A DNA stretch of 64,000 bases, from assembly GCF_010093595.1 (NCBI RefSeq), contig NW_022985463.1:67323-131322 (forward strand), written 5' to 3'. The stretch comes from Mytilinidion resinicola. Lineage: Eukaryota > Ascomycota > Dothideomycetes > Mytilinidiales > Mytilinidiaceae. The notes beneath the pieces are model-generated. The model was not told where the DNA came from, did no database searches, and saw nothing but the letters and a program-made list of their open reading frames with translations. This document shows, piece by piece, positions 1-64,000 of this stretch (within the stretch, counting starts at the first letter, position 1; every line of letters starts with the position of its first letter). The position numbers were made by a program, and so were the translations under genes.

Positions 1-2723
1 CTCATCTACCTCCCTCTTGCAACCGATACCACCCTTTACGGCACCAGCCAGACTGAGGATTTTGATTTTGCCACCTTCTTCAAGCACAGCTACAAGGCCA
101 CCGTTCGAGGTCACGGTCCCCACAAGATATTTGGCGCGTAGGCTAGTGAGGTCGTGTTCTAGATCTGGCGGCATTGTGACTGGACATGGCGCAACAGGAC
201 TGATGTATGACCACTCCCCTCGTCCGTTATTGGCGGCTCGCTCGAACGATGGCGAAGTCGTCGTAAGGATGTAAGGCCGCCTTGAGGGAGCAAAGAATAG
301 TGTCGCCGATGTCACGCCGTAAGAAACCATAGACTATGTACAATTAACTGCGGTCAAATGAAGAGATAATGTGAGAGGTTGGAAGAGTGAAGCCGCAAGG
401 TGATCGTAGAAGATATTAACGCAAGTCACATACCTTGGTGTACTCTCTTTCAACTCTGAACGGATGACCTTTTGGTTGCCCATTATTTGATAGCCGCCAT
501 ATGAGCACCACGTTGTTGTTCGTGATACAGATCAACTTGCTTTTGTCTGGGCTGAAGCTAACCCCTTTGAGAAGGCCGCCAGCGAGAGGATCCGGACGAC
601 TTCTATAAAACCTCTCCAGCTTGGGCTCAAGCCTTCTGCGGTTATTATGCTTCTTGAAATGGAAGAGCTTAATGTCGCCAATGAAACCATTGAGGCCTCG
701 GACAATCCCGCCACCAACGGCAATCCACACTTGATCTTTACCTTCATGAATGGCAAGGCAGCTTGGCTCCCACCGGTGTCCTCCAGCTTCTTGTTCGGAC
801 AGCTGACATTGTCCGACGGGTTGTGTCGCATTTGGGAGGTTGAGATGATGGTACTCATGGACTTCTAGGCCGCGGCCATTGGTGAACGCAAGGAAACAGT
901 TAGATAGTACTGCATCCTTCATATAACTCTGAGGTCGAATCAACTCCAATCCAGCCTGCAACTTCTTACCATGGGATAGATAACGCGTATCGTAAAGCAC
1001 AACTCGGTCGTCGCTTTGGAGAAATGCAGCTTCGCAATTTGGCGAGAGCCCGGAGTTGATGCAATCCACTCGAGAAGACGTTAAGAATTTACGTGCTTTT
1101 TCCCGAGGCCTTTGTAGTTTGACTAATACAGTCTCTATATTTGATGATCGCTGCATAGATTCGATGCCGTTTTCGTTCCATCCATCGCGCCGGATACGGT
1201 ACTGGGGACCTTCTTCGGACACAAGGCTCCCCGATGATGATAAAGCTTGAGAGTGGCGTCGATCTCTGACATACTGGCCCCTTTCCTGGAGGATGCACTG
1301 GCTGATGGCTTGGACTTCGGCTCGGAGCTGCTGTGCGGGTTGTTGCACGTGACTGCGACGAGGATGTGAAGCAACCGTATGTATGTCTCTTGAGCAGTCA
1401 TCATGGTTGCCTGCGTTGATTAGAAGTACCTCTATCTTTACCAAAGTTAGCCTATCGATACTTTAATGAGAACGGACACAGAAGGAGATAATTAAAAGAC
1501 ATGTACATAGTTAGAGTACATGCTTGTTCAATCAAGGGATGATATACTTACTGCCTTCCAGCGAACCCTTCGCTCGTCCGCAATGGCGATCGTACGGCCC
1601 ATGAGATTCCAGAATGGTTGGGGGAGGTCTCCGATCTCAAGGATCCCACTTAACTGTCGAGCACATTCTAGAATGCCGCAAAGATAGGTAGTGATATCGA
1701 GCGCAGCAAAAGTAGCCATTGGGGTGAGAGAACTAGGAGATTGAGGTGCTAGAACCATATCAAGCTCATCGGTGACTACTTGGGAAACCTTCTCCAGAAC
1801 CATCTTTGCAAAGTTCTGCACCCCTTGGAGCATTGGAGCAGGTTGTCGGCGCCCTGATGCTCGTACGTTAGAGCCTAAGGTGACGGTAGAAAGCAGATGC
1901 AAAGCAACGGTCAGCCGGGCAAGCTCTTGAACGGTGGCGAGGATATGAAGCTTGTCGGATAAGTGGTGCCAGAATTCAGACAGTCGTCGTTCGATCTCTT
2001 GGAAGCATTCTGTTGTTTGCGCTCTGACGCGGTGTTCAGAGTCCTGCTACCTGTTAGTGCATATTTCAACTGAGAAAGCTCACAACATACGGTAGGGACT
2101 GCTTGAAACGCAAAAGAAATCCATTGTCTTAATGGATTTACCACAGAGGCCGGCAGCGGCGATGCAGTTAACTGATCAAAGTCGAGTGCAACTCGGAGGA
2201 GATACGACGTCTGCGCAATACGGAAGTTGTCTACAGTGAGTGGCTGATGGATGATGCGGAGCCCCTGCTGAAGCTCGTTCTCAAATCGGCGAAGTAGATG
2301 GTTGCGTTGGATATCCGGAGGATTTTGGGAGTCTTGGACATGGAGTAGAGTCAGGATAGAAAGGAGGACTCGAAGGAGTAGCACAATCTCCAGACGAGTA
2401 GGCCCGGAAACCCGCTCGACCAAGCACTCGACGACTTGGCCGAGCAGTGCTTGCAGCCGCGCTTGCAGCCATGTATCGACGCTGTTCCGGCGGGCGCCTT
2501 CAACGCGCAGGAGAGTCTGTGGTTGTCCATATTCAAGGCAGAGGTATTCGTGGCTCAGAAGTTGTTGGAGCTCGTTCAGTGTCTGGCGGTCGAAGCTTCG
2601 TGCCGCAAGGGCGTCCCTGCGCGACTCGAGGACCTGGCGGCGAACTGCAACATCCTCTATCATCCATCCTCTATACCACTCAACATTCTGTTCGAGGTAG
2701 CGCTCACGCTGGTTGAGAGCCAT
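1..2723 (-). CDS. WD40-like protein with helical N-terminal region, 3' end beyond the window
   Basis: I do not recognise a named family. Four exons join in phase 0 with good splice sites: 2723-2091, 2043-1552, 1435-434 and 333 to beyond 1. The N-terminal ~375 residues are helical and Leu/Arg/Glu rich. The last ~250 residues read like degenerate WD40 beta-propeller strands, for example GVSFSPDKSKLICITNNNVVLIWRL cut short as 'SPDKSKLICITNNNVVLIW' near residue 530. A scaffold role would fit the propeller but is inference. The start at MALNQRERY is the first Met after an in-frame TAA about 80 bp upstream (near 2805); the reading frame stays open and protein-like back to that stop, so a further 5' exon is possible. 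The C-terminus is off the left edge. Confidence 0.6.
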
Positions 2724-3319
2724 TTCGACGACAACAAGAGGTATAGGAAGGTCAGAACACGCAGAACGACGCTCCGAGAGCTCTACAGCCCCCTTTGTTG
2801 GATTTTAGCAGAAGGCTGTCTTAGAAGACGTCCACGCGTCTCGATATCGATTGCTCCAGGCTCTAGTGAGGGCTGAGACTGCTCGCCTGCCTCTGGCCGG
2901 CCGACATGGACTCCGTATTGATTGGGGCGAAGCAGATAGCCTTGGCCCCCGCATGCAAGCCACAGCGCGTTCTCCCCACGCCCGGAGGCGTGATGCTAGT
3001 CCACTGATAGGCCCTATCAACAGAAAGGAGATGCCGGTGACCAGGCTGGGACTAATATTTCGAAGCCACCGAGGCGCATTCCACGACAGCTCATCGCATG
3101 TGGCGCCATAGCCTCGTTGCTTCACCGGCGTTTCTCAGCCTTGTCGCTTCGTTTGGTCACTTGCGGACTTAGCTATGGTGTTTGATCATGCTGGCGAGAC
3201 CTGTCTCTCAGCCTTTTCCTTTAGTTCATATACCTTGTTGATTCCCTATTTCTTGGGTCAGCTCTCATCTTTTCAACGGCCTCGTGATTGTCTACGGAGT
3301 ACCCTCGCTTCATCTTATC
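2724..3319. other. Intergenic region, possible upstream exon remnant of the left gene
   Basis: This is the divergent space between the left minus gene and the permease. Open minus-strand frames at 2805-3125 lie in the same frame as the left gene but are separated from it by one TAA, so they may be a lost or spliced 5' exon. I see no clear promoter motif. Confidence 0.4.
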
Positions 3320-5552
3320 ATGGCGGATACCCCAATGCAGAATGAACACTCTCGCAGCTCTATCGAACTGTCTGTTCGCGGAAAGTCAGGAAGTGTAGTT
3401 CAATCTGGTGTTAATGAGGCCGATGTCGACTCTGAACACAGCAACGATGGCTGGTTCGACAACGTAGCTCAATGGATCTTTCATAACGACCATCTCGATC
3501 GAGTACTTGAAAAGCATCACATAACAAGCATCGCAATCTCGGGAACCATCGGCATCGGACTATTCATCACGTCTGGCGAGCTTATTGCCGTGTCGGGCTC
3601 TGCTGGTTGTGTTTTAGGCTACGCTATTGCAAGCCTAATCGTCGTCGGTGGTGCGTAGCCTGAAGAAAGATTTGTATGGCTATGGCTAATCTCTATGTAG
3701 TCTATCGCTGTCTAGCAGAGCTCGTCAGTGTGAGGCCGCTATCAGGAGCCCTCATTGACTATCCTCATACCTTTGTAAGTAACTTGACGCTTTGTAAGCT
3801 TCAAATCACTGACAGGGCCTCCCAGGTTGATCCTGCCTTGGGTTTTGCAGTAGCTGTCACCTACTGCCTCGCTCAATGTCTGAGTATGGCTGCCCTCACC
3901 TCGGGAGCAGCACGGGTCGCCGACAATTTTGGTCCCTCTGGAAGCCCACCCCTTGACAAAGGCAAGAAGACTGGTATCGTGATTGGACTCGTCACTCTTA
4001 CCCTCTTCTCAAACATCTGCGGAGTCAAGACCTACGGCCGGATTGAGCGAATTGTCAAGTGGTTTAAGATACTACTCATCCTACTGTTGTGCATCTTAAT
4101 GATAGTCATTAACCTTGGAGTCGGAGGAGCGAGAATGAAGCCTACGGTCGGCAACTATAGCTCCGAATATGCGTTCACGCCCTATTTCAATCCGGCAGGC
4201 TTCAACGACACAACCGCTCATACTCCCCCAACTGGTAATACTGAGGGCATTCCTGGAGGGGGCGGACGCTTTCTGGCAGTCTGGTACGTCACGTGACTTT
4301 ATCACATCTAACTTCCATTAACAGTCTTTCCTAGGACATCCGTGACTGTCGGCATGTTTGCGTGCATGGTAAGTAATGACTCCGGCACTAATTTTACCAT
4401 TTTAGCTAACGAAGATCCCAGGGTGGTGACATCGTCGTGGTGACTGCAGGAGAGGCCCGCAGACCTCGAAAAGATTTGCCTACTGCGACGCGATTCATGT
4501 ACTGGGTCCCATTGGGACTTTACTTCATCACGTCCCTTCTCGTAGGATTCAACATCAACTATACCGATCGTGATCTCTTCCGGATGTATTCCCTCGAGAA
4601 CACGAACACTTCCCATTCGCCGTTCATCATTGTTGTCAAGTCGACAGCGATCAAAGCCCTACCGGACGTTTTAAATGCTTGCTTTTTGGTATCTGGCTAC
4701 ACTGCTGCCAATACCGCACTTTATGTATCGAGTCGTACCCTCTTTGCAACGGCGCAACTCTACGGCAATACGTTCATTAAATCCACGCTCGGCAGGACTA
4801 ACAACGGTCATACACCCATTGCAGCCATCGTCTTCTGCTCGTCCTTCGGCTTCCTAGCATTACTGGGACTGGCAGACACTTCCTACAACCAGCCCATCCT
4901 AACTTTATCTGCATTCTTCACCGGAGCCGTCGCCTGCGTCTACGCCAGCCAATGCATCGCCTTCCTCCGTTTCAAAGCAGGGTGAGCAACTCATTGCCTT
5001 TACCCCCTACTCAACGCTAACATTGACAGGCTTGACCTCCTCCACGAACGCCAAGTCTACTCCCGAGACCGCCCACCCTACACGACAAAGCACTATCGCG
5101 CCCACTGGCAGCCCTGGTGGGCATACGTCGGCCTTATAGGCTCCTGCCTGATCGTCTTCTTCTCCGGGTGGCCTGCAATCTACATCCTGAATTCTCGCCA
5201 CCACCTGACCGCGGACAAGCAACTGAAAACCAATGTCCAGCTTGCAGCAGATTTGATTGGAGCTTATGCGGGCCCTCTTGTATTCTTGACCCTGTATCTC
5301 GGATGGAAGTTCTGGCATGGAACGACGGTCCGACCCATTACTGCCCTTGGCGTGCCAGTGTACGTCTTGCAAGAGACCTTCCCGGGTGATGAGGAACCCG
5401 ATGCGAGCGGCCGTCTCCCAGACGCGGAGAACCTGCGGAGAAGAGGCGCCGCGAGAGGAGTGCCGGGTCAGCCTGGTCCTTATGCACAGCGTGAGCCTAC
5501 TGTCCAGCGGATGAAGTGGTGGCTGCGGGAGGCCTGGGGCTTGATGAAGTAG
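3320..5552 (+). CDS. Amino-acid permease (fungal YAT/APC family)
   Basis: A plasma-membrane proton-coupled amino-acid transporter is predicted. Six exons (3320-3650, 3701-3774, 3826-4283, 4335-4368, 4422-4981, 5030-5552) sum to 1980 nt, giving 659 residues. Family signatures are clear: HHITSIAISGTIGIGLFITSG in TM1 (written in part as 'GTIGIGLFITSG'), 'FVDPALGFA' across the exon 2/3 join, and 'TAGEARRPRKDLP' after exon 5 starts. About twelve hydrophobic segments follow in the expected order, and the tail is charged and ends REAWGLMK. The 3320 ATG was chosen over an in-frame ATG at 3284 because the family starts with a hydrophilic tail of this type. The exact substrate cannot be read from sequence. 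Confidence 0.9.
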
Positions 5553-6359
5553 GATTCCGCGCGGGCGATGATTGATGAAGCTTTTTGTACATATGATTAT
5601 GTTGACTTGCGACGTATAAAAACTCGTTTCTTGATTCAGTCTCGTATTTATTACATATATAATGTCTTGTTAACAGTCGGGGCACATGCGTTTATCACTG
5701 CTCGGGGCGGTCCGCTGAACATTCATAATTCTGGACATGACGTCAAGTTTGGAGCGGTGGCAATTGAGCTGTCTTTTACTTGACTGGGTATCTAGCAGTC
5801 AGCCTACTTCTGAGAGTCGGCCGTGTTGAGTGATTAAGTGGAACTTCAGCAAGGTTATATCCGAGAGCACGAGTCAATATCTCAACTAGCACGTGGTCCG
5901 CAATGACACGCGCAAGTCCACTACCTCTATTGCGTGTGTTGCATTCAACTGTGTATGCAGCATGTCACGTGAAGCAGCTGGGTCAATTAGAAGCCGAATC
6001 TTAAGGGAAAAAAGTGCAGGGGTATTCGGAATGGATGTAGTATATCGCAAGCTCATACTTGACTACTTCCACATTGACTTTGAAACTATACTGCCGCGCT
6101 CAAGAAAACAGCTGAGAGATAACGGTTAGCGAAACGTCCACCAGATGGATAATCCATGTATGAACTTACATATGCAAGAGAAAACGCTCCAAACAGCAGT
6201 CAAATAGCTCAACTTGGGTGGACACTATTACAAGTCAGCCAGAACCCCAAAATAGTACTCTTACCGACAAGAAACTTACGTAGTGGTCCTGCGACAGCGT
6301 GACAAACCCTACCCAGAGTAGCCACTGGCCAAGGTAAGGTACGATAAGAAGCTATATTC
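5553..6359. other. Intergenic space between converging permease and membrane-protein genes
   Basis: The two flanking genes converge here, so this holds both 3' ends. The sequence is AT-richer than the genes. Small open frames at 5568-5783 and 5893-6129 have no recognisable features. I see no repeat. Confidence 0.6.
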
Positions 6360-8840
6360 TCAGTCAGTCATTTTAGTCCGCAAAATACACGGGAAGGCGC
6401 TTGCCATTGCGTGGTAGGCCAGCCTCCTTGGGATATTTTCGGAAAAGCCCATCTGTACTATGGCCTCCTCCTGCGTCAAAGCCTCGCGTTCCGTTTTTGT
6501 CATGAGCTCAGTGCCTGTCGTCCGCGCGGACCTTTTCATTCTCCACGCATTTGAGATTGGCCTGAGCGCTGGTTTCTCACGACTCCACCCAGGAACGAGC
6601 TTGCTGAGTACCCAGGCGGGATAGTAGTAAAGCCGAAGGCCCAGACCCCAGATTACGAAGAAGAGTGGGATGACGAAGTCATGAGTAGTCCTGACCGGCG
6701 CTAGGATGAAACGGCCAATAGAGTCGAAGCACTGTGTGAAGAAACGAGCGGTCCGCTGGAAGTTTTCGATGAGTTTGCGGCCAACGGGGGTGTAAATGAT
6801 GAAAGCCCAGCTGAGCGCGAACCCAAGCCCCAAAAGTGCTACAATAGCACCCGCGCACATCATCCGGGCGTCGGATTTGTGAGGGCTTTTCTGCAAGCTG
6901 GAGTAGCCATGTCGACGTCCGACATCCGCCGCCCAACCGATGTACACAACTCCAATGATTTGGAGGATCACTTCTGTGAGAGGTAATGCTATGGCGGCTG
7001 AAATGTAGTCAGTCGTGTCGAAAAAGAGAGCCCAGACGACGACAGGCCACCCAAGTCTGGGCCTGGCAGTCCAGAGCATGAACAATTTCCCGATTATGAC
7101 GTCCTCATAGCCAGGCTGTTTTTTCACGTATCTCGCATTGATGTAGGTGGCAATGAGATCGAGAAGGACGCCGAGTATCGCCATGCTTGCCCAGCTTTGA
7201 CTTCCTTTTCTCCCGCCTAGCGTGCAAGTAACGAACTGGGCGAATTTTCGGTTGGCCAGGATGATTGAGCTACCAAACGTGATAGCGTTCGGAATAGCAA
7301 ATATCAAAAGTTTTCTTTTTACAGAAGGGCAGGTGCTATTCGTAGTCCAAACGGTGGTATTCGGGGTCCAAACGGTGATATTCGTGGTCCAACCTGTCTG
7401 AGCTATATTCTGTGGCTCAAGACTCCACTTCCACGGGATTATACTCAGATATGCCGTCTCACTCGCGTTCTTATGGTTCAGATATGCCGTCTCACTCTCG
7501 TTCTTGTCATTCAGATATGCCGTCTCACTCGTGTTCTTGTAGTTCGGCCAAAGTTCTTTCCATGTAGCATTGTATTCCTTCACACGTGCAATAAACGTCC
7601 CGTTTATTGAAGAGCTCTTTGAGATGTTCGCAAATACAGAAACATTCCCGAACGCGGCAGAGTTCGCAAATGCACTGCCATCGTCACACATCGGCACTGT
7701 CCAGCCGAGATAATCGTCAGGCTGTCGTCCTTCCAGGCAGAGGCCCGGGCAGGCATTTCCGAGAAGCATAACGCAATAACAGTCAGGGCGAGAAATGGTG
7801 ACGTTGAACGGATTCGAGCAAAGGTAGGCCGAAGAGTACAGCTCGGGACATAATTCGGTGATGTTTTCGACGCAACTTGGGGGATTCTCCTTGAAAATGG
7901 AGAGCATCTCTACAGGCGCAGTCGGTGCTGGTTGGAGTACGTCATAAACTCCGTCGTAGGAGGACTTGAAGGTCACTATGCTTGTTAAAGTTCAAAACAT
8001 TCAATCCCAACCTTGAGTTTCCTGGGGAACTTACAGGTATATCCAGAATAAGATGAAAGCACTGCGTCGACTGGCTGGATACTCTTGTGATGAGTGTAGA
8101 TGAGGCCTGTGTAGCGTGTTGTCATCAACGGATCCATCGTACACCCGAACGTACTAAAAGGCCCGTCCATAGTACCAGTTTCACAGTCACGAGTATCAAA
8201 GTTACTGCAACGTAGTCAGACAGGTTGTCGAACTGGATGAGCATCCTACCATAACATAGTTCCATCTCGTATTTCTGTTCTCGTGTCACGGTGACTATGA
8301 TCCCAGTCGTCGTAGTTAGCACAGGTTGTAGGGCATGATTCGCCACAGCACATGAGTGTGCCGTGAAAATTGCAAACCTCAGACGATGTGCAGAACAACG
8401 GATGTTTCACTAGATAATGAGCTTCCGAAGTTACTTATTGCAACAGTCTAGCGTTACGTACAGTCTCCATCGTAAAATCCGCAATATTGAGACCGATGTG
8501 GTAACTCAGAAACTGTAGTTCCCTCCGAAACGAACAAGACTGGGGTTCGAGTAATAATAGCCCTTGGCTTTATAGCGAGAGCTGGGGAGAGGACGTGAAT
8601 AGAGGTCGCTGAGGGTGCGGCATCTCCTCCAGATTGGAAATGCTGCGCAATGACAGGCAAGTGTAGTTGCTCGATTGGAGTTGCTAGAACCTTATGCATG
8701 GAGGTGGATGTATATCGCGGCAAGCCTTGTGCAGGAAATGGTGAAGCAGGAAGCTTCTCGTCTGTAGGAGCGGACGTGCCAAAGCAAGCAAAGAAGAAGA
8801 AGACAATCGGAAGGAAGGGCAAGATATTCATTCTATCCAT
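6360..8840 (-). CDS. Cys-rich ectodomain multi-pass membrane protein
   Basis: I do not recognise a named family. Four exons (8840-8462, 8409-8250, 8204-8035, 7975-6360) sum to 2325 nt, 774 residues. A signal peptide is obvious (MNILPFLPIVFFFFACFGT). The ectodomain starts with a Cys-rich module of the kind common in secreted fungal proteins ('YCGFYDGD', then 'MCCGESCPTTCAN', 'CNFDTRDCETG', 'FGCT'). A second Cys cluster follows ('CPELYSSAYLCSNPFN', 'CYCVMLLGNACPGLCLEG'). Next is an N-glycosylation-rich stretch with two short internal repeats, three units around SETAYLNxKN and three around WTxNxTVW. Five to seven hydrophobic segments and a basic cytoplasmic tail complete it. The order suggests a plasma-membrane protein facing the cell wall. 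Its function is unknown. Confidence 0.75.
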
Positions 8841-11088
8841 GCTCGTGGAAGTAGATCAACAACTCATACTCGAGGGAGAGTGGCGAGTTACTTAAGCCTC
8901 ACCTGTGACTGAAGCCTGCAAGCCGCGCTGGAAGTCAGCCTGCGGGGAGAAGGAAGCAGCCCTTTCTTGGCATGCGTGCAGAAGCGGATGCCTTCTCAGC
9001 CATGATGATAAGAAGGAAGCCACATGGACACTGGGTTGGCTCGAACAGAGGTGTAGATCGCTGTGTGCTGGCGAAGTGCATGAGCCTTGTGCGTTGAGCG
9101 CCGAGCGCCCAGTTCGGATTAGCGCTGTCTGCGCTCGAATCAACACTCTAGCGCCTCAGGCACCGACACACAAGGCTGAACCTCAGCCTAAGTAGCAGCC
9201 CATAAATAATACGAGAACCTCCACACACTAGAGTTGTGAGACTCACGACTCCAGGGCGGCGAGAGTGCCTTCTTGGCAGCTTTGTCGCCAAACGCATCTG
9301 GCCCGGATTCTGATTCCAACTTACATGGGGCTCGAAACTTGCTGCAGCCGCATTATCATTACCGTTATCAACCGGAATCTGTCTCATATTCTTTCCCTCC
9401 TGCTTTGGTCCACCTTCATCGCTGCTCTGCTTAGCCTTATCTTCATACATCTTCTCGTCTTCGCTGGCACCTTCGCTGCTATGCTCAGCGCCGTCCTGCC
9501 AGCTAATCTTATCATATACTCACCCACCAAAGCAATCATGAGATCGGCTCAAAACAAGATACCAATGCTTTTCGTGCATCTTATGGAGAGAGTGTCTAAT
9601 AGTGCGCCCACGACTCACATCAAGCATGCCCTCAGTACCCCAAAAATCCCAACCCACCTTGTTCACGAACGCGCCGTGGCTATCTTTAATCCTGTACCAA
9701 TCTTCCCCGCGATCTCGTGCGGGCCGGGGCAGGGCCTTAAAGTCTCGCAGATGAGGTTAAGGCGTTTGCCTTTTTTCTTGATGGTGAGCAGCTAAGCGAG
9801 ACCTAAGAAGAGAAGTCGCAGTTTGGGGACTCGCGGGGAAGTAGGGGTGAGTTTGCTGGAAGTAGAGGGCGAATTAGGTGAAGACGTTGGTATAGTAGCT
9901 GGGTCAGTCACGTGACGTAATTGAAATGGATATTTCGGGGCGATTGCTTCAACGACACCTTTTCGCTTCGCTTCTGTTCTTCTCTCTATCCCCACATCTG
10001 CACCCTATATTTGTCGTTACCATTAATACAATCAGTCGGGAACTCACGAGAAGACTCTCTCATGCATACTACCGCGACTAGAATCTTGCCTTGGCAGCTT
10101 AACCGCACGATATCCTCGCCACACAGATTTGACTGTTCCTCGACTCTTCTACATACGTAGAAGAATCCAAAACTATCTATCGGATCTGGTAATCGACTGG
10201 GAAACAACTGGCTAAATTGCTAGGGCCTCGGGCTCTTTGCGCGCACGAATTCTTCAGTCTTGTCGGCCCTCGAACTGGAAGGACATTCTTGCAAGACTAC
10301 AATCTCAATATAAAACGCGTTCCCAGAGCGCCATGTACGAAAATAGTGTATAGCCCAATTTACGGTGGCGGATCGCTTTTCGAGTGCTATAAATAACGGA
10401 ACTCCAGACGCACGCTCATGCACTCCGCCGCCGCCAATAGAACTGTGCAGTTGCCGCTAGTCTAATTCAGGTATCCCACCACGACACAGCTTTTAGGGAT
10501 AACGACATACTCGCGATGGGGACTACTCGGCTTTAAGTGGGCGATGCAGAAGTGTCCGCGGCCTCGATCATCTCTGCCTGTAGGCGAGCTTGCCCGGAGA
10601 TTGACAGCCCGACAAGCATTTCCATCCACGGCGTTTGCTGTGCCCCACTATATTTAGGTTCAGATTGACAACAGGTGGTGATGTACGTCATTCTCTCCGT
10701 CGATCTGCTGGAGACGTGCGGATTGGGCATCTTCACTTCGTCTTGATTGAAAATGATATTCGTGTTTGCGTACTTTCAAGTCTGCGATACCTCTTTCTTC
10801 CCACACAACTTCCCAAATTACTTAACGCAAGCGCCCAACTTTATCTCTTGTCAAAAAAAAATGAATCCTTAGGGATCGTCACTTCAAAAAGCAACTTGAG
10901 GTCACCGAGACCACGAATTTTTGAAGCTCTCATTGGCCAGCCTTGTCTCCGCCTTGCAGCCACCGTGAGTTCGTCAATAGTTGTTCAGCCTGAACACCTC
11001 CCAACAACATAAGTAGGCTGTGTCGTCCCCTCATCCGTCCATCCTCTCTCGGTGCGTTGCCCTACGATATCCTGGTTGACTCTTCACC
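8841..11088. other. Long intergenic region, no supported gene
   Basis: About 2.2 kb lie between divergent genes. A plus-strand frame at 9265-9795 (176 codons) has a hydrophobic stretch around LLLWSTFIAALLSLIFIHLL but no start context, intron or family match, so I do not call it. Other frames are short. A CACGTG E-box-like site lies at about 9909. The last 100 bp before 11089 are CT-rich, as in many fungal 5' leaders. Confidence 0.5.
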
Positions 11089-12248
11089 ATGGCTACTATG
11101 TCGCCGCATTGCCTCCCCTCTATTTCACTCCTTTTAATAATAGCCTTCCTCGCACCCCTGGTCCTTACAGAATGCTTCTATAAGTACCCGAACGGCGTCG
11201 TAAGCTTGAATGATGAGTGGCACGAGTGCCCCAACACCGCAAAAACCCCAGGTGGCCCCCAGCTGTGCTGTGCCGTAAGCGACGAGTGTGGTGAAGACTC
11301 GATCTGCTATAACAAGGACCCCAGTTTGAAATCCGGATTCTATCCCGGAGGCTGCACAGATAGTAGCTATGCCGATAGTGTCTGCGAAAAGGCGTGTTGT
11401 AAGTACCACACTCTTTCGTTCCAACACCTACCCACTATTCACCCACTCGCATTCGAACGCCAATCCGACTCCTTCATCATTTCCCTATCATCCGGTTAAA
11501 TCTTTTCTGCAAGGCTGACATTGGGACAGCGGAATTCAAGGCGACTGAGATCATATACAACTACACCGAAAACCTTTGGCATTGCTGCGGTGATCAGTAT
11601 TGCACCAGTGATCCCCCAACCGACGTAACATTCCAAGCCGTGTCACCAAAACAGTGGTCTGCCCTGCCGCTTACTCAGACGGCGACGGTGGTAACATATG
11701 CGTCTTCATCGACAACCCTTCAAACTTCCTCTTCGCCATCTTCATCAACAACCCTCCAAACTTCCTCTTCGCCATCCTCAGCTACGCTGCAATCCTCCTC
11801 GCCCTCTCCAACTCCGTCAGCAACTATGTCAGCAACCTGGTCAGCAACCACATCCGCGACCCCTTCGGCAACTACAGCACCTGCAACCGGCGGCCTTAGC
11901 AAACCTGCAAAGGCAGGCATTGGGGTTGGCGGTAGCATCGCCGGGCTGTCTGTGCTTGCGTTACTGTTACTTCTACGCCGAGAGAGGGCAAAGCGGATGA
12001 CGCAGCGGGATACGCAGTGGATTCAGGGGGTACAAGGGCAGCCGCAGGTTCTGAAAGAAGTGATAGCGCCGACTGCGCCAGCGCCAGCGCTGCCAATACG
12101 AGGGTGGCAATATTCTCAGACGCCGGGAATGCCAGCATATAGTGAGGCATCATACCATGGGAGGTCGGAGCTGCCGGCGTATGGAGTCATCTCAGAGTTG
12201 GGGACAAGTCAAGACGGTGAACATCGTGGAACGGCCTTTGAAGCGTAA
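11089..12248 (+). CDS. Cys-rich single-pass surface protein with Ser/Thr stalk
   Basis: Two exons (11089-11398, 11530-12248) give 342 residues. A signal peptide ends near 'LLIIAFLAPLVLTE'. The ectodomain has ten or more Cys ('CFYKYPNG', 'CPNTAKTPGGPQLCCA', 'DECGEDSICYN', 'GGCTDSSYADSVCEKACC', 'WHCCGDQYCTS'). A Ser/Thr/Pro-rich stalk of about 70 residues with tandem 'TLQTSSSPSS' copies precedes a glycine-zipper type TM segment ('GIGVGGSIAGLSVLALLLLL') and a basic stop-transfer RRERAKR. The tail is about 90 residues and ends with a Tyr/Pro-rich segment. This architecture is shared by fungal WSC/Mid2-like wall sensors, but no WSC domain is evident, so sensor function is inference. Confidence 0.8.
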
Positions 12249-12800
12249 AGGAGAGTGCTAGAAGATTGAACCAAGTATCAGCACTTGTAAACAGATTCGG
12301 TACATTTTATGGTCAATGTTCCGAAACTTGTGGTATGTTGCATAGTTCTATGCTTAATGTTTTACAATCTGTTTTATTGGAAAAAGATTTAATGTATATA
12401 GAAGAACAATAATGCACTTGATGCCCCGTAGGTCATCTTATAAATTATGTATTGAACGTCTGGGGAGTACTGTAGGCGAGGATTATACAGTTCGTATGAT
12501 TTTATAGTCATGGTAATCATCAGGATGATATAGGGAGCAACAAGACGCCACAAGCCTTTGGTTGTCCAAGTCGCTCACTAGCCAGCCTCACCTCCGCCCA
12601 GTAGGCCACCATGCATGCGCCTCTAAGCCTAGCATTTAGCCTGACAGCTCGCCCGCAACGCAATAAGTTTGGCAATGTCCGTCCCCCACCTGCTGGATGG
12701 ATATCTGATTCCACGATCTCCAAACTGAACCGTGAACGTTCCCTGAGGCCACCATGCCGATGCACCGCCTTCCCCTTAATTATATCTTGCAGGTGCTTCT
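12249..12800. other. Intergenic, 3' flank of the surface-protein gene
   Basis: An AT-rich 3' region runs to about 12530. Beyond that the sequence may contain the eroded 5' half of the relic described next; no open frame in it is convincing. Confidence 0.5.
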
Positions 12801-12849
12801 TCTGACAGACTTGGCTTCCGCGGGTTGGTTCCAATTCGTGAACACGGCG

Positions 12850-13010
12850 ACGGCTCTGAATGCGGCGAAGACGGCATCTACTATAACCCGAATGCTGCGG
12901 CGACGATCTCGGAGTACTTGACGGCCGGGTATTATTTAGGGGGATGGCACGAATAGCAACTATGGGGACAACGTGTGTGTTGATACTCGTGGTACGTAAG
13001 CTGTCCCTCT
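12850..13010 (+). pseudogene. Relic of a paralogue of the Cys-rich surface protein
   Basis: This stretch translates as 'SECGEDGIYYNPNAAATIS' and then, after a one-base shift near 12944-12947, as 'CTNSNYGDNVCVDTR'. It aligns with 'DECGEDSICYNKDPS' and 'GGCTDSSYADSVCEKAC' of the intact gene 1.5 kb upstream. An extra G in GGATGGCACG explains the shift. A GTACGT donor follows directly, at the same relative place as the intron of the intact gene. No second exon or signal peptide is recognisable. It is a decayed tandem duplicate. Confidence 0.65.
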
Positions 13011-13014
13011 ATTC

Positions 13015-13458
13015 CAGTTGCTTGTCTCCAATTGAATTCCTAATGCTTATTTTATTTAAGTTAGCTAAACGCCGCCCCTCAATTCTGTCATGACTTCTTG
13101 GTGCGGTACGGAAGCTAGATACGCATTAGTGCCAGAGTCGATTTGAGCGGTCCATCCTTAGAGTTTGTTCCTGACTTAACAGCATTCCACCAATCAGGGG
13201 GGTATGGAGCTGCTCGTCCTAACCCGTCACAGAATAGTATTTAAGTGGGGTATTGAGGGGTACTTCACGAGAACAACATCATGTCTCGTGAACGCAAATC
13301 ACAGCGGGTCAATTGACTTCATACAAAAGCCTTCGACTTCAACGACGTCGTGCTACTCGACGCCCCCAAATGCCCTATTAATGAAACTGCAATGTCTACA
13401 GACCTGCCCTCACATCTCCATTCTTTCTCCCCAATATCTACAACACCTGGCCTCAACC
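13015..13458. other. Leader region of the SMP-30 gene
   Basis: No separate gene is visible. The frame of the SMP-30 gene stays open back to an ATG at 13204, but that extension is Thr/Ser/His-rich and lacks family features, so I treat it as 5' leader. Confidence 0.5.
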
Positions 13459-14541
13459 ATGTCCAACATCATCCCCATCGACCTCCTCGCACTCTCCACA
13501 AACCTCAACTACCTCTCTTCCTTCCCCGCTCTCAACACCGCCGAACCTGCCGTCTCTCTTCTTGCATACAATACCACCTTCGCCACCAACGTCCTAGGAG
13601 AAAACGCGAAAGCACGGCAGTTGTATGACTTACCATGGCAAGCCTTCCACGAAATGGGAACCTACCATAAAGCCACAAACTCAATTTACATCACATCTAA
13701 CTGGAACGGCTCACTGGAGAACCCAATCAATGTCACTGTGCTCAGTCTAGAGGATTACGCGCTAAGTTCTACTCATTACCCGAATCTGTACGAAGCGAAT
13801 GGGGGAACGGGATACTATCCCCCTGGCTCGAGTAATGATAGTACGCCGCCGAAGTTACTATTCTGCGACCAGGGGGACTTTGAGCACCCGTCCGGCCTCG
13901 TGGCGGTGGATCCAGCCACGAACACGTCAGAGGTCATCCTGAACAACTCGCTCGGCCGGAATTTCTCGTCGTTGAACGATGTGCGCCAGCATCCCAAGAC
14001 GGGCGATCTATGGTTTACGGACGCGGATTACGGGTTCTTCCAATCGTTTAGACCGGCGCCTGCGGTTCCGAAGCAGGTGTATCGCTTCGAGCCATCTACA
14101 GGCGTGATTCAAGTAGTGGCGGATGGCTTCGATCAACCGAATGGGCTGGAGTTCTCCCCGGATTTGCAGACGCTGTATGTCACGGATACGGGTGCGCAGC
14201 ACGTTACGCAGAACCTTACGCGCCCGGCAACGATCTATGCGTTTGATGTTGTCGACAAGGTCAGGCTTGGGAATCGGAGGACGTTTGCGTATCCGGATAA
14301 TGGGTTCCCGGATGGTATACATGCTGAGACTGATGGTAACGTATGGGCGAACTGTGGAGATGGGGTTCATGTTTGGAGTCCGCAGGGGATCCTTCTTGGG
14401 AAGATCTTCGTAGGGGCACAGAGTAATAACATGGCGTTTATTCCGGGTGGGGTGCTGGTGTTTAGTAATTCGCAGCTTTGGATTGTTGAGAATATCAAAG
14501 CGGAAGGGAGGGAAATATGTCGGGATTTTGGAGCTTGTTGA
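13459..14541 (+). CDS. SMP-30/gluconolactonase/LRE-family protein
   Basis: A single-exon protein of 360 residues from ATG 13459. It is a six-bladed beta-propeller hydrolase of the SMP-30 family, which uses a divalent metal to open lactones or related esters. Signature segments are visible in order: 'SSLNDVRQHPKTGDLWFTD' (metal-site Asn/Asp region), 'DQPNGLEFSPDLQTLYVTD', and 'FPDGIHAETDGNVWANCG' followed by VHVWSP. The upstream in-frame ATG at 13204 would add 85 residues of poor quality. There is no clear signal peptide from the chosen start. The gene stands alone, so its substrate is unknown. Confidence 0.85.
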   Translation: MSNIIPIDLLALSTNLNYLSSFPALNTAEPAVSLLAYNTTFATNVLGENAKARQLYDLPWQAFHEMGTYHKATNSIYITSNWNGSLENPINVTVLSLEDYALSSTHYPNLYEANGGTGYYPPGSSNDSTPPKLLFCDQGDFEHPSGLVAVDPATNTSEVILNNSLGRNFSSLNDVRQHPKTGDLWFTDADYGFFQSFRPAPAVPKQVYRFEPSTGVIQVVADGFDQPNGLEFSPDLQTLYVTDTGAQHVTQNLTRPATIYAFDVVDKVRLGNRRTFAYPDNGFPDGIHAETDGNVWANCGDGVHVWSPQGILLGKIFVGAQSNNMAFIPGGVLVFSNSQLWIVENIKAEGREICRDFGAC

Positions 14542-14882
14542 TTTGGGCTAGTGACAGGTACAATTTTTCAGCACTTAGGTACTCTGTACAAGTAGTATGC
14601 CAGGCCAGCTTCAACACCCCAGTCCGAAAGCTACCCGACCCCTCTGCTTACGCAATCTCTTGCCGCTATGGCTGGGCTGGATTCGGCTCAGGCCCGGCTC
14701 CTACCTAGGCTCATCTAGGCAATTTCCGCTCAGGTCTCCCGAGTATCCTTGCTTAGATGCAGCTCACTAGAAATGGTCAAGTTTTGGCGAGATTCCAGGC
14801 CGCGGTCATGTGCGAACAAGCCTGAGCCTCATTGCAATCCTCCTCCAACAACAACAACTTCCTTCACCACTTCTCGCCAGCC
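14542..14882. other. Short intergenic region before the NACHT gene
   Basis: Downstream flank of the SMP-30 gene and upstream leader of the STAND gene. No gene, repeat or clear motif is visible. Confidence 0.5.
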
Positions 14883-17532
14883 ATGGATCCGCTAAGCGCG
14901 CTTTCAGTCGCCTCGGGTGTTATCCAAATTGTTGACTTTTCAGCAAAGGTGATCTCGAGAACCCGGGAGATATACCTGTCGGCCGATGGTGCTCTGGAGG
15001 AGAACTCGTTCTTAGAAGACGCGACTGCAAATCTGTCTGAACTCTCCACTGAATTGACCGAAGAGATCCGACAAACTGTGTGGGGTTTCCGGTCTAAGGG
15101 GAGTGGGTTTGGTCGGAAGAGTGCCGATGAGCAACTCATCCAGCTTGCCAAGGACAGTAGAATGGTCGCGACCAATCTTCTTGAGAAGCTTGATCGGGTG
15201 AAGCGTAAAAAGGACGGTGGAAAACGAAACGCTCTTAATCAGGGGATTCGCAGTATTCTGGAACAGAAGGAGGTCTCAGGTCTTGCGGACCGGCTTGACC
15301 AGATTCGAAAGCAGGTCGACACTGCATTACTTCTTTCCTTACGGTGAGCTTTTAGCAAGAAGTGAGAAGACGCGAGACTAACGGAAACCACAGAAAACGC
15401 ATAGGCGAAATTCCAGAGCTCAGAAAAGAAACCACCTCGGCATTGGAGTATGAGAAGAAGGCAGAACTCCTCGCCTCGCTTCAAGACAATGATTGGAAGC
15501 CCACCCAGAAGGGCGAGATGGTGGAGTTTTCTAATTCTCTCATTTTAGCCGTCGACATGGACGTTGAACAACGTTTTTTCAACATGATACTTGCTCGACT
15601 ATATTTTTCTGATTTACCGGACCGCTACGAAGCCATCCCGAAGGCGCATCAAAATACCTGCGAGTGGATTTTCGAGGACGATCCGCAACAAATCGAGTCG
15701 TGCGAATGGGATAGCTTCACTAAGTGGCTCTCTGGTACGGACGGGGATAATCTCTACTGGATAGCAGGAAAACCCGGTTCCGGGAAGAGCACCCTCATGA
15801 AATACTTGTTCAACGATAGTCGTACATCCGCCCAGCTGCAGACATGGGCAGCGGGAAGGCCACTTATTCAGGCCGGTTTCTTCTTCTGGAATTCTGGCAC
15901 TGTCATGCAGATGTCGCGGATGGGGCTCCTTCGGTCCATCTTACATTCATCACTCTCCAACGACAAGAAAACCGTCATGCAAATATTCAACCACCGTTGG
16001 CAAAAGTTCGTTGCTTTTGGGGGAGGCCGACAGACCTTTACGTGGTCTGAACTAGTGCAAGCATTCGAGGCTCTAATCGCTCCATCAGAGACGCCGAAAA
16101 CTTTTTTCTTCGTGGTCGACGGGCTTGACGAGTTTGATGGCGACCACAAAGAGCTTGTCCATCTATTTCTCAATGCGGCTGAATATCCACATGTCAAAGC
16201 CTGTGTAGCCAGCCGACCATGGTTGGTTTTTGCGGACTCATTTGAGGATCGACCTTGTCTTCTTCTTGAGCGACTAACGAAGAAAGATATACATCACTAT
16301 GTCACTTCTGCATTCAATAACAACAAGCACTATACGAGACTGAGTAAGCTTGAGCCTGAACGAGCTTCCACCCTTATCAACGGCATCGCCGACAAGGCTG
16401 CCGGAGTATTCCTCTGGGTTCACCTTGTAGTACTGTCGTTGCTCGAAGGGCTGTCAAATGCCGACCGCATGTCAGACCTGCTTGCGCGGCTAGAAGTCCT
16501 TCCCCCGGGGCTCGAGTCGCTATTCGACCGATTGCTCAGCGGGCTGGATCCAATCTACTTCAAGCACGCTTGCCAGCTATTTCGTCTAGTAATGGCGCGC
16601 GACCGTCCGCTCCTACTAGAGTTGTGGTTCGCGGATAACGAAGACCACGACTCCGCTATGGAGGCGGAAATCAAAACTCTATCTCCGGACGAGGTCATGG
16701 ACCGACTTGAAACAATGAACCGCCGTCTTATTTCGCGCTGCAAGTGCTTCCTAGAAGTAGAGTCCTGGCACGAAGATCCAAGTGTTGGTTTGTCCACTCG
16801 TAAGTTCGCTCAATCGTGCCACCAAATGGAAACTTATGAGTGTTAGATTCGTATGTTCGTTTCATTCATCGCACTGCGAAAGACTTCCTCCAATCTAGTG
16901 ATATGTGGAAGACTATACTCAACGCTACGGGTCATGATGCATTCGACCCCGAACGCCATTGGGCAAATGGCTTCATGGGCATCCTCAAAGCAGTGAACAC
17001 TACTTCTGACGCAAAATGGGAAAACTTCATCTGGTGTATCGAATACGCACTCATGTTAGAGAACAAGCTCCAGTCTTCTTTCGTCGATTACCTAGATGAA
17101 GTTAGTCGAGCGGGGATGAAAAATTGTGAAGACTATCGAACCTCCAAATACGTAAAGCGAGTCGGATTCGATACTATTAGACGCCCTCCTGCTCTCCAAT
17201 CATTCCTCGATTTCGCCGTTTGGTTCAATTTGGTGGGGTACGTCCGCGTCAAGGCAAAAACTGCATCAAGGGACGAACTACTGCATGCTACTCAATTCAA
17301 AGGCATCCTGTGGCGCGAACAAATCGAGGAATCGTGGCTTGCAGGAAAGGTTATGCTTACGAAGGCAGGTTTCATAACGGATCGTAGCGCTTTGAAGCAA
17401 GTTTTAAGCAATAGTCTCCAGAGCAAGAGCAGTGAATTACGCAAAGAAAAATGGGAAAAGACTAAGAGAAGGTTCTTCCTTAAGAAGGTAGATGCAAGTA
17501 ATACCACCTCACAGGAAACTCCTAAGGTGTGA
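14883..17532 (+). CDS. NACHT-domain STAND NTPase (fungal NLR-like)
   Basis: Three exons (14883-15343, 15394-16799, 16847-17532) sum to 2553 nt, 850 residues. The N-terminus 'MDPLSALSVASGVIQIVDF' is the helical fungal STAND N-terminal domain type. A NACHT P-loop 'WIAGKPGSGKSTLMKYLF' lies near residue 280 and Walker B 'FFFVVDGLDEFDGD' near residue 390. 'CVASRPW', 'DIHHYVTSAF' and 'GVFLWVHLVVLSLLEGL' follow, as usual in this family. After exon 3 begins, 'YVRFIHRTAKDFLQ' matches the conserved winged-helix end. No ankyrin, WD40 or TPR repeats follow; the protein ends after a further ~200 residues with a Lys-rich tail. Family members act in non-self recognition or programmed cell death; here that is inference. 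Confidence 0.88.
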
Positions 17533-18309
17533 AATACGAACAGAGAAGATGACACATGCCATCAGACTGTACATAGCAGCCCAGTTGGTTGCTTGCGGAA
17601 TCGCCAAGAGTTCATCAGATAGATTGAATTGAACATGAGTTTGTATTGTAGTGAATGAGTGAGCTTATATACGTAATTGAAAGGAGAGTAACGTGACTTT
17701 GTGAGGCTACGTAGGACGGAAGCTGATGCCGTAGCTACGTACTCATACGTACTGAAGCTGTATAGATCTAAGCTTACTGTGGATGTAGATGCGGAGGTGT
17801 ATGCCGAGCCTATAGATCTCATAGATCTACATGAGGATCTACAGGTCACAGCCCAAGAGGAATTCCAGCAGTCACCAGTTCCCTAAAAGGGAAAGGAAAG
17901 TGCTCAAGTTGTGATTAGGGTGTTGTACATTGTACTACCCACAGTAATACCTATTATTCTACGCCGTGATCGCGGATTCTCTTAGACAATTTAGTCCTCT
18001 TTAGACCCCCTTTCTTCTCCAACTTTTAGGCACTTCCCCTCGAGGTTTCACCGGCTGCAACCCTCCTCCATCTCCGTAATTTTCATTCTGCTAGCCTCCT
18101 GTTTTGCTTGCAAGGTAAAGAGCATTTCCACACTCAGTCTCAATCTTTCCATTTTTTAAAAACCCGTTGTCCTTGACACCTGCAAGCAAACGTGCTAGTA
18201 TAAAAGCAGTAGGATTGTCGCAGCACCAAGAGCACGTACAGTCCTTACTTTCTGTGAATGCAAGGAACACGGTTTCGCAGTCAAAATCGCAAGAATCTTT
18301 AGTGTTCTC
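17533..18309. other. Intergenic region with repetitive GATCT/TACGTA-rich stretch
   Basis: At 17701-17886 a short open frame is made mostly of repeated AGATCT/GATCTA and TACGTA-type words, and looks like low-complexity or transposon-derived sequence rather than a gene. The rest shows nothing firm. Confidence 0.4.
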
Positions 18310-19375
18310 TCAAGTCAATGACCAAGTGAATCCGGCCTCAGAATCGGCCTCTTCCCAATATTCTCGCCATTCGGGCCTTTGATGTTTAATCCGTCCTGAG
18401 GTTTTGCGTGTTTGCCGCAAAACTTCTTGATTTTCCTTAAACGAGTCAATTATAAATCCTGTGAGGGGGAGAGATATAACAACGCACTCTTCGAACTTTT
18501 CTGCGCCCACTTCACTCAGGTTGCAGCACTACAACCTAGGATCAACAACTCATATGCCAGAAAGCTACTCTCCGAACATCAGCTGTAGAGAACCCAGCTG
18601 AAATCTCAGCTGTAGAGAACTGAGCTGAAGCCTCAGCTGTGCAGGGCTCATCTGAACTTACTAGCGCGCCACCCTGGGGGTGGCCCCCTTCCTTCCCCTA
18701 GTATATATACAACTAGCTAGACGTCTATAGAAATCAGAGTTCACATCAATTTAACCTGAGTACTTCAGCTTCCTGCAGCGCGCCATTGCACTTGGGCTCG
18801 AATGGTAGCATGTCAGCGAGTTTGATGAGCTGCTCTAACCACTCATATTGCGCGTCCATGTAGTCGGGTTTGACTAGAGTGATATGAGGATAGTTGATAT
18901 TCCGGCAATGGCACCCCTCATGTTTTGTCTGTATTCTAGTGTCAGCAATTCGTTCTCCTTCCATGCATACTCGCCGACTCACCACTTTACAAAACGCATT
19001 TCTCTCAAGGATCTCCTTATCCTCTTCTTGCGCCTTGCAATCGTCCGCGATACAAAGTATGTCTTGTGGACAATATAAGTCTTCCGGCTTCAGATTCTCT
19101 GTGAGCGCCGTCTTCGATATCCATATATTTAGCAATTGGCTCCCAACCATACCCAACAAGAGTGTGACCGCTAGTTGGAGTTCCACCAACGTCGGGATAT
19201 TAAGAACTTCTGCTTGAGCCAGCAGCACGGGCACCCCTTCCCCACGGACCATGCGAACTCGGACGTCATGGTACACGACGACGACCATATTCATGTTATC
19301 CAACACCAGGTTCTGGATCGGAAACCCGATTTGCCCAACGGGCCCCTGCTGTGCCGGCATGTTCTGAGGCGCCAT
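18310..19375 (-). CDS. Unknown protein, coding frame interrupted by an intron-like element
   Basis: I do not recognise this protein. The minus frame 19375-18746 is continued in a second frame, 18510-18310. The two come into register if the 248-bp element at 18514-18761 is spliced or removed. A second, ordinary intron is likely at about 18984-18931 (GTGAGT donor, GCTGAC branch, ACAG acceptor, 54 bp, in frame if retained). The predicted product is about 255 residues: a hydrophobic segment near residue 75 (LQLAVTLLLGMVGSQLL), a short Cys/His patch (KHEGCHCRNINYPH) and a charged C-terminal part rich in Glu and Lys that ends TWSLT. If the element is not spliced the protein ends early at 18746. Expression is not shown. 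Confidence 0.5.
18509..18766 (-). mobile_element. Intron-like TIR element, copy 1 (248 bp plus 5-bp TSD)
   Basis: The element body is 18514-18761. Its ends are ACTCAGGTTG and, at the right, TAACCTGAGT, inverted to each other with one mismatch. Direct ACTTC copies flank it at 18509-18513 and 18762-18766 (GAAGT on the coding strand). On the minus strand the left inverted repeat supplies CAG|GT and the right one CTGAG|T, so a 241-bp GT-AG intron could be removed, leaving the host frame intact with four added codons. The branch-point position reads GTTGATC, degraded from the GCTGAC of copy 2. The outer ~45 bp and ~95 bp match copy 2 at 55065-55337; the core consists of its own repeats of CAGCTGTAGAGAAC-type words. 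No coding capacity. Confidence 0.7.
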
Positions 19376-19545
19376 CTGGATGGGTGAGATATTTCAGGGA
19401 ATCCAGGAGAATTATATTAGAGAAATCACAGGTGATGAAGAGGTACAGAAAATTGACGTGGTGCGTGCCTAGTGCATTCTATTCCCTTCACTTCTTCGTT
19501 CCCATTCAAGGCATATGTCATGAGTGCTAACAAGGCCAACCGTAG

Positions 19546-20530
19546 ATCATATACTGTGATCTTTCTCACTACAAGAAGTCCGAAGAAGAAGAGGACCTCT
19601 GGAAAGATGAAAGTAAGCTCCATCCCTCATTCCGAAACGCTATCGAGTCTCTCAATTGCTGGCAAGTCGATCATGCCAGCTACCGGAGAGCTAGTGAAAT
19701 ACAAAGAGCAACAGTGCAAGCAGTCTATTGGAGACTTCAGTGCTCTAGCCATAACGTCGAGTCCAGAAACCTCCAAGCTCGTCCGCGATGAGAGTATCAC
19801 CGATGTATTGACGTTAAACCGGAAATGGGACGAAAGGCCAACCCAAATTCAGATCTGTCCTTGGTTCGTTGATTGGGTCAAATTTAAAAACTTCAAGACG
19901 CCTAGCGATGTCAAGAAGAGGACTAAGATTGGAAGAGCAGTTATCAAGCCAGTGGAGAGTACGAACTGGGGCTTGAGACCGATCGGTATGTCATTTCGCC
20001 GCTTGAACGTGTCGAATACGCGCAGAGTTAGAGCAAAGCTAATGAGCGAATGAACAAGATGCCTTCTCGCTGCTCAACAAAGTCATTCTGCACGAAATGA
20101 CGCATGGAAGGTCAGCCTGGCTAGACTACGTGGAAGACGAAAGAATCATCGGCACCGAAAATGTAAGCTCTTCCTCCATTTCAGACTCCTACCGCCTATG
20201 CCTACAGCACTCATTGATCTCTTTACCGCGTTCCTGTACCTTTCCTCGGAATCTTCAAAGTTCCTGCATACGGTTGGACAAACGCTAGGAAACTTGCACA
20301 ATTCGGAGAGGACGTCAACGACAGCGGAGAGGTAAACGCAGCGGACAGTAACGCGCTCTTTTGCGCTTTTCGATAGCGGTATGTCGCCTTTCCATGTTTC
20401 TGGATTGTCGTGTTGTGAAACATGTGTAGCTGACTTGGCCTGAATAGCGGCTAAATTGTTGGACGACACAGCTCCAAAGCGTGTGGATGACGACGGTAGG
20501 ATTGTACCTATCGTCTATCAAGGGACCTAA
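19546..20530 (+). pseudogene. M35-like (aspzincin) metalloprotease, frameshifted
   Basis: The catalytic core is clear: 'LLNKVILHEMTHGR' at about 20070-20110 carries HExxH, followed after a splice by 'PAYGWTNARKLAQFGED' and 'NAADSNALFCAF', the order seen in deuterolysin-type zinc proteases. Upstream 'SALAITSSPETSKLV' and 'QIQICPWFVDWVKFKNFK' lie in one frame, while 'IIYCDLSHYKKSEEEEDLW' and 'NAIESLNCWQVDHASYRRAS' lie in another. The frame change near 19690-19710 has no usable intron, and the frame hits TAG right after CAFR at about 20382. A putative last exon ends VDDDGRIVPIVYQGT. I see no signal peptide exon. Likely a dead secreted-protease gene; a sequencing error is an alternative for the first lesion only. 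Confidence 0.55.
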
Positions 20531-20742
20531 AAGAGTGTCGGACAACATCAAGCCTGGGCATGTAGATGACAATAATAAGATCGCACCTATCGTCTAGGTT
20601 CCAATCAAGATGTCGGGAATACTAGGCTTCAAAATCTGGACTCCGAGCAGAGCATACTATAGCCGATTGATTTGGAAATGAGGACGTGGTATCCTGTAGG
20701 GTCCTTCTGATACCAAAGTAGAATATGCGACAGGTGTTGAAT
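20531..20742. repeat. Local tandem duplications in decayed DNA
   Basis: The segment 20480-20516 (GATGACGACGGTAGGATTG...) recurs in diverged form at 20563-20597, copying the end of the protease relic. A second pair, centred on TCCTG(T/C)AGGGTC, lies at 20677-20712 and 20747-20783 and spans the end of the next gene. Both pairs are diverged. Confidence 0.5.
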
Positions 20743-21719
20743 CTAGAAACGAGCATGAGGCTTCCTGCAGGGTCTTTGTTGAAACCTGAGCGTGAAATTT
20801 GTGTCTCCGAGTATAGCCTGAACAGGATCAGGAATGGGAAAATTCATCTCAACCTCGAATGATGGGGCTTTAATGTCCTTGAGCGGCTCCAGTACCGACA
20901 CCAGGGATTCGACATCTGCCTCTGCAGGCCCATCTTCTCTCCCCTCTTATGCCCGAACAATGAACTCAAAGCGTATAGAGCGGAGACCACGGAGCTCCTG
21001 CAAAGCCTTGCAACCGTCAGACCACTTGTTGTAATTCTCTGGAGGGAAACCTGACCGCAGCCAACTTGGCCTCGGTGTTAAGAACAACGTTGAGACATGT
21101 ACATGGCGTATCATATGCCATTGAGGGGTCGGTACAACTGATCTCATCTCGAGCATGCCCCTTGCGCCTTCTAAGCTGAAGTGGTTTGCAGTGTACAGGA
21201 TGTCAATACCCTCAAAATAACTATGCCTGAAGTCAGTAACGCGACAATAAGAACAATCGTACGGCCTCGAATTTCAGACTTCAGGAATCAAGATGGGACA
21301 AAGATTTAGACGACAGCTTACCAGCAAGGCAAGCAGCTTGTCGTGCGTCTGAGGCGTAAGCCGACGAGATACGTGGCCTTTGTGCGCTTCTAGCCCGAAG
21401 CACTTGTGCTGCCAGGTCGGATACGGGCATTCCATTTCCCTGCAGCGATAATGACCTACGCGACGTGACCCATTGTCATGCGGAACGATATGCATTGGCC
21501 GAATCAGATCGCCGAGAACCGCTTCATAGATGAAGATGCGCAATTCCGCTGCAAAGAGTTTGCCAAAGAGGGGCGACTGAGTTTGCTCATGTCTTGGATA
21601 CAGCGAAATTGGCGGTTTTGAAGGCGCACGCACTTACGGAGGAATCATACCAGGGCCCAATAGTGGCTTTTGCGTTTTTTTGGCTCTACTCGCAGATTGT
21701 CGAGAATGCAACCAAACAT
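20743..21719 (-). pseudogene. DUF7730-like protein, interrupted
   Basis: The reading 'MFGCILDNLRVEPKKRKSHY' leads by a probable intron into 'SPLFGKLFAAELRIFIYEAV', the entry motif of a large family of fungal proteins with an F-box-like 'LPxELRxxIYxxVL' start. Next come 'YRCREMECPYPTWQHKCFG', 'LTPQTHDKLLALL', then after another intron 'YFEGIDILYTANHFSLEGAR' and 'WLRSGFPPENYNKWSDGCK'. Two lesions show: the intron before YFEGID gives no splice that keeps frame, and an in-frame TAA stands at 20947-20949 with 67 further sensible codons to a TAG at 20743. Function of the family is unknown. Confidence 0.5.
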
Positions 21720-22099
21720 GACTGTTGTTGGGGAAGCTGTAGCAATAGTTAAAGAGGCTGTAGAGGAAGATAGAGGCTGGTGAGAAAAGTCTCCTAAAAT
21801 TAGGTTGTGGCACAGTGGAGCAGGGCGGTTAACTACCACGTGACTAGCATCGTTGAGAACAACCTCCTGAAGCTGAATAGACAGCGAGCCATTGAAATTT
21901 GAGGGTTTCAGGAGTCGGATCTAGTTGGTACTTAGAAGCGTCTATGTGTACGTTGTTGACATTGTAGTTTTAGAGAGAGAACGGAGAGCTGAAGCCTGAT
22001 GTTCCGAAGTGCGCTACCTAGGTTGATAAACTAGAACTTCATACGGAATATCACGTGATCAACCTCAAGATCGCAGTGTATGGGGCTTATTTCAGGTAC

Positions 22100-22232
22100 C
22101 TCAGACCCTCTACGAGGAATTGCCTTGCCCGTCCTGCGGTGGGCGAACGTATGCCCGTGCACGCTTATGAATTTTATGCTCGTACACGTGATGCGCACGG
22201 ACGGGCAAGGAATTCCTCGTAGAAGGTCAGAG
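22100..22232. repeat. Inverted repeat, about 34-bp arms
   Basis: The left arm (22100-22134) contains CTACGAGGAATTGCCTTGCC; the right arm (22199-22232) is its reverse complement with one indel and a few mismatches. The loop, about 64 bp, has further short inverted words (GTGCACG / CGTACAC). Size and shape fit a small foldback element or MITE. No flanking duplication is obvious. Confidence 0.7.
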
Positions 22233-22289
22233 GGAAAATGGTCGCAGTTTGTAAGGACGGTTTTTTTGAAGCTTTCACGGTCGCATTCC

Positions 22290-22388
22290 ACCACCACAAC
22301 TTCTTTCACCCTAAGAACCTAGGAGCTGCTTCTTAAGAGTATAAGAAAGCAGCTCCTAGGTCCTTAGAGTAAAAGAAGTTGTGGTGGT
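22290..22388. repeat. Near-perfect hairpin, about 45-bp arms, 8-bp loop
   Basis: The arms 22290-22334 and 22343-22388 are inverted copies (ACCACCACAACTTCTTT at the outside, AGGAGCTGCTT at the inside) with only a few differences. It starts 57 bp after the previous hairpin. It encodes nothing and could form a long RNA hairpin if transcribed. Confidence 0.75.
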
Positions 22389-22923
22389 AAAGTTCCATCT
22401 TAAAAGCAGATTGAAAAGTGAGCCCGACCGGTTTCAAAAATGAACACTCTCTTTTCAACGCTGTATTTCGCCCCCTAATAGACTAGGTGATAAGGCATAA
22501 ATATGTGAATTGAGTACTCAAGTACCTTAGCATTCAATTGCATCAACAACTGTGATGATAGCTGCTTGGTAACACCCTTTTTTCGTCCACTGAAGAAAAT
22601 GAGCCTGTTGAATTCCGACCTGCTTACACCAAACACGCGCCCATTTGAGCTCAGACGCTCCACAGAGGATTTTGGGAGTTGCAGGGGAGTTGCAGGGGTG
22701 TTGCAGAGGGGGGAGGGGGGTAACGGTAGGTGCTGAGTTATGCAACCACCACAAATTTTCTGCGGAGCGTCTGAGGTTCCTGAGATAATATGGGGTCGAT
22801 ATATGCCAATTGAACGCTTTTAGCTCTATTTTTGAAGATCGATTCTGTAAGACACTCGAACATGAGATTGGCTGCTCCATTCCGTTGAAGAGAGTATCAT
22901 ATCCTCATAGAAACAAACAGCCT

Positions 22924-24048
22924 TCACAGACCTCCATCATCGTCCCACATTCCTGAAGCCTTGTTAGAAACCTGAGTTCCCACCACTTGGACCTTCTCAA
23001 ACCCCTCGCTGTGAAAATCTAGCATCGGGGGTTCTTCCTCGATAACGCACCCAAAGACACACGACAGGGCAACCCGGAGCGTGAACTCGATATCGCTTTC
23101 GTCTACTATCTCTTCGCTACCCGCTTCGTCTCCACTGCCACCTAGCTCTTTCTCGCACATTTCCAACTCCCCCCCATGCACCTCGAAACTGAGCTGGAAG
23201 CTTGGTCGGTCGTAGTTGCTTCCACAGACGACCTCCTCGATGTAGTCATACAACACACCCATCCTCAACCCCTCGTCCTTAAGCACCACTGAAACAGGTG
23301 GGGCGGAGCTGACTTCCTTGGCTTCACTGGCTGGGAGCTTCCCGAAGTTCTCGAGATCGATGATCCCGTCTTCGAAAACTCCCCAAGTATCAGAAGGAGC
23401 TTCGCGCTTGCTACTTCTACCTTCTGGAAATCTCGCAACAACAAAGTGTGCCCTCTTCTCCCCATCCGTTTCTTCGCTATCCATTCCCAGTTCAATAACG
23501 CAATGCTCAACCGTTGTCTGCATTTGACCGTGATGCGTGTTAACGAATTCGATCCTCTTGATCGGTGGCTTTGCGATATGCATCCGTCGCCAACTCGCCT
23601 CTTTCCTCCTCATTGCTTCTCTCTTTGCAGGATCATTGAATGGCAGCCTCTTAAACTTCTCCATAGTTGCTGTGACTCCGACGTCGAGGAGTGAACGGTC
23701 GAGGTGTCCGAAAAGGAGATCCCAATCATCCTTCGGGATCCTGGAAGAGGAAGAGAAAAAGCCAGGGAAGGTAGCGAGGAGGAGATGGTTGGGTGTGAAA
23801 GAGGCAGCTTTGGTAGATGACTTTGAAGAGGAGGGCGGCGGAGCACGAAAGAAAAGACATGATTGCAGCAAAGGAGAAGTCGAGATGAGAGTGTGGAAGA
23901 GTCGGCACGTGCTTTGCGCGCGGAGGAGAGAAGCAGGGGGAAGATGGTAGAGTACGTTTTCAAGGAGTTCGGAGGTGGTGAGCACGTCGGTTGTTGCTGA
24001 GGGCGCGGAGAGGTCCATCCTAGGAGGTATTTTGGTAGATCGAGTCAC
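22924..24048 (-). CDS. F-box domain protein
   Basis: A single-exon protein of 374 residues. An F-box-like segment lies at residues 23-62: 'TTSELLENVLYHLPPASLLR', then QSTCRLFHTLISTSPLLQS. F-box proteins bring substrates to SCF ubiquitin ligases by binding Skp1. The rest has a Ser-rich linker, a conserved-looking central part ('FVNTHHGQMQTTVEHCVIEL') and an acidic stretch (GDEAGSEEIVDESDIE). No substrate-binding repeat is recognisable. Translation may start instead at the in-frame Met 11 (MDLSAPSATT). Confidence 0.8.
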   Translation of the reverse strand: MTRSTKIPPRMDLSAPSATTDVLTTSELLENVLYHLPPASLLRAQSTCRLFHTLISTSPLLQSCLFFRAPPPSSSKSSTKAASFTPNHLLLATFPGFFSSSSRIPKDDWDLLFGHLDRSLLDVGVTATMEKFKRLPFNDPAKREAMRRKEASWRRMHIAKPPIKRIEFVNTHHGQMQTTVEHCVIELGMDSEETDGEKRAHFVVARFPEGRSSKREAPSDTWGVFEDGIIDLENFGKLPASEAKEVSSAPPVSVVLKDEGLRMGVLYDYIEEVVCGSNYDRPSFQLSFEVHGGELEMCEKELGGSGDEAGSEEIVDESDIEFTLRVALSCVFGCVIEEEPPMLDFHSEGFEKVQVVGTQVSNKASGMWDDDGGL

Positions 24049-26557
24049 TCGTGGTCTCTCTTATGTGGTTCGTGCTGGTTGCTTAGAGGAAGGGTGTTGT
24101 TATGCTACTTCGTCGCCTAGAGAGGCCTGGTGAATGTAGGTGGTTGCCTCAGCTTTGACGGTGTCGGTTATAGTTACTAACTATCCTTAGCTGCTTAGTC
24201 AGGAGGCAGTGAACCCGGACCAATCATTGCGTAGCTACCACAAAAGTCATGTGTTTGCATATTGCTAAGCCTGGGTGTTGTGCATCTAGTCATTCTTCCC
24301 TTTGAAGATCCAAGATAGGTTGCCAAATGTTCCCGTGGAATGTTGATCCTAGAACTTTGAAGTGAAAGAACATGCTCAAGAATAGAGAATCGTGAAGAAT
24401 GAGAGTAAGTATGTATCGGCCCTCTGAGTACAAGTACTACACAAATACTCCTCTCAGAATGAACAACAAGAAGTGAGTACTCGAAAGACTCGGAACCCTG
24501 AGTTTGGAGGGACTAAGCCAGACAGTATCCCCGACTTTACTCGATACGCCAAATAACTTCGTCCCGTCTTCTGGACGCAATTCGTAGACCTGGTCATCTT
24601 GGTGACTACGGAGTATGTGCGGTATTCTGGGCACGACTGTGACTTGTGCTGCCGAAGTCATCCGTGGCGTAACCGCTTGGGACTATTAGTCATGCTGCAG
24701 GTCTCCAGAGTGGATGGCCTAAGCTATTGGCATTCTATTTCTTCAGGCTGCCGTAGTCTGGGGAAATTGCGCCGCTCAATTCTTCACCGCCGCATGCTGA
24801 GCATTCACAATCATTGGAAAAATCATTAGCGCTAAAACCGTCTCATTCTCTAATGACCTAGATAGACATAAAAAGCATATATATTTTGCGTGTATCTGTG
24901 CGGTCCTAGGTGCGCTATCATCAGTATAGGTATAGTAAAAACCCCCATCATTGCACTATCAGTGCTGCTGACCCACACAGAATGAAACCATTCTCCTCTT
25001 TCCTTTGTTGGCACTCGCTATTCTTCGTATCCTTAACTAGAATTATCATAGAAAACTACAACGGGCACTGGGCCTACCAAAACCGCGTTAGGCATCTGGC
25101 AGCTGTGCCATGCCCGAGGAACGACAGTCCGAGAACATTGACCGTGTCGAAGACGAAGCGCCATTTGGAGGACTATGTTCCGGGCCTCGGGCCAGAAGAC
25201 GGTGGCGTCTCACAGACATTCAATCTACCGCAGCGCCGCATCTCTTTACATCTGTGTTTATATTCTCATATGTCTACTACTAAGTGTGATTGACTCTCGA
25301 GTGTGGTACAAAGGTAAGCTTCGGGAAAACGCGATGGGTCTGGATATTGTCGAGGGATGTTATACGATAGAGCCTAGGAGTCCTGTTAATAATACACTTC
25401 ATAGTTTGAATATTGAGCTTGTAGTAATACCTCCCCAGACGACGCATTGAATACGGAAGCTATGCCTCTAAATGAGTTCCATTGCATTGGATAGATGGTC
25501 TAGTATCCCATTCTCGAGATCAATGCCCTCCCGAGGACGAGTCAGACCGCTCTACATCGCTACTACTGGCATATTCGAAGTCAGGACTTGTTTAGAGAAA
25601 GGCCACGATAGCGCGGAGGTTATGATGCTGTCATGTCGGGGAGAGTGGAGGCTTGGTGATGGAAGGTGGTAAAGTTTTTAGCCTGCTTTAGTCATCATAG
25701 AATACGACCCAAGTTACAAAGTACCCTCGAGCCATCCCCTCTCCAACACCATCCATCAGATCCATCAAGTTATTGTATGTAACGTACTACTTGGGGCACA
25801 GATCCCATGTCCTCTCCATATCGGACTCACTCAAGATAGCTTCGATGCCCCTTTCATCAATCCTGTTCCATGCTCTGCACTTTCTACTTCCTAGAGCATC
25901 ACTCCCGCCTAATGCCTGAGAGAATGGCAAATCTACGTTTCTATCCTTCTCCGTTCCAATATGCACTGTTATGGACGCATCAGTAAACATCTTGATCGGC
26001 AGTCTTTCCGGTACTTGAAACGTCGCGTAGTTTTCGCGTTCTCGCACGCCATCAACACTGCATATCACTACATCTATCCCATGTCTTTCCTAGAGACCAG
26101 CTTAAACTTCGGCGGATTAACTACCGCACAGCACTTACTAGTAACAGCTGTCATAGGCATGTGGTGTCGGAGTTACGTTGCACCTCTGAGCGGAGACGGT
26201 GTTTTTTCCGCATCCTGTATAGATCGCTCCACTACTTCCCACGCGAAACAACGCCGAACCATAGGCAATGGGTCCCTGTTATCACAGCCATTGCGTGCGC
26301 GCATCTCCATCTGACGAATGTGGGCTCCCAGGCCCTTGGTCCCGGATTAACAGATGCCTATCATACGCGCCGTGGAAAAGCTTGCACGCCATCAGATATA
26401 CGGTCCGTTACGGGGTGCATATATGACAGCTGTTCCGCTGCTCTAGTATATGTGTTTGCTGTGCAACATACCTCCCTAGATTCAGTGGTAGCAATTGCAA
26501 ACAGGCTTGGCCTCTTGATCTACCCCAGATACAGGTCCAATTGGACGATCCGCATCA
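24049..26557. other. Long intergenic region, no supported gene
   Basis: About 2.5 kb between divergent genes. The best small frame is minus 26068-25787 (93 codons, containing 'YATFQVPERLPIKMFTDASI'), which reads like protein but has no recognised match; it might be an exon of an uncalled gene. Minus 24661-24437 similarly contains 'DQVYELRPEDGTKLFGV'. Neither has a full gene model. Confidence 0.4.
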
Positions 26558-28289
26558 ATGGCAGCTGCAGCACCTTATGATGTCAAACCTGGACAAGATG
26601 GGAACGACCCCTCTTTAACGAATGTCCAAGATGTGGCCGATAACATGTCCGAGAGTGACAAAGAGGCATTCCTCGCATCTTTCTCTGCCGAAGATGACAA
26701 GGCGATTATGCGGAAGGTGGATAGGAGGTTCTTGCTGCTTATTGGATTGATGTATCTAATCAAAAATGTAGGATTTCTCGTTGGTGCATGATTCTTTGAG
26801 CTAATCGTTTCTAGGTCGACTATGCGAATGCGGCTTCGGTTAAAGTCCTACAGGTCAAGCAGCCATCCAACATTATGAAGGAGCTGCACATGACTTCCGA
26901 CCAGTACAATTGGGTCCAATCGATTTACTTTGTAAGCTTTTCAGCGATGTCAGCTCAACGAGACCCATTAACACACTTAGATCGCCTACATCGTCTTCGA
27001 AGTACCAAGTAATCTGTTGCTAAAGAAAGTCACACCCCGCAATTGGCAAACTCGCATCATGCTCTCCTGGGGAATCGTTCTAGCATGCCACGCAGCCGTC
27101 AAAAACAAGGAAGGTCTTTATGCTGCCCGCTTTATCCTTGGCATGATGGAGGCAGGTATGTTCCCTGGACTCGCCGCTCAGCTATGCAGTTGGTACCGCA
27201 GCGACGAAATGGGAAAGCCAATCATGTGGATGTTTGGCTTCCAGAACACCTCCGGTATTGTCGGCTCTCTACTTGCCTACGGCATATCCTACCTGAACGG
27301 GAAAGGTGGCTTGAGTGCTTGGCGATGGTATACCTCCTCTTCATCCTTCAATTCTCAAACTCACCGATTAACCGCCTCCTAGGGTCTACCTCATCGAAGG
27401 CATCTTCACAATCTTTTTCTCCGCAGTGGTCTTCCTCGTGCTCCCCGACTACCCCAAATCTCCCCGCTCCCGCTCCTGGCTCACCCCCAGAGAGCAACAA
27501 TACCTCGAGCTCCGCCTCTCCGAAAATGCGCCCCTTACTCACGACTCTGCGTTCTCCAAATCCGAAATCTGGGCCTCCCTGACCGACCCGCGCACCTACT
27601 CCTTCATGCTCTCCCAGATCCTCCTCAACCTCGGCGGCTACGGCCTCAGCTGGCAGCTCCCCGTCATCACCACCAACCTCGGCTTCGCCGGACTGCCGCG
27701 CAACCAGCTCCTTAACATCCCACCCGCAGGCGCGACCGTGCTCTCCATCATCGCCGCGGGCTGGTTCATGAAACGTGCGTGGATTACCCGCCCCGCGTTC
27801 ATCATGTTCATCATGGCCGGCGCGACGACCTTCTTCATCGTCCTCGCGACCGTCCGCACGCCCGGCGTCGTCTATGCCGCCTGCGTGCTGGGCACGATGT
27901 TCTACTCCGTGTACTTCATCCCGTTCTGGGCGTGGCGGTCATCCACACTGAAAGGGACGACCGGCACCGCGTTCACGCTGGCCTTCCAGTCCTGCGTCGG
28001 GCAGGTCGGGGGCGTGATCGGGCCGCAGCTGTTCCAGGAGCGGTGGGCGCACAACGGGTACAGGGCCTCGTTTGCGATCTGCGCGACGGCGATTGGGGTG
28101 GGGTGGATTGCGAACTGTTGGACGTGGTGGTTGACGCGGAACGTGGAGTGGGATGTGAGGAGGATTCGGAGGCTGAGGATTAAGGCGGGGAGGGAGAATA
28201 GGATCTTTGCGGAAGATGATGTGAAGGTGTATGAGGAGAGGAAGTTTTATGGGGGGTTGACGAAGAGGGGGGAGGAGGAGGTTGTGTGA
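26558..28289 (+). CDS. MFS transporter, anion:cation symporter (Dal5-like) type
   Basis: Four exons (26558-26767, 26815-26931, 26981-27327, 27383-28289) sum to 1581 nt, 526 residues. The hydrophilic N-terminus (about 60 residues) leads into 'RRFLLLIGLMYLIKNVDYAN', then 'VPSNLLLKKVTPRNWQTRI' and 'RFILGMMEAGMFPGLAAQL', the pattern of the allantoate/vitamin permease group of the major facilitator superfamily. 'FLVLPDYPKSPRSRSWLTP' is the conserved central loop, and 'GTMFYSVYFIPFWAWRSSTL' and 'GVIGPQLFQERWAHNGYR' mark TM9-TM11. The usual Asp-Arg of the first loop (YLDR) is replaced by VDYAN, which may matter for transport. Substrate unknown. Confidence 0.88.
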
Positions 28290-29103
28290 GTGGAAGAGTG
28301 GTAGGGAAGAGGTGGGTGGGTGTTGGGCTTTCGCGGGGAGGTTCTTGGTAGGGTAAAAGTTGTCTCTGTTGCAAGGGAGTTTTGTTGCATCGTTCTACGC
28401 CTCATTTCGTACGTTCTCGTCAATCCCTTCGTCAAACGTTCAAGATTCGTTTCTTGGTTGCTCATTCTCCCTGATCAATCGGAAGGCTCCAACTTCTCTG
28501 AGTGCTAGGTAGCCAAGGCCTGCTCCAAGAATTGTTCGCCACAGTCATGAGGCTGCGCTGCACGTGAGCTCGTAGCAGCCCTGGCGGCATGTCATAGCGC
28601 GACCCGTCAGAATGGCACCGGATGGGGGGGAATGGGGCTCGACGCTATTGTAGGTCGCTAACTTAGCCGCAATCGCCTCGGAAGGTAGGGCAAGGGTGCA
28701 TGTCGCGACGGGATTCGCGGGCAGGTGGCAAGGGTGTGCATGTCGCGACGGGATTCGCGGGCAGGGGGCCAGGGCGGTCCAAATTTTCCAATTTCGGCCC
28801 GGTGCTGCACAACTGGCTGTGCCAAACACCACGCAGGCACGCCGGCTGCTATCCGCTGCAATGATTTACTCTGACAACTGATGCTGAAATATGGCCTACT
28901 CCCCTCATCCCCAATTTAAATTCGAGCAATCCCGAAAACATATTTCTGTTTGCTTTCGCATGATTCAAAGCTTTTGATATCATTCATTTATTCCTTCTAA
29001 TACTGACTTGCTCCATTCTTGTCTTGTCATTGGCTCATTGCTTAGGCTCCACATTTGGTCACTGTAGCACTTGAAAAAAAGCGCCCAAAGTAGCCGTGCA
29101 GCC
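28290..29103. other. Intergenic, left part of duplicated unit A
   Basis: From about 28345 the sequence is homologous to 29810-30030, the 3' flank of the first small gene, so it is the start of a tandem segmental duplication. It also holds a 40-bp direct repeat (next entry). No gene is visible. Confidence 0.6.
28691..28767. repeat. Direct tandem repeat, two ~38-bp units
   Basis: Two nearly identical copies centred on GCATGTCGCGACGGGATTCG stand next to each other. They differ by an extra TG. They are GC-rich compared with the surroundings. Confidence 0.75.
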
Positions 29104-29545
29104 ATGAAGCTAGACACCTCTCTAGCTATAATCTTCGGCACAGTGACCGTTCTTCAAGTTCTTGGTGCGCTGGTCAAATTCATCATGAGATTATTCCATC
29201 GACGAAGGCTTGGAGGTATGTTCAGTATATCTTCCTAACTCTAGGTCCTATACTTGAAACTCTATCGCTTCATTTTTCATTCTGCATGAGAATACACTGA
29301 CTTCCAATTCTCTTCTGTGGTCATCACTAATAGAGCTGTGTATAGAAAACGAAAATGAGGACAACTACGACCTCGAACCAGGACCCCCATCCACCATCTC
29401 CCGAACAACACAGCTACCGCACTCAACAGGTGTAGAGCTCGACACCCTAGCTCCTCCTCGAGATCCGTCTTATTTGGACTGGCCCGTGCTGCCGTCTCCG
29501 TATGATGAAAGCAGCCGTGAGCAGAGGGAGTGGGGAGCCTTATGA
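29104..29545 (+). CDS. Small single-pass membrane protein, tandem copy 1
   Basis: Two exons (29104-29215, 29334-29545) give 107 residues. The N-terminus is one hydrophobic helix, 'LAIIFGTVTVLQVLGALVKF', followed by a basic cluster (RLFHRRR). The C-terminal ~65 residues are acidic and Pro-rich, ending 'YDESSREQREWGAL'. I recognise no family. The copy at 31201-31617 conserves start, intron position, helix and C-terminus while the middle has diverged, which argues for a real, translated gene. A membrane location follows from the helix. Confidence 0.7.
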
Positions 29546-31200
29546 CCTAGAGAGATGTTACATGGTTGTTTCTTTTCAACCCATATATAGGGAGACGCCA
29601 TCACAAAAGCTGGGGAAGGTTTCGTTCATGTATCAACTATGTTCTTACCGTGTCGCCTGGCTCGAGAGGACGGGGGTGTATACCAGTGGGGTCTTCTCGA
29701 GAGCCTCACACTTCTCATCAGTACACTGGTGACAAGCTCCAGCAAAGTCTCCGTCCGTCAAGTGACATTGGTGAAGAAGTGGGTGTTAAGCATCGTGATT
29801 GAGTTATTGGGATGGTAAAAGGTATCTCTATTGCAAGGGAGTTTCATTGCATTACTGTACACTTCCACTGCTCATCAATCTTCGTCTTACAAAGCACCCT
29901 AGGTTCATGGCCGCTTATTCCCCTGCTTGACCGGAAGACTTCGACATCTATAAGCTTTAGGGTTGCTCGAAAGACTATTCACCCAGTCACGAGGCTGAGT
30001 TGCACGTGAGCTAGTAGCTAAGTAGCTAAGTGATTGAGCTCAATACATCAGCATACATTCAACTTTGTCCCTACTCCTACCGCGAAAGGCAGATGTCGAC
30101 ATTTGCGGATTCTGTTCAGCATCGCATTGCTCCGCGAGACATTTCTTTAAGGCGGGCCAGGTCCCTTAACAACACGCGACGGTAGACATTCTGTCAGGGA
30201 GTAGCGGTGAGGGCTACGGCAGGCGCATGCCACCTTGTATATAACCTCACCTTCCTCCAGACCTCTCTCTCTTCTCCGTGACACATTGTAGACGACCTTC
30301 CAAGGCGAATTTTAAATGCGAAGTTCCTAGTTCTATTTCCCGCGATCACTTAGCGGACATGGGCATTCACAGGCACCGATTTACACCGGCCCGTGGCGCT
30401 TTGAACTCACGCACTCTAGTGTAGCCCTCTTCGTCTGTCAGTCCAGGATCTAGGGTGCTGCGGCAGCAGAAGAGTCAGAGCTAGCAAGGCAGCACATGTG
30501 ATATCGCGTCCCTTGACGCGTTGGGGGGATTTCCACTTTACGCGTCCAATCGCGTCTGTCACTAAAGTATGCCGTGCGGCTGTCTGCTAGATAGCCGTCC
30601 TCCCTGCAACGTGTATATTCCCCTGGCATTCACCGGTCACTGCATTGTCTGCCTTCCTCCGCACTTTCAACCTGTGTGATACGCTGTCCTCCACCTGCTT
30701 CGCATATTCTTGCGCTGTAAATGCAGGCCCAGGAGCAGCGTGCGTCGTGGCGTACCCAATGATAAGCTCCAAAGCAGTCAGCAGTCAGTTCAGGCCCTGT
30801 CGGGCCCTAGGTTCAAACCAAAGAGCCGGGCGATGCAGGCCAGCTTGACGGTATTTCGAAGGTTCGTAGTGGTTGCGGGGCAGTGCCCGCCAGATGGGCG
30901 GAGGTTGCGTCGCAACCAGTAGAATACTATGCCTCACGCGAATAGCCTGCACTCACGCGCGAGGCATAGTATTCTACTAGTATATAGTCTCACTTACTTC
31001 CCACTTCCCTATCATACATGGAGCAATCCTGAGGACATGCTGTCTATTTATTTTCGCATAAATTGATGCATACGGCTATTCTCCTGCTATTAATTATCTC
31101 GCGGGCTCCTCGCTTGCTGGCGCTCTACTTCAACCCTGTGTCTGGCGATCTAGTCGTTTCCCATAAGTCCGAAAAGCTGTTTCGAACAGACCGTGTGGAC
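29546..31200. other. Spacer of the tandem duplication
   Basis: The first ~480 bp are the 3' flank of copy 1 and resemble both 28345-28600 and the flank after copy 2. The leader just before copy 2 (about 31010-31070) resembles that before copy 1, sharing GAGCAATCC and TTTCGCAT words. A hairpin lies at 30918-30978. No other gene is supported. Confidence 0.6.
30903..30978. repeat. Palindrome and hairpin next to each other
   Basis: GGTTGCGTCGCAACC (30903-30917) is a perfect palindrome around one base. Directly after it, AGTAGAATACTATGCCTC (from 30918) pairs with its inverted copy ending at 30978, with a loop of about 15 bp and one difference at the inner end. Confidence 0.75.
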
Positions 31201-31617
31201 ATGAAGCTGGATACCACTCTTGCCATAGTATTTGGTGCCGTGTCCGTTCTCCAAGTCCTCGGTGCGCTGATCGGAGTCGTGATGAGGTTCTTCCATCGAC
31301 GGGGAAGGCTTGAAGGTGTGTTCGATAGACTTTCTTTGCATTAAGATTCCACGTAATGTTACCTTTGTACCTTCGGATACAAATCCGCTTCCAAGTCGTT
31401 GCTGCTGACAGAGTTTTTCGTAGAAAGCGAGAGCGTCCACGATGCCGAATCGGGCCCACAATCCATCGCCACCGGATCGGTCCCATTAGAGCGTTCTACT
31501 GGAGTAGAACTCGATTCTCTAGCGCAGGTAGGTTATTCGTTCTACCTAGATTGGCCTGCGCTGCCGTCTCCGTATGAGGAGAGTAGCCGTGAGCAGAGGG
31601 AGTGGGGAACCTTATGA
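31201..31617 (+). CDS. Small single-pass membrane protein, tandem copy 2
   Basis: Two exons (31201-31315, 31412-31617) give 106 residues. It is paralogous to the gene at 29104: 'MKLDTTLAIVFGAVSVLQVL' against 'MKLDTSLAIIFGTVTVLQVL', and 'YEESSREQREWGTL' against 'YDESSREQREWGAL'. The intron is at the same codon and phase. The acidic middle differs most. Most differences in the helix and tail are conservative. Family unknown. Confidence 0.72.
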
Positions 31618-31931
31618 GTTGGAGAGATGCCCTCTGGATGTTTCTTGTCTGATTGAATGTATGAAAACGACAGATGAAAAATCGGAGACGGCTCTGTTCA
31701 TGTACCAACACTGTTTCTATGGTGTCACCTAGCCCGATTCCAGACTCATTGAAATCCAGTAAAAAGTTAGCATAAACGATCGGATTGATCCATATCGATG
31801 TCTCATGCAGTTGCAATGTTAAACATACGTCCGTCCGTCCCTCCGGTATTTTAAGCCCACCCCTCAGTAGTAGCACAGGGGTATATCGCTCCCCAAACGC
31901 CAAAGACACGTCCCCTACCCAAACCAACCCC
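31618..31931. other. Convergent intergenic region
   Basis: 3' flanks of the small membrane-protein gene and of the IPK1 gene. The first 120 bp resemble the flank after copy 1. No other feature. Confidence 0.6.
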
Positions 31932-33149
31932 TCACAACCACCACATTCTCTCCCCCCTCGTGTCCCACTTCATCTGGCCTGCTAAAACACATACCTTCTC
32001 CCTCTTTGCCCCTTCTTCTTTCCCCGTATACCACCCTTGATTCAGCAACCCTACCTCCTTGTCCAACCACTCCCCGACCTTCTCATCCACCTTCGGATCC
32101 AAATCCACCAAATACGCTTCCACAAACGGCACCTCCGCCCCATAATGCACGCACACAAACATCGAGCAATCCCGAAACGTCATCGCGACCTTCAGCCGCT
32201 CCCTCGCGACCCCAATCGGCATCGCAAACCCCCTCCCACCATCACGAGCGAAGATCCCCTCATGACTAGTACTCTCAAATCCCGCGGGATCCAGCTCCTG
32301 CTGCCACAGCCGCAATTTCAGCAGCAGCGCGCGCCCGGGCCCGGTCCTGAAGTAGTCAATCACCATCATCACCATGCTGTCCTCGAGGTCCGGGGAAAGC
32401 GCCTTGAAGCCTTCCTCTTGCCGCAGGCGCTCGGAGAAGAGCTGTCCGACCCCGCAGGTGAACCTAAGGGGATCGTCCAACACTAAGAGCAGAGGGCAAA
32501 ACGGGGCCGCCCCATGGTCGAGCATCAGCTTGCGTGCGTCGCCTTTCGCTGCGCGCTGCGCTCTCAGCGCGCAGGTGCGGCAGCGTACCGCAAGCCACGG
32601 CGCGGTCGGGGATTGGAGCAGCCATTTGGGCTTGATCTCGATGGTGGTGGAAGAGCCGGGGATGGAGGTTAGGTCGGGCAAGAGAAGGCAGTTGAGGTCG
32701 TCTGTGCGGATAAAGGAGCGCTCGCAGCCGGCCTTGCGGTGGTTCAGCATGCCCCACTGCTTCAGCAGGGTGTTGAGATAGTCGACCAGAGGTTGCTCGA
32801 CCTCGATGATGCCGTGGAACGCGCGGTGGCGAGCAGTGTCGCCGTCGAAGAAGCGGCTGGTGATGTTGGTGAAGTAGGTTGCGATGTCGCTGCAGCTTGG
32901 GGCGTTGGGCGCGTCTTTTGAGAAGCGGAGAACGCGGTTTTGCATCAGTGATGGTTGGGTTGACGCGTCTTCACCTGACGCGGTGGTGCAGATGACGGGG
33001 TGGCGGCATTCACAGGACCCTTGCGGAGCGTAGGAAGGCGAGCGGAATGCGAAGACGATGTTGGCGGCGCCCTCGCCGAGGTATTGGAGGGACCAGAGGT
33101 TGCCGCGTTGGATCTCGTCCTGGGTAGCGGCGCGGATGCGGAACACCAT
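31932..33149 (-). CDS. IPK1: Inositol-pentakisphosphate 2-kinase
   Basis: A single-exon protein of 405 residues. The enzyme phosphorylates inositol 1,3,4,5,6-pentakisphosphate at position 2 to make phytate, needed for mRNA export and for phosphate signalling. Seen in order: 'YLGEGAANIVFAF' (residues 23-35, nucleotide loop), 'NRVLRFSKD' (71-79), 'TTIEIKPKWLLQS' (168-180, the family's EIKPKW box), 'RCRTCALR' (189-196), 'VAMTFRDCSMFV' (321-332) and 'YLVDLDPK' (346-353). These are the Ins_P5_2-kin family boxes and length is normal for a fungal member. The N-terminus fits the family, so the start is likely right. Confidence 0.9.
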   Translation of the reverse strand: MVFRIRAATQDEIQRGNLWSLQYLGEGAANIVFAFRSPSYAPQGSCECRHPVICTTASGEDASTQPSLMQNRVLRFSKDAPNAPSCSDIATYFTNITSRFFDGDTARHRAFHGIIEVEQPLVDYLNTLLKQWGMLNHRKAGCERSFIRTDDLNCLLLPDLTSIPGSSTTIEIKPKWLLQSPTAPWLAVRCRTCALRAQRAAKGDARKLMLDHGAAPFCPLLLVLDDPLRFTCGVGQLFSERLRQEEGFKALSPDLEDSMVMMVIDYFRTGPGRALLLKLRLWQQELDPAGFESTSHEGIFARDGGRGFAMPIGVARERLKVAMTFRDCSMFVCVHYGAEVPFVEAYLVDLDPKVDEKVGEWLDKEVGLLNQGWYTGKEEGAKREKVCVLAGQMKWDTRGERMWWL

Positions 33150-35338
33150 GGTCGTGGGTGGGGCGATGCTGTAGATGAAACGAAAGGAAAACGAGGGCTG
33201 TTCATATGGGAACGGGGTTGTTTGGATGGAGCTTGAAAGGCTCGATCTGATCGACGTTCCTGCTAATGCTAGAATGGGGCAAGCGCGTGGGTAGGGAACC
33301 TTAAGTCTATAAATACAATCAGGGTCTTCAGGGCAAGGCTTAAATAAAGGTTAATAGAACATTGGAAATCTTTTCTGTTTCATAACTTTATTATTAGTTC
33401 TCTACTACCTCATTTAACCCATATAAACCGCCAATCACGAAGTCTATTCATTGTTAGGGTTTCCTCGCCTAAGCACAGGTATATCTTTATCTTATGGAAA
33501 GTTGGTTCTTAAAGATGCGCGAAGATCAGGAGGACGCTATGTTTAATAAAGATAGCTTTGCAGCCAGTGATTTGCATCTAGAAGACGGTACGAGTGTCGC
33601 CGGCAACTTGTTCCGGTTTGTTAACTAAGTGTTCGACGAGGAGGGACTTGCGGAGAAGCCATCTGGGAGGAACGAATCTTGTATCAAGACGCCATTTCCG
33701 TATGCGATGGTTTTAGTGGTACCGAGAACACCCCAGGGATATCTATCAACTCTATAGAGATGATTTCATAGACTGCCTTCCGATCTTCAGAGAGGGCCAA
33801 ACTGAATCTCGACGATCTGACATATATCTGGACGCATACACCGAGCACGTTTACGAAGTCTCCCATATCTAAGGACAAAGTAGCGGAGAGCAAAGCTGCC
33901 CCTTTTCTCTCCGCTCTCAGCGTTGCTTACATGGTGACGCGGCATTGGGAAGTTCGGCTAAATCTTCAGTGCGAGGGGCTGAGGCTTGCTGATTCAAGAT
34001 TACGAACGACGAAAAAGGCAAAGAAGGACAGCCGCCAAGATGCAAAGAATTGCTACGACAAGACGTTAGAAAATGCAGAGCAAGAAGCGTAGAATAAGTT
34101 GGGAACCGCAAGCACGAGCAACGAACGACGAAAGGAAATTCGGGTCACAAGAATTCCCGACAGGCTCAGCTCTCCAGGGTTCATCTAGTGCCCGAGACTA
34201 ACGGGAGCTAGGAGGTGCCAAGCTTTACGTGGTACAGCCTCTCTGTACGTCCGGCGACCTAGCGCCAAAATCAAGCCACGAAATTGCCGTATGAGGTAAC
34301 GATTCCGGATGCCTTTAGGGGGAATAACAGCTGCCTAGCCAATGAATCTTCGAGCCGGCTCATTATTAGCCCAGAAAAGGAGGTTCACGGGGTTCGACTC
34401 AGGTTCCGCGCTAGGTCGTCGGACGTACAGAGAGGCTGTACATATCAAAAGAGACTTATGTTGCGATTCGTCAGCGTACCTAGATACGGACTCGCAACTC
34501 GGCTCTTGCATCGCACATCCCAGGTACGAACTCATGCACGCCTAAAATACACCCTGGAACGTAACAAGACAACGAGATCAGCGTATTAAAGCGCGAAACA
34601 GAAGCCTATTATATGGATCGCTTCAAGAAAGCAGTCAATGAGAGAGACAATGCCTGCTCGCTTAAACCCACCGTCTCGTTCAGGAGTGAATGTCGGCACT
34701 TTCGCAAATCCCGTCACTGAGAGTATTCCCCACACTGCCTCAACAAGCCTCGAAGAGTGCAGATACGACTCATGAGTACGTGGCAATTCGCCTACATTCC
34801 GCCCTTTGGGTACATCTAGGATGGCGCATGCTCGCACCATAGAGCCCCATCGCGGTTAACTACACTGCCTGCCGATCATATACGTCAGGCTGCCTTCTTA
34901 CCATAACTTCCATTCGCAAACCTTATCTTTAAAACGGTGCTAGAGCATGATCAACAAGCTAGGAGGCTGATATCTTACTTGTCCGCGAGCAGCTACCCGT
35001 ATCGCCCCTCGCAGTGCGAGCTTTCGGCTGATCCACAACGAAATCAAGGCTGCGCCTCTTTTGGGAGAATGCATGTCGCGACCCCAGAATATATAAGATG
35101 AAAGCCCGATAATGTCTCTAGCCCTTACGCCATTCCAACACCTCCGTTCTCACGCCTCAGCAATCACTGGTTCTCAACACCACCAATCGGTCATTCACTC
35201 CCTGCTTCGTACTTCCGTTGACTGTTTTACACTGCCAGCGTGTTTATCATCAATCGCATCAAACTATCTCCCGCAATATCGATCATTTTCTCTGGTCAAA
35301 CTTCTGCTCATTCAACCACGAGTCCACACGCTGCCCCT
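33150..35338. other. Long intergenic region with repeat and gene relics
   Basis: No complete gene. Minus 33893-33684 reads 'MLSATLSLDMGDFVNVLGVC' and looks faintly like the helical N-terminus of fungal STAND proteins; it leads nowhere, so it may be a relic. An inverted-repeat element lies at 34233-34440. The rest is AT-rich or featureless, and the last 230 bp are the leader of the RTA1-like gene. Confidence 0.45.
34233..34440. repeat. Inverted-repeat element, 33-bp arms (MITE-like)
   Basis: The arms 34233-34265 and 34408-34440 are inverted copies with a single mismatch (TACAGCCTCTCTGTACGTCC at the outside of the left arm). The 142-bp middle encodes nothing. The right side continues into GTACATATC with no clear direct flanking duplication. 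Confidence 0.75.
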
Positions 35339-36517
35339 ATGACTACCATAAACCTCTTACTCTCCCGAGCGGACACGGTCGGCAAATACTACGATTATGA
35401 CCCCTCCAAGGCCGCCGCAGTCGTATTCTTGGGCATCTTCGGCATATTAACGCTGCTTCACCTATACCAGATGTTGCGGACGGCGGCGTGGTATTTCGTC
35501 CCATTCTGCCTTGGTGGCGTCCGTGAGTATCCCCTTTCTACTATCCTCAAGCCGCAGGGCCTGAGGCACCTTAGCACGACTCTCCCCATCGCTCCAAACT
35601 AACACCTTCCCCCCTCTAGTCGAAACAATCGGCTACCTCGCCCGCCTTAAAGGCGCCAGCGAAACCCCTAACTGGACTGAAGGCCCCTACGTAATCCAAG
35701 TCCTCGCCATCCTGCTCGGGCCCCTCCTCTTCGCCGCCTCCATCTACATGGTGCTGGGCCGCATCATCCTGCTCACCGAAGCCGAGGCGCACTCCATTAT
35801 CCGCCGCACCTGGCTCACCGCCATTTTTGTCTGCGGCGACATCTTCTCCTTCCTCGTGCAAGCCTACGGTAAGGCGCCCCCCTGCCCCCATTCCCTAGTC
35901 CCCATCTCCAACAACCCACTTACTAACCTTTCCGTTTTCGCACAGGCGGCGGCCTCCTAGCCAAAGGCACCGCCTCCAGCGCCAAAAGAGGCAAAACCGT
36001 CATCCTCATCGGCCTCTTCACCCAAATCCTCTTCTTCGGCCTCTTCCTCCTCAACTCGCTCCTCTTCCTCTTCCGCCTGCGCTCAAACCCCACGCCCCGC
36101 TCGCGCCAAGTCCCCTGGCTGAAGCACCTGGCCACCCTCTTCGTCGCCGCGCTGCTCATCCTGATCCGCTCCGTGTACCGCGTGGTCGAATACATGCAGG
36201 GCGCCAACGGCGTACTGCAGATGCACGAGGTGTACCTGTATGCGCTGGACGCGGCGCTGATGGCGCTGGCGATGCTGATTTTCGCGGTGGTGCATCCCAG
36301 CGAGGTCAAGGCGCTGTACCAGGGCGGGAAGGTGGCCGTATTTTTGAGCGTAAGGAGGGTGGGGAAACCGGATGATGGGTGGAGGACGAGCTCGGTTAGT
36401 TTGTTGCCGGTGGGTGCGGGGGGGTATGAGGGTGTTGGCGCGGGAGGATATGCGGGTGCGGGAGGATACGCGGGTGCAGGCGCAGGGAGTTATGAGGAAC
36501 GGGGAGGTGAGGTTTGA
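35339..36517 (+). CDS. RTA1-like seven-TM membrane protein
   Basis: Three exons (35339-35522, 35620-35868, 35946-36517) sum to 1005 nt, 334 residues. The order of segments is that of the RTA1/lipid-translocating exporter-like family: 'YDYDPSKAAAVVFLGIFGIL', 'ETIGYLARL', 'ASIYMVLGRIILLTEAE', 'IFVCGDIFSFLVQAYGGGL', 'LIRSVYRVVEYMQGANGVL' (the family's RxxYRxxE box) and 'YALDAALMALAMLIFAVVHP'. The family is linked to drug and lipid resistance in yeasts; the substrate here is unknown. The tail carries a short Gly-Tyr repeat (GAGGYAGAGGYAGAG). An in-frame ATG at 35240 exists but the extension looks non-coding. Confidence 0.88.
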
Positions 36518-36894
36518 TAGCGAGTGATTTCTCTTTGGGTTTAGATGGAGGGGGCATGTTAAGGGGAGCAGCGCCGAGCATTGGGTCCTGTGTTGATGCA
36601 GAGGACTTGTAGGATAGACGCAGTGACAGACAAGAAGGAGAGAGCGGTGTTTGCGTATACTATCCTCGTAATCACAGCTACGAGCCTTGCGATAGGGGTA
36701 GTAGACAACTGGGGACGAGTTTTATATGTATAGTGTACGGATCTGCAATGCTCGAAGACTCCTGCAACAGATGCTAAAAGCAGAAAATTAGTATTATACT
36801 CCCTAAGAGACTCGAACACATCATTTCATAAAGATTTACACATCATTTCATAAAGATTTACACATCATTTCATAAAGATTTCGCTTAGTGATTC
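36518..36894. other. Convergent intergenic region
   Basis: 3' flanks of the RTA1-like gene and of the MARVEL-like gene. A triplicated 22-bp repeat sits at its right end (next entry). Confidence 0.6.
36817..36882. repeat. 22-bp direct repeat, three perfect units
   Basis: Three units containing CATCATTTCATAAAGATTT follow each other without change, ending 13 bp before the predicted stop codon of the MARVEL-like gene. Confidence 0.85.
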
Positions 36895-37502
36895 CTAGAA
36901 ACGCCTTTGCTGTCCTTGCTGGTTCTGCTCCATTCGTTGTTGCTGATTCTCCTCCATCATCTGGCGCTCTTCGAGGCAAGAATGTTCATCCGTACGATGC
37001 TTCTTATTACAACTTACGTGCTGAAAATAGCCAAGACAAACGTTCCCCAAGGCAAACTGCACTTCGAATCATTGCCGTTTGTCTTCTTACCCGTAGCAAC
37101 CGCACTAGGGCTCGTGGTTGACCTCCTATTCGTGTAGCAGCGACTCGGGCCCTCTGGCCCACCCGCGGGTCTAGTCAAAACAGAAACGGCAATGAAGGCG
37201 CCGACGAACGCGAGGTCGAGCAGGACCCAGAACCATCGCAGCCACTTTGGGCCGCCGCCGCGGAGCAGAAGCGTTATTATCATGGCGAGGATGCTTTCGA
37301 CGGCGCTGTCGGAGCCGGAGATGCCACGGTAGGTTTTGACACGGTTGATGAGGCGGTAGATTTTATAGATTTTGGAGGAGAAGAGGCCGAAGGAGATGAT
37401 GGCGGAGAGGAATTGGAGGACGCGGGTGAGGCGGAGGAACCAGCGGTAGAGGGCCTAGTGTTTCAGCTTCTCGGGCACCCAGAGGGTGAGAAGGCCAGTC
37501 AT
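36895..37502 (-). pseudogene. MARVEL-like four-TM protein with premature stop
   Basis: The frame starts MTGLLTLWVPEKLKH, meets TAG at 37455-37457, then continues 'ALYRWFLRLTRVLQFLSAII', 'SSKIYKIYRLINRVK', 'RGGGPKWLRWFWVLLDLAFV', 'AFIAVSVLTRPAGGPEGPSR' and 'KCSLPWGTFVLAIFST'. A GTAAGT donor follows, and a Gln-rich last segment 'RQMMEENQQQRMEQNQQGQ' ends in TAG at 36895. The segments match a common fungal four-helix family related to MARVEL proteins. The stop falls before the first helix, so a start upstream with an intron, rather than true loss, is possible. The join to the Gln-rich exon also does not keep frame at the obvious sites. Confidence 0.5.
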
Positions 37503-38929
37503 GATGGGAATTGGCAATAAGGGGGAGTTGTGAAGATCAGTTCTAGGAACTATGCGCTTCTATAACTGATTACGAGAGTGTTTAGAAGGGTCGACTGAGG
37601 TTTTGTACTCCGCATTTCATGAGTGTGAGCGAGTGATGACACCGCAGAGTCGGCCATGATGGCCGCAGTGAGATGTCTGGATAAGGCTGATTAGTGCCTT
37701 GGATTCTGCACCATTTGTGACAGTGAAGATGGTTCAAGGCCTTCTTCTCCGCTGGTTCAGCCACGTTTGTAGTAGGAACAATCCAATGAGTGTCAGAGAT
37801 AGCCTTACTTTATGACGAGCTGTCGATCTTCAGGGTTTCTCCAACGCTAGGCACTGAGAAGCTGGAGTAGTGTATACCTTAAGTCAGGATGTTCCCAGGA
37901 TTGAGAATCAGGGTGAATAATCACGTTTGAACAACGACACGAAAATCAGTTCGGCAGATTCGAGACTCAGGTCTTTCTCTACCCAGGTATGGCATATGAT
38001 ATGAGGAATCTCTGGTTCTTTCTCTGAGATCGCAGAGGTGTTCTGAAACTGTCGATGATGGTACAATTAAACTTGGTCGTGGTATGATATAACTTGCCGC
38101 TAAAGTGATGAGCGCGGGACCTATGATGAGGCGTCGTCATAGACGAGTAGGAATCGTCTCCGCAGAGACTTGACCAACATATGCGAGAACCCGATTAGCA
38201 AAACTATCGTCGTGATAGTGAGACCTACCTAGGTAGCGCCTAGGCCTCGCCACAGTGGCTAAAGTGGCTGGAGAATATCAAGAAAAGGCCTAGGAGAGCG
38301 CCATGGGTTTGGCAAAATCCCATTAGACTAGCTTACGAGGACTCAGCATCGTGCCCGGATCAATTGCATGTTTAACCTTTATGAAAATCTACTGGAAGAG
38401 GGTAGCTGCTGTGAACTTCGGAACTTCGTAAGTGTAGCTCGGAGCGACTCCGCAGCCACTGATAAAGACACCGATCGTGATGTGCAAGACGGCGAAAGCT
38501 GATGAAATGCAAAGGGCAAAGGTCCAGATTTCGCCTCTCGTCCCAGCGTACATGGCGGAAGTTCTCAGAGACCTTTTCTGGAGCCACGGGTACCTAGGTA
38601 TTGTTGAAATGAAATCAAGATCGAGCTTTTTTGACGTCATCAGTAAACTTTGAACTCACCGAAATAATAGTTTTTAAGAGCTTAGAGATCCGTCCTAGAT
38701 GCTGCTATGATGCATGAAATCTCAGATTCTTCGACGAATAGGGTAACGTAAAATGGAAGTTGAGAGGAAAGGAAAAGACGAAAAAGACGATCAAGTGCGC
38801 CTGGGGAGCTCGGGCTGTGCTTACTCAGCCCCAGCGCTCGACATCAACATTGTGCGTTCTTCCAACATCCCTTCTAGACATCTGCCAAAAGTCCGAAGAA
38901 GTTCACTGCGCAAGAACCAGATCGTCCTC
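37503..38929. other. Intergenic region with a possible FAD-oxidase relic
   Basis: On the minus strand at about 38380-38326 'KVKHAIDPGTMLSPRKLV' resembles the 'DPxGxLxPGK' C-terminal box of FAD-linked (VAO-type) oxidases, out of context and with no upstream domain in frame. A minus frame at 38640-38389 with a hydrophobic segment has no match. The rest shows nothing. Confidence 0.35.
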
Positions 38930-41080
38930 TCAAGTCACATTCAACCCCCCCGTTTCTTCCCTCCTAGGCAAAGGAGGAACATCAACCGTATCAAGATAAC
39001 CAGTCGTAGACGTATCCTTCTCCTGTGCAACTATCATCCCATTCCCCATCCAAGCAAGGCAGTCCTCCTCATCTTCATCAAAAGACCCATACTCAAAGTC
39101 CTCAAACCTCGGCGTTTCCAGCGTCGCTCGCTGATGCACCGCCCCGCCAGGCCAGTATCCTAGAACCCTCCCATTCGGGGTTCTTTTAGCCCACTGGCCA
39201 CACTGCGTATCTCGGATTAACTAATTGCCCACCAAAAAAATAAAGGGCATAGCATACCATGAATGCGAAAGTAGTTTTCGCGAAGTAGCGGTCGACCTGC
39301 TTCATAAACGCTCTGACAGCCACGTCTCTTCGAGCTCCCTGTTAGCTTTACTGACAGGACAGGGCCATAGGTGATATTAAGCTTACTTCGGTACCATCCA
39401 TCTCAAGTTCTCTCGCTGTAGCTTCTGGACACACTTAATCATGTACTCACATGCACACTCGCTCATCTGGATAGTCGAGCCAGCGCCAGCTGTTCCGTTG
39501 GGGCCTAGGAACAGGAAGAGGTTCGGCATCTGCGGTGGACAGATTGACATGTACGCGCCTGGCTCCGAGTCCCATAGCTGGTCGAGGGATACGTCGTTTT
39601 GACCGTAAATCGGGTTTTCGTTATGCCTCAGTGAACTGCTTTCGGGTTATGCTGAGAGTCAAGGGGCAGGTGGCGGTATCAGGCACTCACGTATCGAACC
39701 CAGTCGCACATACGATCGCGTCGACCTCTCGGAAGGTGCCGGTATCGTCTTCAATACCGCTCTCCGTCACGCGTTTGATCCCGTTTGGAATGAAGTTCAA
39801 GTTGTCCTCGACGAGGCATTCCAGGTACCGCGGGCCTGGGGACACGCGACGGCAAGCGACCGGGTATGTTGGTTTCATGTGTTTCAAAATCTCCGGCTTG
39901 CTAGCTAATCTGCGTGCCATAGACTCTTCGGTCGCTTTGGTAAAGTTCCGGTTCATTTCCGTTCCGAGTACGTGGAGCCCCTGGGACTTGTTGACGTACT
40001 TCTCCACCTGGTGTCGGTAACGCAGATAGGTCTCTGGGTCCTTGGCGAACTCTTCTCGCTCTTCGACCGGGTGCTCGACTGGCAGGCCATGTCAGTGTAC
40101 AACGTTAGAGAGTCACCAAGCAAGGCTTACAATTATGAACATCCGAGTTCGCTTTTCTGGGGTCAGCTGCAACATACCCTGCCGGCGAGATCCACGACGG
40201 CCCGCGGACATAATGATCCATGTACTTCACCTTTCCAAGAATTGCAGGCACGAGCTGCAGTCCAGTAGATCCACAGCCTATGACCGCTACACGTTTACCC
40301 GTCGGATCAAACGATTCGTCCCACTTAGCCGAGTGCAGCAAATTGCCTTTGAAGTCGTGGAGTCCGTTGATACTAGGCCATACCCATTTATTCAGCGTTC
40401 CCGTCGCTTTAACGAAGACGTCGCAGTACTCTTTCAATTCCTGGTGTTGACTTCGTCAGCGTCGATTTCAGATATCAGTATTCATGGAGGGCAGAAACAC
40501 CAACCACATTATCCGACAATCGCAGCACCGTGATCTCCCACCGCGTCTGTTCCTCCAGCCATCTCGCGGCGCGAAACACATGGCCAAAGCGCACCAGCTT
40601 CCTCACGTCGTAGCGATCCGCGACATCTCGGAAGTAGTTCCCAATCTCTTTCCCTGGGGAGAAGAAGTGCGACCAATTCGGGTTGTTGGCAAAGGTGTAT
40701 TGATAAGCATGGGATGGAACATCTAAAAACAGCAATGTCCTCGTCAGCGTTGCTCTACTATCACGCGTAGGGCCCGCAGGAAATCTAATCTATCTTCAAA
40801 GTGGGGGATTACCGCAAGTAACACCAGGGTATCTAGTACGCGCGTCAGTTATAGTTGCTCAATTATCAAATTTCACAGAAGGTTACCTATTCTCATACCA
40901 CACGCCCCCAAAATCCTCGTTCTTGTCATAGATCGTTAGATCGAGGTTTTGGATCCGCTGCGAAAAGCGTATGCCGCAGAGTATCCCAGACATGCCCGCG
41001 CCGATACAGATGACTTTGATCGGTCTGGCGTAGTCGACTGGGGCGTCTTGTGGGCGAGGGACTGCACTAGACGGCGGCAT
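38930..41080 (-). CDS. Baeyer-Villiger-type flavin monooxygenase
   Basis: A multi-exon gene. The first exons are 41080-40887, 40832-40813 and from 40722 down; the last ends at 38930. 'KVICIGAGMSGILCGIRF' is the FAD-binding Rossmann motif near residue 25, and 'GGVWYENRYPGVTCGDVPSH' spans three exons and matches the family. 'DFKGNLLHSAKWDESF' corresponds to the FxGxxxHxxxW fingerprint. 'KRVAVIGCGSTGLQLVPAI' is the NADPH Rossmann motif, 'AIVCATGFDT' the closing GxATGxD box. The tail contains 'FLGPNGTAGAGS' and 'GRVLGYWPGG'. Such enzymes insert oxygen next to ketones or oxidise N/S atoms, often in secondary metabolism. No other pathway gene lies next to it. No lesion is seen. Confidence 0.88.
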
Positions 41081-42714
41081 TGTTGGAGCTTTTTTGGTCT
41101 CGTGTTGAGTGATTGGTGACAGAGTTAAGCTTCAATGTTCAACGTAGAGATGAGAGTTGGAAGAGAACTAGAAATTCACAATGAAGCGTTCATTATATCG
41201 CGAACTTCGTCAACCCTATATCCCCCCTCGGCTCCTCTCCACGGATTACGTAGGTAGCTGCATACATGCTCGCGCGTCAGGCGCGCGGATTCACGTTACG
41301 GCTTTAGTGCTAGACTCCGTGGGTGGCATGGTGCTGCGAGGATGCGGAGTCGTTATCCGAAGTGGAGCTCCCTCGACGGACAACTTACTACATTATCTTA
41401 TCTGAAGCAAGCCTATCGCCAAGTCGTGATTATTGCTATACAACGCTTTCGTCGTTGATAGGATGGTAGAAGTAAGTCAGTAAATTGCTTTTCAGGCGGT
41501 CGTACCCCTAGCTTATAGTGGGAAAAGGACCTCGGGAGGACTGCCTGAGTGGCACGTGAGTGGTATCGGCGCTGCTTGCCGGAAGCCTAGATAGGAGACT
41601 TTGTTTGCTCCCCGCGTCTGCCATGTTGGAAGCTGGCTAAGCCAGTGATAAGCAGGCTCTCCGGCAGAACGAGAACCACGTGTAACCACGTGTATCGCGA
41701 CTGCATGTGCATGGTTGTTCTGGACTGCGGTGTCACTAGTGGTTGTTGGCGATATTCTTTCAGCAGGATCGGACTGTCGCCATGGCTCTCTATGGCTGAG
41801 CGCTAGGGAAAACGCACCGTTGACTGTGGTAGAGGGCGTGTGAACACCTTCCGAAACCCTCGGACAGCATCAGGTTGGAGTTGGCTGGGGCAATCTTGAA
41901 GGTTTGGTGCGACGCAGCCCTGGAGTCATATTCGCGCTATTCCAAAACAAGCCAAGGCTGAGGACCTCTCGAGTCTATCAATACATTTAAGGCCTCCAAG
42001 GCAAGGCTGAGAATTGAACTAAGATCGAATAGAGTATCATGTAGATTTACAGTCTTCCAAGAGAAGTTTAGCACTTTGCACCTCCTAGGTAGCTATCTAA
42101 TGTGCGGAGCTGTGCATTGATATTGATCCTTTAGTTGAATGCAAGCATTTTAGCGTAGTATGGGGGTATATACGCAGCCTTCTGTAGCTTCGGCAAAATT
42201 ACGATTGAACAAAACGACGACCAGGAGTTGATCGCACTGCGTTCCCACTCGGTATACATAGGCTATGCTAGGCTTCCCCGCAACAATACCAAATCTAGGT
42301 ACATGTTTCCCAACTTAGCTTCGCTCTCAAAGGTCCATCTCCTCAACAACCACCGCTCGACTCTACACTTTACCATTTCCGCGCCAAGACTTACCTGGAC
42401 AGGGCATCAATAGTGTCAAGTTGCAGACGCTTTGGTGGCTGATTATTTTGGTAGAGACGGTAGAATGATAGAAAATAACCTAGAGTGACTAGTCACATGC
42501 TGGACAATTCCGCTAATACTTCGTTGCAATTATGTATTATCTTTAGGTGTTATGTATGTGCGTGACGGGTAGAAAGGCTCTACTGGGTATATCCAACTCT
42601 CCATATACTTACTACTATTCCACCTCATGTCCCTTCAGTACACCCCTAAGCGTCTACCCTTCTCCCAACATATCCGCAGTCCCCCAACCACCCTTTATCC
42701 CTCGACCCTCTCCA
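41081..42714. other. Long intergenic region with a dispersed-repeat copy
   Basis: No supported gene. It contains one copy of a 140-bp dispersed repeat (41596-41735) and, at 42563-42600, a short motif shared with 59155-59193. The sequence just before 41180 is the leader of the monooxygenase gene. Confidence 0.5.
41596..41735 (+). repeat. Dispersed 140-bp repeat, copy 1
   Basis: It starts GACTTTGTTTGCTCCCCGC and ends near GCGGTGT. It matches 49292-49432 in reverse orientation along its full length with scattered differences and one small insertion (an extra GTAACCAC). The match stops sharply at both ends. Nothing inside is coding. Confidence 0.75.
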
Positions 42715-43347
42715 CTACTTCTCCGCATCCCCAATCTTCACCACGAATAACCCCTCCGCCAACTTCCTAACAACCTCATCCCCCACCCCCGCCAAGCTCT
42801 TCTTAATGCCCTCCACCGTCGCCTCACCCAGCCCCTTCCCACCCCTCGAATACAAATCCAACCCCGCAGGCGTGAACAGCGTTTTCGCGAAAAACGTAAC
42901 CACCCACTCATTTCCCCCCTCCCCCTCTTCTTTGCCATACCCCAACACCTCCCACCGACTCCCTGCAATAACCAACCACCCCCGCCCACGCCAATTGTAC
43001 GCCCAGCCCCCGCTGCTCGCATCGATCTTGTCCACCCCGCGCACGGCCTTTTCCTTCTCCCCCTTCAGAGGATTATACGTGACTAGGTCGTCGAGGGGAG
43101 GGAAGTCGGTGGCGGTGGTGGGGGAGAGCGGTTTGTATGTTATTTTGACGTTGCGCGCGTTGCGCCACATGGGGAGGGTGGAGTGCGTGACGTGCCATGT
43201 GCCTGTCAGAAAGCCGGGGGTCGGCGGGGAGAGCGGGGAGGTGGTGGAGCCGGGGGCGCGAAGGGGGAAGGCTGGGATGGGTGGGGTGGAGGTTGAGGTT
43301 GAGGCGGGAGGAGTCGTGGAGGAGGTGGGTGGTTGGGTGTCGGCCAT
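42715..43347 (-). CDS. Conserved-looking hypothetical protein
   Basis: A single-exon protein of 210 residues. After a Thr/Ser/Pro-rich N-terminal 45 residues comes a compact part: 'GFLTGTWHVTHSTLPMWRNA', 'VKITYKPLSP', 'LDDLVTYN', 'GVDKIDASSGGWAYNWRGRG', 'RWEVLGYGKEEGEGGNEWVV', 'FFAKTLFTPAGLDLYSR'. The GTWxVxxS start and spaced beta-like strands suggest a lipocalin-like barrel; that is inference. No signal peptide or TM. It stands alone. Confidence 0.7.
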   Translation of the reverse strand: MADTQPPTSSTTPPASTSTSTPPIPAFPLRAPGSTTSPLSPPTPGFLTGTWHVTHSTLPMWRNARNVKITYKPLSPTTATDFPPLDDLVTYNPLKGEKEKAVRGVDKIDASSGGWAYNWRGRGWLVIAGSRWEVLGYGKEEGEGGNEWVVTFFAKTLFTPAGLDLYSRGGKGLGEATVEGIKKSLAGVGDEVVRKLAEGLFVVKIGDAEK

Positions 43348-44197
43348 TTAATAGGAAGGCTGTGTAGCTGTGGAACGAAGAGGCGGTCGTGTTGGGCGTC
43401 TTTGGTAAGCACGGGTGGGTGGGTGGCTTTGGGGAGGGAAGAATTGGGGATGGGCTGAGGTTGAGGCGTGCAGTTGAAGACACTTGGAGCTTTCAACTCG
43501 TGAATATTGAATGGTGGCGTCGTCGAGACAACCCCAGCGCATTCCTTGTTCCTGCCGCACGGCCCGGCGATCGTGAGATCATCGGGTTGTCTTTCCTGGG
43601 AGGGGCGACGGGAATGAGGCTCTTCCCTTTGCAGGTGCTATTAATACACACAGTGCGGCAAACACTAAAGTCCCCGCGGCGTTTCGCATCCCAAACAGCG
43701 CTCGCGGCAACAAGTCGCAGCAGTGCCTTTGTGTGGAGCCGAGCTGACGAATACTGACACGGGCGGCGTCTTGGAATGGTGCGCGCGGCCGGGGCTGTGC
43801 AGCGCGCTGAGGAGGCCATGCTCCACACCGTTACGCCTCTCACCTCAGAGCACTCCACTCGCCGCTGGGCCACTACATAATACGCGCGCCGCAGGTACGG
43901 ATGTGCTTTTCATCTTACATCTACATTACAAGAGGTGCCGCGCTGTTTGCCATTTCGTTATACTCTTACTTTCTTTCATCTGAAGACTGCGATCTGCTTT
44001 TGTCTCGTCACCTCGGTCATCATCATCCTTCGTTCAGGTGCTGGCGTCAGTCTTACTCTACCCCAGCTGACGGAAATCGAGATCACCATCGCTCCACTGT
44101 TATTACTGTCTTGTCTTATTCATAAGAGATCCATCGTTTGCTAGAAGATCCAAGCTTCATATCTTTAGCTCGTGGAATTCCACCACAAATCGCCACA
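43348..44197. other. Divergent intergenic region
   Basis: It carries leaders of both neighbours. Small frames here have no recognised content. CT-rich stretches lie upstream of 44198. Confidence 0.55.
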
Positions 44198-45286
44198 ATG
44201 CTCTACACAGCACTTCTCTCAAGCTTTGCTCTACTACCGCTGCTCTACTCAACCGCCTCCGCCGACACAGCTTGCAATAACTCGCCGTCGCTGTGTTCGA
44301 AGAACTACAACAACATCACCCACCTCGGCGCCCACGACTCGCCCTTCCTACGCGACAAGTCCACCGACTTCTCCGAAAGCGGCAACCAGTACTTTAACAG
44401 CACCGTGCAGCTCGATGCCGGCGTACGTCTCCTTACCGCCCAGGTCCACAAAGCAAACTCCACATCTGGCGACGCAGAATGGCACCTGTGCCATACCAGC
44501 TGCTCTTTACTTGACTCCGGGACTCTGGAATCGTGGCTCAGCAGCATCAAGAGTTGGCTCGACACCAACAAGAACGACGTCGTGACCATCCTACTCGTCA
44601 ACTCCGACGACGCCGCTGCATCTGATCTAGGTCCCTCTTTCAAAGACTCCGGCATCTCCGACTACGCCTACACGCCCCCGTCCAGCTCCGCCGCGCCCAC
44701 CTCATGGCCAACCCTCGAGAACCTGATCTCCAACAACACGCGCCTGATCACCTTCGTCGCCAGCCTCACCCCCGACACCGCGTACCCCTACCTCATGGAC
44801 GAGTTCACCTTCGTCTTCGAGTCGGCCTTCGAAAACACCTCGCCCGCCAACTTCTCCTCCTGCCAGCCCAACCGGCCCTCCTCGGTCGCGAACCAGCCCT
44901 CCGAAGCGATCGACTCCGGCCGCATGTTCCTGATGAACCACTTCCTCGACTCGTCGGAGCTGTTCGGCATCGAGACGCCCAACGAGGACGCCGTCAACGT
45001 CACCAACGCCGCGACGGGGACGGGCAGCTTGGGAGCGCAGATGGAGGTGTGCGATAAGCTGTATGGGCGTGAGCCGACGTTTGTGCTCGTGGACTTTTTC
45101 AACGTGGGGCCCGCGATTGCGAGTGTGGATGCAGCGAATGGGGTGACGGATGCGGTAGGCCGGACGGCCGTGACGACGGCGAAGGTGGAGGATACCGGGA
45201 ATTGGGGTGTGAGAGCGGGCGGGAAGGGGAGTGTGGGTGCTGTTGTGGTCGCGATGGTGGTGGCGGTGTGGTTTGGGGGGTTGTGA
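44198..45286 (+). CDS. Secreted PLC-like phosphodiesterase (TIM-barrel)
   Basis: A single-exon protein of 362 residues from ATG 44198; the frame is open to 44138 but the chosen Met starts the signal peptide 'MLYTALLSSFALLPLLYSTA'. The mature start 'CNNSPSLCSKNYNNITHLGA' followed by HDSPFL is typical of the fungal PI-PLC X-like family (the His of HDS is catalytic in true PLCs). Next are 'LDAGVRLLTAQVHKANS', 'HLCHTSCSLLDSGTLESWL', 'NDVVTILLVNSDD', 'TFVFESAFENTSPANFSSC' and 'PTFVLVDFFNVGP'. A hydrophobic C-terminal tail ('VGAVVVAMVVAVWFGGL') suggests a GPI anchor. The substrate is unknown; most members lack proof of phospholipase activity. Confidence 0.85.
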   Translation: MLYTALLSSFALLPLLYSTASADTACNNSPSLCSKNYNNITHLGAHDSPFLRDKSTDFSESGNQYFNSTVQLDAGVRLLTAQVHKANSTSGDAEWHLCHTSCSLLDSGTLESWLSSIKSWLDTNKNDVVTILLVNSDDAAASDLGPSFKDSGISDYAYTPPSSSAAPTSWPTLENLISNNTRLITFVASLTPDTAYPYLMDEFTFVFESAFENTSPANFSSCQPNRPSSVANQPSEAIDSGRMFLMNHFLDSSELFGIETPNEDAVNVTNAATGTGSLGAQMEVCDKLYGREPTFVLVDFFNVGPAIASVDAANGVTDAVGRTAVTTAKVEDTGNWGVRAGGKGSVGAVVVAMVVAVWFGGL

Positions 45287-46204
45287 GAGCTCCCCTCGGA
45301 CCTGATCGTGGATGAGTTATGATTTTCTTTCTTCTCCTTTTGGTGGGTTGGGTAAAATTGGTAAGGATGGGTGGCATCTTCATTCTTTTTTGGCGTACTT
45401 ATTCTACTGCATTAGCGACGGCGTTTGGATCGGGCAGCGGCATCACGCTTCAAAAGATGGGACATCTCCATCAAAATTTGGATTTGGCATCTTGTTGCAT
45501 CAAAGGAGGTTTGCTCTCCACAAATAGCATCATCTAGCATTGTCATCAACTTGACATCTACCCACGAGTTCATCACGCACGTGATATCCCTGTCTGGCAC
45601 GTCTACTTCTGTCTTGATACAAGGGTATCACGGCAGAAGAACGGGTAGAGTCTTGGATAGGGTATTTGAATTGGCTCGTGCACATATACACGTGATATGA
45701 CGGAGAATGCCGTGTGTATACAAAAAACGGGTGGGGGGGCATTCTCTTGTATTCTATGCACTTGTGGAACCTCAACGCTATTGGGGGGAATTGATAATAT
45801 ACATTCTCTGTCGATATACAGCCTCACGCATGAACTGAATGTAATATAATGCTGATTCTATGCGATTTTTGTATACACACGGCATTCTCCGTCATATCAC
45901 GTGTATATGTGCACGAGCCAATTCAAATACCCTATCCAATTCAAATACCCTATCCAATTCAAATACCCTATCCAAGACTCTACTCATGGGTTTGAACCTG
46001 AATTGGACCTCATGTTCCAGGATTTGATGGCAGGCTTGGAGGACTTTCGGGCCGACATTTCGTAAGTCACGTGTGCACGGGTGGTCGCGTTTGACCGAGT
46101 GCGCCTTATGTTACATTACCTCAAGAAGCAAACATGAAGACTTTTACCCCTCGTCCTCGACACCAGAAGGATTCTTTCGATGAGATACTCTTCACGACGT
46201 CAAG
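45287..46204. other. Intergenic region with a large inverted repeat
   Basis: Apart from the inverted repeat at 45645-45983 no feature is visible. The final 150 bp form the leader of the DUF6604 gene. Confidence 0.6.
45645..45983. repeat. Perfect-arm inverted repeat with triplicated block
   Basis: The left arm (45645-45726) recurs inverted at 45866-45983 without a mismatch over about 82 bp, except that the right arm has three copies of an 18-bp block (AATTCAAATACCCTATCC) where the left has one. The spacer is about 139 bp and non-coding. No clear flanking duplication is visible. It may be a young foldback element or a failed-repair palindrome. Confidence 0.85.
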
Positions 46205-48983
46205 ATGGAGTCGCTGCTGCCCAACAGCTACGAACAGTACAAGAACGATACTTCAGTGTTCATGACATGGCTCGCACAAGCAGCACAGAGATGTGGATAC
46301 GAACTCCCTGGAAAGGCCCGGAACAAAACGAAGCAACCCTCAGACGTCTATGAGAAAGGCTCACAGGCTTCAACAACCGAGCGGCATGCTCTTCCTGTCA
46401 AAGAGATATCGGTACAAGCAGAAGCTGTTGCCAACGCGAAGACGCCTCAAGTCAAGCCCCCGGCAAGCATTCTTCAAGCGGCTCAACGAGCGATCAATAC
46501 GAGAACAAGATTCGCCGCCTGTTTCAGTGAGATGGGCATTGAGTTCCAGGCAGATGAAAGCCACAGACACTTCATTGGAGTCTTACAACATGCTTTAGAT
46601 CTATTACGCGGATGGTATGTCCTTGCATGAACCAAAATCAGATTGAACCCCTCTACTTTCAGCCCCGGCTAACCTACTTTTGCAGTCTCAGCGATGGCCC
46701 GCGTAAACCCAAGGTTGCCCACGATTCTCCCAACGTACGCGACGATATCACCAATCGATTCGATGTCCTTGACGTGGAGGACTGCGATGATGCGGGGGAC
46801 ACAGCGACAGACTCCCAACACGATTCGTCCAAGGCCGTGTCACCAGACCAAAGCGGCACTCCAATCATCGTTCTGGATCTCAGTAGCGAAGTCGACATGC
46901 TCATCGACATGAAGACTCGAGCTTTTTGCTTTTTCGATGATCTACACTCTATGCAAGGACGGTTGCAAGAGGTGTGGAACGATTACAAGAACGGCACGAT
47001 AGACCTGACAACTGCGGCAATGACCACCAATGCTGCCATTTCGCTGGTTGAGCAGGCGGAACGCGAGCTGGCCATGGCATGGCCGTCGCTGGAGCGGCTA
47101 AGAAGCGTAGCCCTTGGACAGTTTAACATTCTTCCCAAGGCGTCATATCAAGGCCTGGTATTGCAATTTCGACCTGAAATACACTCCTGTTGCACCATAC
47201 CAGAGCTCGCCGATCCTACGGCATCTCTTAGCCCTCTTGGCGATTACATCTATGCCGATACCTGGTGGACTCTGATGAAGTACGCGAGGCAAAGCGAGGA
47301 GGAGTTCTCGGTTTGGCCACGTATTCCAAGCTTGCGCATGGCATATCAGGATTATTTTCTACTGTTCCCCGCTCCGAGGAGCTTCGAAGAAGTCATCCAC
47401 CATGAGAAATTCCCGCGAAGAGAGCGGGAGGACGAGTGGCTCACTCAGCTGCTCATGGATACCTTGTACAACAAGCGTCTCACGGAAAGCTTCGTCTCGA
47501 TGAAGTTCCCCCGACTCGATGTTATGGATGAGTTTTCACGAGCGATGAGCGCATTGGAAGAAGGCGAAACCATCACACTACGGTAAGTAAGCCGGTAAAT
47601 GTCTTAGGAAGAAGAAAGCTAATCATATCTCCCTATATCAGCATGATCTTTGCAGCGACTATTATGAAGGATATCCACCGAGTACTCGGCCACAGTACAA
47701 GCCAAGCCTATTCGAAGCTTCAACAGATGGTGAAGCAGTGTCACGAAGCAGTGAAGGACTCGAACCCAGACCCAAGAGTGCGCCGTGGAACTGGACCTCA
47801 CTGGCTGACAAACGATGTCAAGTTCATCACTGGCATCTTCGATTTCGTCAACTTCATAGACAACTGGGGCCTGTCGGGTGGCAAAGCGCACAGATTGCAA
47901 GATCTTGCACCCTCGCATTTCGACTATCCACTCGATGGTATCAAGGAAGGAATTCCTCTCGGCTTCGCACGGTTCATGGAAAGTTCAACGTGCGAGTTGA
48001 ACGTTGAAAGCACTTCTCTGATGTGGGTATCTTTCGTCAAGAAATGCAACGAGAGCGGGATCTATTATGTCCGGCCTGCAAAGGACCTGGAATTTGCCTT
48101 CAAGGGCAACCCCCTCCTCTGCGGAACGATGGCGTTCAATTTCGCGATCTTGAAAGAGCAAGCCGGGGTCTCACTGGCGAACCATCACCTGTCCATCCTC
48201 CACACCACCCATCTCTACAACGCACTGCGCCAGAAGAGTCTTTTACAGGGCATTTGGCCGGATATCGAGCATTTGACCGACACGCACCTCAAGCCACTAT
48301 TCTTCGGCGCGCGGCCGACCACGCCAGAAGACATCTTCAAACGGTTCCACCTGCGGCTAGGGTTTCCCGCCCATCTGCTCAAAGCCCTATCTGGATCCCG
48401 CACGGCGCCTCGGCAATGGGGCAACTATCTCGTCGAGGGGCGTGGCGGCGATGGCACTAACCAGGCCAAAAAGGGCCCCACGCCGTCGTGTCTGGCCATC
48501 AACACGTGCTCCGAGACCTTTGTGCAGTTCTTCGAAGGAGAGAGTAGTCTGATCCGCACTTTACACGCCGCGGACCGCCTCATGCGGAAGCACACGAAGA
48601 ACACGAGCTTGGATCCTGGACAGTTCCTGGCACAATTTCCGGGGTGGATCGAGGAGACCATGGCTCCGTCGTCGATTGACTACATCGGCCTCACGCGGAC
48701 TTGCAACGGGCTGCTCAAGTCTTTGCTGGATAGCGGGAAGATTGATATGCACACGCCCAAGCTGCGAAGGCCGGGAGTGGGCGCTGCGAACTCGAACAAC
48801 CCGTTCCTGGTGCAGCTGACACACCAGATACTGTGGGAGGACAAGGAGAGGCAGCTCGCGGAGCCGGGGTTGAAGCGCAAGGGGCGGGTCATCTTGAACA
48901 AAAGCGATATTCAGATTGCGGGTGAGTTTGTGCAGGAGTGGCTGAAGGGGAGGAAGTTGCTGGAAACGGACCCGGTTACGTAG
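46205..48983 (+). CDS. DUF6604-domain protein
   Basis: Three exons (46205-46614, 46686-47582, 47642-48983) sum to 2649 nt, 882 residues. The N-terminus 'LPNSYEQYKNDTSVFMTWLA' followed by QAAQRCGY is the start of the DUF6604 family of Pezizomycotina. A linker rich in Lys/Pro/Gln follows (residues ~45-95), then an acidic linker and a long helical part. Other segments are 'GPHWLTNDVKFITGIFDFVN' and 'CGTMAFNFAILKEQAGVSLA'. No enzyme motif is visible. The family function is unknown and it is expanded in many species, often in variable regions. The gene looks intact. Confidence 0.82.
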
Positions 48984-49882
48984 GATGGGAGTATTAAGCG
49001 GGAGTCTTGGGCGGACTGGACTGCTAAACCAGGTATATTAGAGCAGAGGTCGAGGAATTGGACATAAAAAGAGACAAAGCTTTTTGGTAGTCTCTTAGAA
49101 TATATACAGATATTCAGGCTGCGGTGATGAGAGGCAAGTGAAAGTGCGTCTTAGACCCCCACCGCGGCTACTAATAGCTCTTAGACGACGATGAAGGCCC
49201 CGTCAAAGTATATATGCTTTTCATGTCATGAACATTAGGCCAAACTTCCGCCATGGCCAATGTTAGAATAACCACTCTCTTTTCACGCATTATAACACCG
49301 CACTCCAGAACGACCATGCACATGCAGTCGCGATACACATGGTTCTCGTTGTGCCGGAGAGCCTGCCTATCACCCGCCTAGCCAGCTCCCAACGGCGTAG
49401 ATGCGGGGAGCAAACAAAGTCCAGATGCCTTGCGTAACAGCACGCCCCAGCCTGAGCTGTGGCTGTGCTGGGTGAGCGCATCCTGAGACGAGACTGAGCG
49501 CATCCTGAGCCAGGACTGAGCAGCTCGTTGGAATCCAGTTCTGGGCCTGGTATTCAACAGGCAGCATTGAGACTGGGGTCCTCACCCTGCTTTGGAAGGC
49601 CCATTTCTGGGCCCGTACGCCTGCCAGATTCTAGTTTCAGGGCCCCAATTCTCAAGTAAACCTACCCTCCAATGGTCAATTGTCCAAGGTTAATCTGCGC
49701 CACTTTACCATCCATGCAAGGATAGAGCCACGAGTGGCTAACAGGTTCCAACGTCGTCTAGGGGGTCCAAAGGCTATATCTTTGCCAAATAATCAAAGGC
49801 GTAATATACTATTTTTACAAAAGCTTTTAAATAAAATCTCTTTAATTTGCTATAGTATATATATATTCTATCTCTTTATCTC

Positions 49883-49886
<4 letters not shown>
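48984..49886. other. Intergenic region with repeat copy and tandem words
   Basis: It contains copy 2 of the 140-bp dispersed repeat (49292-49432). Right of it, GAGCGCATCCTGAG occurs twice (about 49473-49510). From about 49770 the sequence turns strongly AT-rich. No gene is supported. Confidence 0.55.
49292..49432 (-). repeat. Dispersed 140-bp repeat, copy 2
   Basis: Reverse-complement match to 41596-41735, with sharp ends. About 7.7 kb separate the two copies, which are in inverted orientation. Confidence 0.75.
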
Positions 49887-49920
<34 letters not shown>

Positions 49921-49954
49921 GGTTCTATTAGGCCGATTTAGCTCCCGTTAGGGT

Positions 49955-50779
49955 NNNNNNNNNNNNNNNNNNNNNNNNNNNNNNNNNNNNNNNNNNNNNN
50001 NNNNNNNNNNNNNNNNNNNNNNNNNNNNNNNNNNNNNNNNNNNNNNNNNNNNNNNNNNNNNNNNNNNNNNNNNNNNNNNNNNNNNNNNNNNNNNNNNNNN
50101 NNNNNNNNNNNNNNNNNNNNNNNNNNNNNNNNNNNNNNNNNNNNNNNNNNNNNNNNNNNNNNNNNNNNNNNNNNNNNNNNNNNNNNNNNNNNNNNNNNNN
50201 NNNNNNNNNNNNNNNNNNNNNNNNNNNNNNNNNNNNNNNNNNNNNNNNNNNNNNNNNNNNNNNNNNNNNNNNNNNNNNNNNNNNNNNNNNNNNNNNNNNN
50301 NNNNNNNNNNNNNNNNNNNNNNNNNNNNNNNNNNNNNNNNNNNNNNNNNNNNNNNNNNNNNNNNNNNNNNNNNNNNNNNNNNNNNNNNNNNNNNNNNNNN
50401 NNNNNNNNNNNNNNNNNNNNNNNNNNNNNNNNNNNNNNNNNNNNNNNNNNNNNNNNNNNNNNNNNNNNNNNNNNNNNNNNNNNNNNNNNNNNNNNNNNNN
50501 NNNNNNNNNNNNNNNNNNNNNNNNNNNNNNNNNNNNNNNNNNNNNNNNNNNNNNNNNNNNNNNNNNNNNNNNNNNNNNNNNNNNNNNNNNNNNNNNNNNN
50601 NNNNNNNNNNNNNNNNNNNNNNNNNNNNNNNNNNNNNNNNNNNNNNNNNNNNNNNNNNNNNNNNNNNNNNNNNNNNNNNNNNNNNNNNNNNNNNNNNNNN
50701 NNNNNNNNNNNNNNNNNNNNNNNNNNNNNNNNNNNNNNNNNNNNNNNNNNNNNNNNNNNNNNNNNNNNNNNNNNNNNNN
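49955..50779. other. Assembly gap (825 N)
   Basis: All bases are N. Its true length and content are unknown; it lies within the LINE 3' region. Confidence 0.99.
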
Positions 50780-53636
50780 CTTCCTATATTGCTCCTTATT
50801 TTAAGAGCTTATATAAGTTGTCTAACTGCCCTTTATACCTCGGGGCTAGTGCTATAGCCTTAACCGCGAGCCTCTTTAGTATATTATGCCGGCTTAGCTT
50901 ATATTTAAGCGTTTTCCTAGGCTTATAGTATCTCCTAATAGTATTTCTAATAGTGCGGTATATAGTCTTAATATGCTTTCTAGCCTAGCCCGCGCGCGTG
51001 CAGTCCGTGTACGCTACCGCGAGTTCCTCTAGCTTAAGCCTTAGGGGGGGGCAAGAGGTCTTATATTTAAGTATTTTAATATCTATTATTTTATACGCCC
51101 CTGTAATAGTATAGAGGAAGTAGTTCTAGGCTATTTTAAGTTATTTAATCTTTGCTTTGCTAATTTATTCCTTTATACCTGGCGTTAAAAACTAGGTAGT
51201 ATACCTATATATAAGAACCGGCCTAATAACTACTAAGTATATATACTATGCTTTTTAGAAGCTTACGCCCTATATTAATACTATTAGCTATATAAGGGCT
51301 CCTATTTATACTATAGCCTTTTCCTTTATAATATATATATACGGGCCCTATTTAAGTTTAGAGTCTACCTAAACTTTAAGTATATAGAGCTCTATAATTA
51401 GGCCCTTTATAAAGCCCTAGATATTTACTATAGCCTTTATATTTACCATATTTAAACAGCGCCTTATAAAGTATATAAGGTAATACTTATCCGGGGTAAA
51501 TACTATACTATACTTTTTTGCCTACTCTATATACTATATATACGCACTTTTAATTACCCTATAGTTTTCTTTTATACTTCTACTAAATATAAAGATATTA
51601 GTATTATTTATAAACCTATAGGCTATTATATTGCCTTTTTATAGTACTGGTAGAAGCGTGCTTATAAAAAATAAAAAGAAGATTAGTAAAAGTAAAAATT
51701 CTTATAGTATACCTATATTAACCGGAATAGTTTTAGTAATATATTTTCTAATAAAAAGTTTTATAGTTTAGTTCTATAGAAATAATTCTATAAATTAGAC
51801 TATCTATTTTAGTATATATTAGACCTATAGGTTATATATTATTTTTTTATAAAATACTCTATTAAAGGCCCCTAAAATATCTAGGCTAAAAAGAAAGGTA
51901 ATAAAGTAAAAGTTGCCCTTCTATATAGTTTATATTTGTTCCGTAAAAAGTTTTAGTACTATCTGCGTAGATTATTTAGGCCTTGCACCTATTTAGCTTA
52001 GTAGAAGTATACCTTTCTCCTCTGCTATTTTAGATAGTTTTCGTGCTATAATATATTTAAGCAGCTTACCTACTATTTCTAGCAGCGTAATTAGCCTATA
52101 TAACTTTGCTATATTATAGAACGCTTTTTAAGGCTTATATAGTACTATAGTAATTAATTCTTTATATAGCTATAGGTAGTGCCCTATATACACGCACCTA
52201 GTAAAAAACCTAGCTAATATTAGTACTAGCTGCGTTTTATATTTCTTAAAAATCCTATTAGTTATTTTTATAATACCCGGGGCCTTATCCGGGGCTATTT
52301 CTATTAGCGCGGAGAGAATATTTTTTACTATAATATTTTATAAGGACTTATATAGCTCTAGGTATTAGTATTTTTTAATATTAGAAAGGTCTACCTCTAT
52401 AAAAAGTAGGAAGAACTATTCTATAAATATTTAGGCCTTAGTCTTATTATCTATATAGAGTATTACGTTATTAGGCTATAAAAAAAGGGGGAATTAAGGC
52501 GGTGGCTATAGTTCCTTTCTAATAGTTCTGCCCTATTTAGCTAGCTTTTATACTTTTATACTTTTTTTGCGTATAGCCCTTTTTTTTCTATTATACTATA
52601 CTTTATATAAAATCTAGTCCTCTACTATTCTTAATAAGCGCCAGGTTTTATAGGCCCGCCTTATCTTCTATATTTCCTTAGTATACTCTATTAACTATAT
52701 AGGTAATACTTATTTTAATAGCTTTATAAGTAGTATAGTTTTATCTATTATAGCTTATATATACTTATATAGGCGGTGTGCAAATATATTAAAATCTTCC
52801 TCTATCTCCTGCAGGTTATTCCGAGTTTCTAGCTTATCTAGCTATATTACTAGGTTCTTTTATACTTTTTTCTATACTATATCCTTCTATAGCCTACGCT
52901 GCAGGGGTTTAGCTGCCTTTAGTAGTAAGATATTAAACTCCGTGTATATAGGCCGGTAATTAGAGTTGCAGTTCTATTCCTTTTATACTGTAAAGGAAAT
53001 TGTTTATTCTATTAGCCACCCTATTATAAATATAAGGTTAATTATAGACTATAATATTTCTTTTGCCTATATTTCTAGCCCTTCCTCCGTAGCTAGGTCT
53101 ATGCCTGCTTTGCGCGTAATACGGAGGAGCTCCTCTACTTGCTCCTTAATTTGCATAACTTAAACTCCTCTCTATAGCGGATAGTGTAGGTTTATATCTC
53201 CGATAAGAATATATTCCGCTTTAGTATTGTTTAGCAGTAGGGGTAGTTCCTGTATAATACTGTTAGGGTTCGGGTTATAGATATTATAAATATAGATCCT
53301 TTTTCCCCCTACGCAAAGGGAGAGGGTGTTAAGATCTAGTAAGTGGTGCACAACTAACTACTCGTTAATATCTAGTTGTTTATTAACGTATATGCAGGCT
53401 CTTATGTGTTCCTCTCCTGCGTGCAGTAGATGGTATAACTTTGTTATATGCGTTATATGCACTGTGTGCCCCTGCCCCTGCCCCTGCCCGCGTGGGTTCC
53501 TCCACGGTTCTTGTATGGCTAGTACCATAGGTTGCGGGCTGGCGTTCTCCGCCTTTTTAAGGAACTCCTTCTAAGTTGTTAAGTTCTTATGGACGTTATA
53601 CTGTATAATAGTGAGGTTGTTCGGTCGTTCTAACAT
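50780..53636 (-). pseudogene. LINE ORF2 (endonuclease-reverse transcriptase), degraded
   Basis: At the 5' end the minus frame from 53636 reads 'LTIIQYNVHKNLTT', a TAG, then 'AENASPQPMVLAIQEPWRNP', the start of an exonuclease-endonuclease-phosphatase domain, and further on 'YILIGDINLHYPL'. From about 53200 the frame fills with stops and the bases are almost only A/T with TA steps, so the RT domain cannot be read as protein. Strong C-to-T change on both strands, as by RIP, explains this. The product cannot be functional. Confidence 0.65.
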
Positions 53637-53746
53637 TGGCTCATCTCGGTGTCCTCTTGTTGTTTCTTGGCTTGCCCGTTGTCTACCTGGGTCCTTTACT
53701 CAGCGTGGATCTGTTGGTTGGCTAGGTTGTTTTGTGACGATGGTAT

Positions 53747-55603
53747 TTAAACCTCTCTGCTTAATATTAGCCAATCGCCTCCGCCGTACGTGGTTTGTGT
53801 AGCTAGCTGTAATAATGCTTCCGGCAGCGTAGCTAATCGGTTGGGTCGCGTAAACTGGGCGGGCTGCGTTCTACTTCCGATTCCAAATGCCTCGTTGATG
53901 GCGGGCTGGTCCTTGTCCGCTGTGAGCACCTTCTTCGGCCGCCCAGGTCCGGGTCTCTTCGAGGGTGCAGGTACAGTGGAAGCCGTGGATGCCATAGAGT
54001 CCATAGAGGAGGGCTCCTCTGCTTGTGTCTCGAACTCCCCTGTATGTCGCACCCTCTTCTTTAGAGCTATCTTCCTTGCGTGCTGTTGTTTGTCGTGTGA
54101 CTGCGCTTGGAACATATATGGTTCGTTGCGCTCTGCGGCGTATTAGCGTGGTGTTGTCCATTTCTTGTTAAAGGCCCTTTGCTAGGCCCCCTTTCGAACA
54201 GTGCATTCGGCACTGTATAACGGGTGGTTTCTGTTGCAGTTTGCGCATTTCTTGATGGTCTTGTCTGGGCACACTCTCGTGTCGTGCTCGCCTGCGCACA
54301 CTGCGCATTTAACGTTCTTTTTGCAGTACCTCGCAACGTGCCCGTAGCCCTGGCAGTTGAAGCACTGCGTGGCTGCAAATCCTGCCTCGTACCTTAAGGC
54401 GTCGAGTACATAGCCTCCCCAAGCGATGCTGTTGTTGATGGCGTTGTTCGCCATTGCTTCTGTTCGTACGCCTACGATGGCCGAGCTTGCACGCCGTGCT
54501 GGGTTTGCCCGCGCCGCGGCAATAGCTGCCTTGTTCTTCCATGTGATCTTGTCGATTGTGAGTCCTGGGTTATGGGTTGCGTTGTTTTCCATTACATCCT
54601 TCCGTAGGCTCGGGTTGTCGAGGTCCATCTCCTTAGGCACGCCGTGTACTTCGATGAGCACCGTAGGCGTGCGTATAGTGGCGGAGGAGCCTAGGACAAG
54701 AACCCAATCCTTCTTCTTTAGGAGGGCGTCTTTCGATAGCTTATCCGCGACAATTGCCTTGATATCACCACTTTGTAGCTTCCTGATGCCACTAATCTTT
54801 GTGGTTTCCGGCTCTCCCGCCGCTTGTAGCTTTTTTGTGATATGGTCGTTCGTGTGTGTCGCGTTAGCCGCTCGCTGGGCGTCGTTTTCGATGTGGATGT
54901 TGATTTCGTGGAGGTTGTTTGTTGCATCCTGTCCGATTCTCGCGTCCTGTCCAATTCGTATAGCTTGCCCGATTTGCATTGCCATCGGGGCCTTCGCTGC
55001 TGCAGCTGCGTATGTCTTGTTTCCTTGAGCTTTCAGCTCGCTAATGCTCTTCCTTGTGTCCTTCACTCGGGTTGCAGCACTACAACCTAGGGTCAGCAAC
55101 TCATATGCAGTAACGTATCAGGATAGCATGCTGATACAGGAGGAAGTAACAGGTAGTGCAACAGCAGTGCTGCAGCACGGTATCAGTACTGTATCAGGAA
55201 ACAGGATGAATCAAGTAACGCGTCAGGAAGAGATACCACGTTATGCCCCCGGGGCTGGCCCCCCTCCTTCCCCTAGTATATAAACAACGAGCTAGACACC
55301 CATAGAAATCAGAGTTCACATCAATTTCAACCTGAGTCCTTCATCTCCTTCATCAGTTCCTCCCATGGCGCGTCCTTCCGTTCGTCCATGGTTCTTTGTA
55401 TACGGTGGAGTCCTTCCTTGGCATCCGTGAGTCCAAAGAACGCGTTGTTGATGCACGCGACTATGGCCTGGAGGAAATCCATGCTAATGGCATTAAGGGG
55501 CTGACTCCGTAGGGCGCTTTGTATTTGTTGTACTTCGTTGAGTGCGCTTACGACGCTTCCGTACGTGTCGAGGAGGGGCTTTTGGTTGTATTGTTGTTGT
55601 GGG

Positions 55604-55640
<37 letters not shown>

Positions 55641-55809
55641 GCGAGTGCAATCTAAGGTTAGGGGTCGCGGGAAAGATTTGACCTACTGCAACACCACCAC
55701 CACTGCCCGGAGGGCTTTGTGATTGCGTACGATTGCTCTGAGTGCTTTGAGGAGCCCATTGGGACTCCCTTTGGCTTCGATTTCCAACGGCTTGTTGGGA
55801 CGACTGCAT
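53747..55809 (-). pseudogene. LINE ORF1 (Gag-like, CCHC zinc knuckles), interrupted
   Basis: The frame starts 'MQSSQQAVGNRSQRESQW', has a poly-Gln run from GTT/TTG repeats at 55594-55644, and 'LQAIVACINNAFFGLTDAKE'. After the nested element it resumes 'VKDTRKSISELKAQGNKTYA' and reaches zinc knuckles 'CFNCQGYGHVARYC', 'CAVCAGEHDTRVC' and 'CANCNRNHPLYSAEC'. Two in-frame stops (54182-54184 and about 54148) separate this from 'MFQAQSHDKQQHARKIAL' in the same frame down to 53747, which contains 'RPGPGRPKK'. The base composition is ordinary, unlike ORF2. Gag-like ORF1 proteins bind the element's RNA. This copy is dead because of the stops, whatever happens at the insertion. Confidence 0.65.
55060..55342 (-). 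mobile_element. Intron-like TIR element, copy 2 (273 bp plus 5-bp TSD)
   Basis: The body is 55065-55337, ends ACTCGGGTTG and CAACCTGAGT. CCTTC flanks it on both sides (55060-55064, 55338-55342; GAAGG on the coding strand). On the coding strand a 266-bp GT-AG interval (GTTGAA donor, CCGAG end) could be spliced, with GCTGAC 26 nt before the AG as a good fungal branch point. Splicing adds four codons and restores ORF1; exact excision of body plus one TSD also restores it. A small hairpin (AGGTTGtagtgctgCAACCC) sits at the 3' end. The core (repeats of GTATCAGGA-like words) has no similarity to that of copy 1. Confidence 0.72.
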
Positions 55810-56538
55810 CGTTTTTGCTTTTCTTTATCTCTATAGGTATGATAATAGTAAACCTTTAGTAATAATACGTTATGATAATGCTGCAAGCAGGGGTTCAAGG
55901 GCTCAAGGAGGAGCGTTGATTGTATTCTAGGTATAGTATCAGGTGGAGAATCAAGACGTTGGGTAAAGAATAGGAATTCGGGGCAGCTCGTGAAGGTATA
56001 TAAGGGTGGCCAAGCGCGCGGCGCAGGCTATCCAGAATTAGAAGATAGAAAAGGGGCGCGTTTATCCCTGGATCTGTGATACTTTAGAGGAAAGCGGCGG
56101 TAGTATTTAAAAGACATTGGCTTGTTCTCTAAGATCCGAATAGGAAATAAGATTCTCTCTGCCGCATTAGAAGTTATGTATGTTTCCCTAGATAGGCGGT
56201 GGGGAAGGATCGGTATATTGTTAAAGGTGATTACCGTGACAGTTTAAAACCATCAATCCGACACTAGGAAAAGCCTACAGCAGCTACGGCATCAAGTCTA
56301 CACCTCACTCAAATCTTCAATATCTTAGGCATTAAGTCCCGCTCCTGTCACCTCTATCCTGGACCCTCTCTGAAACTCGAAGGAACACCCTAGCAGCGCT
56401 CACTTACACCATCAGAGACCTTTTCTGACACGCTGACGTGCAATCTCGCAAAAGACATTTTTATAAAAGCTTTCCTATAGTCAATCAAACCGAAGATCAA
56501 CCAAGACGGGGACCGATTTTGGGGGTTCCAGCTCCCAT
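55810..56538. other. LINE 5' flank and gene spacer
   Basis: The first part may be LINE 5' leader, but I could not fix its end or a target-site duplication. The rest is the 3' flank of the HET gene. No gene is visible. Confidence 0.45.
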
Positions 56539-58780
56539 TCAGACGATAATTACAGTTTCTGTCTTCCAGGGCTCTTTCCTCAGCTCCGTAACTACAGCAT
56601 TAGCAGCCTTCTGCCCCTTGCCTTTTCCCTCCCGTGGGCCAAGGCGTGCGGCACGAGACTTATCCAACTCCTCCAATTTAGCAATGAGAGCTGGCGATGC
56701 CGCACTATCCTCAGGAAAATACCGGAGCGTGATGACCCCAACACGATGATACACGGTGATGCCGTTTGAGACTTCGCCCGTGGCTTCCAGCACGAGCAGA
56801 TCTAGCGAACCTATGCCCTCAAGCATCTGCAGTGCTGCGAAATGGCCTTCGGGCGGAGAAGAGTACCTGTGTTCAACGCCTTCTGGGCTTTCTTTCTCGG
56901 CGGTTTCGGAAATATGCCGCGCAAATGCTGACATTGACGCTTCCGAGGAATTCCATTCTTTGTTGTAAAGTCTTGGTGCTTTCTTCAACGGGCCAGTGAT
57001 GGTAACGCTGCCGCTTTTCACGCCACCAAAGGGATCGTGTTGATCAACGAGGTCGATCTGTACGTCCTCGACTCGTGATAAAGCTTGGAAATGATTATTG
57101 TTCTTCTGGCTGTTTTTCACACGCTCATACCCAACACTGGCCCAGCTCCAAGACGGAAAGGCAATATTGACAGCTCGCATGCTGTCGGCCAATTGTCGAG
57201 GGATAAGCTTTGCGCCTTTGGTGTGCCACATAAGCCCTCTGATCAAGTCTGGTTTCCACAGGCCAGCCGCGTAATCACGGCTGCGAATCGTGTTGCCGAA
57301 TATTCTGGCAAGGCCTGATATTGCCAACAGACGATCGCTGATGCATTTGAATCTCCTCTGGGTATATTCCTCGATGAAGTCGTACCACAAATGAAAAGTT
57401 TCCGGTTCCAACAGCAGGGGATAGTCCAAGCTGCTTGGTATGTAGTCTGGAAACCTTTTGAATTTCATAAATGTGTCTAATCTCCAGAGCCATCCAGATC
57501 CGAAAGCGATATCATCGGAGTATTTCAGGATTTCATCGACCTCGGCTTGGAGGCTTTTTGTTACGCCTCTTTCGAATCGCTGTTCTTCGCCGCATTTCCA
57601 GATCATTTGAGAGGATGTGTAGTGCAGCAGCCGACTGGGAAGTAGACCTTCTTGCATCGTCCATCCTCGTTTACTCCAGGGCCCGTTGAGCTCGTCTTCG
57701 CTCTTGTCCCATTCTGACGAGACGAACACTTTCGCTTGAGGCTTATCACCGGTCGGGTCTCCAGCAGTGTTGCTAGACCATAGGATGGGAATGTATTGGA
57801 GCTCGCGATCCTTCAGAAATCCATCCTTCACAGAGTTTGAGCTGGCGACGACAAGAGTCACCGTTGACCCTCCGTAGATTTCATTCATTTTAGAAGCCTG
57901 TTCGATCCAGTCGTTTCCGTTGTCCTCTTGAATGATGCACAGTGCATCAATCCAAATGTATGTGATCTCCAAGGCCCTGGTAACCAAGATAGCATCCTGG
58001 ACCGTAGTGTCGAATTCATTCAAAGGGATTCCATTCCTCAGCTTGTCCATGGTTTTCTCGGTAAGCTTCATCGAAGGCTCTTCTCCCCAGCAATAGCTTA
58101 GAGACAGCCATCTCAAGTGTCGAGAACCAAGGGAAGTTTTCACCAGAAATGGATTCTGGGTTTCGTTGCCGACGTTGATCAATCGTTTCGGCGGCTTCTG
58201 ATATTCAGCGGTGGGTTTGCAAGAGTCATGGTTCTCCAAACAGTCTCTCAACCAACCGGAAGCAGTTGCGAGTGATGCCTTGGAGCCGGGATCCTTCTCA
58301 ATCGTCTTTAGAATCGCCGGCGAACTATCCTCTTTCATCTTACGACCCGAGAAAAATTCCCTGGCTTTAGACCAATATTAGGCTTCATCACAAGATATTA
58401 CAAAGGTAATACTCACCATCAGCTTCATTCATAGAGAAATCAAGGCCGCATAGCTGAATCAGTTCTTCTTCTGTATCAAAACACACTTCAATCTTGTTGC
58501 CAAACGCACGAAAAATGATCGGTAATCCTCTTGCCTCTTCTGCATCGATGACTCCTCTCTTCTCAAAGGCTTGGAATATGACTTTGCAAAGATTGCAACT
58601 TCCACTTGATTTTTCGATCGCGAAAATGTCGTCGTGATGCCTAGCCTTCGATGAGTTATCGGACGGGGGCGGGTCATCATAGTCCCCGCCGTGAGTTTCT
58701 TGCCTCTCTCGACATGATTGAAGGCAAGCAATAAGGAGGGTGCGAAAGTCTACCTTTTTGCATGTTGCGCACAAGGCCAT
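56539..58780 (-). CDS. HET-domain protein
   Basis: Two exons, 58780-58402 and 58364-56539, sum to 2205 nt, 734 residues. The intron model (GTAATA donor, AAAG acceptor) was chosen because the nearer GTGAGT donor gives stops. The N-terminus 'MALCATCKKVDFRTLLI' is Cys-containing. The HET block reads 'LSLSYCWGE', 'TTVQDAILVTRALEITYIWI', 'DALCIIQEDNGNDWIEQASK' and 'MNEIYGGSTVTLVVA', followed by 'WSKRGWTMQEGLLPSRLLHY' and 'MIWKCGEEQRFERG', all standard for the family. Such proteins can trigger vegetative incompatibility or defence cell death; most are uncharacterised. The Cys-rich start and intact frame argue for a working gene. Confidence 0.9.
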
Positions 58781-59571
58781 TTTATAAAGATGATAGAAGT
58801 GAATAATGCAAATAGCAGTAGAGTAGTTATGCCGATGGCAGCTCAAAAACCAAGAAAGTCTCAGCCTGGTGACCGACACAGAAAGCATGCTAGTGTGATT
58901 TAGGCAACAAGGCATCCGCAGGTTTGCAGCGAACTGAATTCAACCATACAGGTACTAAGCGACCAACGCCAAAAGCTTAGGAAAAAGTCGCTAGCGGGGT
59001 AACTACTTTCTTCTAAGAATTATGATCATTTCTTTGATAGAAAATGGTCACAAAGTGGGTTCTGCCTTGCGATATCGTACATACTGGGAAAAAACGGACC
59101 TTTTAGAGCCTTCGGTGGTCTAAGAGGCGGAAGGGTGGGTGAAGTAAAGTAACAAGAGTTATCTATACCCAGTAGTGCCTTCCTTCCCGTCAAGTTCGTA
59201 TATATAGACGCATCATAACCCTTAATCCATGCCACAAACCCCAAAATCTCGCATTAATTACCAACTACACTCGCGCCCCATTTTCCAGAAAAACACAACC
59301 TTTTCATCCATCTACCAGATAGGGCCCAACCACCTCGCCAGCCTCCACCAAAAAGCCTATCGCTCTAATAGTTATATAAGCTGGCGTCAGAGACTTTAGA
59401 AGTTACCACCATCGACCTAGATTTCGTACGCTGTGCGAACCTCTCGGGGCTAGGAGCATTACCTGTCCCAGGCCCACCTCTCCCACTCTCAAGAATCCCG
59501 AAAGCGTCTACGAATCTCCCCCAATACCACCTTTACCACCGCGTCATCGCCCCTACCCCATTCGTCACCGC
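58781..59571. other. Intergenic region
   Basis: Leader of the HET gene on the left. At 59155-59193 lies a 39-bp motif also found at 42563-42600 in the other orientation. No gene is supported. Confidence 0.5.
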
Positions 59572-60894
59572 CTAGTAAGCCCCCGGAGTCCGCCCCCGCC
59601 TTATAGAAACCTCGGAGAGAGTTGGTGCGAGGCGCTCTGCCGGAACCGCTCCCAGCATCGATGGATGTGTTGGTGAAGAGTCGGTAGAGGTGGGCGTGCG
59701 GCTTGGAGTCCTAGGGCCACTGGCGTCTGCGGGTGCTTCAGAGAGAGCTGGAGCGGGGTGGTCTGCTGGAGACGCACCCGGCGTCGAGGAGTCCGGTGGC
59801 GGAGCGGCGGTGTTGGTGGGCTTGCGGCTGGGAGGTTTAAGCAGGTTTGAGAATGCGACGTCCACGGGGATGTTAGAGCGAGGGGGTTTGCGCGTACTAG
59901 CTTCGCCCTCGGTGGCTGGGTTGGGGGAGGGGTTGGTGGTGGGATTGGTGGCGGGGGGTGTTGAGAGGAAGGCTGAGAAAGACAGGTCTGAGGAGGTGGG
60001 TGCAAGTCGTGAGAAATTCCTGCTGCGGGTTGGAAAGGGTGGGGTGCTGGTAGGTAATGGTTTAGCGGCACCTTTTCCCTTGCGCGGAGAGAGGTCAAGC
60101 TCGCTTTTGTTGCCGCTGTCTAGATCTTCTTCCAAGCCCTGGGGCTGGGTGGTTGCGAGTTTCGGATGGTCCTTCTGCTCTTCCTGCTTGTCGTGTATAC
60201 TGCGATCATGGCCCTCCTCCGGTATGCCGTCTCCCTCGGTCCCACCATACACACTCTCAGCTTTGAATCCGTGATTCACTCTCTGCTTCTTTTTCTTTCC
60301 CTTTCCTTTTCCCTTTCCCTTTCCTTCACTCTCCTCCCCCCTACGGTGGGCACCCACGTCCTTCCACTCCCCATTCTCCTCATCAAATTCCGGCGGCCAC
60401 ACCACAACCCCATCCCCCTCCCCATCCCCATCCGTCATGCCATCCGTACTATCTTCCTCCCACTGGTAATACCTCCTCCTCCTCTCCCGTCCCTCCACCC
60501 CATCCCCAGTCGCCGGATCTTCCATACTTGCCCGCCGCGCCGCCTCAACCCACTCACTCCCCTCCTTATCCTCCATCAATCTCGCCGTCACCGCCTCGAC
60601 CGTCTCTCGCGTCCACCGAACCGAAGCAGCCAGAATCCCAAACGCGCTGCTGGCTAAGTTCTCCCCCAATACCCTCGCCTTCTGAGGCTGGGGACGGTCG
60701 GGGTGCGGTGTTGGCGGGCGGGCTAGGGGGTTGATTCTGCTGGCTATGCCTGCTATGCCTGCTATGCCTGCTATGCCTGTTGCGAAGTTGGTCGTTGCTG
60801 CGCGGAGCTGGGGCAGCTGCTCCAGCAGATAGGTAAGCGCTTGGTCAAGCTCGTGGGGAGGCTCGTGTGGGGGGAGGGTGGTCGTGCGAGGCAT
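59572..60894 (-). CDS. Low-complexity, largely disordered hypothetical protein
   Basis: A single-exon protein of 440 residues. The N-terminal ~130 residues look folded and helical ('LDQALTYLLEQLPQLRAATT', 'SSAFGILAASVRWTRETVEA') with a tandem GIA repeat from 9-bp units at 60748-60779. The rest is disordered: acidic stretches, a GKGKGKGKGKKKK run, then Pro/Ser/Thr-rich sequence with a duplicated block ('GASPADHPAPALSEAPA' and 'GAVPAERLAPTLSEVSI'). No domain is recognised. The codon-level openness over 1.3 kb is partly due to high GC and low complexity, so confidence is moderate. Confidence 0.55.
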   Translation of the reverse strand: MPRTTTLPPHEPPHELDQALTYLLEQLPQLRAATTNFATGIAGIAGIAGIASRINPLARPPTPHPDRPQPQKARVLGENLASSAFGILAASVRWTRETVEAVTARLMEDKEGSEWVEAARRASMEDPATGDGVEGRERRRRYYQWEEDSTDGMTDGDGEGDGVVVWPPEFDEENGEWKDVGAHRRGEESEGKGKGKGKGKKKKQRVNHGFKAESVYGGTEGDGIPEEGHDRSIHDKQEEQKDHPKLATTQPQGLEEDLDSGNKSELDLSPRKGKGAAKPLPTSTPPFPTRSRNFSRLAPTSSDLSFSAFLSTPPATNPTTNPSPNPATEGEASTRKPPRSNIPVDVAFSNLLKPPSRKPTNTAAPPPDSSTPGASPADHPAPALSEAPADASGPRTPSRTPTSTDSSPTHPSMLGAVPAERLAPTLSEVSIRRGRTPGAY

Positions 60895-61709
60895 CTGCTT
60901 CTATTTTCTGCGGTACTGTACGAGTCGTGCGTTGGAGGTCGTGTTTAAGGCGGAAGAGGCAGAAGTCACTGGAAAACGACCCGAAGTTGATGGCTGTCGA
61001 TGCTAGTCGATGGCATAGAGGGTTGATGAAGAACGAAGGAAGGCAGATGACAGATTCGCGATGGAAGTATGAAATATTTTCCGTGCGTGAGAGTGCCAGA
61101 GTTGAGAGTGTGGCGAGCCATGGAAAGGGAAGAAATTGAGTGTGAGGAATTCGACGTTGATATTGGGGGAATATGACGGGGAGTATGGACGTGATGTTAG
61201 TGGTCGAAATTTAAGTAAAAACTATGGATATGGAAAAAACTTAATCATCAGAAATCAACGTAAAAACGAAGAAATGTGGTTCCTAAAAATATAGATGTAG
61301 TGCTAGCTAGGCACTCGAGTTGCACTGAGCGCACGGTACCAAAGGAAAGTGTACTATGGAACGGCTAGAAGAAGTGGGAACCACACCATCGACTGTTCAG
61401 CCATTATGACTAGGTGGGTATTCAAAGTGGAGGCGACGACTGCATCCTAGCCTAGCTCGTAGTTAACAGTAATTTAGTAGTGTTTCACCTGCTACAGATT
61501 TGGCGCATTGCAAGATACGACAGTGCGCGCATGGATTCGATTCGCTACGTCTATATTCGTCGATGATGATGCTGAGACTGTTTACCATAAATCATGCCAG
61601 GTCGTCTAATATATCACAAGGTATTCGAAACGTAACGCAAACTCGCATGCTGCAACAAACGCTCTAGTCAGTACGCCTAATGCTGATGCCGATGCCGGAG
61701 TCCAGCAAT
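60895..61709. other. Intergenic region
   Basis: Leader of the disordered-protein gene and 3' flank of the HAD gene. No repeat or gene seen. Confidence 0.55.
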
Positions 61710-62514
61710 CTATAGCTTCGCCACAGCCGCCTCGACCGCCTCGAGGGCCTTGGGGAACTCCTCCCAGTGACGCATGACATAGATGGCGCCGCACTCGTTC
61801 TTGAGCATGTCGTACATGGTCTGCTGCTCATCTGCCTCGTAGGGGCCGACATAGCCGATGAGGGGGATCTCCGCCCTCTTGGCGGCCGTGGCACCAGAGC
61901 GGCTGTCCTCGACGGCGACGCACTCGGCAGTGGTGACGCCGAGGTCCTTGCAGGCGTAGAGGTAGATGGCCGGGTCGGGTTTGGAGGTCGGCTTGGGTAG
62001 CGAGGTGGCAGCGCTGTAGACGTGGTTGTCCTTGAAGTACTTGTCCAGACCCGTCTTCTTGATGCTGGCAACGACTCTGCTGAGGGCCGACGACGAGACG
62101 ACAGCGAGCAAGTAGTGCTTCTTCGCGAAGAGGGCATCGAGCTCGGGCACGACACCAGGGCACGGCTGGGCCTTCTTCTCGAGTGTCTCAATGACCTTGC
62201 CCAGCTCACGGTCGACGTAGGCGTCGAATTCTGAGTCGGTGAGGGTAAAGTTGTATTTCTTGCACAGAGACGTCATCATGCCGCGGAAGTTTTGGCCGAC
62301 GAAGTCCTTGAGGAGGGAGGGGCCGGTGTAGCGGTCGGGTTCGCCCTTGGACTCGAGGATTTCGTTGGCGAGCTCGGCGCAGGCCTCGAAGGCGAGCTCT
62401 TCGGACAGGACGAGCGTGTTGTCGCAGTCGAAGAGGATGGTGGTGATCTGAGCGGGGTTAGCGGGGGATTAGGGGATTAGGGGCAGGCTGAAGCGGGAGA
62501 CTGACTTTGCCCAT
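61710..62514 (-). CDS. HAD-superfamily hydrolase
   Basis: Two exons, 62514-62506 (only MGK) and 62447-61710, give 248 residues. Motif I is 'ILFDCDNTLVLSEE' with the nucleophile Asp10 and Asp12. 'LLAVVSSSAL' carries motif II Ser. Lys in 'LPKPTSKPDPAIYLYACK' and 'CVAVEDSRSGATAAKRAEIP' supply motifs III and IV. The cap ('MMTSLCKKYNFTLTDSEFDA') is alpha-helical, as in the phosphoglucomutase/phosphatase-like group acting on small phosphorylated sugars or polyols. No signal peptide, so cytosolic. The 9-nt first exon is unusual but the splice sites (GTCAGT, CTCAG) fit and the motif I strand requires it. Confidence 0.88.
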
Positions 62515-64000
62515 GGTTGCGGTGTCAATTGGGACGCTGGAGGGGACGTGAAGTGGCTGCTTTGGGTGAAAGAAGTGGAGAGGCTGAGAGACGAAGTGTG
62601 GGGAAAAAAGAAGTTAAATAGCGACAATGGCGGGGCGGCGACGGGGGTTCTTTCAAGCAGAAGGGCAGAAGGGGCGACGACGGCGGGCAGGTACGACGCA
62701 GGATGTAGGCAGCAGGCAGCGAGGATGAATTGCCAAACAGTGGAGAGTGATTGTTGGACAGCGAGGGCGCGCGAGGAATATATAGCCGGCTCTGGCTGCA
62801 CAGACGGGTGGTTCTTGGGCGACTCCTTGTCAGTGGAGCTTCCCCGACCGCCGCTATTCTCCCATCCCGCACCCGCGCCGCCATGTCCACTCTCCCAACA
62901 GTGTGGGGGACACCGTCGATAAACTACCCTCCATCTAGCGTAGCGCTGGGGTTTCATCTGCGGCCGCGACGTCGTTGCTTTTTCGGCAGCGCGAGTGTTG
63001 AGCTTGGTACCTTTTTGATGTCTCAACGTCTTCTTCTCTTCCAAAGTCACATGCAACTTGTTCATATGAGGCATTTGAAGCCCTATATTCGATGCTTGTA
63101 TGTGCCTCAGTGCACTATACTCTACTCCTTGGGCCTCGACGCTTGCACCCCTCTCATCAATCTTCGTACCCATCTGCCCATCTAACACCATCTCGATTCA
63201 GGCACGGAGCATGGCACTACTGATAGTCCATCTCCCTTGACCGCTGCTTCTGTCGCACATGGATTCAGCTTCGAGGCTGTGCGTGGATGCGCCGCCTGCA
63301 TAAAGGCGTCTCGGCAGTCATGCAGCACACTGCCCATCCTACCACCCCGCGCCTCACCGACGAGGAACGGCTGACTGCAGTTAGGCCTCTTTTCTCCAAC
63401 TTCATATGCATGCATTCGCTGGCAGACCACGCCTGAGCCCAATCTGCACATGAACCCCGCCGGTCCGACCTCCTTGACATGTCGGCCGTCAACCTGACCA
63501 AGCAGATCAAGAGCCTGGCCCACCTGGACAGCCGCCGGGCCACCAGCCATGGGAGAGACGCTGCCCGCCCTGCATCGAGTAAAGGACCACGCGGGAAAAA
63601 GGAACTTAGCGTGACTTGACCCCGAATTCGAAGACGCAGCACGTGCGCCGTTCAAGCGCTCCATCGCCGTCCCGAGCTTCGTTCATCATTGGTCCCGGGA
63701 CCAGAGATCGCTAGGGGGAACGAGTCCAAAGCCGCAGCCTAGTGAGCCTCTTTGTCAGAGCCTCATGCGAATCTAACATTAGCCCAGACGACTGTCTTGG
63801 AGATGAACCAAATACCCGAGAAAGAAAGCCCAGGCGGCGGAACTCTAAACATCCTACTCCAGTCCTGCAGACTCGAACACAGTCATCGCCAATCATCGCT
63901 ACCCTACCTTTGTACCATCCTATAATCTTTCACGCATCCCCACCAAAGCCCCATTAATGCAAGCAGCATAAACAGCAAAGTCGATGGACCATCGCCAGGC
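62515..64000. other. Right-end region, no supported gene
   Basis: The 62469-63191 minus frame overlaps the HAD leader and is Ser/Pro/His-rich without features. Frames at 63182-63664 likewise look like chance frames. No repeat or RNA gene recognised. Confidence 0.45.

Follow-up and report, generated by a model that had tools for sequence, protein, structure and literature searches.

The window analysed here, a 64,000-nt stretch of the Mytilinidion resinicola genome (contig NW_022985463.1, positions 67,323 to 131,322), holds a minus-strand gene that is interrupted by a short insertion. This insertion, copy 1, is a 248-bp element of the A type (18514-18761, plus strand) with 9-bp inverted ends, ACTCAGGTTG and TAACCTGAGT, which match each other in inverted orientation at 9 of 10 positions. 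It is flanked by a 5-bp target-site duplication, ACTTC (GAAGT on the minus strand), at 18509-18513 and 18762-18766. The host frame upstream of the element (18767-19375, minus strand) is deposited as BDZ99DRAFT_576169; 185 of 203 aligned positions of this model match the window frame, and the other 18 form a single gap corresponding to a canonical 54-nt intron, GTGAGT...ACAG, at 18929-18982. The model reads into copy 1 and ends there with the residues EVLRLN, as does the window frame, in which the stop codon lies within the element at 18746-18748 (minus strand). At the empty site, the downstream part of the host frame (18313-18513, minus strand) continues the upstream part without a change of register. 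The search for a second genomic place of this gene, which could have served as an in-genome empty site, returned its own position as the only match.

The initial annotation had noticed a 241-nt interval on the minus strand of copy 1 (18755-18515), running from GTTAAA to CCTGAG, and had taken the element for one that splices itself out of RNA. Re-reading of the coordinates bore out the structural part of this description: the 248-bp length, the inverted ends, the GAAGT duplication and the GT-AG interval are all as claimed, and removal of the interval joins the flanking frames in register with a gain of four codons, the modelled residue being VLSE. As an intron the interval is unsupported, and the deposited model makes no use of it.

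The second element of the window, copy 2 (55065-55337, plus strand), behaves alike, as had been stated: it is 273 bp long, has the duplication CCTTC at 55060-55064 and 55338-55342 and contains a GT-AG interval of 266 nt. It is of the G type and belongs to a different subfamily, with its 5′-terminal ~45 bp and 3′-terminal ~90 bp in common with copy 1. Used as queries against the window, the family sequences found copies 1 and 2 only, and Rfam at gathering scores gave 0 matches over the whole window. The frame that copy 2 interrupts (54185-55824, minus strand, in two pieces, 55345-55824 and 54185-55063) is gag-like, has a weak zinc-knuckle match (PF00098, E 0.0043, 17.5 bits versus a cut-off of 20.8) and a glutamine-rich stretch, and is probably part of a retroelement, which we take to be LINE-like. 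Being probably a retroelement, this host does not count as an independent cellular gene. Elsewhere in the window, the low GC value at 50001-52000 is due in part to a run of N at ~49955-50780.

Both copies belong to a large family. In the genome as searched (47.1 Mb, 44 contigs), the 23-base 5′ end with at most 2 mismatches gave 206 matches (104 forward, 102 reverse), 63 of them of the ACTCG subtype, while the reversed control gave 0; the 3′ end gave 229. An exact two-ended pattern found 155 copies of ~246-276 bp, and its control 0. We read 82 distinct copies, which were drawn from the best BLAST matches and from the first contigs among the matches listed and are thus a selected rather than a random sample; five end matches that lacked a readable 3′ end were left out. 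Three length classes, 273 bp (35 copies), 249 bp (24) and 248 bp (15), together account for 74 of the 82. The commonest sequence is repeated without change in 18 of the 35 273-bp copies and 18 of the 24 249-bp copies, and this identity of so many copies points to recent spread. The commonest sequences have stops in all frames and are therefore non-coding.

Throughout the family the ends take the form ACTCRGGTTG...CAACCTGAGT, and inverted ends of 9-10 bp are present in the 82 copies read as well as in diverged subfamilies. Several subfamilies have these ends in common and differ in the middle. At L029:2048-2361, L053:2913-3145, L064:2503-2786 and L089:1029-1225 (copies are named here by locus), subfamilies that have diverged keep both these ends and the 5-bp duplications. 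In the L064 subfamily, 37 of the 40 copies scored, out of 313 candidates, are 100% identical. The lack of a 3′ end in L089 and L090 is uninformative, as both continue into N.

Exact 5-bp duplications flank 70 of the 82 distinct copies, and their sequence varies. Two of the 12 copies without matching duplications are the inverted pair L042/L043, and the other ten are unexplained. The members of this pair (G000:C6:649754-651315) are of identical type and their duplications (CCAAG/AATGC) are swapped, the arrangement that recombination between the copies would produce by inverting the intervening 1-kb segment. The target preference is weakly palindromic, with S at position -2 in 50 of 69 duplications, W at the centre in 49 and S at +2 in 55; such a preference is typical of transposases and integrases. 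GAAGN had been put forward as the target on the strength of the two window copies, but GAAG or CTTC occurs in only 2 of the 69 duplications, and the agreement of both window copies is a coincidence.

These features point to a young MITE-like family of ordinary kind that is probably new: the elements are short, non-coding, high in copy number and homogeneous in length, with terminal inverted repeats and a duplication of fixed length. The search on transposable elements in Mytilinidion resinicola found nothing, and that on 5-bp target-site duplications in MITEs of fungi returned a plant study only. With fungal MITEs the family shares its near-identical copies, its inverted ends and its common ends around differing middles; it differs in combining a 5-bp duplication with ACTCRGG ends, to which no superfamily was assigned, and no transposase was read in it. 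LTR elements, too, typically make 5-bp duplications, which counts against a MITE-like assignment. We nevertheless consider it highly probable that copy 1 is a member of such a short, non-coding, high-copy MITE-like family of M. resinicola, which interrupts genes and is not spliced out. In the mechanism that we propose, a transposase made elsewhere would bind the shared ends, and the element would move by cut and paste, entering a staggered 5-bp cut whose position is only weakly biased to palindromic sites; filling of the gaps would yield the 5-bp duplication. An element placed in a coding frame would bring stop codons with it and interrupt the gene, presumably with loss of its function.

The initial annotation had further described the two window insertions as in-frame and sense-oriented. 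We examined 69 copies with a matching duplication and at least 200 bases of flank, measuring for each the longest frame free of stops that spans the empty site; the test compares sites within one neighbourhood and not gene density genome-wide. The median spanning frame was 390 nt at insertion sites versus 405 nt when sites were picked at random from the flanks of these copies, frames of at least 600 nt spanned 21 of the 69 insertion sites (30%) versus 28% of random sites, and 26 of the 69 lay outside any stop-free frame of 300 nt. The orientation of the element to the spanning frame was even: 15 of 31 copies lay in one orientation when frames of 140 aa or more were counted, 11 of 21 from 200 aa and 4 of 11 from 300 aa. 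The sampled copies thus show neither a frame preference nor an orientation bias, which is the pattern that the initial annotation had named in advance as speaking against its own reading.

Of the 31 hosts whose frames reach 140 aa, pieces of 22 were scanned against Pfam at a threshold of E 0.001. Five cellular hosts received support: L055 (NACHT, with ankyrin below the cut-off), L035 (HET), L006 (TPR and kinase), L021 (FAD_binding_3) and L078 (ankyrin). Four further hosts are transposase genes, L016 and L019 (MULE), L005 (DDE_1) and L024 (hAT); the remaining scanned hosts had no match at E 0.001. That insertions occur in transposase frames as well as in cellular genes supports the MITE-like reading, and this young high-copy family is seen in HET, NACHT and enzyme genes.

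The in-register joining of the frames around copy 1 had been offered as evidence of splicing. It is, however, built into the ends: seven end bases plus the 5-bp duplication make 12, so removal in frame is automatic. After the proposed splicing any host would retain the duplication, ACTCAG (or ACTCGG), a T and the second duplication, and would so be 12 nt longer; since the symmetry of the ends gives both of them NNNNNN|GT and AG|T, a copy seems open to in-frame splicing whatever frame it sits in. With ends of CAG|GT and GAG|T and a 5-bp duplication, the family mimics an in-frame intron at every insertion. Introner searches are liable to be misled by such mimicry, and so perhaps are gene predictors, a copy being bridged in one of the deposited models.

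The reading of the initial annotation is that of an introner, a TIR transposon bringing its own splice sites, whose genic insertions become introns and add four codons. In all 36 modelled host frames both ends carry GT and AG at constant positions, and 31 of the 36 residues are open. With random duplications and frames, though, only 7.8% of residues contain a stop, so that ~92% would be open by chance alone. The five residues with a stop are those of L055, L021, L006, L074 and L062; in the last two the stop comes before the junction and results from the script's choice of frame. Three of the five Pfam-supported cellular hosts (L055, L021 and L006) would thus keep an in-frame stop, and the residue is open in the other two, L035 and L078. 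For L021, the predicted product of splicing at the ends runs GVTQ and terminates; in L006 only 24 codons lie upstream of the element, which makes the start uncertain. The terminal donors are GTTGCA, GTTGAA or GTTAAA and the acceptors CTGAG or CCGAG, unlike the GTGAGT...ACAG of the one host intron compared, that of the copy 1 host. The donors lack the ascomycete donor consensus, and the boundaries, while they have GT and AG, carry motifs too poor for competent splice sites. The minus strand of the A type does contain an internal GTAAGT, as well as branch-like GCTGAT/GCTGAC and a TAG near its 3′ end, which would favour an introner; in copy 1 the stop met by unspliced RNA precedes the GTAAGT, 13 nt into the element. 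Both deposited host models that we saw, BDZ99DRAFT_576169 and BDZ99DRAFT_575297, avoid the end sites. From these sequence features, splicing at the element ends appears unlikely.

An introner of this build has a precedent. As described in PMC9860276, the DNA-transposon introners of Aureococcus have TIRs, target-site duplications and both candidate splice sites inside the element, and they likewise leave 12 nt, or four codons, of which 4 bp come from the introner and 8 from the duplication. The M. resinicola family differs from them in its poor site motifs, its even orientation (11 of 21) and lack of frame preference, and in the stops left in three of five supported hosts. PMC9860276 also reports ascomycete introner families as gene-biased and without TIRs or TSDs, and the main text of PMC4457414 nowhere yielded the terms 'inverted repeat' or 'target site'. 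Like the ascomycete introner-like elements of these sources (PMC4457414; PMC9860276), our family consists of multicopy insertions in a dothideomycete; it differs in having TIRs and TSDs and in showing no frame bias in the sample. Given ascomycete introners so described, a spliced TIR/TSD element here would be a surprise, and the evidence points the other way. We regard an introner as very improbable. What stands of the original idea is the mobile element, high in copy number and young, with inverted ends and 5-bp duplications; its splicing is unsupported.

One result does favour removal from mRNA, by host sites and not by the element ends. The HET host L035 matches the deposited model BDZ99DRAFT_575297 at 451 of 451 positions, and the model maps to L035:129-1481 and 1784-2167, dropping 1482-1783. 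The dropped 302 nt (GTTCCG...CCGCAG) comprise the element and 29 flanking bases, both sites are host DNA, and the remaining parts are joined in frame. The predicted intron also removes flanking host codons and is possibly a prediction artefact. Removal of a number of genic copies from mRNA through splice sites in the adjoining host sequence would be compatible with any transposon class, but a gene predictor would choose just such a pair of sites to get past a stop, and the model of the copy 1 host is unbridged; we judge this unlikely. The FAD host L021 likewise offers no bridged counterpart, since no model of its own of 220-700 aa was present among the best 120 of 2,610 matches, the top identity being 88%. 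The broader notion, that some genic copies leave the mRNA through the end-borne GT and AG where the context allows, or else through neighbouring host sites, seems to us very unlikely. If it were true, the family would be the first TIR/TSD element caught as an incipient introner in an ascomycete.

The L021 host is also informative about the insertion itself. The FAD-dependent monooxygenase gene at L021:868-2360 is interrupted by a copy, and its orthologue in Lophium mytilinum, P0122, is continuous across the site, with residues 1-211 matching at 88% and 211-421 at 87%. This fits the interruption of genes expected of a MITE-like element.

The 5-bp duplications, the similar length and a TATATA motif ~70 bp from the 3′ end, together with conservation of the last 30 bp in all 8 aligned family sequences, could also suit solo LTRs of a short-LTR retrotransposon ~5.3 kb long, and four same-strand end pairs lie at about this spacing: 5,178 (C8), 5,329 (C7), 5,387 (C9) and 5,446 bp (C6) apart. 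Against such an origin, the ends read ACTC...GAGT rather than TG...CA and form inverted repeats of 9-10 bp, long for solo LTRs. Among the matches listed, the two main subtypes have no direct pair closer than 8.5 kb (C14), followed by 10.5 kb (C16) and 10.8 kb (C5), and both copies on C14 (L020 and L027) carry their own duplications. In two older subfamilies, a tandem on C16 with a spacing of 14 bp is the only direct pair at close range among the matches listed. The 12 copies that lack matching duplications have no adjoining sequence in common, and no full-length copy with direct terminal repeats was recognised among the matches listed. The solo LTR reading is therefore disfavoured, and we hold it to be improbable.

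For a MITE-like family, the end pairs 5.2-5.4 kb apart suggest instead a full-length element lost in assembly gaps; in the C9 pair, the 1,401 bases probed inside are all N. One more lead to an autonomous partner comes from C4:204333-207369, where two inverted 3′-type ends enclose a stretch that contains stops and is similar to the beginning of the MULE gene of L019. A link between this stretch and the partner of the family is possible, as a lead only. Four pieces of it had no match to Pfam up to E 1, and the MULE domain listing had no entry at either the C4 stretch or a related repeat at C1:395701-396044. A 3′-type end lies ~1.4 kb beyond the C1 repeat. Within the C4 stretch, L093 (G000:C4:205500-205960) resembles a decayed MULE-like transposase N-terminus.
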